Source: Tuberibacillus calidus DSM 17572 (GTDB lineage: Bacteria; Bacillota; Bacilli; Bacillales; Sporolactobacillaceae). Taken from it: DNA of 64,000 nucleotides. Shown piece after piece: positions 1 to 64,000 of the stretch. Each line of letters starts with the position of its first letter. The stretch's first letter is position 1. The position numbers and the translations under genes were made by a program. The notes beneath the pieces were generated by a model that was not told where the DNA came from, made no database searches, and saw only the letters and a list, made by a program, of their open reading frames with translations. Where the stretch lies: assembly GCF_000430685.1 (NCBI RefSeq), contig NZ_AUMM01000004.1, positions 62,001 through 126,000 of the forward strand. The letters run 5' to 3'.

Positions 1-164
1 TTGAATTCTTTTTTGATGAAGAAAAAAAGGAATTGCATTTCCGTTCGGCGTCACGCTTTGGATGGACGGATTTCGGAGCGAATAAAAGACGCATGCAAGC
101 CGTCGTGTCACGATTTTTGCAATTGGCTGAGGCGTCCGATGCCGATGCTTTCGCCATGGATTAA
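1..164 (+). CDS. DUF1499 family protein, C-terminal fragment
   Basis: The frame whose first complete codon starts at base 3 stays open to a TAA at 162-164. It encodes about 53 residues beginning EFFFDEEKKELHFRSASR and continuing GWTDFGANKRRM. This acidic strand, then HFRSASR, a G-x-SD/TD-FG turn and a basic helix, is how DUF1499 proteins (about 130-150 residues, function unknown) end, so only the C-terminal third is in the window. Codon use in this frame is typical of the neighbourhood. Another frame is open from 1 to 267, but its first half reads as non-coding. Family call from recalled motif, not from a search. Confidence 0.6.
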   Translation, partial: EFFFDEEKKELHFRSASRFGWTDFGANKRRMQAVVSRFLQLAEASDADAFAMD

Positions 165-259
165 GCCGCTCGCTTTCCAAGGCAATCGTTTGTCGGTTGA
201 ATTGCTACATCACCTTGATTTGAAAATGGAAACGGAAACGTTAGGGGGCGTATTCTTTC

Positions 260-634
260 GTGTTTAAACTCTTTACAGTTCTGGGAGCACTGAACGCCTT
301 TTTATCCATTGCTTTAGGCGCATTCGGAGCCCATGGTCTGAAGGATAAGCTGAATGCTTACTATATGGACATCTATCATACGGGCGTTCAATACCATATG
401 ATGCATGCGATCGGGCTTTTAATCGTCGGCCTTTTGGCGGAGCGCCTGAGCTCACAAGCTGGGCTTCTTGGTTGGGCCGGTTGGCTAATGTTTGTTGGGA
501 TTGTCCTTTTCTCGGGTAGTCTCTATGCGTTAAGCGTGACAAAAATCGGTGTCCTTGGCGCCATCACACCGGTTGGCGGTGTTCTTTTTCTCGTTTCCTG
601 GCTTTTGGTTGTCATTAGTGTCATCCGCGCATAG
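260..634 (+). CDS. ywdK: DUF423 membrane protein YwdK
   Basis: This is a 124-residue integral membrane protein of the DUF423 family, function unknown. It opens FKLFTVLGALNAFLSIALGA and continues FGAHGLKD, the family signature, and then H-x-G-V-Q-Y-H-M-M-H-A-I-G. Four hydrophobic segments can be seen (about residues 3-22, 47-64, 70-92 and 98-120). The start is GTG at 260 with a purine-rich GGGGGCG about 10 bases upstream. In B. subtilis ywdK lies beside ywdL (gerQ), and the same pair occurs here in convergent arrangement, which supports the name. Usual family length. Confidence 0.88.
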   Translation: MFKLFTVLGALNAFLSIALGAFGAHGLKDKLNAYYMDIYHTGVQYHMMHAIGLLIVGLLAERLSSQAGLLGWAGWLMFVGIVLFSGSLYALSVTKIGVLGAITPVGGVLFLVSWLLVVISVIRA

Positions 635-659
635 GTTGTCTAAAGTGGAGGTAAAAATT

Positions 660-728
660 TTGGACAGGGGTTTTAAACTTCGCTGCCCTAATGCCTCCCT
701 GAAAAATGTTTGGCTTTCATACGAGTAA
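660..728 (+). CDS. possible 22-codon peptide (unrecognised)
   Basis: A TTG at 660 follows GGAGG (647-651) at 8-base spacing and opens a 22-residue frame (MDRGFKLRCPNASLKNVWLSYE when TTG is read as Met) ending at TAA 726-728, just before a terminator. I recognise no family. The good ribosome-binding site is the only support; the stretch could equally be untranslated leader, since GGAGG at 647 can pair with CCTCC at 696-700. Confidence 0.2.
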   Translation: MDRGFKLRCPNASLKNVWLSYE

Positions 729-738
729 AAGAAAAATC

Positions 739-780
739 GGCGCGCGTTGTACCTATCCGGAACAACGGCGCCTTTATTTT
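739..780. terminator. bidirectional terminator between ywdK and gerQ
   Basis: GGCGCGCGTTGT (739-750) pairs with ACAACGGCGCC (762-772), with one bulged base. On the + strand the stem is followed by TTTATTTT and on the - strand by GATTTTTC, so it can end both the ywdK and gerQ transcripts, which converge here. Confidence 0.8.
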
Positions 781-786
781 CGGTTC

Positions 787-1350
787 TCAGGCAAAGGGAT
801 AAGAATAGTTAATCGGCCCTTGGAAAGTGACATAATCTAAGTAAATGAGCGGGAGCAGGTAACGGGTACCGGTTTTGTTGTCATTGATAATAACATGATC
901 TCTCCCGGCCGCTTCGATTTCTCCCCTAAATGCTTTGGACTGCGCTCCGCCTTCATGTTCAAACGTCATGTATACGGTAGCGACCTTCTCCAAATTCATG
1001 CGTAAAATGTTTTCAATATAAGATTGCTGCATGGCTGGAAGCGGAACTGCGCCCTGTTGCGGCGAGATAGGTGTACCTCCAGGTGTAAAAGGGGTCGATG
1101 CGGAAAAACCGGGATACCCTTGATACGGTGGTGTCATCGTTTGTTGAACAGGGGTGACGGTACCGTAATAAGGGGGGGCAGTATAAGACGAAGGCCCCGT
1201 GTGCATTTGCCCAGTGTGGGGTTGCCCAGTGTAGGGCTGTCCAGTGTAAGTCCCGCCGGGCGGTTGTTGTCTATAAAGAGGCCGCTGGTTATAGGATGGG
1301 GCTTGTTGTTCGTTTTTCCCTTGCCCGAGGTTTTGGTTTTCGTTCGCCAA
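787..1350 (-). CDS. gerQ: spore coat protein GerQ
   Basis: GerQ (YwdL) is a spore coat/germination protein that localises the cortex lytic enzyme CwlJ and is cross-linked by transglutaminase Tgl. The 187-residue product has a Pro/Gly/Gln/Tyr-rich N-terminal half with short repeats (YTGQP, HTGQM; about residues 34-52) and the conserved GerQ domain from about residue 110 (QQSYIENILRMN, FRGEIEAAGRDHVII, GTRYLLPLIYLDYVTF). The start is TTG at 1350 behind GGAGGG at 6-base spacing. A sequence resembling a sigma-E -10 (CATAAATA) with ATA 16 bases upstream lies before it. Unlike the B. subtilis N-terminus, which is rich in lysine, only one lysine (K12) precedes the domain. Confidence 0.93.
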   Translation of the reverse strand: MANENQNLGQGKNEQQAPSYNQRPLYRQQPPGGTYTGQPYTGQPHTGQMHTGPSSYTAPPYYGTVTPVQQTMTPPYQGYPGFSASTPFTPGGTPISPQQGAVPLPAMQQSYIENILRMNLEKVATVYMTFEHEGGAQSKAFRGEIEAAGRDHVIINDNKTGTRYLLPLIYLDYVTFQGPINYSYPFA

Positions 1351-1531
1351 CTTGATCCCTCCAAACTAAAATAGTCTCATGCATTCCCCTTTCACGTTAA
1401 GGCTCTATGCCCATATTTATGTTCATCACAGGCTGTTTATGATAAGAGAATGCGTACTATAAAACTTGGCCCAAGCTTGAGCCATGGTGCTCAATACTGG
1501 CCGGACAAATGATTAGAGCTTCTTACCAGTA

Positions 1532-1560
1532 TAAAAAAAGACATCCCATAAGAGGATGTC
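1532..1560 (-). terminator. hemQ terminator
   Basis: GACATCC (1540-1546) pairs with GGATGTC (1554-1560). Read on the - strand the stem is followed by TTTTTTTAT, a classic intrinsic terminator just after hemQ. Confidence 0.85.
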
Positions 1561-1582
1561 ATTAGCCCATGACTTTTATATA

Positions 1583-2335
1583 TTATTCAACAGCCAGCAT
1601 TTGTGCTAATTTTTCTTTTGACAAAATGGTGCCGACATAAAAAGGTCCGAATTCACCGTATTTGGCACTAACTTCGTCAAACCGCATTTCGTAGACGAGT
1701 TTTTTGAATTGCAGCACATCATCGGCAAATAGGGTGACTCCCCATTCCCAATCATCAAAACCGACGGAGCCGGTGATGATTTGTTTGACCTTCCCAGCAT
1801 AACGGCGGCCGATGAGACCATGGCTTTTCATCATCTCACGGCGTTCTTCCATCGTCAACATATACCAGTTTTCACCTGGTGCCCGCCGCTTGTCCATCGG
1901 ATAGAAACAAAGATAATGGGTGTTTGGCAACTTCGGATAAAGCCGAGCTTTAATCCGCGGATGCTCGTACGGGTCTCCTTCCACTTGGGAAGCAAGATAG
2001 TTGCTGAGTTCGACGACCGATACGTAAGAATAACTCGGCACGGTAAAATCAGCAAATCTTGTTTTGTTAAACGCCGTTTTGATCTCATTCAGTTCATCCA
2101 TGGTCGGCCGCATCCACATGAACATGATGTCGGCTTTTTGTCCGGCAATGGCGTAAAAAGCGAAGCTGCCTTCTTGCGCTTCAGAATTTTGATGCCATTT
2201 ATCCAGCCATCCATTGACTTCATCGATCGCTTTTTGACGTTCGTCACTTGTGAGCTGTTTCCAAGCCGCCCAGTCGATGGTGCGGAAATCATGCAAACAA
2301 TACCAACCGTCAAGGGTTTCAACCGCATCGGACAT
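1583..2335 (-). CDS. hemQ: coproheme decarboxylase HemQ
   Basis: HemQ (YwfI; chlorite-dismutase fold) decarboxylates coproheme III to haem b, the last step of the Gram-positive coproporphyrin-dependent haem pathway, in the cytosol. The ATG at 2335 follows GAGGAG at 8-base spacing. Counting from this start places the catalytic Tyr in YPMDKRR at 145, the neighbouring Lys at 149 and the haem-ligand His in KSHGLIG at 172, matching the family numbering and confirming the start over an in-frame ATG at 2374. Length 250 residues is standard. In B. subtilis pta follows between hemQ and lipL; here pta is absent. Confidence 0.95.
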
Positions 2336-2537
2336 TCCCATCACTCCTCGCTTAAGACAACGTTCCTTTTCCACATCTATATTATCTTTTTAAGACCCGG
2401 AAACGCAAATAGCGAGCTAGCCTGTCACAAATTCGGCAAGATTACACCTTTCATAAGCGTTGAAATTTGGTGGGGGTTTTCTGGCAAGCCTGCCATCGCT
2501 ATCTCAGGGATTTGGGTTTACTAGAGCGAAAATGCGT

Positions 2538-3374
2538 TCACTTGAAATGCCCGATTTTTTCAAACGCCTTTCGGTTTCTTTCCACCATGCGGGCATAATC
2601 AGTGGTAAAACGTTCGGCTTCGTCGGCAGTCAGCGAGGAGGATACGAGCTTAGCCCCCATTGCCTCATGCAGGTTCTTTAATAATTGCGGAATGGAAAGC
2701 GCCTTTCCGGTGAGCTCAGAAAGTGAAGCCATGACTTCCGGCTGGATGGCAGGATAAGTGAATTTCGTCTCAGCGCCGTTCATTGCCGCGCGGTAAAAAT
2801 CGCGAATCAGCTCGGCGCGTTCACCGCCGCTTCCCGTGACACAAAGATAGATTTGAACGGCAATGCCTTTTCTAAGTCTTCTCTGTGAAATCCCGGCAAA
2901 TTTTTTCCCATGCACGCTTAAGTCAAAGCGCCCAGGACAATAGGATCCGACAATTTCGCCATCCTCAATGGGTAATTGATAGGGCGCTAACATTTTTCGG
3001 ATTAACGCGACCATGGCTTCAAAACCTTCATCAATGGAAAGATGTCGGTCTTTTTCGGATAAGATAAGCGAAAGATTGAGCACGCCCGGATCTAAGACGA
3101 CGGCAAGTCCGCCGGAACTTCTTGCTATATAGCGATAACCCCGTTCCGTTAAAAGTTCCAACCCGCATTTTAGATGCGGCAGGCGCGTATCTTGAATGCC
3201 CAAGGAAATCGTTCGGTCGTGGACCCAGCCCCTAATGACGGGTGGTGAGATCCCTTTACCGACCGATTCGCAGAGACAATCGTCAATGGCAAACGAGGCT
3301 TTGGCATCAAAGGATGACCCAAGCGTCGTTTGATCAATCCAGCGCCACTTTGGTTCGTTCAGTACATCCATCAT
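2538..3374 (-). CDS. lipL: octanoyl-[GcvH]:protein N-octanoyltransferase LipL
   Basis: LipL (YwfL) is an amidotransferase that moves octanoyl groups from GcvH to E2 subunits of 2-oxoacid dehydrogenases in lipoate assembly. It has the biotin/lipoate ligase fold. Visible are SFAIDD near the N-terminus, RSSGGLAVV (about 85-93) and SYCPGRFDLSV with the nucleophilic Cys at about 146, the counterpart of Cys150 of B. subtilis LipL. The ATG at 3374 follows AAGGTG at 6-base spacing and is preferred over a GTG three codons upstream. It is transcribed divergently from ywfO and in the same direction as hemQ. Confidence 0.93.
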   Translation of the reverse strand: MMDVLNEPKWRWIDQTTLGSSFDAKASFAIDDCLCESVGKGISPPVIRGWVHDRTISLGIQDTRLPHLKCGLELLTERGYRYIARSSGGLAVVLDPGVLNLSLILSEKDRHLSIDEGFEAMVALIRKMLAPYQLPIEDGEIVGSYCPGRFDLSVHGKKFAGISQRRLRKGIAVQIYLCVTGSGGERAELIRDFYRAAMNGAETKFTYPAIQPEVMASLSELTGKALSIPQLLKNLHEAMGAKLVSSSLTADEAERFTTDYARMVERNRKAFEKIGHFK

Positions 3375-3456
3375 GTTTTTCACCTTATCAGGAGTTTTAT
3401 CTGTCTTATTTTAACACTTTTCGCACCCGTAGACGCGATAATTCTTCTAAACCCCG

Positions 3457-3485
3457 TTTCATAAATCATGCGGACGCGATATAAT
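3457..3485 (+). promoter_or_regulatory. putative sigma-A promoter of ywfO
   Basis: A perfect -10 TATAAT at 3480-3485 with a weak -35 (TTTCAT, 3457-3462) at 17 bases lies 32 bases upstream of the ywfO start in the lipL-ywfO divergent region. Confidence 0.45.
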
Positions 3486-3517
3486 AAAAGACAAGTTAAG
3501 ACAGGATGTGAGTCGTT

Positions 3518-4807
3518 ATGACAAAGCCTTTTGAACCGCTCGATGAAGAGAAAGTCTTTAAAGACCCGGTCCATCATTACATACATGTCTATGAACGGTT
3601 GATTTGGGATTTAATCGGAACGAAGGAATTTCAAAGGCTGCGCCGGATTCGCCAACTTGGTACGACTTACTTGACTTTTCATGGAGCAGAGCACAGCCGC
3701 TTTAGCCATTCGCTCGGCGTTTACGAAATTACGCGTCGGATTATTGAAGGGTTTGAAGCCCGAGATGAATGGGATCCGTCGGAAAAGCTCATCTGCCTTT
3801 CCGCCGCTTTGCTGCATGATGTCGGCCACGGTCCGTTTTCCCATTCATTTGAAAAAGTGTTTGGCACGGATCATGAAAATTTTACCCGCTCAATCATTTT
3901 GGGCGATACGGAGATTCATGCTGTTTTAGAGAGAATGGGGGCGGATTTTCCCGAAAAAGTCGCCGATGTCATCGCAAAAACGTATGAAAACAAACTTGTT
4001 GTCAGTTTAATTTCCAGCCAAATTGATGCGGATCGCATGGATTATTTGCTGCGCGATGCGTATTACACCGGTGTCAGCTACGGCCATTTTGACTTAGAGC
4101 GGATTTGGCGCGTGATGCGCCAGAGGGAGGATCAGGTCGTTTTCAAAAGAAGCGGCATGCATGCTGTTGAAGACTATATCATGAGCCGATATCAAATGTA
4201 TTGGCAAGTCTATTTCCATCCTGTCACAAGAAGCGCCGAAGTCATCCTTCGAAAAATTTTGCATCGGGCGAAGTTCTTATATCAATCGGGTTATTCCTTC
4301 CAAGTTGAGCCGACCTTGCTGATCCCGCTTTTCCGGGAAGATATGACCTTACAGGATTATCTTAAATTGGATGAATCCGTTATACTTTATTATTTTTCAA
4401 TTTGGCAAGATGAGGCCGATCCGATTCTTAGCGACCTTTGTTCCAGATTTGTGAATCGGCGGTTGTTCAAATATACGGAATATGTTCCAACGAATTATGA
4501 AGTGTATGCGGAATTGAGAAATGCTTTTAAAAAGGCGGGCATTGACCCTGAATACTATCTTGTTGTTGATTCATCATCGGATTTGCCCTACGACTTTTAC
4601 CGGCCAGGAGAAGAGGGCGAACGCCTTCCGATCAATCTTTTAATGCCAGACGGCTCACTCCGTGAATTGTCGCGCGAGTCGGATGTGGTCGAAGCGATTT
4701 CGGGGAAAAAACGCACCGACCATAAGCTTTATTATCCAGCGGACTTTGTCTATGATCTATCGACACATCGAAAAATTAAACAACGGATGATTGAACTATT
4801 AAACTAG
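3518..4807 (+). CDS. ywfO: HD-domain phosphohydrolase YwfO
   Basis: This 429-residue protein belongs to the dGTPase-like HD superfamily (YwfO/YdhJ type). The metal-binding motifs are in order: H in HSRFSHSLGVYE (about 59-70), HDVGHGPFSH (about 100-109) and the distal Asp in DADRMDYLLRD (about 169-179). The N-terminus FKDPVHHYIHV is typical of this group. Its physiological substrate is not established here; family members act on nucleotides. A ribosome-binding site AGGATGTGAG precedes the ATG. ywgA follows after 15 bases, as in B. subtilis, so they are probably co-transcribed. Confidence 0.85.
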   Translation: MTKPFEPLDEEKVFKDPVHHYIHVYERLIWDLIGTKEFQRLRRIRQLGTTYLTFHGAEHSRFSHSLGVYEITRRIIEGFEARDEWDPSEKLICLSAALLHDVGHGPFSHSFEKVFGTDHENFTRSIILGDTEIHAVLERMGADFPEKVADVIAKTYENKLVVSLISSQIDADRMDYLLRDAYYTGVSYGHFDLERIWRVMRQREDQVVFKRSGMHAVEDYIMSRYQMYWQVYFHPVTRSAEVILRKILHRAKFLYQSGYSFQVEPTLLIPLFREDMTLQDYLKLDESVILYYFSIWQDEADPILSDLCSRFVNRRLFKYTEYVPTNYEVYAELRNAFKKAGIDPEYYLVVDSSSDLPYDFYRPGEEGERLPINLLMPDGSLRELSRESDVVEAISGKKRTDHKLYYPADFVYDLSTHRKIKQRMIELLN

Positions 4808-4822
4808 TTGGGGGGATTGGGC

Positions 4823-5332
4823 ATGTTGGAGGATCATGCAAAATTGCTCCGGTTAATTCAATACGCTGGGGAAGTCACTGGGCGCAAGAAACTGCAAAAA
4901 ATCTTATACATATTAAAGAAATTAGATTTTCCATTTCGGGAAAAATACGAGTTTCATTTTTATGGCCCTTATTCAGAGGAATTAAGCTTGCAAATTGAGG
5001 AACTTTGCAACTTGAATCTACTGTCGGAAGTCAGAGAGGACAAAGGCGGTTATCATCAATACCGATATAGTTTGACGCAAGAAGGCGAGCGTTTTCTTTC
5101 ATATTATGAGCTACAGATGGACGGGCTAAAAGATTTAACCGGAGAACTGAACGCACAAAGTTCTCGTTTTCTGGAACTCGTCTCCACCTTGCTCTTCTTT
5201 GATGACTTGCCGCGCGACTTGTTGATCGAAAAAGTGAAAGTGGTCAAGCAGAAGCAAAATTACAGTGACGAGGAGATCGAGTCTGCACTAACCTATATTG
5301 AACATTTACAAACCACCCGCTCCGTCAGTTAA
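4823..5332 (+). CDS. ywgA: YwgA family protein
   Basis: The 169-residue product begins MLEDHAKLLRLIQYAGEVTG and continues RKKLQKILYILKK, then HFYGPYSEEL, a pattern shared by YwgA and distantly by the SocA/Panacea-like winged-helix group (motif FxFYxYGPYS). Function is unknown in Bacillus. The ATG at 4823 follows GGGGGA at 6-base spacing and is a better start than a TTG at 4808. It sits directly behind ywfO; a repeat element with a terminator-like hairpin follows it. Confidence 0.75.
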   Translation: MLEDHAKLLRLIQYAGEVTGRKKLQKILYILKKLDFPFREKYEFHFYGPYSEELSLQIEELCNLNLLSEVREDKGGYHQYRYSLTQEGERFLSYYELQMDGLKDLTGELNAQSSRFLELVSTLLFFDDLPRDLLIEKVKVVKQKQNYSDEEIESALTYIEHLQTTRSVS

Positions 5333-5429
5333 ATCATAGCCAGCCGCGAATTTCCTGAGGCGGTATGGCAAACAAGAAAAAATCTGGTGTTCGCCGGTTT
5401 CTTAAGGCTAGCGCGGAGTAAAAACAAGC

Positions 5430-5583
5430 TTGGGACAAACAGGCTGACTGCGCCTCAAAAATATAAGGTTGGGAAAAAAGGGTATATTTGTTGACCGCGT
5501 CCTCAAATTAACCTCGTATCACTCTAAAAGTGGTACGGGGTTTTTGGTTTAGTAATGGGGACTAATTTTTTGGAATTGGCTTA
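5430..5583 (+). repeat. TTGGGACAAA intergenic repeat, copy A
   Basis: The gap 5333-5690 holds a copy of an intergenic element also present at 31229-31409. Shared blocks in order: TTGGGACAAA, GGTTGGG-AAAA, TTGACCGC-TCC, TATCACT-TAAAAGTGG, TACGGGGTT, GGGGAC-AATTTTT, GGAATTG/GAAATTG and CTTA. Blocks TTGGG...GTCC can pair within the element. No coding capacity is evident. Confidence 0.75.
5512..5545 (+). terminator. terminator-like hairpin inside repeat copy A
   Basis: CCTCGTATCAC (5512-5522) pairs with GTGGTACGGGG (5530-5540) allowing G-T wobbles, followed by TTTTT. It probably ends ywfO-ywgA transcription. Confidence 0.65.
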
Positions 5584-5690
5584 TTGGTTGAATGGGTTAT
5601 GGGTTAAGCGCCGCAGAGCGTTAAAGGATAATGAAGGATTGACAGCGAATAAGTTTATCTATGGATAGTATCTTTCAGGAGGGATGCACA

Positions 5691-6611
5691 ATGCACATTA
5701 CTGTGATCGGTGCCGGCGGGATTGGAACGTATTTCGGGCTGCGGATGCAAGAAGCAGGCTGTGATGTCACTTTTTTAGTGCGGGAAAAAAGAGCCCAACA
5801 AATCCGTGAAAAAGGATTGAAAATTTTTAGCCCGCGCGGCGATTTAACATGTGAACGGCCGAAAGTCGTGACGAATCCCGAAGACATCGAAAGTGTCGAT
5901 GTCGCGGTGTTAGCCGTAAAAGGCTATCACTTGCCAGGCATGGAATCGACGATAAAAACTTTGGTGGAAAAGGGAGCGTATATTCTTCCGTTTTTAAACG
6001 GTGTGGAACATCTATCATGGCTGGAGGAAATCGCTGGCAAAGACCATCTGCTCGGCGGTGTCGCCTATATTGTCGCTGCGTTAAATGACGATGGCCACGT
6101 CATCCATACTGGAAATCAGCATACGTTCCTTTATGGCGCTTTGACAGAACAAGGCGAGGATGCATGCCAAAAGTTAAAAGAGGTTCGGAAAGTGAACATG
6201 GGTCTTGCTTATAGTGAGCACATTGAGCGGGACATGTGGCAGAAATATGTCTTTATTAGTGCGTTTTCGGGCTTAACGACGTCCACCCGTCTTGCAATTG
6301 GAGGGATCAGAAAGTCGGAACCGACACTGCAACTCGGGGAAAAAATCTTAGAGGAAATGGGCGCGTTAGCCAAAGCGTGCGGTGTCACACTTCCGGATGT
6401 TTCTAAAGCGGGCTTTGAGATGCTGAAGGCTTTTCCAGATGAAGCAACCTCTTCGATGCATCAAGACTTAATACACGGCCGCCCGCTCGAAGTGGAGCAC
6501 TTATTCGGCGGGGCACTGCGGCTGGCAGAGCGGCATGGCTTAAAACTCCCGCACATTGAAACGATTTATGCAATTTTAAAACCTCATGAGGCTGGTAAAA
6601 TGGAAGCGTAA
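5691..6611 (+). CDS. 2-dehydropantoate 2-reductase-like protein (PanE/ApbA family)
   Basis: This 306-residue NADPH-dependent reductase opens MHITVIGAGGIGTYFGLRMQ, the Rossmann GxGxxG of PanE/ApbA ketopantoate reductases; KG (about 80-81, in AVKGYHL) and NGVEH (about 104-108) are also family features. The C-terminal half contains the all-helical 6PGDH-like domain. The ATG at 5691 follows AGGAGGG at 7-base spacing. The true substrate (ketopantoate in coenzyme A synthesis or a related 2-oxo acid) cannot be told from sequence, and Bacillales often have several paralogues, so I give no symbol. Confidence 0.82.
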   Translation: MHITVIGAGGIGTYFGLRMQEAGCDVTFLVREKRAQQIREKGLKIFSPRGDLTCERPKVVTNPEDIESVDVAVLAVKGYHLPGMESTIKTLVEKGAYILPFLNGVEHLSWLEEIAGKDHLLGGVAYIVAALNDDGHVIHTGNQHTFLYGALTEQGEDACQKLKEVRKVNMGLAYSEHIERDMWQKYVFISAFSGLTTSTRLAIGGIRKSEPTLQLGEKILEEMGALAKACGVTLPDVSKAGFEMLKAFPDEATSSMHQDLIHGRPLEVEHLFGGALRLAERHGLKLPHIETIYAILKPHEAGKMEA

Positions 6612-6691
6612 AGTCCATATTCCTCGCCATCAGTTATGTCCGAGTAGCCCCAACCTTTATGCCTTGAACGCGAGTGGCAGGAGGCTGTTGC

Positions 6692-6713
6692 GATATGTTA
6701 ATATAAGCATATC
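6692..6713. promoter_or_regulatory. GATATG...CATATC near-palindrome upstream of ywhD
   Basis: GATATG (6692-6697) and CATATC (6708-6713) flank an AT-rich centre that is itself mostly symmetric (18 of 22 positions). It could be an operator or the base of a transcript hairpin. It lies just before a terminator and the ywhD ribosome-binding site. Confidence 0.35.
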
Positions 6714-6715
6714 AA

Positions 6716-6747
6716 AAGGCAGATCGATGTCCTGCCTTCGGTTTTTA
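6716..6747 (+). terminator. terminator between panE-like gene and ywhD
   Basis: AAGGCAG (6716-6722) pairs with CTGCCTT (6732-6738), followed by CGGTTTTTAT. It ends 16 bases before the ywhD start, so it either terminates the upstream gene or attenuates ywhD. Confidence 0.7.
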
Positions 6748-6763
6748 TAAAGGAGGTTACAGG

Positions 6764-7276
6764 ATGGCGGACATTTTTAATAATAAGAACTCGGGTTTTA
6801 ATATATTGAGCGGCAATTCCACATCCGGGCACGGTGGGTTTGGTGTCGGAACCATTAACTTGGATAACATCTCCCCGATTATCATTGATACGGTTGAAAA
6901 AACGGCTACGGTGGATATGGGTGCGCTACACGCGAGGAGCCAAGTCGAACGGCGCATCCGGTTTACGACCAACCGCGAGGATTCAGAAGGTGGCAAGAAA
7001 TACTGGCTGGTGTGGCTCCTTACAGAACGCGGGAAAGACGGGCCCTACTATGCCGGTGCCGGTGCGTCCGAGATGGTGATCAACCGAGAAAAGAAACGCG
7101 GGTATAAGATTCTGGCTGACCATGTCAATAAAATGGATAAGGCTTTAAAACATAAAGTGGTCTTGGATGAGATGGATGTCGAATCAAAACGCGTTTTGAA
7201 GGAATTTTTGATGAATCACGACGCCGGCATGTGGGAGCGCGCTCACGAAGATTTGAAAAAGCAACTCGATGTATAG
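6764..7276 (+). CDS. ywhD: YwhD family protein
   Basis: The 170-residue soluble protein carries the YwhD features: NILSGNSTSGHGGFGVGTIN near the N-terminus, then MGALHARSQVE, YWLVWLLTER, GPYYAGAGASEM and a C-terminal MNHDAGMWERAHEDLKKQL. The function of YwhD is unknown. The ATG follows AAGGAGG at 8-base spacing. In B. subtilis ywhD precedes pbpG (ywhE), speE and speB; the same set is here, except that pbpG is convergent with ywhD. Confidence 0.9.
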   Translation: MADIFNNKNSGFNILSGNSTSGHGGFGVGTINLDNISPIIIDTVEKTATVDMGALHARSQVERRIRFTTNREDSEGGKKYWLVWLLTERGKDGPYYAGAGASEMVINREKKRGYKILADHVNKMDKALKHKVVLDEMDVESKRVLKEFLMNHDAGMWERAHEDLKKQLDV

Positions 7277-7373
7277 GGGATTATTTGACGGTTTTTTGAA
7301 CTTTTTTTGAAAACCTTGTGTCAAACCACGCCGAGACGTAAACTAAAATTAACCACGCATATTGCTAGGACAC

Positions 7374-7401
7374 AAAAACCCCGGGCTTGCCCGGGGTTTT
7401 T
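7374..7401. terminator. bidirectional terminator ywhD/pbpG
   Basis: AAAAACCCCGGGC (7374-7386) pairs perfectly with GCCCGGGGTTTTT (7389-7401). The A-run/T-run symmetry allows it to act for both converging genes. Confidence 0.9.
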
Positions 7402-7405
7402 GTTT

Positions 7406-7588
7406 GGGGTCAGTCCCCCATTTGTTTAAAGTGTGAAAGTAAAAATTACGTATTTTTTGGTGAATATTGTGGGTAAATTGTTTGTGCGTCCCAATTATTC
7501 CCAATATATAACATAAAATGGATGATTTTACGGCACTTATCCACATTATCCACTTTTTCGCTTTAAAGCGGTGGGGGACTGACCCCCC
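7406..7588. mobile_element. MITE/REP-like inverted-repeat element, copy 1
   Basis: A 183 bp element with ends GGGGTCAGTCCCCC (7406-7419) and GGGGGACTGACCCCCC (7573-7588). The terminal arms extend inward imperfectly (TTTAAAGTG and AAAGTAAAAA on the left; CCACTTT and CTTTAAAG on the right). Inside, adjacent 9-mers TTATCCACA (7537-7545) and TTATCCACT (7546-7554) match the DnaA box, with the weaker inverted TGTGGGTAA at 7469-7477. It has no ORF of note. It ends exactly one base before the pbpG stop codon. Confidence 0.8.
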
Positions 7589-9661
7589 CTACCATGGCAG
7601 TAGGTTTTTGAGGCGGTTGAGGAGGTCGTCGGTTGGGCCATGGTCTTTTTCTCCAGGAACGTATCGGCGGCCTTTGTGTTTGTCACAGTATTCGGTAGGT
7701 TCGGTTCCCTCCAGATAATAGGTAAGGCGGGCGTTGGGGCAGGCATCGGTGGCCAGCTTCCCCGTGTCTGGGTCAACCCAGACTTTGACGACTCCGTCCG
7801 GCGCTTTAAAGCTGTTTTTTGGCTTTCCAGCCAAAGCTTCCTCCATAAAATTTGCCCAAATTTTTTTTGAGTAGGTCGCATCCGGATACGTTTTGATCGA
7901 TGCGTGATCCTTATAGCCGACCCACACAGCCGTTGTCAATTGTGGCGTAAAACCGACCATCCAGCTGTCGGTATCGGTCGACCCGGTTTTAGCCGCTACC
8001 TTATGGCTTAACAAATTCCGAACGCTGTAACCCGTCACTTTCGTATAATCATTGAGTTTCGGATCAAAAATGCCGGTCATCAATTGCGACAAAACAAAGG
8101 ATGTCGCGGGATCCAGAACTTTTTCCTTTTTAGGTTGCCATTCATAGATGGTATTTCCGCTTTTGTCCACGACTTTTGTAATAAAGTGCGGTGTGACGCG
8201 CGTCCCCAAATTCGCGATTGTGCTGTAAGCGCGCGCCATCTCTAACACGCTCACTTCTTTTGTCCCAAGTGCCAGCGATGGAATGGGTGACAAGGGGCTT
8301 GTGATGCCCATTTTCCGGGCCGCATCAACTAATTTATCCATGCCAATGGCAAGGTGCGTTTTGACGGCATAAATGTTGTCTGATAACGCGAGCGCCTGCA
8401 TGAGTGTAATCGGCCCATCTGCGTAATACCCGCCAAAGTTTTCCGGTGAATATTTCCCCCTCCCATCATCATAACGGAAGGTTGTCGGTTCACTCGTTAA
8501 AAGTGTCGAGGGGGTAAAGCCATTTTTTAAAGCGGCATAATATAAAAATGGTTTAAAACTTGACCCCGGCTGGCGCTTGGCACTGGTCGCCATGTTATAG
8601 GCATCTTTTTGGTAATCTCGGCCGCCAACGAGGGCTTTGACGGCTCCAGTTTTTGGATCCATTGCGACTAAGGCGGCTTGTATCGTTGAATCGGGGTTAA
8701 TCACATGCTTTACCCAGAATTCCGCTTTTTTTTGCAAATCTAAGTCAAGTGTCGTATAAATTTTTAAGCCGCTGGTGGCAATCGTTTTTTCATCCATATG
8801 GAGCCGGTCCCGCAATTCTTTTTGCACCATATCTTCAAAATAAGGTGCTTTGCGCGGGGGCGACTCATGATTTGTTAAAAGATGTAGCGGGGTATGGTAG
8901 GCTTGGACTGCTTCCTTTTTTGAAATGTAATGATCTTTGGCCATTTCGTTTAAAATGAGGCGCTGGCGCTTTTTGGCATTATCAAAATTTTCATCGGGGG
9001 CATAATAGGTCGGTCCTTTCGGAATGCCAGCCAAAAGACTCGCTTCAGAAAGCGTTAAGTCTTTTGCTTCTTTTCCAAAATAATAGCGGGAGGCGGCCTC
9101 GACCCCGTAAGCCCCGTTGCCGTAATAAATCGTATTAAGATACGCTTCTAAAATCTCTTTTTTTGAATAATGCATTTCAAGGCGCATGGCATAGAATACT
9201 TCTAAAAATTTACGCGTCCATGTTTTGTCATTGTAAAGATATAAATTTCGGGCGAGCTGCATGGTAATGGTACTAGCTCCTTGAGCTTTGGAAAAGGATG
9301 ACAAGTCGGCAACAGCTGACCCTAAAATGCGACGCATATCAAAGCCATTGTGGGTGAAAAAACGTTTATCTTCAATCGCGACCGTTGCTTTAATTAAAGG
9401 CTTGGAAATGTCATCGATTTTTACCCAAAAGCGATTTTGACTTTGATGTTCCGCTTCGGCGAAAACTTTTCCTTTCGCCGTATAAAAAATGGTAGTCTCC
9501 GGCACTTTAATGGGCGGTGGGCCGGCAATCTTGGCATAAGCCCATAGGCCGAAAAAACAAGCAAAACATAAGGCTAGAAAGCCAATCATGATGCGCAGGG
9601 ACCATTTTAGAACGCGTCTTGTGTTATGCAAATTATGTCCTGTTGCTGGTTCCACAAACAT
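7589..9661 (-). CDS. pbpG: class A penicillin-binding protein (PbpG/PBP2d-like)
   Basis: A 690-residue bifunctional peptidoglycan synthase. One N-terminal membrane anchor (about 22-45) precedes a GT51 glycosyltransferase domain (EDKRFFTHNGFD, GASTITMQLARNLYL, about 95-260) and a transpeptidase domain with SSFK (about 365), SDN (in LSDNIYA) and KTGS (about 558). Length and locus (ywhD, speE, speB neighbours) match B. subtilis pbpG, a forespore-expressed PBP needed with PBP2c for spore peptidoglycan. The ATG at 9661 has AGAGGGG very close; GTG at 9655 has better spacing (8 bases). The promoter region holds a Spo0A box. Repeat elements abut both sides. Confidence 0.9.
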   Translation of the reverse strand: MFVEPATGHNLHNTRRVLKWSLRIMIGFLALCFACFFGLWAYAKIAGPPPIKVPETTIFYTAKGKVFAEAEHQSQNRFWVKIDDISKPLIKATVAIEDKRFFTHNGFDMRRILGSAVADLSSFSKAQGASTITMQLARNLYLYNDKTWTRKFLEVFYAMRLEMHYSKKEILEAYLNTIYYGNGAYGVEAASRYYFGKEAKDLTLSEASLLAGIPKGPTYYAPDENFDNAKKRQRLILNEMAKDHYISKKEAVQAYHTPLHLLTNHESPPRKAPYFEDMVQKELRDRLHMDEKTIATSGLKIYTTLDLDLQKKAEFWVKHVINPDSTIQAALVAMDPKTGAVKALVGGRDYQKDAYNMATSAKRQPGSSFKPFLYYAALKNGFTPSTLLTSEPTTFRYDDGRGKYSPENFGGYYADGPITLMQALALSDNIYAVKTHLAIGMDKLVDAARKMGITSPLSPIPSLALGTKEVSVLEMARAYSTIANLGTRVTPHFITKVVDKSGNTIYEWQPKKEKVLDPATSFVLSQLMTGIFDPKLNDYTKVTGYSVRNLLSHKVAAKTGSTDTDSWMVGFTPQLTTAVWVGYKDHASIKTYPDATYSKKIWANFMEEALAGKPKNSFKAPDGVVKVWVDPDTGKLATDACPNARLTYYLEGTEPTEYCDKHKGRRYVPGEKDHGPTDDLLNRLKNLLPW

Positions 9662-9699
9662 GCCCCTCTCTAATGCTGATATATCAAGCAGTATGGGAA

Positions 9700-9709
9700 T
9701 TTTGTCGAA
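9700..9709. promoter_or_regulatory. Spo0A box upstream of pbpG
   Basis: TTTTGTCGAA at 9700-9709 is a perfect match to the extended Spo0A box (core TGTCGAA). On the pbpG strand it lies between a GTTTAA (about 9712-9717) and CATACT (about 9688-9693) that resemble a forespore-sigma promoter. Confidence 0.55.
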
Positions 9710-9726
9710 AAGTTAAACATGGATGA

Positions 9727-9909
9727 GGGTCAGTCCCCCGCCCCTTTAAAGTGATAAAGTAAAAAATGCCCTTAATTTTGTGGATATTGTGCATAACTTA
9801 GCCTTTATTTTCTATAATATGGTACTCAATCCTAAATATAGTTAGAATATGGCGTGGTTATCCACATTATCCACTTTAACACTTTAGCGAAGTGGGGGAC
9901 TGACCCCCC
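9727..9909. mobile_element. MITE/REP-like inverted-repeat element, copy 2
   Basis: A 183 bp element in the same orientation as copy 1, with ends GGGTCAGTCCCCC (9727-9739) and GGGGGACTGACCCCCC (9894-9909). Subterminal TTTAAAGTG and AAAGTAAAAA are conserved. Internally it holds two inverted pairs of adjacent DnaA-box-like 9-mers: TGTGGATAT (9779-9787) with TGTGCATAA (9788-9796), and TTATCCACA (9858-9866) with TTATCCACT (9867-9875). No ORF. Confidence 0.8.
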
Positions 9910-10048
9910 TTTCTTTTTTAGCGGTTTTTTTCTATACTTTGGAGAGGATTGGATTGAGGATGCCGCAATCATAATTTACTTGTTTTAACCAATCCTAAGC
10001 TTGAAGATTGAAAGCAGCCAGATGGTTGCCGGTTTGAAGGAGTGATGA

Positions 10049-10879
10049 ATGTTGGAATTGTGGTTTACGGAAAAACAAACCGAAAACTTCGGCATCACGG
10101 CAAAAGTTCATAAAACGTTACATACGGAACAAACCCCCTACCAGAAACTTGATATGCTCGACACCGTCGAATTCGGCCATATGCTCACACTGGACGGCAT
10201 GGTCATGACAACAGAAAGAGATGAATTCGTATATCACGAAATGGTCGCTCATGTACCGCTCTTTACCCACCCGAATCCGAAAAATGTTCTTGTGGTCGGC
10301 GGCGGTGACGGCGGTGTTATTCGTGAAGTCGTTAAACATCCTGAGGTAGAGAAAGTTACTCTCGTTGAAATCGACGGTGCCGTCATCGAAACATCAAAAA
10401 AATATCTGCCTTCCATCGCTGTAGCTTTTGACCACCCAAAAGTGGAAACGATCGTCGGGGACGGCTTTATGCATATCGCCGAAAGCCGCAACGCGTATGA
10501 TGTCATCATGGTCGACTCGACAGAACCCGTTGGCCCGGCCGTCAAATTGTTTGAGAAAGGCTTTTATGAAGGCATCAGCCGCGCTCTGAAAGCGGATGGC
10601 CTTTTTATCGCTCAGACGGACAACCCGTGGTTTAAAGCTGATTTAATCCGTAAAGTTTTCCGAGATGTTAAAGAAATTTTCCCGATCACGCGCTTATACA
10701 CAGCGAATATTCCGACTTACCCGAGCGGTTTGTGGACATTCACAATGGGCTCTAAAAAATATGATCCGCTTGCTGTCTCTGAGGAGCGCTTTACAGATAT
10801 AGAAACGAAATATTACACAAAAGACTTGCATAAAGCAGCCTTTGTCTTACCCAAATTCGTAGAAGATTTAACAAAATAA
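10049..10879 (+). CDS. speE: spermidine synthase SpeE
   Basis: The 276-residue aminopropyltransferase makes spermidine from putrescine and decarboxylated S-adenosylmethionine. The Rossmann methyltransferase-like core shows [13 protein letters not shown] (about 80-92), [10 protein letters not shown] (SAM-ribose binding) and the catalytic-region DSTEPVGPA (about 155-163). The ATG follows AAGGAG at 6-base spacing. speB, which makes putrescine from agmatine, lies 66 bases downstream, so the pair forms the last two steps of the arginine-agmatine-putrescine-spermidine route. Confidence 0.95.
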
Positions 10880-10945
10880 CCGGACGAAAAAGCCGGACAC
10901 CGGCCGAATTGGCCGATTTTAAACATCGCAAAGTGAGGGTTTTGG

Positions 10946-11812
10946 ATGAGATTTGATGAAGCCTATTCTGGAAAAGTTTTTATCATGAGCCGTGCCGACT
11001 ATAATAGCGCAACAAAAGTGATCTACGGCATGCCGATGGACTACACGGTGAGCTTCCGCCCGGGGTCGCGCTTTGGCCCAGCCCGCATTCGTGAAGCGTC
11101 GATCGGCCTTGAGGAATACTCCCCTTATATGGATAAACATTTGGAAGAAGTCGCCTATCACGATGCGGGGGATATTCTATTCCCGTTTGGTAATGCTGAA
11201 AAAAGCCTTGAGCTGATTGAACAATACGTGGACAAGCTGCTGCGTGACGGCAAATTCCCGTTGGGGCTTGGCGGGGAACACTTGGTTACATGGCCGATTC
11301 TTAAAGCCATGCACCGAAAATACCCGGATTTGGCTTTGATTCACATTGATGCCCATGCCGATTTGCGCACGGAATATGAAGGGGAAACATTATCCCATTC
11401 CACTCCGGTTCGAAAAGCCTGTGACCTTTTAGGGCCAGAGAATGTCTTTTCTTTTGGCATCCGCAGCGGTATGCGTGAGGAGTTTGAATTTGCTCGCACT
11501 TCTGGAATGACCCTCGAGAAATTTGAGGTCCTGGAGCCTTTGAAAAAACATCTGCCGAAGCTCTACGGCCGCAATGTCTATGTCACCATAGATATTGACG
11601 TCCTGGATCCGGCCTATGCCCCTGGCACAGGAACGGCAGAAGCCGGCGGGATTTCATCAAAAGAATTGCTGGATGCCATCGTCCTGATTGCCAAATCCGA
11701 CGTCAATGTAGTCGGCGCTGATCTTGTAGAAGTTGCCCCTCCGTATGACCCAACGGAGCAAACGGCTATCGCTGCAAGCAAATTCATCCGCGAAATCATC
11801 CTAGGGTGGTAA
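10946..11812 (+). CDS. speB: agmatinase SpeB
   Basis: The 288-residue ureohydrolase converts agmatine to putrescine and urea using a dinuclear Mn centre. Metal-binding motifs are GGEHLVTW (about 108-115), HIDAHADLR (about 132-140) and TIDIDVLDPAYAPGTGTAEA (about 212-231). The ATG at 10946 has a modest site (GTGAGGG). It is co-directional with speE at 66-base spacing and the two match the B. subtilis ywhF-ywhG pair. Its TAA stop is followed after one base by repeat element copy 3. Confidence 0.95.
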   Translation: MRFDEAYSGKVFIMSRADYNSATKVIYGMPMDYTVSFRPGSRFGPARIREASIGLEEYSPYMDKHLEEVAYHDAGDILFPFGNAEKSLELIEQYVDKLLRDGKFPLGLGGEHLVTWPILKAMHRKYPDLALIHIDAHADLRTEYEGETLSHSTPVRKACDLLGPENVFSFGIRSGMREEFEFARTSGMTLEKFEVLEPLKKHLPKLYGRNVYVTIDIDVLDPAYAPGTGTAEAGGISSKELLDAIVLIAKSDVNVVGADLVEVAPPYDPTEQTAIAASKFIREIILGW

Positions 11813-11813
11813 T

Positions 11814-11987
11814 GGGGGGTCAGTCCCCCATTTCATTAAAGTATTAAAGCAAAAAAACGATACTTTAATAAGTTTTAATGTTGTATTGTTCGTAATTAGG
11901 CGCTTGATATAGCTTGAATATAGAGTATCTTCCTTAATCATTCGGAAAACCCACTTCAATACTTTAGTGCAGTGGGGGACTGACCCC
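11814..11987. mobile_element. MITE/REP-like inverted-repeat element, copy 3 (degenerate)
   Basis: A 174 bp relative of copies 1 and 2 with ends GGGGGGTCAGTCCCCC (11814-11829) and GGGGGACTGACCCC (11974-11987). Subterminal ATTAAAGTATTAAAGC and ACTTTAGTGCAGTGG are recognisable. The internal DnaA-box-like 9-mers have decayed (for example AAACCCACT at the right). It begins one base after the speB stop codon. Confidence 0.75.
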
Positions 11988-12066
11988 GAATAAAGAACCT
12001 TCTTGCTCCCGGCTGCATAGGTTATGAGTGGGCATCGGCCTAGTTCAGTTTATAAGGAGGATTACT

Positions 12067-13170
12067 GTGAGCACAATCAAGCATTATTTTGCCGGGAGTA
12101 ATTCAAGTCGGGGATTTTTTTCATTTTATGATGAAGCATTAAAGTATTTAGATCGTCTCTATATCCTGAAAGGGGGGCCGGGCACGGGTAAATCCACTTT
12201 AATCCGGAGAGTCGGGGAAGCTTTGCACCAAAAAGGGTTTGACATCGAGTTTTTGCACTGTTCCTCGGATAATCAGTCGTTGGATGGCGTCATCATTCCA
12301 GCGTTAAAAGCCGGTATTGTGGATGGAACGGCCCCCCACATTGTTGATCCGAAATATCCGGGAGTCATCGACCGGATCGTCAACCTTGGCGAATACTGGG
12401 ACGACACCAAGCTTACCGCCCATAAAGACGAAATCGTCCGGCTTACTGACCAGATATCAAATACTTATAAAGCGGCATATGACGAATTCCGAAAGGCTAA
12501 AAAAGTTCACGATGATATTGAAAAAATTTATATAAAGGCGATGGATTTTAAAAAAGCGAACGAAGTCACGAGTGATCTCATAAACACCATTTTTTCTGGG
12601 GATGTTAGAGCAGAGCGTACGCCGTCCGTTAAGCATTTGTTTATGGGTGCAGCTACCCCCCAGGGCCCCGTCCATTTTTACGACAATTTAACAGAACAAG
12701 ATAACAAACGTTATATTGTTAAAGGTCGGGCAGGGAGCGGCAAATCGACAATGATGAAAAAAATCGGCGCCCATGCCGAACGGTTAGGTTACAGCGTCCT
12801 TTATTACCATTGTGCCTTTGATCCAGGAAGCGTTGATATGGTGTCTATACCGGCGCTTAAGACGTCCGTACTCGATGGTACCGCACCTCATGTTTTTGAC
12901 CCTTCGAGAGCCGGTGATGAGTCAGTCGATATGTTTGAACGATGCATCGATTCATCGGTTGAGGTCACGCAAAAAGATGTGCTTGCCGAATTGGAAAACC
13001 GCTACCGAAGCCATATGAGTCAGGGAACAAAGCATTTGGCTCAAGCTAAAAGTTTGCATGACGAACTGGAAAAATACTATATCTCAGCGATGGACTTTTC
13101 GAAAGTGAATGATACCACCAACAAATTAATAGAAGATATTTCAGAGTTGATTACACTTCAACCTCATTAA
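12067..13170 (+). CDS. tandem P-loop ATPase (PRK06851-type), function unknown
   Basis: The 367-residue product is an internal duplication of a roughly 185-residue unit. Each half starts with a K-x-Y/H-x-F-x-G/AA segment and a Walker A (GGPGTGKSTLIRR at about 36; GRAGSGKSTMMKK at about 222). Each continues with a hydrophobic strand ending in HC (FLHCSSDNQSLDGVIIPALK; YYHCAFDPGSVDMVSIPALK), DGTAPH, and a helical tail ending KAMDFKKAN / SAMDFSKVN. The start is GTG at 12067 behind AAGGAGG at 6-base spacing. Bacillales carry such proteins, but I know of no assigned role. The conserved HC/DGTAPH motifs in both halves suggest two active or binding sites. Confidence 0.75.
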   Translation: MSTIKHYFAGSNSSRGFFSFYDEALKYLDRLYILKGGPGTGKSTLIRRVGEALHQKGFDIEFLHCSSDNQSLDGVIIPALKAGIVDGTAPHIVDPKYPGVIDRIVNLGEYWDDTKLTAHKDEIVRLTDQISNTYKAAYDEFRKAKKVHDDIEKIYIKAMDFKKANEVTSDLINTIFSGDVRAERTPSVKHLFMGAATPQGPVHFYDNLTEQDNKRYIVKGRAGSGKSTMMKKIGAHAERLGYSVLYYHCAFDPGSVDMVSIPALKTSVLDGTAPHVFDPSRAGDESVDMFERCIDSSVEVTQKDVLAELENRYRSHMSQGTKHLAQAKSLHDELEKYYISAMDFSKVNDTTNKLIEDISELITLQPH

Positions 13171-13206
13171 AAACGCAATCCATCTTTATCTAACTAAAAG
13201 GCGAGC

Positions 13207-13240
13207 AATGGGGACGTAAACCGGCCTTTGCGTTCCCATT
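13207..13240 (+). terminator. strong hairpin after the P-loop ATPase gene
   Basis: AATGGGGACGTAAA (13207-13220) pairs with TTTGCGTTCCCATT (13227-13240), 14 pairs with two G-T wobbles and a CCGGCC loop. Only a weak T tract follows (CATTGTTC), so termination may be incomplete. The rest of the 13171-13654 gap holds a promoter and a possible micro-ORF. Confidence 0.5.
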
Positions 13241-13438
13241 CATTGTTCAAAATCCACAATGTAGCCGCTCAAGGCTTTCCTAAAAACATCATCATTCACT
13301 CCGCGTTTCCCTAAACTCACACGCATTCCAGTTTTTACACGAACGCCCAGCTCCAATAAGATTCCCCTGGTAAAGAAACTTTGGTTGCTGAGGCTTCTTT
13401 TTACATCCCTCTTTTCAAACCATTTTCAGGCGTCCTTT

Positions 13439-13467
13439 TACCAAAAACCGAAACCGCATGGTATAAT
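13439..13467 (+). promoter_or_regulatory. extended -10 promoter upstream of ywiB
   Basis: TGG-TATAAT at 13459-13467 is an extended -10 with a perfect hexamer; the -35 (TACCAA at 17 bases) is poor, as is usual for this class. It would start transcription near 13474, 37 bases before a possible 32-codon ORF and 180 bases before ywiB. Confidence 0.6.
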
Positions 13468-13510
13468 GTTCACGCTTTAAGTCGGTCCATTTGGACAAAC
13501 TATCAACAAA

Positions 13511-13609
13511 ATGTGTGGTCAGGGCATGGTCGACGACAAGCCGTATGCCGGTGTTCGCTATGAAGGCTGTTTTCCGGCCATTCAGCGATTGCACAAAATT
13601 TCCAAGTAA
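13511..13609 (+). CDS. possible 32-residue small protein (unrecognised)
   Basis: ATG at 13511 opens a frame reading MCGQGMVDDKPYAGVRYEGC and continuing FPAIQRLHKISK, ending at TAA 13607-13609. It has coding-like codon choice and two Cys, and begins 37 bases after a good -10. There is no convincing ribosome-binding site. The frame is open for a further 10 codons upstream of the ATG. It may be a small protein or the remnant of a longer gene; I cannot identify it. Confidence 0.3.
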   Translation: MCGQGMVDDKPYAGVRYEGCFPAIQRLHKISK

Positions 13610-13654
13610 AGAGACGCAATTAGGGAAAAAAGCTATTTATATGGAGGTTGCTAA

Positions 13655-14092
13655 ATGGATCATTGCCATGAGGTCAATATTATCTTAAGCAGCACCATTG
13701 AAAGGGAAGGCCGGGCAGAAGAAACACAACTTTACATACAGGGGCAATTTTTTATCAAAGGTGATGCCTATTACCTGAAGTATAAAGAAAATGTGGAGGA
13801 CTTTGGTGAGGTTGATCATACGATTCGCATTAAAAATAACGAGGGTCTCATTCTTAGAAAAGGCGCCATAGAGATGCGCCAGCCATTGGTTGTTGGGGCC
13901 TCAAGAGAAGGGACATACAAAAGCCCGATTGGGGTCATGCAGACGCTCGTCGATGCCGAATGTTGTGACGTCCAGTGGCTCGAAGACTGCGGCGAAGGTT
14001 TGATCACGATCCGTTATGATTTATATATGCAAGGCGAGCCGTTTGGCCGCGTGACATTAATTTATCAACTAAAGACAATTAGTAAAAAATGA
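13655..14092 (+). CDS. ywiB: DUF1934 beta-barrel protein YwiB
   Basis: The 145-residue protein matches the calycin-like DUF1934 family (YwiB): an N-terminal strand with I-x-S/T-x-I-x-x-E-G, then G-x-F-F/Y-x-K-G/D-x-x-Y-Y-L-x-Y-x-E, and a C-terminal LIxYDLYMQGEPFGRVTLIY. The function is unknown. The ATG follows GGAGG at 7-base spacing. In B. subtilis argS follows ywiB and they are coupled; argS is not here, its place being taken by a small membrane protein and a hydrolase. Confidence 0.88.
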   Translation: MDHCHEVNIILSSTIEREGRAEETQLYIQGQFFIKGDAYYLKYKENVEDFGEVDHTIRIKNNEGLILRKGAIEMRQPLVVGASREGTYKSPIGVMQTLVDAECCDVQWLEDCGEGLITIRYDLYMQGEPFGRVTLIYQLKTISKK

Positions 14093-14259
14093 TAAGAGTA
14101 CCCTTAACTAAAAAACACGTATCAAAGTGAAATTTTATCACTTTCATCCGAAATTTTCATGAGAAAACAGGGCAGCCAATGCCCGCAAAAAGGCGCCTAT
14201 TTATAGTGCTGCATGTTTTCTCTGTCATCAACTCAAAATAATGAAAGAGGTCATAGAAT

Positions 14260-14433
14260 ATGAAAACCGTCGTCATTGCACTGATTACCGGCTTTATTGT
14301 TGGTTTTATCTTTGCGTTTTTGAAGTTGCCGATTCCAGCGCCGCCAGCACTAGCCGGCATATCGGGCATCATCGGCATTTACCTCGGATTTAAGTGTTTT
14401 CAATGGATACTTTCCCTGATTTCCTCAACATAA
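14260..14433 (+). CDS. XapX domain (DUF1427) small membrane protein
   Basis: A 57-residue protein with two membrane segments (about 3-20 and 32-54) and the XapX signature LKLPIPAPPALAGISGIIGI followed by YLGFK. Family members are small, poorly understood membrane proteins. The ATG at 14260 follows AGAGG at 9-base spacing. The next gene starts 18 bases downstream with its own strong ribosome-binding site, so the two may form a short operon. Confidence 0.88.
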   Translation: MKTVVIALITGFIVGFIFAFLKLPIPAPPALAGISGIIGIYLGFKCFQWILSLISST

Positions 14434-14451
14434 TCCAAGGAGAGGGTGGCC

Positions 14452-15246
14452 GTGCCGCGATTCGAAACATCCGATGGCGTGAAAATCTTTTATGAAATAA
14501 ATGGGACAAGCGGTGAGCCGCTGTTATTTATCCACCCGCCTTTAATGGGGCATGTCGTCTTTAAATACCAACGCTGTCTGGCTGACAATTACCGCGTGAT
14601 ACTAATGGATTTACGCGGGCACGGGCATAGCAGCCATTTCCCGGAAGACGATTCGCTTTCCCGCCACGTCGAGGATGTTCGGGAACTTATCGATCATCTC
14701 GCGTTGCCCAAAGTGATTCTTATTGCCTATTCTGCAGGTGGATCGATCGCCCTCCACTTTGCCTTGAAATATACGGACAGGCTGAGCGGATTAATTTTAT
14801 CCGGTGGGTATCCCAAAGTGGACACGGTGCTGTTAAAAATACAATATCAAGTCGGCATCTGGCTGATGAAAAGGCGAAAGGTGCGATTTTTGGCGCAAGT
14901 GCTCGCTTGGGCACATAAAGTGACCGAGACGGATCAGCGAGAACTATTTCGCTACGGCAAACGCGCCCACCCAAACGTGGTTTTAAATTTTTATCAAAAT
15001 AGCTTGGCCTTTGATTGCACGGATCAGTTAAGTAAACTGTCGAATGTGCCGATTTTAGTCGTCTACGGGATGTGGACATTTCATATCAATCCGCACCACA
15101 GGCTGTTTAAAGACATACTGCCCCATGCCAAAATTGCGTTCATCGACCGCGCGACACACCAGCTGCCGAGCCGTTTTTATGAACCGTTTAATCACGTTAT
15201 CACCGATTTTCTGACATCCATCCGTGGAAAGCCTTCCCGCTTCTAA
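14452..15246 (+). CDS. alpha/beta hydrolase
   Basis: A 264-residue alpha/beta-hydrolase-fold protein. It shows the oxyanion-region HPPLMGH (about 29-35), DLRGHGHSSHF (about 56-66), the nucleophile elbow AYSAGGS (Ser about 97), and a late THQLPSRF (His about 243). The acid residue is likely in the strand ILVVYG-MWTF region. The start is taken as GTG 14452 behind AAGGAG at 9-base spacing rather than GTG 14446 at 3 bases. The substrate is unknown; esterase, lipase or peroxidase activity cannot be separated by sequence. Confidence 0.8.
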   Translation: MPRFETSDGVKIFYEINGTSGEPLLFIHPPLMGHVVFKYQRCLADNYRVILMDLRGHGHSSHFPEDDSLSRHVEDVRELIDHLALPKVILIAYSAGGSIALHFALKYTDRLSGLILSGGYPKVDTVLLKIQYQVGIWLMKRRKVRFLAQVLAWAHKVTETDQRELFRYGKRAHPNVVLNFYQNSLAFDCTDQLSKLSNVPILVVYGMWTFHINPHHRLFKDILPHAKIAFIDRATHQLPSRFYEPFNHVITDFLTSIRGKPSRF

Positions 15247-15492
15247 ACAAGGTGAAGAAGCAAGTTTCTTTTGCTCATGTAAAAAATCGTTTATGAAAAA
15301 TGCGCTCTAAAATCATGTATAAAACAGGTTCGCTTGCTCTTTTTGGGGTGAGAAAGTTGTTTCAGGTAAACGACAGAGCCATGAAGGTCCCGGCTCCATC
15401 CAATAATGCTTGATCGAGTGGCGTTATCTTTACTTTCGCTGCGACAAGCCAGCTATGAAAAAATTTTTTCAGGATCGTGTAAGAATAACGAA

Positions 15493-15526
15493 GGCTCCGC
15501 CTTTGCCCTTAAGGCTCGGCGGAGCC
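15493..15526 (-). terminator. clsB terminator hairpin
   Basis: GGCTCCGCC (15493-15501) pairs with GGCGGAGCC (15518-15526). It lies 5 bases past the clsB stop; on the - strand it is followed by TTCGTTATTCTT, a weak T tract. Confidence 0.6.
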
Positions 15527-15530
15527 AAGT

Positions 15531-16739
15531 TTATAAAAAAGGGGATAAAACGACGGACAAGCGCGTTTTCATTTTTTCGATGAACGGTCGACGTCGGACA
15601 TCATCCAAGGTCAGTTCCATTGATTTCAGCAAATCCTTTTGGGTGAGGATCTCGATTTCGTCAATCAATGGTTTGGAATAAATAAACACGTTCATTTCAT
15701 CATTCCAATTAAAACTGCGCAAGTCAAAGTTGGCTGTGCCCATATAGCAACTCTCATCATCGACTAAAAAAACCTTGGCGTGGTAAAATCCTTCATAAAA
15801 ATGAAAAACACGGGCACCGTGCTCGAGGAGCGGGCGCAAATACGCGTACGAAGCGGGATGCACAAATGGGTGATCTTTTTTTGCTGGGATGAGAAGCGTC
15901 ACCTCTACCCCACGATCAAGTTTCTGAATCAGAATGTTCAAGAGCTTTTTTGACGGGATGAAATAAGGTGATCCAATAAAAATCCGTTTCTTTGCCCGCT
16001 CTAAATGGTCAATGAAGAGATTCTCAAGGAAATAGGCATTCGTCCCAATTAACTTCATTTCATAGCGGCCCTTTGGTAAATCAGGGTAATACGCTGCTTC
16101 TGTCACTTTTTCATGGGTCGAGGTTTCCCAGTCTTTTAAAAATTGTCGTTGAATGTCGGAGACCGCACCTCCTTCCAACCGCAAATGATAATCGCGCCAG
16201 TCCCCCATATCCGCTTTACGTCCAAGATATTCATCGCCGACATTGAATCCCCCAACATAAGCGATTTTGCCATCTATAATGGCCAGCTTCCGATGGTTTC
16301 TGCGATTTAACGAATAAAAGAAAAAAGGAAAATACGGTTTTGCCGAAAACGCCAGAGAAACACCGGCATCGGCGAGAGCTTTTCGCGCTTTTCGCGGAAA
16401 TGTCAAGACGCAAAGGGCATCCAATAACAGTCGGACGCGCACGCCTTTCTGTGCCATATTGATTAAGAGGGTGCAAAATTCTTTTCCAATTTGGTCGTTT
16501 TTAAAGATAAAAAAAGAGATATGGATATGATCTTTGGCATGTGTGATGTCTTTCTCCAAGCTGTCAAAAAACCGCCGACCGTCACTGAACAAATTCACAT
16601 CGCTCAATCGGACCGGTGAGAGATGGATCTCCGTTTCTTTTTTTAATCGGCGCTGTCCAAGATAAATATCCAATAAGACAAACGCAAGAAAAAGAGCGAC
16701 AACGGCAATGACGAGGACGATGGTCCAAACAAAAATCAT
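15531..16739 (-). CDS. clsB: cardiolipin synthase (YwjE/ClsB-like)
   Basis: This 402-residue phospholipase D-superfamily membrane enzyme joins two phosphatidylglycerols to cardiolipin. One N-terminal membrane segment (about 2-22) is followed by two HKD motifs: HRKLAIIDGKIAYVGGFN (about 149) and HAKVFLVDDESCYMGTANFD (about 318), each with the trailing GG/GT-x-N. The ATG at 16739 follows AAGGAGG at 8-base spacing; the frame is open further upstream without a better site. The length (one short anchor, about 400 residues) and the neighbour fadF fit YwjE rather than the longer ClsA/YwiE. Confidence 0.87.
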   Translation of the reverse strand: MIFVWTIVLVIAVVALFLAFVLLDIYLGQRRLKKETEIHLSPVRLSDVNLFSDGRRFFDSLEKDITHAKDHIHISFFIFKNDQIGKEFCTLLINMAQKGVRVRLLLDALCVLTFPRKARKALADAGVSLAFSAKPYFPFFFYSLNRRNHRKLAIIDGKIAYVGGFNVGDEYLGRKADMGDWRDYHLRLEGGAVSDIQRQFLKDWETSTHEKVTEAAYYPDLPKGRYEMKLIGTNAYFLENLFIDHLERAKKRIFIGSPYFIPSKKLLNILIQKLDRGVEVTLLIPAKKDHPFVHPASYAYLRPLLEHGARVFHFYEGFYHAKVFLVDDESCYMGTANFDLRSFNWNDEMNVFIYSKPLIDEIEILTQKDLLKSMELTLDDVRRRPFIEKMKTRLSVVLSPFL

Positions 16740-16843
16740 GGGCCGCGCCTCCTTATTTAAATTCAACCCCATTATTATCATGCCCCAACACGTAAAATTT
16801 CTACAAACCAAGCCCCCAAATTTTTTTAAAAAAATTCCCCGAC

Positions 16844-16876
16844 TGAATGCTCATTCATAATTTTTTGTGCTATAAT
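16844..16876 (+). promoter_or_regulatory. fadF promoter with overlapping palindrome
   Basis: TG-C-TATAAT (16868-16876) is an extended -10. The perfect-arm palindrome TGAATG-CT-CATTCA (16844-16857) covers the -35 position. The half-sites equal those of the B. subtilis FadR operator, though the spacer is 2 rather than 6 bases. A TetR-type repressor bound here would block the promoter. Confidence 0.6.
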
Positions 16877-16969
16877 TATCTACAGAAAATTAGTCGCATT
16901 CAGATATGTATGGGCTTACATGCTGCGTGCGGCCGTCTTTTTCTAATATTGTCATGAAGGAGTGAGCAA

Positions 16970-19078
16970 ATGAGCGCATTCATGATTGCCAACTGGATCC
17001 TCTTTCTTATTGTGCTCGCTTACGGCATATATCTCGTCGTACACGTTGTCAAAACAAGAATTACATTTATAAAGCTTGGAAAAAAGGCTGAATGGGACAG
17101 GACGTTAAAAGAAAGGCTCAATGACATCCTTGTCTATGTGTTTGGCCAAAGGAAGCTTTTGAAGGATAAAAAAAGTGGCGCCATCCACGTCATGATGTTC
17201 TATGGTTTCATCCTCGTTCAATTCGGTGCCATTGATTTAATTTGGAAAGGGCTCGCTCCAGGGTCACATTTACCGCTCGGACCGCTCTATCCCGCCTTTA
17301 AAGTGCTTCAGGAATTCGTCACGTTCATGATTTTGGTGGCGGTCGTCTGGGCTTTTTATCGCCGCTATATTGAAAAACTTGTCCGCCTGAAACGAGGATT
17401 TAAAGCCGGTCTCGTGCTTTTATTTATCGGGGCACTCATGTTATCCGTCATCCTTTCCAGCGGCATGGAAATGATCTGGCGAGGTGAACCTTACGCTTGG
17501 TACACGCCGCTTGCGACAACGGTCGCTTTCATTTTCCAATGGCTTCCGCCTACTATAGCTGAGGTTGGTTTCTATATCTTTTGGTGGGCGCATCTTCTCA
17601 TTTTGTTAAGCTTTGCTGTCTATGTCCCACAGTCCAAACATGCGCATCTATTGTTTGCTCCGGCCAACGTCTTTTTAGGACGGACGCATAAGGTCGGCCA
17701 GCTGAAATCAATTGATTTCGAAGATGAAAGCCAAGAGACATTTGGCGTTAATCATATTAAAGATTTCCAACAGAACCAACTCATTGATTTATATGCTTGC
17801 GTGGAATGCGGCCGCTGTACGAACTTTTGCCCGGCAACTGGAACAGGCAAAATGTTGTCGCCAATGGATTTAATCGTGAAGTTGCGAGATCATCTCACGG
17901 AATACGGTGCGGCTGTCACATCACGGACGCCATGGATGCCTGCTTTCGCCTTTTCCAATACGAAAGCGAACCAACTCGCTTATGCGGCACAAAGCCAACA
18001 AGAAGTGGCCGCTGCCGATGAAAACTACGCTGGTCTTATCGGTAATGTCATTACGGAAGAGGAAATCTGGGCCTGTACCACATGCCGGAACTGTGAGGAC
18101 CAATGCCCGGTCATGAACGAACATGTCGATAAAATCATTGACTTGCGCCGGTATCTTGTTTTGACCGAAGGAAAAATGGATCCGGATGCACAGCGCGCCA
18201 TCACCAATATCGAACGGCAAGGCAACCCGTGGGGATTAAACCGCAAAGAACGCGAAGTTTGGCGCGAAGGCCGTGACGATATTGTCGTTCGCACGGTTAA
18301 AGAAGTTGAAAAAGCGGGAGAAACCTTTGAATACTTGTTCTGGGTTGGCTCCATGGGCTCGTATGATTCGCGCAGCCAAAAAGTCGTTCAATCGCTCGCT
18401 AAAGTCATGAACGTCGCAGGGATCTCTTTTGCGATCTTAGGGAATAAAGAGAAAAACTCCGGCGATACACCGCGGCGCATCGGTAATGAGTTCCTGTTCC
18501 AAGAGCTGGCACGCCAAAACATTGAGACGTTCAAAAAACACGGCGTTAAGAAAATCATTACCGCTGACCCGCACGCTTATAATACTTTTAAAAATGAATA
18601 CCCCGAATTTGGTTTGGAAGGTGTCGAAGTCTATCACCATACTGAACTGATTGCCCAATGGATTAAAGAAGGCCGGATTACACCGAAATATCCAGTAAAT
18701 GAACGCATCACTTACCATGATTCCTGTTACCTCGGCCGTTATAACGACGTGTATGATCCGCCGCGGGAAATTCTTAAAGCGATACCGGGTGTCGAGCTTG
18801 TTGAGATGGAACGCAACCGCGAAACCGCCATGTGCTGTGGTGCTGGTGGCGGGTTAATGTGGATGGAAGACCGTGCCGGCACACGCATCAATGTCGCCCG
18901 CACGGAACAAGCGCTCGCCGTCAATCCGACGATTATCAGCAGCGCTTGTCCATATTGCTTAACGATGATGTCTGACGGCACTAAAGCTAAAGAAGTCGAA
19001 GACAAAGTTCACACCTTTGATGTGGTTGAGCTGGTGGAACGTTCCATTACCCCACCTGATGCACAACAAGCTGTGTGA
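16970..19078 (+). CDS. fadF: FadF: membrane heterodisulfide-reductase-like Fe-S oxidoreductase
   Basis: The 702-residue product matches YwjF/FadF, proposed to pass electrons from ETF (reduced by acyl-CoA dehydrogenases) to menaquinone. The N-terminal third has about five membrane helices with histidines placed for haem (about 1-225). Two [4Fe-4S] motifs follow: CVECGRCTNFCP (about 277) and CTTCRNCEDQCP (about 367). The C-terminal half carries CCG domains (SCYLGRYND and AMCCGAGGG, then SACPYC). The ATG follows AAGGAGTGAG. It heads the acyl-CoA cluster but has its own terminator, so the downstream thiolase has a separate promoter. Confidence 0.9.
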   Translation: MSAFMIANWILFLIVLAYGIYLVVHVVKTRITFIKLGKKAEWDRTLKERLNDILVYVFGQRKLLKDKKSGAIHVMMFYGFILVQFGAIDLIWKGLAPGSHLPLGPLYPAFKVLQEFVTFMILVAVVWAFYRRYIEKLVRLKRGFKAGLVLLFIGALMLSVILSSGMEMIWRGEPYAWYTPLATTVAFIFQWLPPTIAEVGFYIFWWAHLLILLSFAVYVPQSKHAHLLFAPANVFLGRTHKVGQLKSIDFEDESQETFGVNHIKDFQQNQLIDLYACVECGRCTNFCPATGTGKMLSPMDLIVKLRDHLTEYGAAVTSRTPWMPAFAFSNTKANQLAYAAQSQQEVAAADENYAGLIGNVITEEEIWACTTCRNCEDQCPVMNEHVDKIIDLRRYLVLTEGKMDPDAQRAITNIERQGNPWGLNRKEREVWREGRDDIVVRTVKEVEKAGETFEYLFWVGSMGSYDSRSQKVVQSLAKVMNVAGISFAILGNKEKNSGDTPRRIGNEFLFQELARQNIETFKKHGVKKIITADPHAYNTFKNEYPEFGLEGVEVYHHTELIAQWIKEGRITPKYPVNERITYHDSCYLGRYNDVYDPPREILKAIPGVELVEMERNRETAMCCGAGGGLMWMEDRAGTRINVARTEQALAVNPTIISSACPYCLTMMSDGTKAKEVEDKVHTFDVVELVERSITPPDAQQAV

Positions 19079-19120
19079 GACCAAATTTTAAATGAAGAAG
19101 CTTAATTTCATAAAAAATCA

Positions 19121-19145
19121 GGGGCTTAGGAAGCCCCTCCTTTAT
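19121..19145 (+). terminator. fadF terminator
   Basis: GGGGCTT (19121-19127) pairs with AAGCCCC (19131-19137), AGG loop, followed by TCCTTTAT. Confidence 0.7.
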
Positions 19146-19153
19146 CCAAGCTC

Positions 19154-19175
19154 ACCGAGCGAGCGTTCGTTCGGT
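19154..19175. promoter_or_regulatory. 22 bp palindromic operator upstream of thiolase gene
   Basis: Half-sites ACCGAGCGAGC and GTTCGTTCGGT form a palindrome matching at 18 of 22 positions, with the outer ACCGA/TCGGT perfect. This is the form of a TetR-family operator and lies 60 bases before the thiolase start, in the promoter region. The TetR gene at 24725-25372 in the same cluster is the obvious candidate. Confidence 0.6.
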
Positions 19176-19234
19176 TAAATGAAACCGCTTACCAATTTTA
19201 TAAAAATACAAAAGTGGAACTGGAGGATCAAAAC

Positions 19235-20413
19235 ATGGGGAGAACAGTAGTCATTAGCGCGGCGAGAACGCCTTTTGGAAAACTTGGAGGTGCGCTTAGC
19301 TCCTTAAGCGCATCCGAGCTCGGTGGCATCGCCATCAAGGAAGCCGTCACCCGAAGCGGCCTTGAAGGTGAAGCCATTGATGAGGTCATTTTCGGTAACG
19401 TTTTACAAGGAGGACAAGGGCAGATCCCTTCCCGGCAAGCCGCGCGCCACGCGGGTTTACCTTGGTCTGTGCGCACGGAGACGATCAATAAAGTTTGCGC
19501 CTCTGGCTTGCGAGCTGTGACGATCGGTGACCAAATCATCCGTGCCGGAGATGCGCGTTCGATTGTCGCTGGCGGCATGGAATCAATGAGTAACGCTCCG
19601 TATTTTTTGCCAAACGCTCGGTTTGGTTATCGCATGGGTGACCAAAAAGTTGTGGATTTAATGGTTCATGATGGGTTGACCTGTTCGTTCAGTGGCGTGC
19701 ATATGGGCATCTATGGTAGTGAGACCGCCGCCAAATTCGGCATCACCCGTGAGGAACAAGACCGCTGGGCGCTCCGAAGCCATCAACGGGCTCAGCAAGC
19801 GATTGACAGCGGTAAATTTGCTGATGAAATCGTGCCTGTTGAAGTGCCTGTTCGCCGCGGCGAACCCGTGAAAGTCACAACGGATGAAGCGGTCCGTCGC
19901 GATACCTCCCTTGAGAAACTCGCGAAGCTCAAACCCGCATTTAGCCCAGACGGCACGATAACCGCTGGTAATGCCCCGGGGGTCAATGATGGCGCGGGAG
20001 CTCTTGTGCTTATGGATGAAAAAGCCGCCGAGCGGCAAGGTAAGGAAGCGCTGGCCACAATCATCGGTCATACAGCGATCGCCATGGAGGCCAAAGATTT
20101 TCCGGAGACACCGGGCCGGGTGATTTTAGACCTTTTAAATAAAACCGGTAAAAAACTCTCGGACATCGACTTATTTGAAATCAATGAAGCGTTTGCGGCC
20201 GTTGCCCTTACGGCAAATAAAATCGCCGATCTTGATCCGGAGAAGGTGAATGTCAATGGCGGTGCTGTTGCCCTCGGCCACCCAATCGGCGCAAGCGGTG
20301 CGCGCATTCTGATGACATTGATTTACGAATTACGACGCCGCGGTGGCGGACTGGGCATTGCGGCGATTTGCAGCGGCGGCGGTCAAGGCGACGCCATTTT
20401 AGTTGAAGTATAA
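19235..20413 (+). CDS. acetyl-CoA C-acyltransferase (thiolase)
   Basis: A 392-residue thiolase that condenses or cleaves acetoacetyl-/3-ketoacyl-CoA. The nucleophilic Cys is at residue 88 ([11 protein letters not shown]), the His in [11 protein letters not shown] near 350 and the second Cys in CSGGGQGDA near 380, all as in the AtoB/MmgA class. The ATG at 19235 follows GGAGG at 8-base spacing; numbering from it puts Cys at the canonical 88, which supports this start over GTG 19214. It opens the operon thiolase-Hbd-Acd-Acd-MeaB (gaps of 14-27 bases). Length suggests the short-chain (acetoacetyl-CoA) type. Confidence 0.92.
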
Positions 20414-20427
20414 GGAGTGATTAACAA

Positions 20428-21279
20428 ATGGAAAAAGTCATGGTCATTGGCGCCGGGCAAATGGGCTCAGGCATTGCTCAAGTATTTGCGGTTTCAGGCT
20501 TTGACGTGTTGCTATATGACAATAACGATGCACAGCTTGAAAAAGGTTTGGCCGGCATTCAAAAACGTTTAGCCCGCGACGTGGAAAAGGGCAAGTTAAC
20601 CGAAAGTGAAAAAGATGAAGCTTTGAAGCGCCTTGTGAAAGCCAATTCCCTTGATGAAGCATCAGGCGTTAGCCTCGTCGTTGAGGCTGTCGTTGAAAAC
20701 ATGGGCGTCAAAACCGAGATTTTTAAGAAATTAGATGAAGTCGCACCGGCTGACGCCATCCTCGCCTCCAATACGTCATCGCTACCTATAACGGAAATCG
20801 CCGCCGTCACGTCGCGCCCAGAGAAAGTGATCGGCATGCACTTTATGAATCCGGTTCCCGTGATGAAGCTGGTGGAAGTCATTCGCGGCTTGGCCACATC
20901 AGATGAGACATATGAAAAAGTCAAAAACTATGCGGAAAAACTCGGCAAAACCGCGGTCGAAGTCAATGATTTCCCTGGCTTTGTCTCCAATCGGGTTCTG
21001 ATGCCAATGATTAACGAGGCGATTTACTGCGTCTACGAAGGGGTCGCGACGCCGGAAGCGATTGATGAGGTCATGAAACTCGGCATGAATCATCCGATGG
21101 GTCCCCTGACGCTCGCTGATTTTATCGGGCTTGATACCTGCCTTTATATTATGGAAGTCCTGCATGAAGGACTAGGTGATGATAAATATCGGCCATGCCC
21201 GCTCTTAAGGAAATATGTCAAGGCGGGTTGGCTCGGCCGGAAGTCTGGGAAGGGATTTTATGACTACAACGGCAATTAA
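20428..21279 (+). CDS. 3-hydroxybutyryl-CoA dehydrogenase
   Basis: This 283-residue NAD(P)-dependent dehydrogenase interconverts 3-hydroxybutyryl- and acetoacetyl-CoA. It has the Rossmann motif [16 protein letters not shown] (about 6-21), the catalytic His in [17 protein letters not shown] (about 137-153), and the C-terminal dimerisation domain ending [11 protein letters not shown]. The ATG follows AAGGAGTG at 9 bases. It corresponds to MmgB/Hbd. It works between the thiolase before it and an enoyl-CoA hydratase that is not encoded in this cluster. Confidence 0.93.
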
Positions 21280-21295
21280 AAAGGAGAGCCCAGCG

Positions 21296-22435
21296 ATGAA
21301 CCTTCTTTTCACCGAAGAACATGACATGGTGCGCAGAATGGTTCGGGACTTTGCCGAAAAGGAAATCGCGCCTGAAGTGGCGAGAATGGAAGCCGAAGAC
21401 CGCTTTCCCATTGAAGTGATCAAAAAAATGGGTGAGCTTGGTCTGATGGGCATTCCAGTTCCTGAAGCCTATGGCGGCTCTGGAATGGATTATATGTCGT
21501 ATATCATCGCCATTCATGAGATTGCAAAAATTAGTGCCACAGTGGGGGTCATTTTATCCGTCCATACCTCCGTCGGCACGAATCCGATTCTTTATTTCGG
21601 AACGGAAGCGCAAAAGCAAAAATACATCCCGAAGTTGGCGCGAGGGGAATGGATTGGTGCGTTTGCCTTAACCGAACCAAACGCTGGTTCCGATGCTGCC
21701 GCATTAAGCACGCGAGCGGTCCGTCAAGGTGATCACTATGTCCTAAACGGTTCGAAAATTTTTATTACAAATGGCGGAGCGGCCGATGTTTTTATCGTTT
21801 TCGCCAAAACAGATCCGGAGCAAGGTAGCCGCGGGGTTACCGCCTTTATTGTTGAACGGGACACCCCTGGCTTCACCATAGGAAAAGCGGAAAAAAAGAT
21901 GGGCTTGCACGGATCAAGCACAGTCACCTTGCAATTTGACGGGGCCGTTGTACCGGCAGAAAACCGGCTTGGGGAAGAAGGCCAAGGGTTTAAGATTGCC
22001 ATGTCCAACCTCAATTTCGGCCGCATTGGGATCGCCGCGCAGGCGCTTGGCATCGCTGAAGGTGCTCTCCATCATGCCATTCAATATGCCAAAGACCGAA
22101 AACAATTCGGTAAACCGATTGGCGCGCAGCAAGGTGTCGCTTTTAAGCTTGCGGATATGGCAACGGAAGTCGAAGCAGCGAAATTATTAGTCTATCATGC
22201 GGCCTTTCTGGCACAAAACAAACAACCGTGCACAAAAGAAGCCTCGATGGCGAAACTATTTGCTTCACAAACAGCGATGAAAACGGCGACAGAAGCCGTC
22301 CAGATTTTTGGCGGCTACGGTTACACCGAAGACTATCCCGTTGAGCGTTATTTCCGCGATGCCAAAATCACACAAATCTATGAAGGCACAAACGAGATTC
22401 AACATATCGTCATTAGTAAACAGTTACTGAAATAA
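21296..22435 (+). CDS. acyl-CoA dehydrogenase (first of two)
   Basis: A 379-residue FAD enzyme of the short/branched-chain acyl-CoA dehydrogenase type. Signatures are [17 protein letters not shown] (about 121-137) and [17 protein letters not shown], with the catalytic Glu in [10 protein letters not shown] (about 363). The ATG at 21296 follows AAGGAG at 8-base spacing; an upstream in-frame extension overlaps the preceding gene and is unlikely. It introduces the alpha-beta double bond and passes electrons to ETF and then probably FadF. Confidence 0.93.
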
Positions 22436-22452
22436 GAAAAGGGGATTAAACC

Positions 22453-23592
22453 ATGGATTTTAAACTGAGCGAAGAACACGAAATGCTTCGGAAAATGGTG
22501 CGTGATTTTGCGGAAAATGAAGTCGCAAAAACCGCAGCTGAGCGTGATGAAACGGAAACGTTTGACCGTTCCATTTTTGATCAAATGGCCGAGCTGGGCT
22601 TAACCGGAATTCCTTGGCCGGAAGAATATGGCGGGATTGGGGCGGACTATTTAAGCTACGTCATCGCCGTTGAGGAGCTTTCCCGCGTTGATGCTTCCAT
22701 TGGTGTAACGTTATCGGCCCATACGTCACTCGCTTGTTGGCCCATTTATAAATTCGGCACTGAAGAACAAAAACAAAAATTTTTGCGTCCCATGGCGGAA
22801 GGAAAGAAAATCGGCGCCTATGGTTTGACGGAGCCGGGTTCGGGCTCGGATGCCGGGGCGATGCGCACAACCGCCAAACGCGATGGCGACCATTACATCA
22901 TTAACGGTAATAAAATTTTTATCACCAATGGCGGTGAAGCCGACATTTATGTTGTTTTTGCCCTAACGAATCCGGAATTAAAACATAAGGGCACAACCGC
23001 CTTCATTATCGAAAAAGGCACACCGGGCTTTTCCTTCGGCAAGAAAGAAAAGAAACTTGGCATACGCTCCTCCCCGACACTGGAATTGATTTTTGAAGAT
23101 TGCCGTGTGCCGGCAGAAAACGTCCTCGGGGAAGAGGGGCAAGGCTTTAAAATTGCCATGATGACGCTTGACGGTGGCAGAAACGGCATTGCCGCCCAAG
23201 CCGTCGGCATTGCCCAAGGCGCTTTGGATGCGGCCATTGCTTACGCCAAAGAGCGTAAACAATTTGGCAAACCGATCGGCGCGCAACAAGCCATCGGGTT
23301 TAAGCTTGCCGATATGGCAACAAAAGTGGAAGCGGCTCGCCTTTTAACCTATCAAGCCGCATGGCTCGAATCGAACGGCCTCCCCTACGGCCAAGCTTCG
23401 GCGATGTCGAAACTGTTTGCCGGCGATACAGCGATGGAAGTCACAACCGAAGCGGTCCAAGTATTTGGTGGTTACGGATATACCAAAGATTATCCGGTTG
23501 AACGATTCATGCGCGACGCCAAAATCACGCAAATCTATGAAGGTACTAATGAAATTCAACGTCTCGTCATCTCGCGTGCTTTGCTAAAATAA
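22453..23592 (+). CDS. acyl-CoA dehydrogenase (second of two)
   Basis: A 379-residue paralogue of the preceding gene, plainly related along its whole length (same length, same [14 protein letters not shown] and [10 protein letters not shown] motifs). It has the signature [19 protein letters not shown] and ends [13 protein letters not shown]. The tandem copies probably differ in chain length or branching preference. It matches AcdA of B. subtilis in position (between fadF and rpoE). The ATG has AAGGGG at 8 bases. Confidence 0.92.
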
Positions 23593-23619
23593 AAGGTTTT
23601 CTGAGAGAAGCTGGTTTTC

Positions 23620-24582
23620 ATGCACATGCTTGCCGAACAAATTTTACAAAAGGATATCCGCGCTTTGGCTCGGGCAATCACCTATGTGGAAAACGACCAT
23701 GAAGACAAATTGGCGCTCATGAGTGATTTGTATCCGGCAACGGGCAAGGCGCGGTGCATCGGTATTACCGGTGCACCGGGAGCCGGGAAAAGCACGTTTG
23801 TGAACCGTTTAATCGACTACTTGCGCTCACTTGACTTACGTGTGGCCGTCTGTGCGATTGACCCGACAAGCCCGTTCAGCGGTGGTGCCATTCTTGGCGA
23901 CAGGGTGCGGATGGCCAAACATTTTACCGACCCAAAAGTGTTTATCCGCAGCATGGGTACACGTGGCAGTCTTGGCGGATTATCGCGAACAACAAAAGAT
24001 GTCATTAAAATCATGGATGCCTTTGGGTTTGATGTCATTCTGATCGAAACGGTCGGCGTCGGGCAATCGGAACTCGACATTATGAAAGTGGCGGATACGA
24101 CGGCAGTGGTCGTCACCCCGGGGTCAGGAGATGTCATACAAGTGTTTAAGGCTGGCATTATGGAAATTGCCGATCTCTTTGTCATCAATAAAGCCGATTT
24201 GCCTGGGGTCGGCCCGCTTCATGCCCAAATTAACGCGATGCTCGATTTGGCGAAAGACCATGAAGCTTGGCGTCCTCCCGTCAAACGGGTCAGTGCGGCA
24301 AAAAACGAAGGCATTGCGGAATTTTGGGCAGCCTGTGAAGCCCATGCAGCCTACCTTTTGGAAAGCGGCGAAGGAATGAAGCGCAGGAGGCGGAATAAAG
24401 AGCGGGAAATTCTTGAAATTATTCAGGACGAAGCCTCCCGCCGCATTGAGCAGTTTTTTATAGAGGAAAAAGAACATATTGCGGCTTCTTCATTAGATCC
24501 GTATACACTCGCTGCTCGGCTCGTTGATAAATGGTTCCAAAATCAGGAAAAGGAGATCATGCAAAAAAACGGGGAACTTTAG
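23620..24582 (+). CDS. meaB: G-protein chaperone MeaB (ArgK-type GTPase)
   Basis: The 320-residue SIMIBI-class GTPase loads and protects adenosylcobalamin-dependent acyl-CoA mutases. It has Walker A GITGAPGAGKSTFVNRL (about 48-64), the switch-region DPTSPFSGGAILGDRVRM (about 86-103), ETVGVGQSE and NKAD (about 191). The C-terminal arm for dimerisation is present. The start is ATG 23620 or 23626, with GAGAGAAG upstream. It is unusual in sitting beside icmF, which already contains its own MeaB-like domain, and not beside methylmalonyl-CoA mutase subunits. Confidence 0.92.
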   Translation: MHMLAEQILQKDIRALARAITYVENDHEDKLALMSDLYPATGKARCIGITGAPGAGKSTFVNRLIDYLRSLDLRVAVCAIDPTSPFSGGAILGDRVRMAKHFTDPKVFIRSMGTRGSLGGLSRTTKDVIKIMDAFGFDVILIETVGVGQSELDIMKVADTTAVVVTPGSGDVIQVFKAGIMEIADLFVINKADLPGVGPLHAQINAMLDLAKDHEAWRPPVKRVSAAKNEGIAEFWAACEAHAAYLLESGEGMKRRRRNKEREILEIIQDEASRRIEQFFIEEKEHIAASSLDPYTLAARLVDKWFQNQEKEIMQKNGEL

Positions 24583-24724
24583 TGAATTCGTCGAAAAAAA
24601 GGGTCATGACTCTCACGACCTCATTCGACAGTTCCCGCGAAAAAAGATCAAAACCCACCCGATTTCAACTCCGCCGGTAGTTCGTAAAATTTTTTGAGTG
24701 ACGGGAAAAGGAGGGGTGAGGGTG

Positions 24725-25372
24725 ATGCCGAAAAATGTGGAAACAACGGTTAAAGATGAAAAGTTAATCAAACAGCGCCGGGCTGAACTCATTAAAGCGG
24801 CCGTCAAGCTGTTTACCGAGAAGGGATTTCATCGGACGACGACGAGGGAAATCGCACGTGAAGCAGGCTTCAGCATCGGAACATTGTATGAATACATTCG
24901 AACGAAAGAAGATGTCCTTTACCTCGTTTGCGATGATATTTATAACAAAGTCAGCGACAGACTGCGCGCCACGATAGCCCTTAAAGGCGATGGAGTGGAA
25001 TGTCTGAAAGCGGCGGTTGCGGGCTGTGTGAAGGTCATGGATGACATGCAGGATGAAGTGCTCGTCATGTACCAAGAGGCGAAATCGCTGTCCAAAGAGT
25101 CACTCCCTTATGTGTTGAATAAGGAATTAGAGATGGTAAAGCTTCTTGAAGATGTATTAGATCATTGCATCCGCCTTGGCGCGCTTCATCTTACGGAAAA
25201 AGAAAAAGAATTTTATGCTCACCACATCCTTGTCCTTTGTCAAATGTGGGCGTTTCGTCGCTGGAGTTTAGCCAAAACATTTACCGTTCACGAATATACG
25301 GCCTATTTAATCGATGCGATTCTTTATGGGATTTCTGTTCAAAAAGCCCCATCGATCGATCAAAAATCATGA
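24725..25372 (+). CDS. TetR-family regulator of the acyl-CoA cluster
   Basis: This 215-residue repressor has an N-terminal TetR helix-turn-helix (RAELIKAAVKLFTEKGFHRT followed by TTREIAREAGFSIGTLYEYI) and a helical ligand domain like FadR/FabR-type fatty acyl-CoA sensors. The ATG at 24725 follows AAGGAGGGG. It lies between meaB and icmF (16 bases before icmF). I infer that it controls this cluster, probably through the palindromes at 16844-16857 and/or 19154-19175, with an acyl-CoA as the inducer. Confidence 0.85.
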   Translation: MPKNVETTVKDEKLIKQRRAELIKAAVKLFTEKGFHRTTTREIAREAGFSIGTLYEYIRTKEDVLYLVCDDIYNKVSDRLRATIALKGDGVECLKAAVAGCVKVMDDMQDEVLVMYQEAKSLSKESLPYVLNKELEMVKLLEDVLDHCIRLGALHLTEKEKEFYAHHILVLCQMWAFRRWSLAKTFTVHEYTAYLIDAILYGISVQKAPSIDQKS

Positions 25373-25387
25373 AGGGAGTGGACCGAA

Positions 25388-28300
25388 TTGGCAAAACCAT
25401 TATATCGTCCCAAACATCATGTCCGTTTTGTCACCGCTTCAAGTCTATTTGACGGCCATGATGCCTCCATTAACATCATGCGCCGCATTCTCCAACAAGG
25501 CGGTGCGGAAGTCATCCATTTGGGTCATAACCGTTCGGTTGAGGAAGTTGTTGAAGCGGCCATTCAGGAAGACGTACAAGGCATTGCCGTTTCATCTTAC
25601 CAAGGCGGTCACATGGAATATTTTAAATATATGTATGACCTATTGCAGGAACGAGGCGCTGGGCATATCCGCATTTATGGCGGGGGCGGCGGTGTCATTA
25701 TTCCTCCAGAGATCAAGGAGCTGCATGAATACGGCATCGCCCGCATCTTTTCTCCGGATGACGGCCGCGAATTGGGCCTCGAAGGCATGATCAGCATCAT
25801 GTTAGAGGAATGCGATTTTCCGACAATCACTGAATTGCGAGACGAAATGGAACGCGTAAGACAAGGCGATAAACGCGCTTTAGCTCAAGTGATTACGCTG
25901 GCCGAAAGCGAGCACCCGGCCTTTCGTGAAGTCTCTAGCGCGCTGGAAAGCGTTGCGCAAGCGAAAACTATTCCCGTCCTTGGGATCACCGGTACGGGTG
26001 GCGCAGGGAAAAGCTCGCTGACCGACGAGCTCGTCCGTCGCTTTTTAAATCACTACAGCGACAAGCGAATTGCCATTTTATCCGTCGATCCGACGAAACA
26101 AAAAACGGGCGGGGCGCTTCTCGGCGACCGTATCCGGATGAATTCCATTAATAATCCGCGCGTTTATATGCGATCCTTGGCGACACGGCAGTCAAAATCA
26201 GAGCTTTCCGATGCCATTCGCGATTGCCTGGCTGTAGTCAAACAAGCACCGTTTGACCTCATTATCGTTGAAACGAGTGGTATTGGTCAGGGGGATGCGG
26301 AAATTACGCAAATCGCCGATGTGGCGATGTATGTCATGACGAGTGATTACGGTGCGCCGTCGCAGCTTGAAAAAATTGACATGATTGATTTTGCCGACAT
26401 CATCGTCATCAATAAATTTGACCGAAAAGGTTCAGAAGACGCGCTGAGGGATGTCCGCAAACAATATCAGCGCAGCCACCTTTTATTTGGTCAAGCGCCC
26501 GAAACGATGCCGGTCTATGGAACGATCGCCAGCCAATTTAATGATGCCGGAACGAATGTTTTATTCGGAGCTCTCGTTGAGAAAATCAACGAAAAAACGC
26601 ACGTCAATTGGGAGCCTGTCAGAACCGATACAATGACGGTGAAAAAAGAAAACGTCATCATTCCTCCGGAGAAAGTCAACTACCTTGGTGACATTGTGAA
26701 AACCGTCCGGGATTATAAAGCGTTCGTGGCTCAACAAGTCCGCTGTGCTCGGCGCGCGTATCAATTAAACGGCACCATTGAAGCGCTGAAAGAAGAGCCA
26801 GGGGACCATAGCAAAGAAATTGCCAAAATCGAAGCGATGAAGGCGGCCTGGCTGGATAAACTGCATCCTGACTCCAAGAAAATTTTGGAGGGATGGGACG
26901 ATTTAAAGAAAAAATACAGCCAGAAAACGTTGACGGTAAACATTCGCGGCAAAGAAATTGTCAATGAATTGACGACCAAAAGCTTATCTGGTTTAGACAT
27001 TCCGAAAGTCGCCTTGCCCAAGTATGAAGACTGGGGGGATATCCTGAACTGGGCATACAAAGAAAACGTGCCAGGGGCGTTCCCATTTACAGCCGGCGTG
27101 TTCCCGTTTAAGCGGAAAGGTGAAGACCCGAAACGTCAATTTGCAGGGGAAGGCACACCGGAGCGCACGAATAAACGCTTCCACTACTTGTCAAAAGACG
27201 ATCCAGCCAAACGGTTAAGCACCGCGTTTGATTCCGTCACTTTATATGGCGAAGACCCCGACCGTCGGCCCGACATTTATGGGAAAATCGGCGAAAGCGG
27301 CGTCAGCGTTTGCACGTTAGATGATATGAAAAAACTGTATGCCGGTTTTGACCTTTGCCATCCGTCCACATCGGTGTCGATGACGATCAATGGACCCGCT
27401 CCGATTCTTCTAGCGATGTTTATGAATACGGCGATTGACCAACAACTGGAGAAATTTGAAGCGGAAAATGGCCGCAAGCCGACCAAAGAAGAGGCAGAGG
27501 AAATTAAAGCGAGAACCTTATCCACCGTCCGCGGCACAGTGCAAGCTGATATTTTAAAAGAAGACCAAGGGCAAAACACCTGTATTTTCTCTACGGAATT
27601 CGCTTTGCGGATGATGGGCGACATTCAACAATACTTTATTGACCATAAGGTGCGCAATTACTATTCTGTCTCCATCTCGGGCTATCATATTGCTGAAGCG
27701 GGGGCCAACCCGATTTCGCAGTTAGCGTTTACGCTCGCCAACGGCTTTACGTATGTCGAGTATTATTTAAACCGCGGGATGCATATCGATGACTTTGCGC
27801 CAAACTTATCTTTCTTCTTTTCCAACGGGCTCGACCCTGAATATACAGTCATCGGTCGGGTGGCTCGCCGCATTTGGGCAACAGTCATGAAATATAAGTA
27901 CGGGGCAAATGAGCGCAGCCAAAAACTTAAATACCACATCCAGACATCCGGTCGCTCGCTCCACGCGCAGGAAATAGACTTTAACGACATCCGGACAACG
28001 CTTCAGGCGCTTATGGCGATTTATGATAACTGTAACTCGCTACACACCAATTCCTATGATGAGGCGATTACGACGCCATCCGAGGAATCGGTCCGCCGAG
28101 CGATGGCGATTCAGTTGATCATCACAAAAGAACTCGGCTTGGCCAAAAATGAAAATCCGCTACAAGGCGCCTACATTATCGAAGAGCTGACGGAACTTGT
28201 TGAAGAAGCTGTTTTGGCGGAATTTGAACGCATCAATGCCCGTGGCGGCGTGCTCGGCGCCATGGAAGTGATGTACCAACGAGGGAAAATTCAAGACGAG

Positions 28301-28633
28301 TCGCTTTATTATGAAATGAAAAAGCACTCTGGTGAGCTCCCAATTATTGGTGTTAACACCTACCTCAATCCGAACAAATCTGAGGAAGTCATTCAAGAAT
28401 TAACCTTAGCCCGGGCGACGAAAGAAGAAAAGGAACAGCAAATCAGGAACCTACAAGCTTTCCATGAAAAACATGCCGCGGAAGTCGATCAAGCTTTGGC
28501 TGAACTAAAAGAAACAGCGCTTTCTGGCGGCAATATTTTCGAAACATTAATGGAAACCGTAAAACACGCAAGCCTTGGCCAAATTACCCGTGCCCTCTAC
28601 GAAGTAGGAGGCCAATACCGCCGAAACATGTAA
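25388..28633 (+). CDS. icmF: fused isobutyryl-CoA mutase IcmF
   Basis: This 1081-residue adenosylcobalamin enzyme interconverts isobutyryl- and n-butyryl-CoA. Domains in order: B12-binding ([15 protein letters not shown] with base-off His about 24; GGGGGVI about 98); MeaI-like GTPase ([13 protein letters not shown] about 198-210, [22 protein letters not shown] about 342); linker; and TIM-barrel mutase from about 550 ([16 protein letters not shown], with [16 protein letters not shown]). The RPDIYGKIG stretch, in place of the TRPW-type motif of methylmalonyl-CoA mutase, marks it as IcmF. The start is TTG at 25388 with AGGGAG 9 bases upstream. Full length, no frameshift. Confidence 0.95.
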
Positions 28634-28644
28634 AACCCAATCGA

Positions 28645-28712
28645 GGGCTGTCACTTGCCATTAGAGGCACCCATCGACAAGGTGCGGCAAGCGGCGCCCT
28701 TTCTTTTCTTTA
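28645..28712 (+). terminator. icmF terminator
   Basis: Nested stems GGGC/GCCC, CTTGCC/GGCAAG and GGCACC/GGTGC form an extended hairpin (28645-28699) followed by TTTCTTTTCTTT. Confidence 0.7.
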
Positions 28713-28769
28713 TGTATGATTTTGTAAAAAACGGTGGATAATTGTGGCTGATGCTCGGTCAATTGCGAC

Positions 28770-28799
28770 TTGCGGCGTGGACCTTATATTCTATATAAT
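28770..28799 (+). promoter_or_regulatory. rpoE promoter
   Basis: TTGCGG (28770-28775), 18-base spacer, TATAAT (28794-28799), 37 bases upstream of the rpoE ATG. Confidence 0.6.
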
Positions 28800-28836
28800 G
28801 TTTCTTGCAGTATTTCGGACGGAAAGGGTGAAAAGG

Positions 28837-29364
28837 ATGGCACAGCAAAACCTCACCGATGATAAACCGCTCATTGATCGCGTCTACGATTTTCTCGCCG
28901 GTAAAAAGCAAGCCATGAACTTTTACGACTTGGCCAATGGTGTTATCCCAAGTGATATCGAAGGCGAAGAGCGCATCGATGTTTTAGCTCGTCTTTATAC
29001 AACAATGAATATCGACGGTCGGTTTCTCGCGGTCGGTCAAAATTTCTGGGGTCTGAAAGATTGGTATCCGGTTGAACAGCAGGATGAAGACGTCGCTTCT
29101 CATTTGACGACGAAGCGCAAGCGCCGCGCGTTGAATGACGACTACGACGATTTCGATGATTTAGATGAAGACTTGATCGACGACTACGACGACATTGACG
29201 AAGACCTTGTTGACGATTATGATGACATCGATGAAGAGCACGAGTTGGACGATTACGATGATGAAGACCTTCTCGGAGACGACGATTTTGACGACACCGA
29301 TGACGATACAGATGTGGATGAGGAACTGGAAATTGACGAAGACGACGATGAAGAACTCTCGTAA
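28837..29364 (+). CDS. rpoE: RNA polymerase delta subunit
   Basis: The 175-residue delta subunit modulates promoter complex stability and RNA polymerase recycling in Firmicutes. The folded N-terminal HARE-HTH domain (about 1-90: MNFYDLANGVIPSDIEGEER, then MNIDGRFLAVGQNFWGLKDW) is followed by a basic patch KRKRRA (about 96) and a disordered tail almost wholly Asp/Glu with repeated DDYDDIDED units. The ATG at 28837 is preceded by AAAGGG. rpoE-pyrG order is as in B. subtilis. Confidence 0.95.
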   Translation: MAQQNLTDDKPLIDRVYDFLAGKKQAMNFYDLANGVIPSDIEGEERIDVLARLYTTMNIDGRFLAVGQNFWGLKDWYPVEQQDEDVASHLTTKRKRRALNDDYDDFDDLDEDLIDDYDDIDEDLVDDYDDIDEEHELDDYDDEDLLGDDDFDDTDDDTDVDEELEIDEDDDEELS

Positions 29365-29374
29365 TATCTTTTAG

Positions 29375-29403
29375 TTGATTCGAAAGTGAAACTCTGCTAA
29401 AAT
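29375..29403 (+). promoter_or_regulatory. pyrG promoter
   Basis: TTGATT (29375-29380), 17 bases, TAAAAT (29398-29403) with an upstream TG (extended -10). The start would fall on GGGCT at 29411. Confidence 0.8.
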
Positions 29404-29410
29404 CACTTTT

Positions 29411-29471
29411 GGGCTATACGAGAACGATTTCGGTGTGCCTCCTGTTACAGGAGGCACACTTTTTATTTTTT
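29411..29471 (+). promoter_or_regulatory. pyrG CTP-responsive attenuator leader
   Basis: The transcript would begin GGGC, as in the B. subtilis pyrG leader, where CTP shortage causes reiterative G addition and the G-tail pairs with a pyrimidine tract in the terminator. Here a perfect 13 bp stem, GTGTGCCTCCTGT (29433-29445) with ACAGGAGGCACAC (29447-29459), is followed by TTTTTATTTTTT. Its CCTCCT is the expected target for a poly-G 5' end. Confidence 0.8.
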
Positions 29472-29536
29472 ATAAAGCTTTTAAAGTGCCCGCTTACTCG
29501 ACTGCTTTTAATGAAAATGAACATACTAATCTTTAA

Positions 29537-31156
<1,620 letters not shown>

Positions 31157-31228
31157 AATGAAGATGCTAAAAATTAATCCTTTAATCCAAAATCGAACGA
31201 TAAAATAGCAAAGACCGATAAGCAAAGT

Positions 31229-31409
31229 GGTTGGGACAAAAGTGGCTAAAAGGCCGCGTCCCAAAAATAGAGGTTGGGCAAAAAGTGGCTAAAAGGTTGA
31301 CCGCATCCCAATAATAACCCCATATCACTTTAAAAGTGGTACGGGGTTATTCGTTTTAATGTGACTTTATTTATATTGTTGGGGACAAATTTTTGGGAAA
31401 TTGACTTAT
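31229..31409 (+). repeat. TTGGGACAAA intergenic repeat, copy B
   Basis: Second copy of the element at 5430-5583. It contains an internal duplication: GGTTGGG(A)CAAAA-GTGGCTAAAAGG occurs at about 31229-31253 and 31272-31295, each followed by a CCGC-TCCCAA block able to pair with TTGGG. The hairpin CCCCATATCAC with GTGGTACGGGG and the block GGGGACAAATTTTTGG are shared with copy A. It occupies the place where B. subtilis has ywjG. Confidence 0.75.
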
Positions 31410-31629
31410 GTCCCAGCTCTTTTTAAATTTTAAAAGTTCCACCATTTTGGACGAAGTAATTAAAAAGGGCAGGAGGCTTGGCTTTTCTCCTATGCGAAAT
31501 CAGCATGAGGTGTATGCCCTTGGTAAATTCATGGGTCAAAGCGAGAAGGTGACTATTCATATCAAAAAAGCAGGATATTTCCTTCTATTTATCGAATATT
31601 GGGAGATGAAAGGCGAGAGATCACGATAA
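31408..31629 (+). CDS. hypothetical protein upstream of spo0F
   Basis: A 73-codon frame that begins in the last bases of repeat copy B and ends just before the spo0F ribosome-binding site. The sequence (ILDEVIKKGRRLGFSPMRNQ, then VTIHIKKAGYFLLFIEYW) looks plausibly protein-like, but there is no ribosome-binding site and a sigma-H promoter lies inside its 3' end. It may be a remnant of a gene truncated by the repeat, or chance. Confidence 0.28.
   Translation: MSQLFLNFKSSTILDEVIKKGRRLGFSPMRNQHEVYALGKFMGQSEKVTIHIKKAGYFLLFIEYWEMKGERSR
31570..31599 (+). promoter_or_regulatory. sigma-H promoter of spo0F
   Basis: G-C-AGGATAT (31570-31578) and A-T-C-GAATAT (31591-31599) match the sigma-H consensus RnAGGAwww / RnnGAATww at the correct 12-base spacing. 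It lies 45 bases upstream of spo0F, as the B. subtilis gene is controlled. Confidence 0.75.
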
Positions 31630-31643
31630 AGAGGTGACGTAGG

Positions 31644-32009
31644 ATGAGTAATGCCAAAAAAATTTTAGTCGTAGATGATCAATTTGGGATTCGGATTCTG
31701 CTAAATGAAATTTTTAAAAAAGAAGGTTACGTCACTTATCAAGCAGCAAATGGCGAGCAAGCTTTGTCTCTGGTGAAAGAGCATCAACCGGATCTCATCA
31801 TTTTGGACATGAAAATTCCCGGCATGGACGGCATTGAAATCCTAAAAAAGCTGAAGGAAGATGCCTTAAAGGCGAAAGTCATCATCATGACGGCCTATGG
31901 TGAACTGGATATGATTCAGGAGGCCATGGCGCTCGGTGCCATCACGTATTTTTCCAAACCCTTTGATATCGATGAGTTGTTGGTTACGGTAAAGGAGCAT
32001 TTAGACTAA
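31644..32009 (+). CDS. spo0F: sporulation phosphorelay response regulator Spo0F
   Basis: The 121-residue single-domain receiver takes phosphate from sporulation kinases and passes it to Spo0B, then Spo0A. It has the acidic pair Asp11-Asp12 ([14 protein letters not shown]), the phosphoacceptor Asp55 ([14 protein letters not shown]), Thr in [15 protein letters not shown] and Lys in [11 protein letters not shown]. It has no output domain. The FGIRILLNE and [10 protein letters not shown] segments are diagnostic of Spo0F. The ATG follows GAGGTG. Sigma-H promoter upstream; fbaA downstream as in B. subtilis. Confidence 0.96.
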
Positions 32010-32088
32010 TACATATCTGCTTTCCATTTTCATCACAAGACTTTCCTTCACCGCAAAGCCTTACGATTTTTTCCCTTAGTCGTTTATA

Positions 32089-32097
32089 TGCTATAAT
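32089..32097 (+). promoter_or_regulatory. fbaA extended -10 promoter
   Basis: TG-C-TATAAT at 32089-32097 is a perfect extended -10 giving a leader of about 120 bases. The leader contains a GCCCGT/ACGGGC hairpin at about 32168-32188. Confidence 0.55.
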
Positions 32098-32224
32098 AAT
32101 CATGTTTTATGAGCAATTCGTTAACAATGAAAATAAGGTGTAAAGGGGTCTGCCTATACATAACGAGCCCGTATGCTGACGACGGGCGAGCATCTTATTA
32201 TTCATTTTTAAGGAGGAAACGAAC

Positions 32225-33088
32225 ATGGCTTTGGAATCCATGACGAGAATGTTAAACAAAGCAAGGGCTGAACAATATGCTGTCGGGCAATTTAATATCA
32301 ATAACCTGGAATTTACCCAAGCCATTCTGCAAGCAGCGGAAGAAGAAAAATCACCGGTTATTTTAGGGGTTTCAGAAGGTGCGGCCAAATATATGGGTGG
32401 TTTTAAATTGGTCGTTGCCATGGTCAAAGCCTTAATGGATGAATATCATATTACTGTCCCCGTTGCCATTCATTTGGATCACGGATCATCCTTTGAAAAA
32501 TGTGTGCAAGCCGTGCAAGCCGGTTTTACATCGGTGATGATTGATGGCTCTCATTATTCATTGGAAGAAAACATTGCGTTAACAAAAAAAGTTGTTGAAA
32601 TGGCTCATGCTGTAGGCGTGTCCGTTGAAGCCGAACTCGGCCGGATCGGTGGTCAGGAAGATGATCTTGTCGTGACAGATGCTGAAGCTATGTATGCCGT
32701 TCCGTCTGAATGTAAACAATTGATTGACGAAACCGGTGTAGACTGCTTTGCTCCGGCTCTTGGTTCCGTTCACGGACCGTATAAAGGTGAACCGAAACTT
32801 GGGTTTGACCGCATGGAAGAAATCAAAAATCTGACCGGCGTCCCGCTTGTCCTGCACGGCGGCACCGGCATTCCGACAATGGACATTAAACGGGCGATTG
32901 AACTTGGACACGCCAAAATCAATGTGAACACCGAAAACCAAATTGCGGCAACGAAAGTCGTTCGCGACGTGCTCGCACAAAAACCGGATTTGTATGACCC
33001 GCGGAAATATCTTGGGCCAGCTCGTGACGCCATCAAAGAAACGGTTAAGGGTAAAATGCGCGAATTTGGTTCATCAGGTAAAGCGTAA
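32225..33088 (+). CDS. fbaA: class II fructose-bisphosphate aldolase
   Basis: The 287-residue zinc-dependent aldolase cleaves fructose 1,6-bisphosphate to DHAP and glyceraldehyde 3-phosphate. Metal and substrate motifs are [14 protein letters not shown] (about 78-91), [13 protein letters not shown] (about 135-147), and [11 protein letters not shown] with the zinc-ligand His (about 208). The ATG follows AAGGAGG at 8 bases. It lies between spo0F and tal as in B. subtilis. Confidence 0.96.
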
Positions 33089-33159
33089 AACCAACTTTTT
33101 TGAAAGATCTGTCGTCTGAAAAAAGCGGATAGCTAAAAAGGGGAACGGAGGGATTCGCG

Positions 33160-33810
33160 ATGAAATTTTTCATTGATACGGCTAATCTCGATCAAATTAA
33201 GGAAATCCACGGACTTGGCTTGCTGAGCGGCGTGACGACGAATCCGACTTTAGTAGCCAAAGAAAACGTCGACTTCCATGATCGATTGCGGGAAATTACA
33301 GCCTTCGTGAAAGGCTCCGTCAGCGCTGAGGTCGTCTCAACAACGGCGGATGAAATGGTGGCAGAAGGGCGGGAACTCGCTCGGATTGCCCCAAATATCA
33401 CTGTCAAAATACCAATGACAGAAGCGGGGATGACGGCCGTTTCGAAACTTTCGGCCGAAGGTATTAAAACCAATGTCACGCTCGTGTTTTCTGCTAACCA
33501 AGCGCTGCTAGCCGCACGTGCCGGAGCGACCTACGTTTCCCCGTTTGTTGGGCGGTTAGATGATATCGGTCATGATGGTATTGCCCTCATTGCGGAAATC
33601 CGTGAATTGTTTGACATTCACGATTTGGATACGGAAATCATCGCTGCTTCCATTCGCCATACCGCCCATGTCACACAGGCAGCTTTAGCAGGAGCGCATA
33701 TTGCCACCATCCCATATACTGTATTTAAGCAATTGTTTAAACACCCCTTAACCGATAAAGGATTAGCGAACTTTTTGAACGATTGGGCGAAATATCAATC
33801 AAAAAGGTAA
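33160..33810 (+). CDS. tal: transaldolase (TalC/MipB short type)
   Basis: The 216-residue short transaldolase/fructose-6-phosphate-aldolase-type enzyme moves dihydroxyacetone units in the pentose phosphate pathway. Signatures are [28 protein letters not shown], the Schiff-base Lys in [11 protein letters not shown] (about 84) and [20 protein letters not shown]. The ATG follows GGAGGG. It corresponds to ywjH downstream of fbaA. The gene rpiB, another pentose phosphate gene normally near ywlE, is absent from this window. Confidence 0.94.
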
Positions 33811-33878
33811 GCTTCCTTTCACACGACCTTTGACCGAACCATTGGGGAAGAACCATCTCAATAAAAAGGGAGTTTATC

Positions 33879-35171
33879 ATGGAAAAAATAATGATCGAAG
33901 GCGGACATCGTCTTAATGGAACAATCACAATTGGCGGTGCCAAAAATAGTGCCGTAGCGTTAATACCTGCAGCGATTTTAGCGGATTCCACGGTCACCAT
34001 CGATCAATTACCGGATATATCGGACGTCAGGCATCTTTGCGAATTACTAAAGGAAATAGGCGGGAAAGTCTCTTTTCAAAATAATACGCTAACCATCGAT
34101 CCGTCCCAAATGGTCCCCATGCCGTTGCCAAACGGCCGTGTGAAAAAGCTCCGCGCTTCCTACTATTTAATGGGTGCCATGCTCGGACGGTTCAAAAAGG
34201 CGGTTGTCGGCTTACCCGGCGGTTGTAATTTAGGGCCAAGACCGATTGACCAACACATTAAAGGCTTTGAAGCGCTCGGGGCGAAAGTCACGAATGAACA
34301 AGGCGCCATTTATCTCAGGGCCGAGGAGTTGCGCGGTGCGCGCATTTATCTGGATGTTGTCAGTGTCGGCGCTACGATCAACATTATGCTTGCCGCTGTC
34401 CGGGCCAAAGGCCGAACGATTATTGAAAATGCCGCCAAAGAACCGGAAATTATTGACGTCGCCACCCTTTTATCAAGCATGGGCGCCAAAATTAAAGGAG
34501 CAGGTACCGATGTCATCCGTATTGATGGCGTCGACGCCTTGCACGGCTGCCGCCATTCCATCATCCCGGACCGCATCGAAGCAGGGACGTATATGATTTT
34601 AGCTGCCGCTATGGGGGAACGGGTGATCATTGATAACGTTATTCCGCAACATGTCGAGTCGCTGACGGCAAAGCTCAGAGAAATGGGCGTTGACATCGAG
34701 GTTTATGATGATCAAATCGCGATCTCCCGCGGCACGAAGCCATTGAAAAAGGTCGACGTGAAAACACTTGTCTACCCGGGTTTTCCGACAGACCTACAGC
34801 AACCTTTTACGGCGCTTCTTACACAAGCCCACGGTACAAGCATCGTTACGGATACCATTTACGGTGCGCGTTTTAAACATGTTGATGAATTGCGGCGAAT
34901 GGGTGCCGATATTAAAGTTGAGGGAAGCTCAGCGATTATTGAAGGGCCGACGAAATTACAAGGTGCGCGCGTGAAGGCTTCGGAACTGCGAGCTGGGGCT
35001 TCCTTGGTGGTCGCCGGAGCAATGGCACACGGCATTACAGAAATCACTGGGGTGGAACATATCCATCGCGGTTACAGCCATTTAATAGAAAAGTTGAGGA
35101 ATGTCGGCGCAAATATTTGGAGCGAACAAACCGGTGCCGAAGAAGATGAAACGGCGAGGGTTGGCGACTGA
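33879..35171 (+). CDS. murAB: UDP-GlcNAc 1-carboxyvinyltransferase, MurA2/MurZ type
   Basis: The 430-residue enzyme transfers enolpyruvate from PEP to UDP-GlcNAc, the first committed step of peptidoglycan synthesis. The active-site Cys (fosfomycin target) is in [20 protein letters not shown] (about 117). N-terminal [20 protein letters not shown] binds substrate. Its position after fba-tal and before glpX matches murAB (murZ) of B. subtilis. A second murA starts at 63133, behind ywmB, in the murAA position. The ATG follows AAGGGAG. Confidence 0.93.
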
Positions 35172-35271
35172 GCTTTTTCTTTAAAAAACTTATAAAGACT
35201 TCAAGCGCTTTCTTCATCGCTTGGACAAGTGCTTTATCGTTTGGCGACATAAAGCTGAAAGGAAGATGGAG

Positions 35272-36237
35272 ATGGAAAGAAGTCTTTCAATGGAACTAGT
35301 AAGAGTCACCGAAGCAGCAGCCTTAGCCTCCGCCCGTTGGCTTGGACGCGGCAAAAAGGCTGAAGCCGATGATGCCGCGACAACGGCGATGCGCCGGGTG
35401 TTCGATACAATTCCGATGAAAGGAACCGTCGTGATCGGCGAAGGAGAAATGGACGAGGCGCCGATGCTATATATCGGTGAAAAACTTGGCACCGGCTACG
35501 GCCCCAGAGTGGATGTTGCTGTCGATCCGTTGGAAGGCACCAACATTGTAGCCAATGGAACGTGGAATGCCTTGGCGGTCATTGCCATTGCCGATGACGG
35601 CTGTCTTTTGCATGCCCCGGATATGTATATGGAAAAAATCGCTGTCGGCCCTGAATCTGTCGGCTGCATCGACCTTGATGCGCCGGTTGTGGATAATCTA
35701 AAAGCCGTGGCCAAAGCCAAAAATAAAGATATTGAGGATCTTGTCGCGATTATCCTCGATCGCGAACGCCACGAAAAACTCATCCATGAGGTGCGGGAAG
35801 CTGGCGCCCGAATCAAACTCATTCCTGACGGTGATGTCGCTGCTGCCATTTCGACCGCTTTTGAGGACACCGGTGTTGACATATTATTTGGAACCGGAGG
35901 AGCGCCTGAGGGCGTCATCTCTGCTGTAGCGCTGAAGTGTCTCGGCGGGGAATTGCAAGGGCGGCTTGTCGCGCAAAACAAAGCGGAAATGGAACGCTGC
36001 AAAAAAATGGGCATTGAAGACTTGAATCAAATCCTCCGCATGGATGACTTAGTCAAAGGGGACGATGCCATTTTTGCTGCCACCGGTGTCACAGACGGCG
36101 AACTTTTAAAAGGCGTCCGGTTTAACGGGACATCAGGCATCACTCATTCCGTCGTCATGCGCGCCAAATCCGGCACCGTGCGTTTTATCCACGGTACCCA
36201 CAGTCTTAAAAAGAAACCTAACCTCGTCATTAAATGA
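35272..36237 (+). CDS. glpX: class II fructose-1,6-bisphosphatase GlpX
   Basis: The 321-residue Mn-dependent phosphatase serves gluconeogenesis (YwjI/GlpX). The N-terminus [20 protein letters not shown], the metal site [10 protein letters not shown] and DPLEGTN (about 85-91), and [20 protein letters not shown] are family signatures. The ATG at 35272 follows AAAGGA at 8 bases and reproduces the family N-terminus and length; in-frame codons further upstream do not. Together with fbaA and tal it makes this block rich in sugar-phosphate enzymes. Confidence 0.95.
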
Positions 36238-36246
36238 AAAGGGCAA

Positions 36247-36289
36247 AAGGCAGTACGAAATCATAAAGTACTGCCTTGCAAACTTTTAT
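36247..36289 (+). terminator. glpX terminator
   Basis: AAGGCAGTAC (36247-36256) pairs with GTACTGCCTT (36268-36277), followed by GCAAACTTTTATTT. Confidence 0.75.
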
Positions 36290-36765
36290 TTGAAGCCGTA
36301 TAATAAGGCAGAATAGAACACACTTTCCGCCGTCGAACGAAGCAAAACTCTGCCAGGACTCCTTTTAAACCTCTCTGTTCTCGTTTCCTTTATGATGTCC
36401 ATAAGGTACATTGAGTCTTGGGATGGGACAAGTTTTCCTCTTAAAATCATAGTTTGAATCATCGATTTTTTGGTTAGAATAAGGGATAGAAAGATAAAAT
36501 GAAAAGCATTTCAGCTTCTTATCTATTGATATAATTTTACCTTCCTTACAGGCCGAAAACCGCATGATGCACCAACACCCCGATGGACCTAAAATGGTTC
36601 AGTCTTGTGCGGCATTTATTCCCTTTATTCGACTTTTTCATGACATATAGAAAAAACATAGCCAACCCGTGATGGGTTTCGGTGTTGAATGGTCAAATTT
36701 TGCTTGCCTACCATACCCAATCGCTTGATCCAATAGAATAAAAACAAATAAAGCGTGGTGTCATA
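36290..36765 (+). other. 476-base AT-rich region upstream of rho
   Basis: I see no credible gene here. It is AT-rich and unstructured to the eye, apart from ATGGGTTTC/GGTGTTGAAT-type short repeats. B. subtilis rho also has a long leader and is autoregulated by Rho itself, so part of this may be a transcribed leader. The rho ribosome-binding site is weak (AAGCGTGGTG), which would fit low or regulated translation. Confidence 0.4.
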
Positions 36766-38028
36766 ATGGGAGTTACCTTATCAGAATTAGAAAATATGAA
36801 ACTTAAAGATTTGTATCAACTGGCGAAGCACTACAAAATCTCTTACTATGGTAAGCTGAATAAACGCGAGTTGATTTTTGCCATTTTAAAAGCTCAGGCC
36901 GAACAAGACGGCTTATCCTTCATGGAAGGGGTATTGGAAATCATCCCGAATGAAGGATTCGGTTTTTTGCGTCCGATCAATTATTCACCCAGCTCTGAAG
37001 ACATCTATATTTCCGCTTCGCAAATTCGCCGTTTTGACTTGCGGAACGGGGATAAGGTTTCCGGTAAAGTGCGACCGCCGAAGGAAAACGAACGCTATTA
37101 CGGCTTGTTGCACGTCGAAGCAGTGAACGGTGAAAATCCTGATACGGCAAGGGAACGCGTCCACTTTCCAGCGTTGACACCGCTTTATCCAGACCGGAAA
37201 ATGCATTTGGAGACGACTCCAGAAAACATTGCCACCCGGGTCATTGATATGATTGCCCCTGTTGGCTTTGGCCAGCGCGGACTAATCGTTGCGCCGCCAA
37301 AAGCAGGTAAAACGATGCTGCTCAAGCAAATTGCCAACAGCATCACGACGAATCACCCCGAGGTCGAGCTGATCATGCTGCTCGTCGATGAACGCCCTGA
37401 GGAAGTCACAGACATCGAGCGATCGGTGCAAGGAGAAGTCGTCAGCTCCACATTTGACGAAGTTCCGGAAAATCATATCAAAGTGTCGGAACTCGTTCTT
37501 GAGAGAGCGATGCGCCTCGTCGAGCATAAGAAAGATGTCGTCATCTTAATGGACAGCATCACGCGCTTGGCCCGCGCCTATAACCTTGTCATCCCGCCGA
37601 GCGGCCGCACGCTTTCCGGCGGTATTGACCCGGCAGCTTTCCACCGCCCGAAACGATTCTTCGGGGCTGCGCGCAATATTGAGGAAGGCGGTAGCCTCAC
37701 CATTCTTGCAACGGCTTTAATTGACACCGGTTCGCGGATGGATGATGTCATTTATGAAGAATTTAAAGGAACTGGGAACATGGAGCTTCATCTCGACCGC
37801 CGTTTGGCCGAACGCCGCATCTTCCCAGCCATTGACATCCGCCGTTCCGGAACGCGGAAAGAAGAACTTTTGATTGAAAAAGAACATCTCGAACATTTAT
37901 GGGCGATGCGCAAAACGATGGATGAAACGCCGGAATTCGTGGAACATTTTTACCGCCGCCTCAAACAGACACGATCCAACGAGGAGTTCTTCGATTTATT
38001 TGCCAAAGAACGAAGTGGAAAATTATAA
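36766..38028 (+). CDS. rho: transcription termination factor Rho
   Basis: The 420-residue hexameric RNA helicase. The N-terminal Rho-N domain ([20 protein letters not shown]) is followed by a cold-shock-like RNA-binding domain ([36 protein letters not shown]). The ATPase domain carries Walker [16 protein letters not shown] (about 178) and the Q-loop/R-loop region ([36 protein letters not shown]). Length is normal for Bacillales. The order glpX-rho-rpmE-tdk is conserved with B. subtilis. Confidence 0.96.
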
Positions 38029-38106
38029 AAGGAAAAAGCATGTGTAAAATTTATCGGAGCAAAGTGATGGAAAAATAGAGAAGGCACTCTAACATAAATC
38101 GGCGCC

Positions 38107-38135
38107 TTGAAATGAGGGACCACTCCTGTTATAAT
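38107..38135 (+). promoter_or_regulatory. rpmE promoter
   Basis: TTGAAA (38107-38112), 17 bases, TATAAT (38130-38135) with extended TG. One of the best sigma-A promoters in the window, fitting a ribosomal protein gene. Confidence 0.8.
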
Positions 38136-38152
38136 GTCATTTGTGTAATTAA

Positions 38153-38177
38153 CTCTGGTTTGAAAGATTAACCAGGG
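38153..38177 (+). promoter_or_regulatory. possible L31 ribosomal-protein leader hairpin
   Basis: CTCTGGTT (38153-38160) pairs with AACCAGGG (38170-38177) in the short rpmE leader, just upstream of AAAGGAG. Autoregulatory L31 leader RNAs have been described in Firmicutes; whether this is one cannot be settled without a covariance-model search. Confidence 0.4.
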
Positions 38178-38198
38178 CATAAAGGAGCTGAAACGAAG

Positions 38199-38402
38199 AT
38201 GAAAAACGCCATTCATCCGGGATATCATAAAGTAAAAGTCCAATGCGCTTGCGGAAACGAATTCGAAACCGGTTCGACCAAAGAAGGTCCGATCCGTGTC
38301 GAAGTGTGCTCCGAATGCCATCCATTCTATACGGGGCGTCAACGCTTCACCGAAACCGGCGGCCGTGTGGACCGTTTCAAAAAGAAATACAACCTCAAAT
38401 AA
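38199..38402 (+). CDS. rpmE: ribosomal protein bL31 (zinc-binding form)
   Basis: The 67-residue 50S subunit protein with the zinc-binding cysteines C-A-C near residues 16-18 and C-S-E-C at about 37-40, so this is the C+ form used when zinc is sufficient. It ends with the conserved [20 protein letters not shown] followed by KKKY. The ATG follows AAAGGAG at 11 bases. Confidence 0.97.
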
Positions 38403-38420
38403 TGTTATACAAAATCAAGG

Positions 38421-38529
38421 GGTTGACTCAACACGATGGGCGAAAAACTCCGCCAGAACGATATATAGAGGTTCTCACACAATGTTCCACTATATAACAG
38501 CTTTGGCGGAAAGCCTTCTTGAGTCAACC
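38421..38529. repeat. 109 bp imperfect inverted-repeat element between rpmE and tdk
   Basis: GGTTGACTCAA (38421-38431) and TTGAGTCAACC (38519-38529) are perfect inverted ends. Inside them TCCGCCA pairs with TGGCGGA and TATATAG with CTATATA, giving one long cruciform/hairpin. It may act as the rpmE terminator (TCTTTTC follows) or be a MITE-like insertion. No ORF. Confidence 0.7.
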
Positions 38530-38608
38530 TCTTTTCAATAGGTGCTTATGTCTGGGGATGCTGTCACCCGGTTTAACTATGGAATAAAAACGAAAGGATG
38601 TTTGCGGC

Positions 38609-39223
38609 ATGCCATTTTACCGCAAATGCGGCTCGATTGAATGTATCTGCGGCGGGATGTTTTCCGGAAAATCGGAAGAACTCATTCGGCGCGTCAGAAG
38701 GGCGGCTTATGGGAAACAAAAAGTGCAAGTTTTTAAACCGATGATTGATAATCGCTATGACGTGGATTCAGTCGTTTCCCACGATGGTAAATCGATTGAA
38801 GCGCGTCCGATCGAATGGTCCAAAGACATCCTTAATCTCGTTGAAGAAGATACGGACGTCGTTGCCATTGATGAAATTCAGTTCTTTGATGATTCGATCG
38901 TCACAGTCGTAAAAATCTTGGCTGATCGTGGGAAACGCGTCATCTTTGCCGGTTTGGACATGGATTTTCGCGGCGAGCCGTTTCACCCTGTCCCTGAACT
39001 CATGGCCATCGCCGAGAGCGTCACGAAACTGAATGCCATCTGCGTCATATGCGGAAACCCAGCCAGCCGCACGCAGAGACTTATTGACGGAAAGCCCGCC
39101 GCCTATACCGATCCGGTCATTATGGTCGGCGCCGCAGAATCCTATGAAGCCCGCTGCCGCGATTGTCACGAGGTACCCGGCAAACCTATCCCAATCTTGA
39201 AAAAAGAACTTGAACTTAAATAA
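38609..39223 (+). CDS. tdk: thymidine kinase
   Basis: The 204-residue type II thymidine kinase phosphorylates thymidine with ATP for DNA precursor salvage. It shows the P-loop [15 protein letters not shown] (about 15-29), the Walker B-like [10 protein letters not shown] (about 89-98) with catalytic Glu, the lasso/zinc ribbon cysteines CVIC (about 146) and CRDC (about 184), and [15 protein letters not shown]. The ATG has AAAGGATG about 11 bases before it. Normal length. Confidence 0.96.
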
Positions 39224-39289
39224 AACCGAAACCTCTGGTACCACCGATGAGTGAATTTAACCGTTAAGGCATATATCAGTCAAAAAAGG

Positions 39290-39315
39290 ACCACAGTGCA
39301 TAGAGCTGTGGTTTT
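39290..39315 (+). terminator. tdk terminator
   Basis: ACCACAG (39290-39296) pairs with CTGTGGT (39305-39311), followed by TTTTC. Confidence 0.7.
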
Positions 39316-39341
39316 TCTAATTGGTGAAGGAATGTACTTCT

Positions 39342-39378
39342 GGAACAAAAAAACCCCCGCGCTCCTCGTTTTTGTTCC
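39342..39378. repeat. inverted repeat GGAACAAAAA in the tdk-mtlA gap
   Basis: GGAACAAAAA (39342-39351) and TTTTTGTTCC (39369-39378) are perfect 10 bp arms. This may be a second terminator. The rest of the 39316-39591 gap has no gene; it holds a TTGACA (39475-39480) without a well-spaced -10, a perfect DnaA-box 9-mer TGTGGATAA (39534-39542) and a cre-like site. Confidence 0.5.
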
Positions 39379-39562
39379 TGGTTTTTCGCCGATGGCTTTT
39401 TAGATTTTAAAAAGGTAGCGGCATCGATCCAGGGCTTTGGCACCCCATTAAATCGGGAAATGACAACAACGGCTTTGACAAAATCTATTTTAGATTAAAT
39501 TGAAGCTTGTTCTGAGCCTCCTTATACTTGAATTGTGGATAAAATATGAACGCCACGAGAAA

Positions 39563-39576
39563 TGTAAACGTTTTAT
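39563..39576 (+). promoter_or_regulatory. cre-like CcpA site upstream of mtlA
   Basis: TGTAAACGTTTTAT (39563-39576) matches the catabolite-responsive element (TGnAAnCGnTnnCA) at most positions but loses the final CA. It lies 16 bases before the mtlA start, overlapping the leader, where bound CcpA could block elongation. Confidence 0.5.
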
Positions 39577-39591
39577 TAAGGAGGACTTACC

Positions 39592-41028
39592 ATGACGGCG
39601 ATTGCCGAAAAACATACACAGCAAACGTCTTTTAAAGTAAAAATCCAGCGTTTGGGCAGCTTCTTAAGCGGAATGATCATGCCGAACATTGGTGCATTTA
39701 TCGCTTGGGGGTTAATTACAGCATTATTTATCCCAAAAGGATATCTGCCAAACAAGCATTTGGCAGAGCTAGTCGACCCCATTATTAAATTTCTTTTGCC
39801 CATCTTAATTGGTTATACCGGGGGTAAAATCGTTTATAAGGAACGCGGTGGCGTTGTCGGCGCTGTGGCGACAATCGGTGTTATCGTTGGATCCGATGTG
39901 ACGATGTTCTTAGGTGCCATGATTATGGGGCCGATCGGCGCCTATTGCATTAAGCAGTTTGACAGAGCCGTGGAAGGTAAAATTCGCCAAGGCTTTGAAA
40001 TGATTGTCAACAACTTCTCAGCCGGTATTATCGGTGGGATCTTAGCGATTCTTGCTTTCCTCGGCATTGGCCCGGCTGTTCAAACCTTAGACCACTGGCT
40101 GACAACGGGTGTTCAATTTATCGTTGATGCCAATCTCATTCCATTAGCTAATATTTTTATTGAACCAGCAAAAGTCTTGTTCCTTAACAATGCCATAAAC
40201 CACGGGATTTTGACACCGCTTGGCATTCAAGAGGCAAAAGAGCACGGTTACTCTATTTTATTCTTACTAGAAGCAAACCCTGGCCCTGGTATTGGCCTGC
40301 TACTAGCCTATATGTTCTTTGGCAAAGGGACAGCCAAAACATCCGCTCCCGGTGCGGCTTTAATTCAGTTCATTGGCGGTATTCACGAAATTTATTTCCC
40401 ATACGTCCTGATGAACCCGTTATTAGTGTTTGCGGTCATGGCGGGTGGCGTCAGCGGTGTCTTTACTTTAAACCTTTTACACGCTGGCTTAATCGCCCCA
40501 GCTTCACCAGGAAGCATTATTGCCGTTCTTGCCATGACACCAAAAGGGCATTATTTCGGAGTTTTAGCTGGCGTCATCGTGGCAGCGGCCGTCACCTTTA
40601 TCGTTGCCTCGTTCATCCTTAAAACGAGCAAACAGACGGAACAAAATCTTTTAGAAGCTGCTGATAAAATGCAACAAATGAAAGGTAAGAAAAGTAGCGT
40701 CGCTTCTGTTTTTGATAGTCAAGCGAATCAAGAAAACTTAGAAAAAACGGTCAACAAAATCGTGTTTGCTTGTGATGCCGGAATGGGCTCGAGTGCGATG
40801 GGTGCCTCCATCCTCCGGAAAAAAGTGAAAGATGCGGGCTTAGACATCGAAGTCACGAATACGTCGATTAACAATCTTCCCGATGATGCCGATGTGGTAG
40901 TCACTCAAGAAGAATTGACCAACCGGGCAAAAGCGAAACTGCCAAAAGCCACTCATATTTCCGTCGACAATTTCTTAAGCAGTCCAAAATATGATGAACT
41001 GATCGAAAAACTAAAAGACAATCAATAA
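39592..41028 (+). CDS. mtlA: mannitol PTS EIICB component
   Basis: The 478-residue membrane permease takes up and phosphorylates mannitol. The EIIC domain has about eight membrane segments (about 24-345) and the motif GGIHEIYFPYVLMNP (about 262-276). The EIIB domain follows with phospho-Cys in ACDAGMGSSAMGAS (about 394). The EIIA domain is absent and supplied by mtlF. The ATG follows AAGGAGG at 7 bases. Hallmarks match Bacillaceae MtlA. Confidence 0.95.
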   Translation: MTAIAEKHTQQTSFKVKIQRLGSFLSGMIMPNIGAFIAWGLITALFIPKGYLPNKHLAELVDPIIKFLLPILIGYTGGKIVYKERGGVVGAVATIGVIVGSDVTMFLGAMIMGPIGAYCIKQFDRAVEGKIRQGFEMIVNNFSAGIIGGILAILAFLGIGPAVQTLDHWLTTGVQFIVDANLIPLANIFIEPAKVLFLNNAINHGILTPLGIQEAKEHGYSILFLLEANPGPGIGLLLAYMFFGKGTAKTSAPGAALIQFIGGIHEIYFPYVLMNPLLVFAVMAGGVSGVFTLNLLHAGLIAPASPGSIIAVLAMTPKGHYFGVLAGVIVAAAVTFIVASFILKTSKQTEQNLLEAADKMQQMKGKKSSVASVFDSQANQENLEKTVNKIVFACDAGMGSSAMGASILRKKVKDAGLDIEVTNTSINNLPDDADVVVTQEELTNRAKAKLPKATHISVDNFLSSPKYDELIEKLKDNQ

Positions 41029-41039
41029 CCCTATGTAGA

Positions 41040-41080
41040 AACGAGGTGAGCGGGAATTCCCCCGTGCCACCTCGTTTTTT
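41040..41080 (+). terminator. mtlA terminator
   Basis: AACGAGGTG (41040-41048) pairs with CACCTCGTT (41068-41076), with inner CGGG/CCCG, followed by TTTTAA. It separates mtlA from mtlR-mtlF-mtlD. Confidence 0.85.
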
Positions 41081-41140
41081 AATCATGTCAACAAGTGACT
41101 CGACTAAAACGCATTTTCTTCTTATTGTTTAGCAGGTGAT

Positions 41141-41171
41141 TTGCGCGTTATGCTAGAAGAGTAGGTATAAT
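41141..41171 (+). promoter_or_regulatory. putative mtlR promoter
   Basis: TATAAT (41166-41171) with TTGCGC (41141-41146) at a long 19-base spacing. It gives mtlR-mtlF-mtlD a separate start from mtlA. Confidence 0.45.
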
Positions 41172-41216
41172 ATTAAAATGTTGTCAGCATTATAAAGGAA
41201 AACGGAGGTGATGGCG

Positions 41217-43322
41217 ATGTACTTTTCCGCACGAGAAAGGCTTTTACTGGAAGCCCTTTTATCAACAGATGAAGATTTGACAGTCAAGCAATTGGCACAG
41301 GATCTTGGTGTCAGTGAGCGGACCGTTCATAGGGATTTAAAAGGCATTGAAAAAAGCCTTAGAAGCCATCACCTTACGCTCCTTAAAAAATCCGGCGTTG
41401 GCATTCGGATTGCAGGTGCTAAAGAAGACATCGAAGCCCTTCGACTAGCTTTATTGAAACAGCAGCCCAATGAATATACACCTGAAGAACGGCAGACGAT
41501 GATGTTATGCACGTTGCTTGAAGCGGGTGAGCCGACAAAACTCGTGGCGTTGGCCAATGATTTAAATGTCACGATTGGCACAGTCAGCAGTGACTTGACG
41601 AAATTAGAAGGGATGCTACATGACTATAACCTCCAGTTAATTAGAAAAAGAGGCTATGGCGTGGAGCTTGTCGGTGAAGAAGAGTCCAAAAGGAAATTGA
41701 TGAGTGACCTCATTAGCACCCATCTCGACGAATCGGAATTTTTATCGATCGTAAAAGACAACATCAGAAATAAAGCCGGAAAAAGCATGGCTTCCATTTC
41801 CGAAAAATTGCTCGGGCTTGTGGAAAAAGAAAAGCTCATTATTGTGGAACGGGTCATCGAAGAAATCCATCGCGAGTGGAATTACCATATCGCCGACAGT
41901 GCCTATATTGGCCTTGTGGTGCATTTAGCGCTGGCCATTGAGCGCATCCAACAAGGGGAAAACATCCATATCGACTCGACCTATTTGGAAAGTTTGAAGG
42001 CGACACCTGAGTACAACATGGCAGAAAAAATTAGTCGCAAATTGGAGCAAGTTTTCCAAATCGATATTCCGGAAGCCGAAACGGGCTATATCACTATGCA
42101 TCTACAAGGTGCCAAACTAAGATATGAAAATGAATTGATGAATCAACCTGCTCAATTAAAAATCGCCGAAAAGGCGAAAAGTCTCATTGACCACGTCGGC
42201 CGCAAAATCGGTGTAGATTTCACAGATGATTATTCACTGTTTCAAGGACTCGTTACCCATCTCGCCCCGGCGCTTTTTCGGGTCAAGCAGCGCATGCGCA
42301 TCCATAATCCCTTGTTGGAGAAAATTAAACAGGATTATGCTTCGCTGTTTGATATCGTTAAAGACAGTGTGACGAACACTTTTCCAGAACTGAACATTCC
42401 CGACGAAGAGATTGGGTTCATTGTTCTGCACTTTGGTTCCTCGCTATTGAAGCATAAAGATATCAGAAATATTAAGGCACTGGTGATTTGCTCAAGCGGT
42501 ATCGGAACGTCTAAAATTTTGAGCACCCGTCTGAAGAAAGAATTACCTGAATTAAAGGACTTACAAAACGTGTCTCTGTTTCAGTTTGGTAGGATGAACC
42601 CGTCTGAATATGATTTAATTCTATCAACCATTAAGCTGCCCGATTATAACGATGAGTATATTGTCGTCAGTCCCATTTTGACTCAGGAAGAAATTGAGCG
42701 TATCCGGGATGCGATCAACCGTAAAGCGGTACAAAAAATGAAAGTTTCCGATTCGAAGCCGATAGATCTGGGAACGGTTAATGTGCAAAATTTCCGTTCC
42801 TATATTTTGGCGATGAATGAATACGCCGAAGCGATTCTTGCCATCTTGGATCACTTTTTCGTCTATGATTTGGGTTCACCTGCATCGGTCGAAGAGGCGT
42901 TACGGACTTTTTGCAGTAAATTGGAAGAACGCATGCTGATTTCGGATGCTAGGGCGGTGACCGAACGCCTTTTGGAAAGGGAAAAATTCGGCGGCCTCGG
43001 CATCCCAAACACGCATCTTGCCCTTTACCACACAAGGAATCGCGAAATCTATCAACCATCCTTTACGATCGGCATTCTGCGTAACCCGTTAAGCGTGATG
43101 GGGATGGATGAAGCGATGATGCAAGTCGATCATCTTCTGCTGATGCTCGCGCCGGAAGCGGAAAGCCGTGGCGGGATGGACATTCTAAGTCTAATTAGCT
43201 CCCTTATCATTGAAAACGCCTCTTTATTCGAGTCCGGGGACCAAGAGAGCATAAAAGCTTTTCTTGCTTCCAAATTCGATCAATTTTTACACGAAAAAAT
43301 TCAAGAAATGAGGAATAAATAA
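41217..43322 (+). CDS. mtlR: mannitol operon activator MtlR (PRD-containing)
   Basis: The 701-residue PTS-regulated activator of mannitol genes. Domains: N-terminal HTH (ARERLLLEALLSTDEDLTVK, LGVSERTVHRDL, about 4-45), second HTH (LNVTIGTVSSDL, about 118), PRD1 and PRD2 (about 195-400, with phosphorylatable His in MHLQGA and LHFGSS), an EIIB-Gat-like domain (CSSGIGTSKIL, Cys about 424), and an EIIA-Mtl-like C-terminus (NTHLALYHTR, His about 599). The ATG at 41217 follows GGAGG at 8 bases. Its stop overlaps the mtlF start by one base. Confidence 0.94.
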   Translation: MYFSARERLLLEALLSTDEDLTVKQLAQDLGVSERTVHRDLKGIEKSLRSHHLTLLKKSGVGIRIAGAKEDIEALRLALLKQQPNEYTPEERQTMMLCTLLEAGEPTKLVALANDLNVTIGTVSSDLTKLEGMLHDYNLQLIRKRGYGVELVGEEESKRKLMSDLISTHLDESEFLSIVKDNIRNKAGKSMASISEKLLGLVEKEKLIIVERVIEEIHREWNYHIADSAYIGLVVHLALAIERIQQGENIHIDSTYLESLKATPEYNMAEKISRKLEQVFQIDIPEAETGYITMHLQGAKLRYENELMNQPAQLKIAEKAKSLIDHVGRKIGVDFTDDYSLFQGLVTHLAPALFRVKQRMRIHNPLLEKIKQDYASLFDIVKDSVTNTFPELNIPDEEIGFIVLHFGSSLLKHKDIRNIKALVICSSGIGTSKILSTRLKKELPELKDLQNVSLFQFGRMNPSEYDLILSTIKLPDYNDEYIVVSPILTQEEIERIRDAINRKAVQKMKVSDSKPIDLGTVNVQNFRSYILAMNEYAEAILAILDHFFVYDLGSPASVEEALRTFCSKLEERMLISDARAVTERLLEREKFGGLGIPNTHLALYHTRNREIYQPSFTIGILRNPLSVMGMDEAMMQVDHLLLMLAPEAESRGGMDILSLISSLIIENASLFESGDQESIKAFLASKFDQFLHEKIQEMRNK

Positions 43323-43753
43323 TGTCATCGATCCTTAACCCTAACAATATCCTATTAAATCAAAAAGTGAATAACAAAGAAGAAGCGATCCGTCTTGCCG
43401 GGCAAATCTTGGTGGACCAAGGTTATGTCGATGCGGAGTATATCGAAAAAATGCTTGAGCGTGAGAACATTACATCGACCTACATGGGTAATTTCGTAGC
43501 CATTCCTCATGGCACGGAGGATGCCAAACAATCCGTTAAGGCCTCAGGAATCTCCATCGTTCAAGTACCTGAGGGCGTCGATTTTGGCAAAGGCTTGGTT
43601 AAGGTTCTATTCGGCATTGCGGGCAAAGATAATGAACACCTTGAGATTTTGTCCAACATTGCCATTGTATGTTCGGATGAAGCAAACGTTTTAAAAATCG
43701 TCAACGCTAGAACGAAAGAGGAAATTCTCGCCCTCTTTGAAGAGGTGAAGTAA
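43322..43753 (+). CDS. mtlF: mannitol PTS EIIA component
   Basis: The 143-residue cytoplasmic phosphocarrier takes phosphate from HPr to the EIIB domain of MtlA. The phospho-His is in FVAIPHGTEDAK (about residue 62). The N-terminus ILNPNNILLNQKVNNKEEAI is typical. The ATG overlaps the mtlR stop (TAATG), so translation is probably coupled, and it is followed after one base by mtlD. Confidence 0.95.
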   Translation: MSSILNPNNILLNQKVNNKEEAIRLAGQILVDQGYVDAEYIEKMLERENITSTYMGNFVAIPHGTEDAKQSVKASGISIVQVPEGVDFGKGLVKVLFGIAGKDNEHLEILSNIAIVCSDEANVLKIVNARTKEEILALFEEVK

Positions 43754-43754
43754 C

Positions 43755-44894
43755 ATGCGTGCAGTTCACTTTGGTGCGGGCAACATCGGCCGTGGGTTTA
43801 TTGGAAACTTACTTTATCAATCCGGTTACGAGATCTGCTTTATAGATGTTGCCGACGCTCTCGTTCAATTATTAAACGAAAGACGCGAATATACCGTTAT
43901 TTTGGCCGATGAAACCCATGAAGAATTCGTTGTGAAAAATGTATCCGCGATTAATAGTCAGTCTGACCCTGAGCGCGTCATCGATGCCATCAGTCAAGCC
44001 GATCTTGTCACTGCTGCTGTTGGTCCAACGGTTTTGCCGCTTATCGCGGAAATCGTGGCCAAAGGTTTACAGAAACGTCTACAAGAAGGCGCCAAACCCT
44101 TAAATATTATCGCTTGTGAAAATATGATCGGAGCGAGCACTTTACTGAAAGAGAAAGTGTATGAAAAAATCAGCCCGGATGATCGCGCGGCTTTTGATCA
44201 GCATTTTGGCTTTCCGGATGCAGCCGTTGACCGCATTGTTCCTAACCAAAACAATGAAGATAAACTAACCGTTAAAGTCGAACCTTTTTACGAATGGGTC
44301 GTTAACCAAACGCAAGTCATCGGTGAGAAACCGCCGGTCAAAGGCATCACCTATGTGGATGATTTAAACCCGTATATCGAGAGGAAGTTATTTACGGTCA
44401 ACACAGGGCATGCCATTACGGCTTATCTAGGGTATGCGGCTGGTATTCCGACCATTGACCAAGCGATGCAAGATGCCTCGATCCGATCGGTTGTGACAGG
44501 TGCACTCGCTGAAACCGGAGCCGTTTTGATGGAAAAACATGGTTTTGCACAAGCCGAGCATGAAAAATATATTCAAAAAATACTGGGCCGCTTCACGAAT
44601 AAGCATATAACCGATGAAGTCACACGCGTTGGCCGTGCGCCGATTCGGAAATTGGGGCCGAACGATCGGTTAGTTAGCCCTGCTAAACAATACCTGGAAC
44701 TTTTCGGACATGCCCCTGCTCATTTAGTGAAAGGCATCGCTTCCGCTTTAAAATTTGATTTCAAAGAAGATGCCGAAGCCGTCCGTCTTCAAGAAACCAT
44801 CCAAAATCACGGTGTCAAAGCCGCCATCCAAGAATACTGCGGTTTGGATGCGGATGCTGAACTCACAAAGCTGATCCTCAATGAGTATAAATAA
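43755..44894 (+). CDS. mtlD: mannitol-1-phosphate 5-dehydrogenase
   Basis: The 379-residue long-chain polyol dehydrogenase oxidises mannitol 1-phosphate to fructose 6-phosphate with NAD. It has VHFGAGNIGRGFIGNLLYQS at the N-terminus (NAD site), the catalytic-domain VDRIVPNQ, and KLFTVNTGHAITAYLGY with the conserved Lys and His. The ribosome-binding site GAAGAGGTGAAG lies at the end of mtlF. Normal length. With glycolytic genes nearby, its product enters fructose phosphate metabolism. Confidence 0.95.
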   Translation: MRAVHFGAGNIGRGFIGNLLYQSGYEICFIDVADALVQLLNERREYTVILADETHEEFVVKNVSAINSQSDPERVIDAISQADLVTAAVGPTVLPLIAEIVAKGLQKRLQEGAKPLNIIACENMIGASTLLKEKVYEKISPDDRAAFDQHFGFPDAAVDRIVPNQNNEDKLTVKVEPFYEWVVNQTQVIGEKPPVKGITYVDDLNPYIERKLFTVNTGHAITAYLGYAAGIPTIDQAMQDASIRSVVTGALAETGAVLMEKHGFAQAEHEKYIQKILGRFTNKHITDEVTRVGRAPIRKLGPNDRLVSPAKQYLELFGHAPAHLVKGIASALKFDFKEDAEAVRLQETIQNHGVKAAIQEYCGLDADAELTKLILNEYK

Positions 44895-44901
44895 TGGCGA
44901 C

Positions 44902-44928
44902 AGAGTGAGCCGCGGGGCTCGCTCTTTT
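44902..44928 (+). terminator. mtlD terminator
   Basis: AGAGTGAGCC (44902-44911) pairs with GGGCTCGCTCT (44914-44924), followed by TTTAA. Confidence 0.8.
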
Positions 44929-45178
44929 AATATTGGTAAGAAAGCCGCTCCTTTTTCAAGCCAGCATAAAGGTTGCTAAGTCTAAAAAGGTTGCTTTATA
45001 TAGGCCGCTCGGACATAAAAGGGATGCCACATTAAGATGGTGGCACAAGCCAGGAGCTCGCCTTTTCCTTATTTTGGGCTCATTCTTTCGGACTTTGACG
45101 CCTGTTTTTTCCTATAATATAATTGGATTTGGCATCTTGGCGGTGATAAGCCGCGAACGCATATTGAGGTGAAGACCG

Positions 45179-46255
45179 ATGATGTTTGAACGTTTGCAAG
45201 CGTTAGAGGATAGATATGAAAAATTAAATCAGTTATTGTCCGACCCAGAAGTCATCAATGACCCGAAACGGCTGCGGGACTATTCCAAGGAATCTTCGGA
45301 TTTATCGGAGACGGTCCAAACCTATCGGGATTATAAAGCGACGACGAAAGAGCTGGAAGACGCGAAATCCATGCTTGAAGAAGAAAAAGACCCGGATATG
45401 AGGGACATGATTCGCCAGGAAATAGACGAACTTGAAGATCGAAAAGAAGCCTTGGAAGAGCGGCTCAAAATTTTATTGCTTCCGAAAGACCCGAATGATG
45501 AGAAAAACGTTGTCGTCGAAATTCGAGGTGCGGCAGGCGGCGACGAAGCCGCGTTGTTTGCAGGTGACCTTTTCAAAATGTACACCAAATATGCTGAGTC
45601 TCAAGGCTGGCATGTGGATGTCATTGAAGCCTCTCCAAATGAAATCGGCGGCTATAAAGAAATCATTTTTATGATCAATGGGAAAGGCGCCTATTCGAAA
45701 CTAAAATTCGAAAACGGTGCCCACCGCGTGCAGCGCGTCCCGGAAACGGAATCCGGCGGTCGGATTCACACATCCACCGCGACGGTCGCCGTTTTGCCTG
45801 AAGCCGAAGAAGTCGAAGTAGAAATCAACGAAAAAGATATACGCGTCGACACCTTTGCCTCAAGCGGTCCCGGCGGCCAAAGCGTCAACACCACAATGTC
45901 GGCTGTGCGTCTCACCCACATCCCGACCGGCATCGTTGTCTCCTGCCAGGACGAAAAATCGCAAATTAAGAACAAAGAAAAAGCGATGAAAGTTCTCCGC
46001 GCGCGCATTTATGATAAATTTAAAAAAGAAGCGGAAGCCGAATATGCCGCAACGAGAAAATCAGCCATTGGCACAGGTGACCGCTCCGAGCGGATTCGCA
46101 CGTACAACTTCCCGCAAAGCCGCGTGACGGATCACCGCATTGGTTTAACGCTCCATAAACTTGACCAAGTTTTAAATGGGGAGCTGGATGAGATCATCGA
46201 TGCCCTCATCGTCCAAGAACAGGCCGAACTGATTGAAAAAGCGGAGGGTCGCTAA
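45179..46255 (+). CDS. prfA: peptide chain release factor 1
   Basis: The 358-residue factor reads UAA/UAG stops. The decoding motif P-x-T appears as PET in [14 protein letters not shown] (about 184), as I recall for B. subtilis RF1, and the peptidyl-hydrolysis motif GGQ in [12 protein letters not shown] (about 232). ATG codons at 45179 and 45182 are both possible behind GAGGTGA. prmC, which methylates the GGQ glutamine, starts 2 bases after the stop, an expected functional pair. Confidence 0.96.
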
Positions 46256-46257
46256 AC

Positions 46258-47118
46258 ATGGCGATGACGATACACGGAGCCCTGATGTGGGCTTCTTCTT
46301 TTTTAAGGGAACATCACCGAGATGAAAATGGCGGCGAATGGCTTTTGCGCCACCGACTAGGCCTCACTCGGGCTCAGCTTTTGGCTGCCTTCAGTGAACC
46401 GCTTACCGACAGTGATTGGGATTGGTTTCAAGCACAAGTCAAGCGCTTATCCGAAGGGGTGCCGGTGCAACATATCCTCGGGTTTGAGGAATTTTACGGA
46501 CGCCGTTTTGAAGTGAATGAACACGTCCTCATCCCGCGTCCGGAAACGGAAGAACTGGTCCAGGAGATCTTGCAATGGAAGAGGCTGGTCTTTAAGGACC
46601 AACCCGTCCGCTATGTCGATGTCGGTACGGGCAGCGGGGCGATTGCCGTCACGTTAAAATTGGAAGATCCAGAAAGCCAGGTGTTTGCCGTTGATCTCTC
46701 CGAAAAGGCTCTTGAGGTGGCCGCTCGGAATGCGAACCGGCTTGGCGCGGATGTCGTTTTTCAAAAAGGCGATCTCTTAACACCTTTTATCGGCCAAGCA
46801 ACCTTTGATATCGTCGTCTCAAATCCCCCATATATCCCGACCGAAGACATCCACACGCTTGACGATGTCGTAAAACACCATGAACCCCATCTCGCCTTGG
46901 ACGGCGGCCCGGATGGATTAGTCATGTATCGGCGGCTCTGTCGGGATCTTCCGAAGGTGCTCGCCTCGCCCGGCATTGTCGGATTTGAAGTTGGTGACGG
47001 TCAAGCCGAAGCCGTCCGCACGCTTTTGGCTGCAGCCTTTCCGAACAAGGCGAACGTGTACGTCAAAAGGGATATTAGCAATAAAGAGCGGATGTGCTTT
47101 GCTGTTACATACAGCTAA
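46258..47118 (+). CDS. prmC: release factor glutamine methyltransferase PrmC
   Basis: The 286-residue SAM-dependent methyltransferase modifies the GGQ glutamine of release factors. It has the N-terminal helical domain, VQHILGFEEFYGRRFEVNE (about 69-87), PRPETEELV, the SAM motif VDVGTGSGAIAVTL (about 119-132) and the catalytic NPPY (VSNPPYIPTED, about 188). The ribosome-binding site GGAGGG lies within the end of prfA, indicating translational coupling. Confidence 0.95.
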   Translation: MAMTIHGALMWASSFLREHHRDENGGEWLLRHRLGLTRAQLLAAFSEPLTDSDWDWFQAQVKRLSEGVPVQHILGFEEFYGRRFEVNEHVLIPRPETEELVQEILQWKRLVFKDQPVRYVDVGTGSGAIAVTLKLEDPESQVFAVDLSEKALEVAARNANRLGADVVFQKGDLLTPFIGQATFDIVVSNPPYIPTEDIHTLDDVVKHHEPHLALDGGPDGLVMYRRLCRDLPKVLASPGIVGFEVGDGQAEAVRTLLAAAFPNKANVYVKRDISNKERMCFAVTYS

Positions 47119-47265
47119 AGAGGCGCTATTTGGGGGGCGTCCCTTCGCTATAGGCCACGGTGCGACACGCCGATTCGAAGTAGGGGATTGCACCGTCAAC
47201 GATTTTAGTGATGCGACTTTTGATAGTTACGAGATTAATAAATTCCTAATTTTTCATGTTTGAAG

Positions 47266-47316
47266 TCCCGCCCTTCTGTCCATAATGGCGGATAGAGCGA
47301 TTTAAAAAGGGCGGGA
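47266..47316 (+). promoter_or_regulatory. hairpin covering the spoIIR ribosome-binding site
   Basis: TCCCGCCCTT (47266-47275) and AAGGGCGGGA (47307-47316) are perfect 10 bp arms. The right arm contains the only ribosome-binding site (GGGAG) for the ATG at 47322, so a transcript including both arms would have its start masked. A promoter between the arms, or opening of the stem, would be needed for translation. Confidence 0.6.
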
Positions 47317-47321
47317 GAACC

Positions 47322-47966
47322 ATGAAACAGAAAGTCATTTTGAGCACACTGCTATCATTATTTATTCTTATGATTTTCATGGAAGTCACACAGAATCTAT
47401 CAAAAGCCGAAAACCATGCCGATAAAATTCCTGATGATGCGATTCGCTTGCGGATTTTAGCCAACAGTAATTCTGCGAGCGACCAAGCGGTCAAAAGAAA
47501 AATACGGGATGCGGTCAATGCCAATGTGGAACAATGGGTCGGGGAACTGCGCTCTGTCGACCAAGCGAAACGCGTCATTCGTTCCCACCTTGATGACCTC
47601 CGGGCGATCGTGGCACGAGAACTGAAAGCGATGGGGATTAACGAACCTTTTACGGTAAAACTCGGAAAAGCCGATTTTCCCACAAAAATGTACGGCGGTT
47701 ATGTTTATCCAGCCGGAAAATATGAAGCGCTCGTTATTACTTTGGGCGAAGGGAAGGGCGCCAATTGGTGGTGTGTCTTATTCCCTCCACTCTGTTTTCT
47801 AGATTTTGATAACGGGGATGCCGTAAAACCGGATGCCCACGGCGAACCGGCCAAACCACATCACGTGGAAGCGTCCCAAAAACAAAACGATGACGTAAAA
47901 GTCCGATTTTTTCTCGTTGATTTATTCGAGGGCATTGTGAAATTTTTTAAGAGTCTAGTGGACTAG
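47322..47966 (+). CDS. spoIIR: stage II sporulation protein SpoIIR
   Basis: The 214-residue forespore-made signalling protein is secreted and triggers SpoIIGA to process pro-sigma-E in the mother cell. A hydrophobic N-terminal segment (about 5-22) is followed by the SpoIIR core IPDDAIRLRILANSNSASDQ, VKRKIRDAVN, the Y-x-GG-Y/V-YPAGKYEALVITLGEGKG motif and NWWCVLFPPLCFLDF. The C-terminal 50 residues are charged and variable. The start ATG lies in a masked region. Confidence 0.94.
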   Translation: MKQKVILSTLLSLFILMIFMEVTQNLSKAENHADKIPDDAIRLRILANSNSASDQAVKRKIRDAVNANVEQWVGELRSVDQAKRVIRSHLDDLRAIVARELKAMGINEPFTVKLGKADFPTKMYGGYVYPAGKYEALVITLGEGKGANWWCVLFPPLCFLDFDNGDAVKPDAHGEPAKPHHVEASQKQNDDVKVRFFLVDLFEGIVKFFKSLVD

Positions 47967-48028
47967 AAAACTTCTATTTTCCAACTCCCCTTCATAGATT
48001 GGTAGTAAAGATGGGAGGAGGAAATAGA

Positions 48029-48460
48029 ATGAACATTATTCAGGCCGAAGCTGAAGATCTGTTCAAAATAAAAGATTTTGCGAAAAAAGTGGGTGTGGAC
48101 TGGCCCGACATCGACGACGCCACCCGCTTTTTTATACTGAATAAAGGACAAATGGCAGCTAGCTTGGGGTTTACACTCATTGGCGACTGTGCGGTATTAA
48201 GGGCGCTGATTATTGATCCGGAACAGTGCGGATTAGGTGAAGCGATGCATTTATTACAAATGGTCTGTCAGAAAGCGCAGGAGCTTGGCGCAAAAGCGGT
48301 TTACTTAGCGACGACTGTTCCTGCCTATATTTTCCAGTTAACTGGTTTCACTAAAATAGAACCAAAAGACCTTCCGGAAGCTTTGCGGAACCACCCGCCT
48401 TTTTCTAAACAGGCCGAAAAGGGACATGCTACAATGATGATGAAATACTTGAAAGAATAA
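48029..48460 (+). CDS. GNAT-family N-acetyltransferase (YwlB-like)
   Basis: A 143-residue GNAT protein with the acetyl-CoA motif region (LRALIIDPEQCGLGEAMHLL, about 60-79) and a C-terminal Y-x-T/F-x-L-TGF strand (IFQLTGFTKIEPKDLPEALR), like GNATs that resemble N-acetylglutamate synthase-type enzymes. The ATG at 48029 follows GGAGGAGG. Its place between spoIIR and ywlC matches ywlB in B. subtilis. The substrate is unknown. Confidence 0.78.
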   Translation: MNIIQAEAEDLFKIKDFAKKVGVDWPDIDDATRFFILNKGQMAASLGFTLIGDCAVLRALIIDPEQCGLGEAMHLLQMVCQKAQELGAKAVYLATTVPAYIFQLTGFTKIEPKDLPEALRNHPPFSKQAEKGHATMMMKYLKE

Positions 48461-48488
48461 AACTGGCAAGGCTAAAGTAGGTGAAAAG

Positions 48489-49541
48489 GTGTTAACAAAA
48501 ATTTGGAGGGTTGATCCAACCGCGGGGAACCTTGAGGAAAACGCGGGGATTCAAGAAGCAGCTACCTACATCCGGGATGGGGAGGTGATTGCTTTTCCGA
48601 CCGAAACGGTTTACGGCTTGGGAGCTAACGCCCTCTCGGATAATGCAGTAAAAAAAATTTATGAAGCAAAAGGTCGCCCGAGCGATAATCCGCTCATCGT
48701 CCATATTTCGGACTTTCAGCAAGCCGAACGCGTCGCCCGTTCCATTCCGGACGCTGCGGAAAAATTGATGAAGGCTTTCTGGCCAGGTCCCCTTACGGTC
48801 ATTGTTCCGGCAGCGGATGCTGTCGCGAAAACCGTGACGGCTGGCCTTAAGACAGTTGGTTTACGCATGCCTAAACACCCAGTCGCCCGCGCCTTGATAT
48901 CGGCTGCAGGTGTCCCGATAGCGGCACCGTCCGCCAATTTGTCCGGAAAGCCAAGCCCTACCGAAGCTTCACACGTCTACGAAGACATGAATGGCCGCAT
49001 TGCCGGCATATTAGATGGCGGCCCAGCCGGTGTCGGAGTTGAATCAACGGTCGTCGACACCACGCAAGACCTCGTGACGATCCTCCGTCCCGGCGGCATT
49101 ACAAGGGAACAACTCGAAGCGGTTTTGGGAAAAGTCGCTTCGGACCCCGCTTTAAAAGATAAGAAAGCTCAGCCAAAAGCCCCCGGCATGAAATACCGGC
49201 ACTATTCGCCAAAAGCGCCAGTCGAACTCGTCTCAGGCGGCCTGCAGGAACTTAAACAAGCCGTCGCGCGCGCTAAAGAAACTGGTCTTACCGTTGGGGT
49301 GCTGACGACAACGGAAAACGCCAACGTCTTTAAAAATTTGGCGGATGTCATCAGTGTCGCCGGCACGCGCGCGGATCTCGCGACAGTGGCGCAAGGGCTT
49401 TTCCATGCTTTGCGCCGCTTCGATCATTACGACCTGGATATCATTTTCAGCGAAACTTTCCCCGCAGAAGGCATTGGGGAAGCGATCATGAATCGTTTAA
49501 ACAAGGCAGCCGGCAGCTCAAAAAATGATGGAATGGAGTAG
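48489..49541 (+). CDS. ywlC: L-threonylcarbamoyladenylate synthase (SUA5 type)
   Basis: The 350-residue enzyme makes threonylcarbamoyl-AMP for the universal t6A tRNA modification. The YrdC/TsaC domain (about 20-205) shows FPTETVYGLGANA, KGRPSDNPLIVHI and PSANLSGKPSPT. A linker with PGMKYRHYSPKAP (about 232) leads to the C-terminal SUA5 domain. The start is GTG at 48489 with AGGTG at 6 bases. Named by homology and position to B. subtilis ywlC (tsaC role). Confidence 0.93.
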   Translation: MLTKIWRVDPTAGNLEENAGIQEAATYIRDGEVIAFPTETVYGLGANALSDNAVKKIYEAKGRPSDNPLIVHISDFQQAERVARSIPDAAEKLMKAFWPGPLTVIVPAADAVAKTVTAGLKTVGLRMPKHPVARALISAAGVPIAAPSANLSGKPSPTEASHVYEDMNGRIAGILDGGPAGVGVESTVVDTTQDLVTILRPGGITREQLEAVLGKVASDPALKDKKAQPKAPGMKYRHYSPKAPVELVSGGLQELKQAVARAKETGLTVGVLTTTENANVFKNLADVISVAGTRADLATVAQGLFHALRRFDHYDLDIIFSETFPAEGIGEAIMNRLNKAAGSSKNDGME

Positions 49542-49746
49542 CTGGACTGTTCAAGGAATGATTGAGTCGTGCGGCCAACCGTCTTGAAAGGAATACCGCT
49601 GACTGTGTGCCTATCTCTTTTTCGGTCATATGAAAATAAAGAGTGAAAAACCACTTAGGATTAGCTCTCAACTACCGAATAAATGACTTCTAAAGCCCTA
49701 GGGACATGCATATTTTGTTGTAGGCATGTATAGGGGGCGAAATCAA

Positions 49747-50304
49747 GTGGGATCAGCGGCAATCATTGGACCATTATTTGCAATCCTAATGATGGCATTA
49801 GCGTTAGGTATGGATGCTTTTTCGGTTGGGATGGGCATGGGCATGATCGGCCTCAGGCTGCGGCAAATCGCTAAAATTGGTCTGACCATTGGCTTTTTTC
49901 ATATGTTAATGCCCCTGCTCGGCATCGGAATCGGTCACATCCTCTCCGACTACTTTGGTACGGTTGCCCATGTGGCTGGCGGGACCTTGCTTCTTTTACT
50001 TGGTGCGCAAATGATTTTTTCATCATTTCAAACCGAAGAGAAAATTTTGCGTCCGGTAGGTTTGGGACTTATTCTCTTTGCCCTCAGCGTTAGTCTTGAC
50101 AGTTTTTCCGTCGGCTTGAGTTTAGGGATTTTCGGAACGCGTGTTGTCGCGGCCATTCTCATGTTCGGCCTTGTCAGCATGTGCCTCACTTGGGCGGGGC
50201 TATTGCTTGGACGAAAAGTTCAGCGTTTTTTTGGTTCATATAGTGAAATCCTTGGGGGATGCATACTGTTTGCTTTTGGGATAAAGCTTCTGTTACAGAT
50301 GTAA
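49747..50304 (+). CDS. mntP: manganese efflux pump MntP
   Basis: The 185-residue, six-helix membrane protein exports Mn(II). It has the duplicated MntP motif [14 protein letters not shown] (about 17-30) and [14 protein letters not shown] (about 114-127) with paired acidic Asp residues. The GTG at 49747 follows AGGGGG at 9 bases, better placed than the in-frame ATG at 49726. Order ywlC-mntP(ywlD)-ywlE is as in B. subtilis. I see no yybP-ykoY riboswitch in the 200-base gap upstream. Confidence 0.9.
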
Positions 50305-50323
50305 GTTTGTGTGAATAGTGATG

Positions 50324-50350
50324 GCCCTTCCATCAGAAAGGGCTTTTTTT
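50324..50350 (+). terminator. mntP terminator
   Basis: GCCCTT (50324-50329) pairs with AAGGGC (50338-50343), followed by TTTTTTT. Confidence 0.75.
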
Positions 50351-50659
50351 ACTGGCAAGAAAGTAATCATTGTATTTGGGCCAGCATGCCTTAAAACTTA
50401 GAGGAGCTAAGTTTCATTAATTGTACTTCCATGTGAAAATCGGTTTCCCAGATGTCTGGGGTTGTTTTATAATGGAGATGCAAAAAATCTGCACTCTTAC
50501 GAAAAATGTTTTATTGGTGACAGTGATTTCAAAAGGTGTCGTGGTGATTTCTAATCACGAGAAGCGAGAAAGGTCGCCGATCATAGCTGTTTCGAAGGGT
50601 GTCATGCTTAAAATCGCATATAATAAAAACACCGATACATAATTTTTGGGGGTGAGCGA
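50351..50659 (+). other. intergenic region mntP-ywlE
   Basis: No recognisable gene. An open frame from 50421 to 50642 exists but has no ribosome-binding site or known relatives that I can name. TATAAT at 50619-50624 may be the ywlE -10, with a poor -35. Two related 15-base stretches (TTTCAAAAGGTGTC, about 50528, and TTTCGAAGGGTGTC, about 50590) are repeated. Confidence 0.35.
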
Positions 50660-51259
50660 TTGAAGAAGGTGCTTTTTGTTTGTACGGGCAATACTTGTCG
50701 AAGTCCGATGGCCGAGGCTTTATTAAAAGATATGGCGTCTGAACAATTTGAAGTCAAATCGGCAGGGCTGTATGCAGTGGATGGGCAAGATGCGTACCCT
50801 CACGTGAAAACGGTTTTAGAAAAAAGAGGGATCCCGATTCAACATCATTCGCAAAAGGTAACGCCAGAACTCGTGAATTGGGCCGATTTGATTTTGACGA
50901 TGACCCAGGGCCATAAAGCGGCACTGATTCAACAATACCCCGAAAAAATCGAAGCGATTATGACCCTTAAAGAAGCGGCACAGGATGAAAAAAAACGGGA
51001 AGAATGGCAGGAAGCTGTTGCGGATTATGAAATGAAGCGAGTGCTATATGACAAGGCAAAAGAAAACGGCGAACCAGAGGCGGCCCTTAAAGAAAAAGAA
51101 TACGAAGTTCAGATAGCCTTAGAAAAGCTGCACAAATTAGAGAAAAAGGAATTGGATCTGGACATCGCCGACCCATTTGGTGCCTCAGAAGAAACATATG
51201 AAAAAGTTTGTCAGGAAATTGAAGAGTATTTACTTCGTTTTTTGCGGAAACATGTCTAA
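50660..51259 (+). CDS. ywlE: protein-arginine phosphatase YwlE with insertion
   Basis: A low-molecular-weight phosphatase-fold enzyme that removes phosphate from arginine placed by McsB, opposing protein degradation tagging. The P-loop VCTGNTCRSPMAEALL has nucleophile Cys8 and Thr12, the residue that gives arginine- over tyrosine-phosphatase specificity in YwlE; the general-acid loop is DPFG (about 172). At 199 residues it is about 50 longer than B. subtilis YwlE (150), because of a charged, probably helical insertion (about 108-160) just before the DPFG loop. TTG start at 50660 behind GGGGGTGAG. Confidence 0.88.
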   Translation: MKKVLFVCTGNTCRSPMAEALLKDMASEQFEVKSAGLYAVDGQDAYPHVKTVLEKRGIPIQHHSQKVTPELVNWADLILTMTQGHKAALIQQYPEKIEAIMTLKEAAQDEKKREEWQEAVADYEMKRVLYDKAKENGEPEAALKEKEYEVQIALEKLHKLEKKELDLDIADPFGASEETYEKVCQEIEEYLLRFLRKHV

Positions 51260-51405
51260 CTTTTCCCGGGAAATGACGAAACGAGTGATTTTTTATATTA
51301 TCGTTACGAAGGTATATCTTTTTTCGGGATAGGATAAAGGAAGCGAAAGCTCTGCCTTTTCTCCAAGAGCTTCTCACAGCCAAGTTTTTTTAAGAGAAAG
51401 GATTA

Positions 51406-51984
51406 ATGAAAATGGATGAACCACTGGATCATATTTCAGAACAGGTAACCGCTGTATTGAATGCCTTAAATGAGGCGATGCCGTTATCCAAAGAACATAT
51501 TCTCGTTGTCGGAACCAGTACGAGTGAAGTGATCGGCAAGCACATCGGTTCAGCCGGCACTGTCGAAGTTGCCAAAGCCATATATGATGCGCTCCTTGCT
51601 TTTCAGGAAAAAACGGGGGTACATTACGCTTTTCAATGCTGCGAGCATCTTAATCGAGCGCTTGTCGTTGATGAACAGTTAGCCAAGGAACGCGGCCTCG
51701 AAAGGGTGACGGTGATCCCTGTCAGGTCAGCAGGAGGGGCAATGGCCACTTATGCCTATTGTAAAATGGAAAATCCAGTCGTTGTCGAATCGATTAAAGC
51801 GGATTGTGGCATCGACATTGGCGATACCTTTATCGGCATGCATCTTAAACCCGTTGTCGTTCCTGTGCGTTGTGAAGTGACGGAAATCGGACATGCCCAT
51901 GTCACGATCGCAAGGACAAGACCTAAACTCATCGGCGGTGAGCGAGCCGTCTATCCGGAGAAAGAAAATATTCAAAGGTGTTAA
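51406..51984 (+). CDS. ywlG: YwlG family protein (DUF436)
   Basis: The 192-residue product of the YwlG/DUF436 family shows [20 protein letters not shown] (about 35-54), [15 protein letters not shown] (about 77-91), [24 protein letters not shown] and [17 protein letters not shown]. The function is unknown; it is regularly linked to glyA, as here. ATG at 51406 (AAAGG 4 bases upstream) or 51412. In B. subtilis rpiB (ywlF) lies between ywlE and ywlG; it is missing here. Confidence 0.9.
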
Positions 51985-52010
51985 AGAAAGAGAAACAGAC
52001 CGAAAGAAAC

Positions 52011-52038
52011 TTGCAATACGTCCGGGATAGGATAAACT
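52011..52038 (+). promoter_or_regulatory. putative glyA promoter
   Basis: TTGCAA (52011-52016), 16 bases, TAAACT (52033-52038), 26 bases upstream of the glyA start. Confidence 0.45.
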
Positions 52039-52063
52039 GGAGTATGGAGAGGATGTGACGATC

Positions 52064-53305
52064 ATGGAAACCATTCGAGCTAAAGATCCTGAAGTCTACG
52101 CCGCTATTGAAAAAGAACTCAATCGGCAACGTCAAAAAATTGAACTCATTGCCTCTGAAAACTTTGTCAGCGAAGCCGTTTTGGAAGCAGCCGGGTCTGT
52201 ATTGACGAACAAATATGCAGAGGGCTACCCCGGTCGCCGTTATTACGGGGGCTGTGAATATGTTGACATTGTTGAAAATTTAGCAAGGGAACGAGCAAAA
52301 GCCTTGTTTAATGCCGAACACGTGAATGTTCAACCCCACTCTGGTGCGCAGGCAAATATGGCGGTTTACTACACCGTTTTAGAGCCTGGTGACACCGTGC
52401 TCGGGATGAATCTCTCTCACGGCGGCCATCTTACACACGGCAGCCCTGTGAACTTCAGCGGCGTGCTGTATCGTTTTGTCGACTATGGTGTGGATCCGGA
52501 AACGCATCAAATTAACTATGATGCGGTATTAGAAAAAGCCAAAGCGCATCGGCCAAAGCTGATTGTTGCGGGAGCAAGCGCTTATCCGAGGGAAATTGAC
52601 TTCGCCAAATTCCGTGAAATTGCGGATGAAGTAGGCGCTTACCTGATGGTTGATATGGCGCACATCGCAGGTCTCGTTGCGGCTGGGCTCCATCCGAATC
52701 CTGTCCCATATGCGGATTTTGTGACCACGACCACACATAAAACATTGCGCGGTCCTCGTGGCGGCATGATTTTATGTAAAGAGCAGTACGCAAAGAAAAT
52801 TGACAAATCCGTCTTCCCAGGCATCCAGGGCGGCCCGCTCATGCACATCATTGCGGCTAAGGCCGTTGCTTTAGGTGAAGCACTGGATCCAGCTTTTAAA
52901 GACTACGCCAAACAAATCGTTGCCAATGCTAAAGCTTTAGCCAATGGCTTGAGTGAAGCCGGCTTGAATTTAGTAACCGGCGGAACGGACAATCATTTAT
53001 TGTTACTGGATGTTCGCAACCTTTCGTTAACCGGCAAGGCTGCCGAGAAGGCGCTGGATGAAGTTGGCATTACAACCAATAAAAATACAATCCCGTTCGA
53101 CCCGGAAAGCCCGTTTGTCACAAGCGGCGTTCGGATGGGAACAGCGGCGGTCACCACCCGTGGTTTTAAGGAAGACGATATGAAAGAAGTCGCCGATTTA
53201 ATCGCTGCTGTGCTAAAAAATGTTGAAAACGAGCCAAAACTAAACGAAGTGCGCGAACGCGTTCAGGCCTTAACGGCGCGTTTTCCGTTATATCCAAAAT
53301 TTTAA
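52064..53305 (+). CDS. glyA: serine hydroxymethyltransferase
   Basis: The 413-residue PLP enzyme interconverts serine and glycine, charging tetrahydrofolate with C1 units. It shows [53 protein letters not shown] and the PLP-Lys in [14 protein letters not shown] (about 226). ATG at 52064 has GGAGAGG 11 bases upstream; an in-frame GTG at 52055 is too close to that site. Normal length. Confidence 0.96.
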
Positions 53306-53311
53306 GTGAAT

Positions 53312-53334
53312 GACCGCTACCGGCGGTCTTTTTT
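53312..53334 (+). terminator. glyA terminator
   Basis: GACCGC (53312-53317) pairs with GCGGTC (53323-53328), followed by TTTTTT. Confidence 0.85.
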
Positions 53335-53384
53335 GCGTGATTCACCAAAGGGAAAATTTAATGCTTGCTTAGCATCCTGCGGTC

Positions 53385-53413
53385 TTGTATTGGACATGGT
53401 TTTTCTGTACAAT
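53385..53413 (+). promoter_or_regulatory. upp promoter
   Basis: TTGTAT (53385-53390), 17 bases, TACAAT (53408-53413), 48 bases upstream of upp. Confidence 0.6.
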
Positions 53414-53460
53414 TTCACGGGAGAGCTTTTTGGAATTGATCATAAAAGGAGAGGTTTTAC

Positions 53461-54090
53461 ATGGGCCAAGTTAAAGTTCTGGATCATCCGCTGATTCAGC
53501 ATAAATTAACATATATAAGAGACTACCGAACAGGCACAAAAGAATTCAGAGAATTGGTGGATGAAGTCGCGACGCTCATGGCATTTGAGATCACGAGAGA
53601 CCTCCAATTGGAAGAAATCCAAATTAAAACCCCGGTGGCTGAGGCAAAGGCTTATCAACTATCTGGCAAGAAACTCGGCATCGTCCCGATTCTGCGTGCG
53701 GGGTTAGGAATGGTCGACGGTATTTTAAAACTTATACCCGTCGCCAAAGTCGGCCATATCGGTTTATATCGTGATCCTAAAACGCTGAAACCCGTTGAAT
53801 ACTATTTTAAAATGCCATCCGACATTCATGAACGTGATTTAATTGTCGTCGATCCGATGCTTGCAACAGGTGGTTCAGCTTCTGCGGCCCTTACTCTCTT
53901 AAAAGAGCGAGGCGCATTAAACATTAAACTTATGTGCCTCATTGCTGCGCCAGAGGGCGTCCAAAGGATCCAAACCGACCATCCCGATGTGGATATTTAT
54001 CTCGCCGCTTTGGATGAAAAACTCAATGAAAAAGGCTACATTGTTCCCGGCCTGGGTGATGCGGGTGACAGGTTGTTTGGGACGAAGTGA
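53461..54090 (+). CDS. upp: uracil phosphoribosyltransferase
   Basis: The 209-residue salvage enzyme converts uracil and PRPP to UMP. It has [20 protein letters not shown] at the N-terminus, [14 protein letters not shown] (about 76), the PRPP loop [15 protein letters not shown] (about 131-145) and the uracil-binding [13 protein letters not shown] end. The ATG follows AGGAGAGG. Its product UMP leads to UTP, the substrate of pyrG in this window. Confidence 0.96.
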
Positions 54091-54101
54091 GGAAGGTAGG
54101 A

Positions 54102-54143
54102 TTGCCGCCTCAGGAGACTTTCTTCAGGGATCTAAGGCGGCAA
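54102..54143 (+). terminator. hairpin after upp
   Basis: TTGCCGCCT (54102-54110) pairs with AGGCGGCAA (54135-54143) across a long loop. There is no T tract, so it may be a weak terminator or processing structure. The gap 54144-54303 holds nothing else recognisable. Confidence 0.45.
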
Positions 54144-54303
54144 GATTAATAACGTAATAGCGTCTGCATCAGAGAACAACAAATCCATGGATCATTCCTG
54201 CGGTTTACGTTCAAAAAAACGTCACATTTATCAAGCGTCGAGCCTTCTGTCATCAGTTAAAATAGGTGATGTGACTTACTAATACTTTTTCACTTGTTTT
54301 ACA

Positions 54304-54332
54304 TTGACAAGCCCGGTGCCGATTGGTAAGAT
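54304..54332 (+). promoter_or_regulatory. atp operon promoter
   Basis: TTGACA (54304-54309, perfect), 17 bases, TAAGAT (54327-54332). It gives an untranslated leader of about 145 bases containing a small ATTGCT/AGCAAT hairpin (54450-54466) followed by TTTTA. Confidence 0.75.
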
Positions 54333-54484
54333 TTCAAGGGACGAGGACTATTATAGGGCTTTCATTGCGAAAAGTGTTGAAAATTGGAAATTTACCCGAT
54401 GAACTTCCCGGCTTCCAAGCCATCTCTCTTTTTGGAAAACAAAAAAGAGATTGCTTCGGGAGCAATTTTAGGGAGGGGTAATTT

Positions 54485-54703
54485 GTGAAAAAGAACACAG
54501 ACAATCCGGCGCGGATGCTCGGTCTAATGGGCACGCTCGGTGTCGAAATTGCGGCTTTTATAATAGGCGGCGTCTATCTAGGACGTTATCTTGACCGCAC
54601 GTTTTCTACAGAGCCCGTGTGTTTAATCATCGGGATTTTTGCTGGCATGGCTGTCGGCATTGCTAGCGCACTTTTTACATTGAGATCTTTTATAAAGGAC
54701 TGA
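54485..54703 (+). CDS. atpZ: AtpZ/AtpI-family protein
   Basis: The 72-residue protein with two membrane helices (about 14-36 and 44-66) and GVYLGRYLDRTF between them belongs to the AtpZ group associated with F-type ATPase operons (proposed Mg/Ca transport or assembly with AtpI). The GTG at 54485 follows GGGAGGGG at 6 bases. It is the first gene of the atp operon and precedes atpI by 6 bases. Confidence 0.8.
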   Translation: MKKNTDNPARMLGLMGTLGVEIAAFIIGGVYLGRYLDRTFSTEPVCLIIGIFAGMAVGIASALFTLRSFIKD

Positions 54704-54709
54704 GTCAAG

Positions 54710-55106
54710 ATGAACGAGTTGACTTGGTTACGCCGCATCATCCTCAGCCTGACAAGCTGCATTTTACTTATTTCAATCCTTCTATGGTTTTTAGTTCCTG
54801 CCAAGTCCTTAGTCGCTGGTTTTATCCTCGGCGGGGCGATCAGTCTCTACAATGTTCTTTATTTAGCACGGCGCGTACAAATTGCTGGTATGCTGGTTAT
54901 AAGTGGTTCGACGCGGCGAGCGGGCCTCGGTTTTTTCAATCGAGTATTAATGATAGCCTTTGCAATCATCTTGGCCTATCGCTTTCCGCAATGGATCGAT
55001 TTCCGCACCCTCATGTTAGGCATACCGCTCTGTTATGCCATGCTAGTACCCGCCTCGTGCTTCTATGTAAAGAAAGAAAAAATGCTGCGGGAAGGGAGGA
55101 ATATGC

Positions 55107-55129
<23 letters not shown>
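54710..55129 (+). CDS. atpI: ATP synthase protein I
   Basis: The 139-residue membrane protein with four hydrophobic segments (about 9-28, 34-51, 76-94, 99-117) and the AtpI motif VAGFILGGAISLYNVLYLARR assists c-ring assembly. The ATG follows GGACTGAG weakly, suggesting coupling to atpZ. Its 3' end overlaps the atpB start by 23 bases in another frame. Confidence 0.85.
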
Positions 55130-56095
<966 letters not shown>

Positions 56096-56109
56096 ACAAA
56101 AAGTCGATT

Positions 56110-56138
56110 GGCGGGAAAAAAGTCCCGCCTTCTATTCT
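56110..56138 (+). terminator. intercistronic hairpin atpE-atpF
   Basis: GGCGGGA (56110-56116) pairs with TCCCGCC (56123-56129), followed by TTCTATTCT. It is probably a partial terminator or mRNA-stabilising structure that raises atpE over downstream genes. The gap to 56303 has no gene. Confidence 0.6.
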
Positions 56139-56302
56139 GAAAAGACCGACATTATGAATGATTGTTGCTGCAGCTATAGATGATTCTTAAAGCTATTATC
56201 CTGCGATTCACAATCGTTCCAATGAATTATGTGAAATTTACCATATTCTTATGTCCCCAAAATGAAGGCGCCAAAGCTTTTTGATGAAGGGAGTGACCAA
56301 GG

Positions 56303-56787
56303 GTGCTGGAATTCCATTTAGGTACGATTTTATTCCAACTCGTCGTTTTCCTTGTATTAATGATCATTGTCACAAAGATTGCCATCGGTCCTGTCACGGA
56401 CATGATGAAAAAGCGTCAAGACCACATTGATCAACAATTAAACGAGGCAGAACAAAGCCAAAAGGAAGCGCGCGAATTGCTCGCTAAGCAGCAAGAGGAA
56501 TTGAAGAAAACGCGCGAAGAAGCACATCTTATTATTGAAAACGAGAAAAAACGCGCCGAAGCCCAAGCTCAGGAAATTATCAACCAAGCGAAGGCTCGTG
56601 CCGATCGAATGATAGAAGAAGCAAAGCTTGAGATCAATAATGAAAAGGCAAAAGCTATTGCCTCCCTTCGCGACGAAGTGGCTGAACTGTCCATGCTACT
56701 TGCATCTAAGGTTCTCGAACGCGAAGTGAAAAAAGCGGATCACGAAAAAGAACTGGATGCCTTTATCAAACAGGTAGGGGATCGTCT

Positions 56788-56791
<4 letters not shown>
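56303..56791 (+). CDS. atpF: ATP synthase subunit b
   Basis: The 162-residue peripheral stalk subunit: one N-terminal membrane helix (about 5-27, ILFQLVVFLVLMIIVTKIAI), then a long charged coiled coil (about 35-140). The start is GTG at 56303 behind GAAGGGAGTG. Its 3' end overlaps atpH by 4 bases (ATGA). Confidence 0.93.
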
Positions 56792-58849
<2,058 letters not shown>

Positions 58850-58854
58850 TCGCG

Positions 58855-58883
58855 GGTCAGACACCGCCAAGCGGTGGCTGACC
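58855..58883 (+). terminator. intercistronic hairpin atpA-atpG
   Basis: GGTCAG (58855-58860) pairs with CTGACC (58878-58883), with inner ACCGC/GCGGT. No real T tract, so it is more likely an mRNA-processing or stability element than a full terminator. Confidence 0.55.
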
Positions 58884-58907
58884 TCTTAAAAAGGTGGTGA
58901 ACGACTC

Positions 58908-59771
58908 TTGGCCTCTTTGCGTGACCTTAAATCCAAAATTAATGCAACGAAAAAAACCCGCCAAATCACCAATGCCATGCATATGGTAGCGGCGGCTAAC
59001 CTCAACCGCTCCCAGCTTCAAGCCGAAGCTTATCAGGAGTATATGAATAAGCTAAGAAGCGTTGTCGCCCATATCGCATCTGGTAACAAAGGCAGCCTTC
59101 GTCATCCTATGTTGGAAACACGGCCGGTCAAAAAAGTCGGCTATATCGTCATCGCCGGTGAACGGGGGTTGGCCGGCGCCTATAACAACAACGTTTTTAA
59201 AGCCTTGGAGGCTCTGATCAAAGATAAGAACCAGTCCAAAGACGATTATACGGGCTTGGTCGTCGGGCGTATGGCGCAAAGATATTTTGAAAAACGTCAA
59301 ATGCCCGTTTCCTCACAGGCTGTCGGTATACCGGATCAACCGTCTTTTGAATCCATTAAGGCATTAGCAAAAGATGCGGTCAGGCTGTTTGAAAACCAAG
59401 AAATTGATGAGCTTCACATCATCTATACTCACTTTGTGAGCGCCATCTCCCAACAAGTTCGCACGGTTCAACTTTTACCGCTCACCGATGTTGAATCAGG
59501 CGGGGATCATAAAACCTATTATGAGTATGAACCGTCCGAAAATGAAGTGTTGGAAACCCTTCTGCCGCAATATATCGAGGGGTACATTTACGGTGCCTTG
59601 CTCGATGCCAAAGCAGCGGAACACGCTGCCCGCATGACGGCCATGAAGAACTCAACGGACAACGCCAGCGAAATGATCGAACGCTATACGCTGCAATATA
59701 ACCGCGCGCGTCAAGCGGCGATCACGCAAGAAATTAGTGAAATTGTCGGCGGTGCCAACGCCTTGCAATAA
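58908..59771 (+). CDS. atpG: ATP synthase subunit gamma
   Basis: The 287-residue central rotor shaft. N-terminal ASLRDLKSKINATKKTRQIT followed by NAMHMVAA, and the C-terminal helix MTAMKNSTDNASEMIERYTL followed by QYNRARQAAITQEI are family signatures. The TTG at 58908 follows AAGGTGGTG and gives the standard N-terminus. Confidence 0.96.
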   Translation: MASLRDLKSKINATKKTRQITNAMHMVAAANLNRSQLQAEAYQEYMNKLRSVVAHIASGNKGSLRHPMLETRPVKKVGYIVIAGERGLAGAYNNNVFKALEALIKDKNQSKDDYTGLVVGRMAQRYFEKRQMPVSSQAVGIPDQPSFESIKALAKDAVRLFENQEIDELHIIYTHFVSAISQQVRTVQLLPLTDVESGGDHKTYYEYEPSENEVLETLLPQYIEGYIYGALLDAKAAEHAARMTAMKNSTDNASEMIERYTLQYNRARQAAITQEISEIVGGANALQ

Positions 59772-59824
59772 ATTGAACGTACGGTGTGGTTAAAATTGAC
59801 CACGTGCTCAAGCTATTTCGTTAG

Positions 59825-61258
<1,434 letters not shown>

Positions 61259-61290
61259 TGCGCGGGATGCTACCCAAGGAGGGTTGCTAA

Positions 61291-61692
<402 letters not shown>

Positions 61693-61698
61693 TAAACG

Positions 61699-61735
61699 AA
61701 AACCACGGCCCGTCCGTGGTTTTTGTTTTTGTTAT
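61699..61735 (+). terminator. atp operon terminator
   Basis: AAAACCACGG (61699-61708) pairs with CCGTGGTTTT (61714-61723), followed by TGTTTTTGTT. A further CTTGCC/GGCAAG stem at 61765-61798 with TTTTCC may back it up. Confidence 0.85.
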
Positions 61736-61877
61736 ACTGTAAAGAAAAGATAGCCACTAAGCCCTTGCCTTCACCCAAAAAGCTTGGCAGCGGCAAGTTT
61801 TCCTTATGAACGAAGTGATAAAGTTTCCCGCTATTGAACACGTTTTTGTCTTCCCATGAAAAGCTCACAAAATTACT

Positions 61878-61907
61878 TTAATTTTAACAGCGCAATTATG
61901 TTACAAT
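61878..61907 (+). promoter_or_regulatory. putative ywzB promoter
   Basis: TTAATT (61878-61883), 18 bases, TACAAT (61902-61907), about 70 bases upstream of ywzB. Confidence 0.4.
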
Positions 61908-61978
61908 AAACCTAATTGAATTTTTAGTTCAGGCGACGAACGGCCTAAGGGCTTACACTGAATGAGGAGGAATGGGTT

Positions 61979-62206
61979 GTGTCAAGCTTTGGTGCTTATG
62001 CCGCTTTGTATTTGTTCATACATATTCTTTCCTTGATCCTTACTTGGTGGGCGATGCAATCGGTAAAGTTTGATGTCATATTAAAAAATCCCAACAGCCC
62101 GCGTGCCAAAGTGTTTATGCTCCTCATCGCCATTGCCATAAGTTACCTCGTTGGTCAATTTTTTATTAATTACTTCAACCGTTCAATGGAATTACCGTAT
62201 TTTTGA
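61979..62206 (+). CDS. ywzB: DUF1146 membrane protein YwzB
   Basis: The 75-residue protein has two membrane helices (about 5-25 and 45-66) separated by a polar loop with the DUF1146 pattern (W-x-x-M/L-Q-x-V-x-F-D; NSPRAKVFMLLIAIAISYLV). The function is unknown. GTG start at 61979 behind GAGGAGG. Position after atpC and before ywmB and murAA is as in B. subtilis. Confidence 0.88.
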   Translation: MSSFGAYAALYLFIHILSLILTWWAMQSVKFDVILKNPNSPRAKVFMLLIAIAISYLVGQFFINYFNRSMELPYF

Positions 62207-62298
62207 ATATTTCGCGGCGGCAGTGTCGATTTTTAGCGTAAAGTTCCACGTATGACCCTCTTCATACAGGTAAAACTGTAAATAAGGAGAGGAGTCAT

Positions 62299-63042
62299 AT
62301 GAAAAGAACGTTTTATGCCATGATTTTCATTATGTTGTTATTTCTTGGCGCATTGGCACGGTCACAGGCAATGGCCTTATCTTCCCCAACCGAAAAGGTT
62401 CCGCAACTTGTTCAAGCCTTACAAGAAGAAGGCGCTCATGTGCAAAAATGGTCACTGTATTCCCGCCACAAAATGACCGTTCAGTCACCGCAAGACTTCA
62501 TCAAAAAGGCCAAAAGCTTACAAAAGACTTTTCCTTCCTTCAACTGGTCTGGTCTCAAAACGGCGAACGGTCGAATGGAAATTTCCGCCGTCAATAAATT
62601 GCCAAATTTCCACGGCGAAGAACACATCATTTTGTTTTCCTACCCCCTCAAAGACACTTGGGTCACGTATATAATTTATGAACTCGTTGGGTCGTCCTGG
62701 GGTCAAAAAGAGTGGGCACAATTTTCCCCGAAACTTAACCACAGACTGGATGTATTGTTCCAAGAAAATGGGAAAATATTCGCTTGTGCTCAAGGTTTTT
62801 ACAGTGATAAAATAGACATTGTGGTTTCAAAAAAAGCAAGTGAAATCCTCTCCCGTTTTCATGCCAAAGTGATTGAAAAGGTCGAGGAAAAAACGTTTGA
62901 ATCTGTATCAGCATATACTAATCATTGGAAAGACTCCATTCAAACCAATGGACGGAAAATGAATCTACAAGTGGGCCTTAGATCCGTTGATCAAGGGACT
63001 ACAGTGACAATTGGCACACCCATAATCACGATTGAATACTAA
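62299..63042 (+). CDS. ywmB: YwmB family exported protein
   Basis: The 247-residue protein has an N-terminal signal segment (about 5-27, MIFIMLLFLGALARSQAMA) and an extracytoplasmic region that fits YwmB (TATA-box-binding-protein-like fold, DUF1779): the VQSPQDFIKKAKSL strand-helix, W-x-L-x-T-x-NGRMEISA and the C-terminal NLQVGLRSVDQGTTVTIGTP followed by IITIEY. The function is unknown. The ATG follows AAGGAGAGG. It precedes murAA as in B. subtilis. Confidence 0.87.
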   Translation: MKRTFYAMIFIMLLFLGALARSQAMALSSPTEKVPQLVQALQEEGAHVQKWSLYSRHKMTVQSPQDFIKKAKSLQKTFPSFNWSGLKTANGRMEISAVNKLPNFHGEEHIILFSYPLKDTWVTYIIYELVGSSWGQKEWAQFSPKLNHRLDVLFQENGKIFACAQGFYSDKIDIVVSKKASEILSRFHAKVIEKVEEKTFESVSAYTNHWKDSIQTNGRKMNLQVGLRSVDQGTTVTIGTPIITIEY

Positions 63043-63132
63043 TAAAGTGTACGGTTGGGCAAATGCCCGTGGTCTAAGCCGCTTAAAAAGAGATAAAACA
63101 GCATAAAGAAAATGGACGCGGAGGGGAATATA

Positions 63133-64000
63133 TTGGAAAAAATCATTGTCCGAGGCGGTAAACGGTTAAGCGGAACCGTTCGCGTTGACGGAGCAAAGAA
63201 CGCCGTATTGCCTGTCATTGCCGCATCAATCTTGGCAAATAAAGGGATAAGTAAAATTTATAATGTTCCCGCTTTGGCGGATGTATATACGATCAACGAA
63301 GTCCTGCGGCACTTGAAAGCCGATGTGGAATTTGAGGATAACGTCATAACGGTGAACGCACAAGCTGCACTAAACACGGAAGCGCCTTTTGAATATGTGA
63401 GAAAAATGCGCGCCTCTTTTGTCGTCATGGGCCCGCTCCTCGCGCGTGTTGGGCATGCGCGCATCGCACTTCCGGGGGGTTGTGCCATTGGTTCAAGGCC
63501 CATTGATCAACATCTTAAAGGCTTTGAAGCGATGGGAGCAAAGGTCAATATCGGGAACGGTTTTATCGAGGCTAAAGTCGACGGCGAATTAAAAGGGGCA
63601 AATATTTACCTTGATTTCCCAAGCGTTGGTGCCACTGAAAACATTATGATGGCCGCGGTTTTAGCGAATGGTGAGACGTTGATTGAAAACTGTGCTCGCG
63701 AACCCGAAATCGTTGACCTAGCCAATTTCTTAAATGCCATGGGGGCGAAAGTAAAAGGTGCCGGTACGAGTACGATTCATATTACCGGTGTGAAACAATT
63801 AAAAGGAGCCACCCATGAAATCATCCCCGACCGAATTGAAGCCGGCACTTATATGATCGCCGCTGCGATAACGGGAGGAAATGTTCTCGTTGAAAATGCG
63901 GTCGCTGACCACCTTCGTCCCCTGATCGCCAAACTGACGGAGATGGGGGTTATCGTTGAACCGGAGTTAAACGGAATCCGAGTGATCGGTCCAGACATTA
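63133..64000 (+). CDS. murAA: UDP-GlcNAc 1-carboxyvinyltransferase MurA1 (5' part)
   Basis: The first 289 codons of a second MurA; the gene runs off the window end. TTG at 63133 follows GGAGGGG at 6 bases and opens [20 protein letters not shown]. The active-site Cys is in [20 protein letters not shown] (about 118). Many segments are shared with murAB at 33879, including AGTYMI-AAA. Position behind ywmB marks it as the main, usually essential, murAA paralogue; murAB is usually dispensable. Confidence 0.94.

Follow-up and report, generated by a model that had tools for sequence, protein, structure and literature searches.

Are the DnaA-box-like 9-mers in the inverted repeats around pbpG kept as DnaA-binding sites, or do they only form the stem of a long hairpin? 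DnaA starts replication of the chromosome; its box clusters along the chromosome determine how much free DnaA there is and contribute to replication timing, and we know of no account in the literature of how new clusters originate and move. The window analysed here spans 64,000 nucleotides (62001-126000) on contig C3 of a draft genome of 3.24 Mb. A preliminary description of it had noted three copies of a repeat and had read the first two as carrying inverted pairs of DnaA boxes.

The repeats belong to a family of inverted palindromic elements

The draft genome was searched for elements ending in GGGGTCAGTCCCC. The search revealed ~16 loci, mostly inverted pairs of fixed length, in size classes of 106 bp (n=4), 172 bp (n=3), 181-182 bp (n=3) and 95 bp (n=1); some loci were longer composite arrays. 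The 181-182-bp class comprises element A, which was detectable by its ends alone, independently of the boxes, together with elements B (copy 1) and C (copy 2). All three lie within 19 kb and share one orientation, in numbers too small for a test of insertion bias. Copy 3 (element D) belongs to the 172-bp class with the elements at C1:144834 and C17:9974. This copy had been described as having lost its boxes, but it is a member of a separate class in which both sister elements are likewise box-less, so a loss is not demonstrated. The elements and box positions, in window coordinates unless a contig is given, are as follows.

C3:53039-53220, outside the window and 16 kb away: element A, 182 bp
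7406..7586, + strand: element B (copy 1), 181 bp, REPIN/TIR-type inverted repeat with inverted palindromic GGGGTCAGTCCCC ends, fold z -6.0, between convergent ywhD and pbpG
7459..7467, - strand: left outer box position of B, degenerate (GGTGAATAT, as - strand ATATTCACC), aligning with a perfect TTATCCACA of A
7468..7476, - strand: left inner candidate DnaA box of B, one mismatch (TGTGGGTAA, as - strand TTACCCACA)
7537..7545, + strand: right inner candidate DnaA box of B, perfect TTATCCACA
7546..7554, + strand: right outer candidate DnaA box of B, TTATCCACT, one mismatch, abutting the inner box
9726..9907, + strand: element C (copy 2), 182 bp, fold z -7.2, in the divergent pbpG-speE intergenic region, 65 bp to the pbpG start and 142 bp to the speE start
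9779..9787, - strand: left outer candidate DnaA box of C, one mismatch (TGTGGATAT, as - strand ATATCCACA)
9788..9796, - strand: left inner candidate DnaA box of C, fitting TTATNCACA (TGTGCATAA, as - strand TTATGCACA)
9858..9866, + strand: right inner candidate DnaA box of C, perfect TTATCCACA
9867..9875, + strand: right outer candidate DnaA box of C, TTATCCACT, one mismatch
11816..11987, + strand: element D (copy 3), 172-bp class, without DnaA boxes, downstream of speB

Folding of the whole elements with DNA parameters gave hairpins with z-scores of -6.8 (A), -6.0 (B) and -7.2 (C). Dispersed, inverted palindromic ends that form a hairpin are characteristic of REPINs and RAYT-mobilised elements. 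As in REPINs, two inverted palindromes enclose a spacer of seemingly conserved length and variable sequence, a long hairpin can form in single-stranded DNA, and the palindrome is found beside RAYT genes in relatives. Neither GTAG nor GTGG was found at the foot of the palindrome in the extracted copies, which end in GGGGTCAGTCCCC, so these are not canonical GTAG REPs. They further differ from REPINs in measuring 95-182 bp or longer, in having no RAYT match in their own genome and in the DnaA boxes carried by one subfamily. Lengths were quantised (106, 172 and 181/182 bp) despite only weakly similar cores within a class, as seen for copies in the window and on C2 and C39. The size classes showed no consistent helical phase when calculated by hand. 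On two small contigs, at C39:600-7702 (L148) and C68:4663-4921 (L083), palindrome elements were densely grouped and included composite arrays with direct as well as inverted palindromes.

RAYT identity was assigned by NF047646 together with Y1_Tnp. RAYT genes in relatives were flanked by the GGGGTCAGTCCCC-family palindromes, usually with a TTTAAAG motif. Complete inverted palindrome pairs were present on both sides of the RAYT gene in G002 (L122/L205), and a palindrome was present at one or both sides in G028 (L196), G036 (L209), G007 (L220) and G027 (L203). The G002 and G028 proteins carry the NCBIfam name REP-associated tyrosine transposase. The association was observed in the relatives only: no RAYT was matched in the own genome, where the sole Y1 transposase, a 140-aa frame at C11, was discarded as a candidate, being IS200-type and lacking the palindrome. 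In G048 (L095, ~1501-1750), the start of an apparent RAYT frame adjoins a GGGGTCTGACCCC palindrome with TTTAAAG; this genome gave no intact RAYT match, and the frame may be what is left of a transposase next to its repeat.

The GGGGTCAG ends match the terminal motif GGGGWSAS of the TIRs of TIRYTs (subclass 2.1), which is the consensus of TIR repeats (PMC3733652). Like the TIRYT/TIRtron repeats (Di Nocera et al. 2013, PMC3733652), the elements also have long inverted repeats and occur as dispersed dimers. TIRYTs of subclass 2.1 are long and have an HTH/DnaA_C-like tail, whereas the palindrome-flanked RAYTs are short (about 190-210 aa) and the three that were scanned showed Y1_Tnp only, with no HTH or DnaA_C domain. 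Long HTH RAYTs were not flanked by the palindrome. A RAYT reading the boxes through a DnaA-like domain was rejected on the size of the palindrome-flanked RAYTs and the domain content of these three. The repeats are thus best described as apparent REPIN- or TIR-like mobile elements, seemingly orphaned now, and their mobility is inferred from these features.

Paired DnaA boxes are confined to one subfamily

In A, B and C, the boxes form two outward-facing tandem pairs per element. All four 9-mers that had been described for copy 2 are present (9779-9796 and 9858-9875), with 61 bases between the left and right pairs, and copy 1 indeed has the same right-hand pair (TTATCCACA at 7537-7545 and TTATCCACT at 7546-7554). 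The weaker left pair of copy 1 was described correctly as to TGTGGGTAA, which starts at 7468 rather than 7469, and its outer position is degenerate. Of the four box positions, three are occupied in element A by a perfect TTATCCACA, at offsets 54, 63 and 133, the same as in B and C. These three perfect boxes in 88 bp are the densest group of perfect boxes in the genome.

Across the genome, TTATCCACA occurs 50 times, compared to 12 for the reversed control, and 5 of the 50 lie within A, B and C. Four boxes (≤1 mismatch) in 110 bp are reached nowhere in the window except in copies 1 and 2; the maximum in 40 shuffles was 2-3. The elements therefore hold several near-consensus TTATNCACA boxes per ~100 bp, above chance, as DnaA-box clusters (DBCs) do. 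The 3.24-Mb genome contains just three exact copies of the 17-mer TTATCCACATTATCCAC, each in an element of the 181-182-bp class. Paired boxes were not found in family copies of other size classes, and two long elements contain one single one-mismatch 9-mer each. Box pair and palindrome did not occur together in any of 396 other genomes of the order, and the genome_contigs scan, whose collection may omit the own or very near genomes, gave no match elsewhere. The best reading is that the box-bearing subfamily is private to this genome among the genomes searched.

The elements lie in a presumed origin-proximal region

The gene order of the window (ywdK, ywfO, ywgA, ywhD, pbpG, speE, speB ... rpoE, pyrG, fbaA, murAB, glpX, rho, prfA, prmC, spoIIR, ywlC, ywlG, glyA, upp, atp genes; names without a family match were assigned by us) presumably parallels the left arm of the B. 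subtilis chromosome. Because of this synteny, A, B and C would occupy an origin-proximal position on the left arm, which backs the earlier placement of the region near the origin.

Other DnaA-box clusters in the own genome were found at dnaA and dnaA-dnaN (C36), tsaD/gcp-ydiF (C17), upstream of yqeG (C46), upstream of yydA/rlmH (C50) and on C15, with gene names assigned from translations. The eight regions most strongly bound by DnaA in B. subtilis include counterparts of the C36, C17, C46 and C50 clusters (PMC4447404). Abutting tandem boxes with a 9-bp pitch, as in A-C, were also present at C17 and C15. The C15 cluster (L143, C15:30201-30366) includes two tandem pairs of abutting boxes, lies near a polysaccharide-deacetylase gene and is, to our knowledge, not among the B. 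subtilis clusters. In G028 (L112, ~1264-1540), beside tsaD/gcp, a family element is located inside an apparent gcp DnaA-box cluster. Ten box-like 9-mers lie ≤250 bp upstream of the element, and the arrangement may reflect insertion preference or capture.

B. subtilis has DBCs at ywcI/vpr, gcp/ydiF, ywlC, yqeG/sda, yydA and trmE. A-C resemble them in having several boxes per ~100 bp, in being intergenic and in their position on the origin-proximal arm, as judged here from gene order. The B. subtilis DBCs contain 4-11 boxes, compared to 3-4 predicted boxes per element here. Unlike these clusters, A-C lie within a mobile repeat present in three copies, and their loci do not number among the strongest sites of B. 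subtilis. Upstream of ywlC, where B. subtilis has a DnaA-bound cluster, this genome shows none, with one box-like 9-mer (47277) in window positions 47000-49000, and the ywcI/vpr locus was not located in this genome. The groups of boxes are also similar to datA/DARS of E. coli, a member of a different phylum, in being intergenic and outside the origin. IHF-dependent hydrolysis and nucleotide exchange are features of datA/DARS that we do not claim for A-C, and the datA-like role (DnaA-ATP hydrolysis) raised in the preliminary description is unsupported.

We also looked at the pbpG-speE region of relatives. No box cluster was found there in six family members or in five more distant genomes. Palindromes near pbpG-speE were seen in two of these 11 relatives (L152 and L172), in neither case between the two genes by the positions shown. 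The positional conservation of DBCs was thus not found at pbpG-speE among relatives, indicating that there is no conserved requirement for a cluster at that locus. That pbpG-speE was already a DnaA site before the insertion was rejected, the orthologous regions being cluster-free.

Box sequence rather than stem pairing is conserved

To compare the integrity of the 9-mers with that of other positions, a test set beforehand, A, B and C were aligned. Invariant columns made up 27/36 of the box positions (75%) and 16/79 of the other interior positions (Fisher P = 2.8e-8), a test whose chief weakness is its depth of three copies. In the 61-column loop, 9/61 columns were invariant (15%), near the 8.6% expected from composition, and its length was kept at 60-61 bp. 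The boxes are conserved islands in a scrambled core. Each of the three elements retains a different subset of intact boxes; in B, one box is perfect and the other three positions are weaker.

These data bear on whether the 9-mers are only the stem of a long hairpin, with a resemblance to DnaA boxes due to chance or shared ancestry. Each of A, B and C does form a long hairpin (z -6.0 to -7.2), with the inner boxes paired to each other. However, no compensatory changes were found in the box arms across A, B and C, in a family whose lengths are quantised (106, 172 and 182 bp), and the left outer box of A is perfect though its pairing partner is lost. Folded alone, the core (37-152) gave z-scores of -1.4 (A), 0.1 (B) and -3.3 (C) against shuffles, those of A and B being no better than shuffles, and other size classes form hairpins without the 9-mers. 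Boxes varying freely with compensation had been named in advance as the outcome that would count against DnaA binding; the opposite was seen. Since substitutions in one arm are unmatched in the opposite arm, the boxes appear to be more than mere stem and the 9-mers to be kept as 9-mers. We consider a stem-only origin, already weakened by the missing covariation, quite improbable. Decay of a functionless cluster is very improbable in our judgement. It would have been captured from the chromosome between two palindromes and copied twice, which the G028 element within an apparent gcp cluster with ten box-like 9-mers (L112) makes feasible, and the loss of one box in B and another in A is in keeping with decay. 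In the absence of selection, however, boxes and core would decay alike, so the unequal three-way identity of loop (15%) and boxes (75%) counts against it. Together, these results suggest that selection has retained the boxes as double-stranded DnaA sites while the remaining core diverged.

The main rival is that the boxes serve the mobile element itself, with bound DnaA linking replication to the movement or upkeep of the element. In its favour are the location of the boxes inside the element at fixed offsets and the activity of Y1 transposases on single-stranded DNA at forks. Tn5/IS50 offers a parallel, since its transposition is influenced by DnaA bound to its ends; a DnaA site is present in the Tn5 ends (PMC3347997). 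RAYT subclass 2.1 combines a DnaA-like C-terminal domain with GGGGWSAS inverted repeats (PMC6006769); the authors of that study state that the inverted repeats of the subclass do not resemble DnaA boxes. On the other hand, paired boxes occur in only one subfamily of the ~16 loci, showing that movement of the family needs no boxes. The short palindrome-flanked RAYTs, three of which lack the HTH and DnaA_C domains on scanning, also argue against it, and with no RAYT match in the genome ongoing selection for movement is unlikely. Overall, we regard this as an unlikely explanation.

Proposed role of the box-bearing elements

We favour, as the probable explanation, RAYT-type mobile repeats of which one subfamily carries selected DnaA boxes acting as an extra origin-proximal cluster. 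The preliminary description thus appears right in reading a likely DnaA-binding cluster; it missed the RAYT-type mobile nature of the repeats and the separate class of copy 3. The elements would be non-autonomous and of REPIN/TIR type, each folding into a single long hairpin from its two inverted GGGGTCAGTCCCC palindromes. In related Bacillota, elements of this kind would be moved by a RAYT transposase, an enzyme apparently no longer encoded here. A DnaA-box cluster may have been captured between such palindromes, as the G028 locus would illustrate. The core around the box pairs of the subfamily diverges, whereas selection would preserve the pairs themselves as double-stranded DnaA sites.

DnaA binding by A, B and C is likely, judging by the conservation of their boxes and the uncompensated changes in the box arms. 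Acting jointly, the three elements would add a further DnaA-binding cluster to the left arm, in its presumed origin-proximal part, and DnaA held there would leave less free DnaA near the origin. The boxes of C may also affect the speE and pbpG promoters. Such titration or local regulation is plausible. In B. subtilis, a strong early-initiation phenotype required the joint removal of six clusters (PMC5295017), which makes a measurable effect of three small clusters uncertain and a modest effect the expected one.

Our searches of the open-access literature found no REPIN or MITE described as containing DnaA boxes; the repeat described here is of RAYT type and carries apparently conserved DnaA box pairs. 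Its boxes bear on the DnaA-like domain of one RAYT subclass (PMC6006769). A mobile repeat with conserved box pairs at fixed offsets would offer a concrete route by which clusters spread, the copy-and-paste of a ready-made cluster. More tentatively, and with considerable doubt, the repeat may have become a set of dispersed, selected DnaA clusters replacing lost left-arm clusters such as the one upstream of ywlC. If so, a mobile element can create and relocate sites that control replication initiation.
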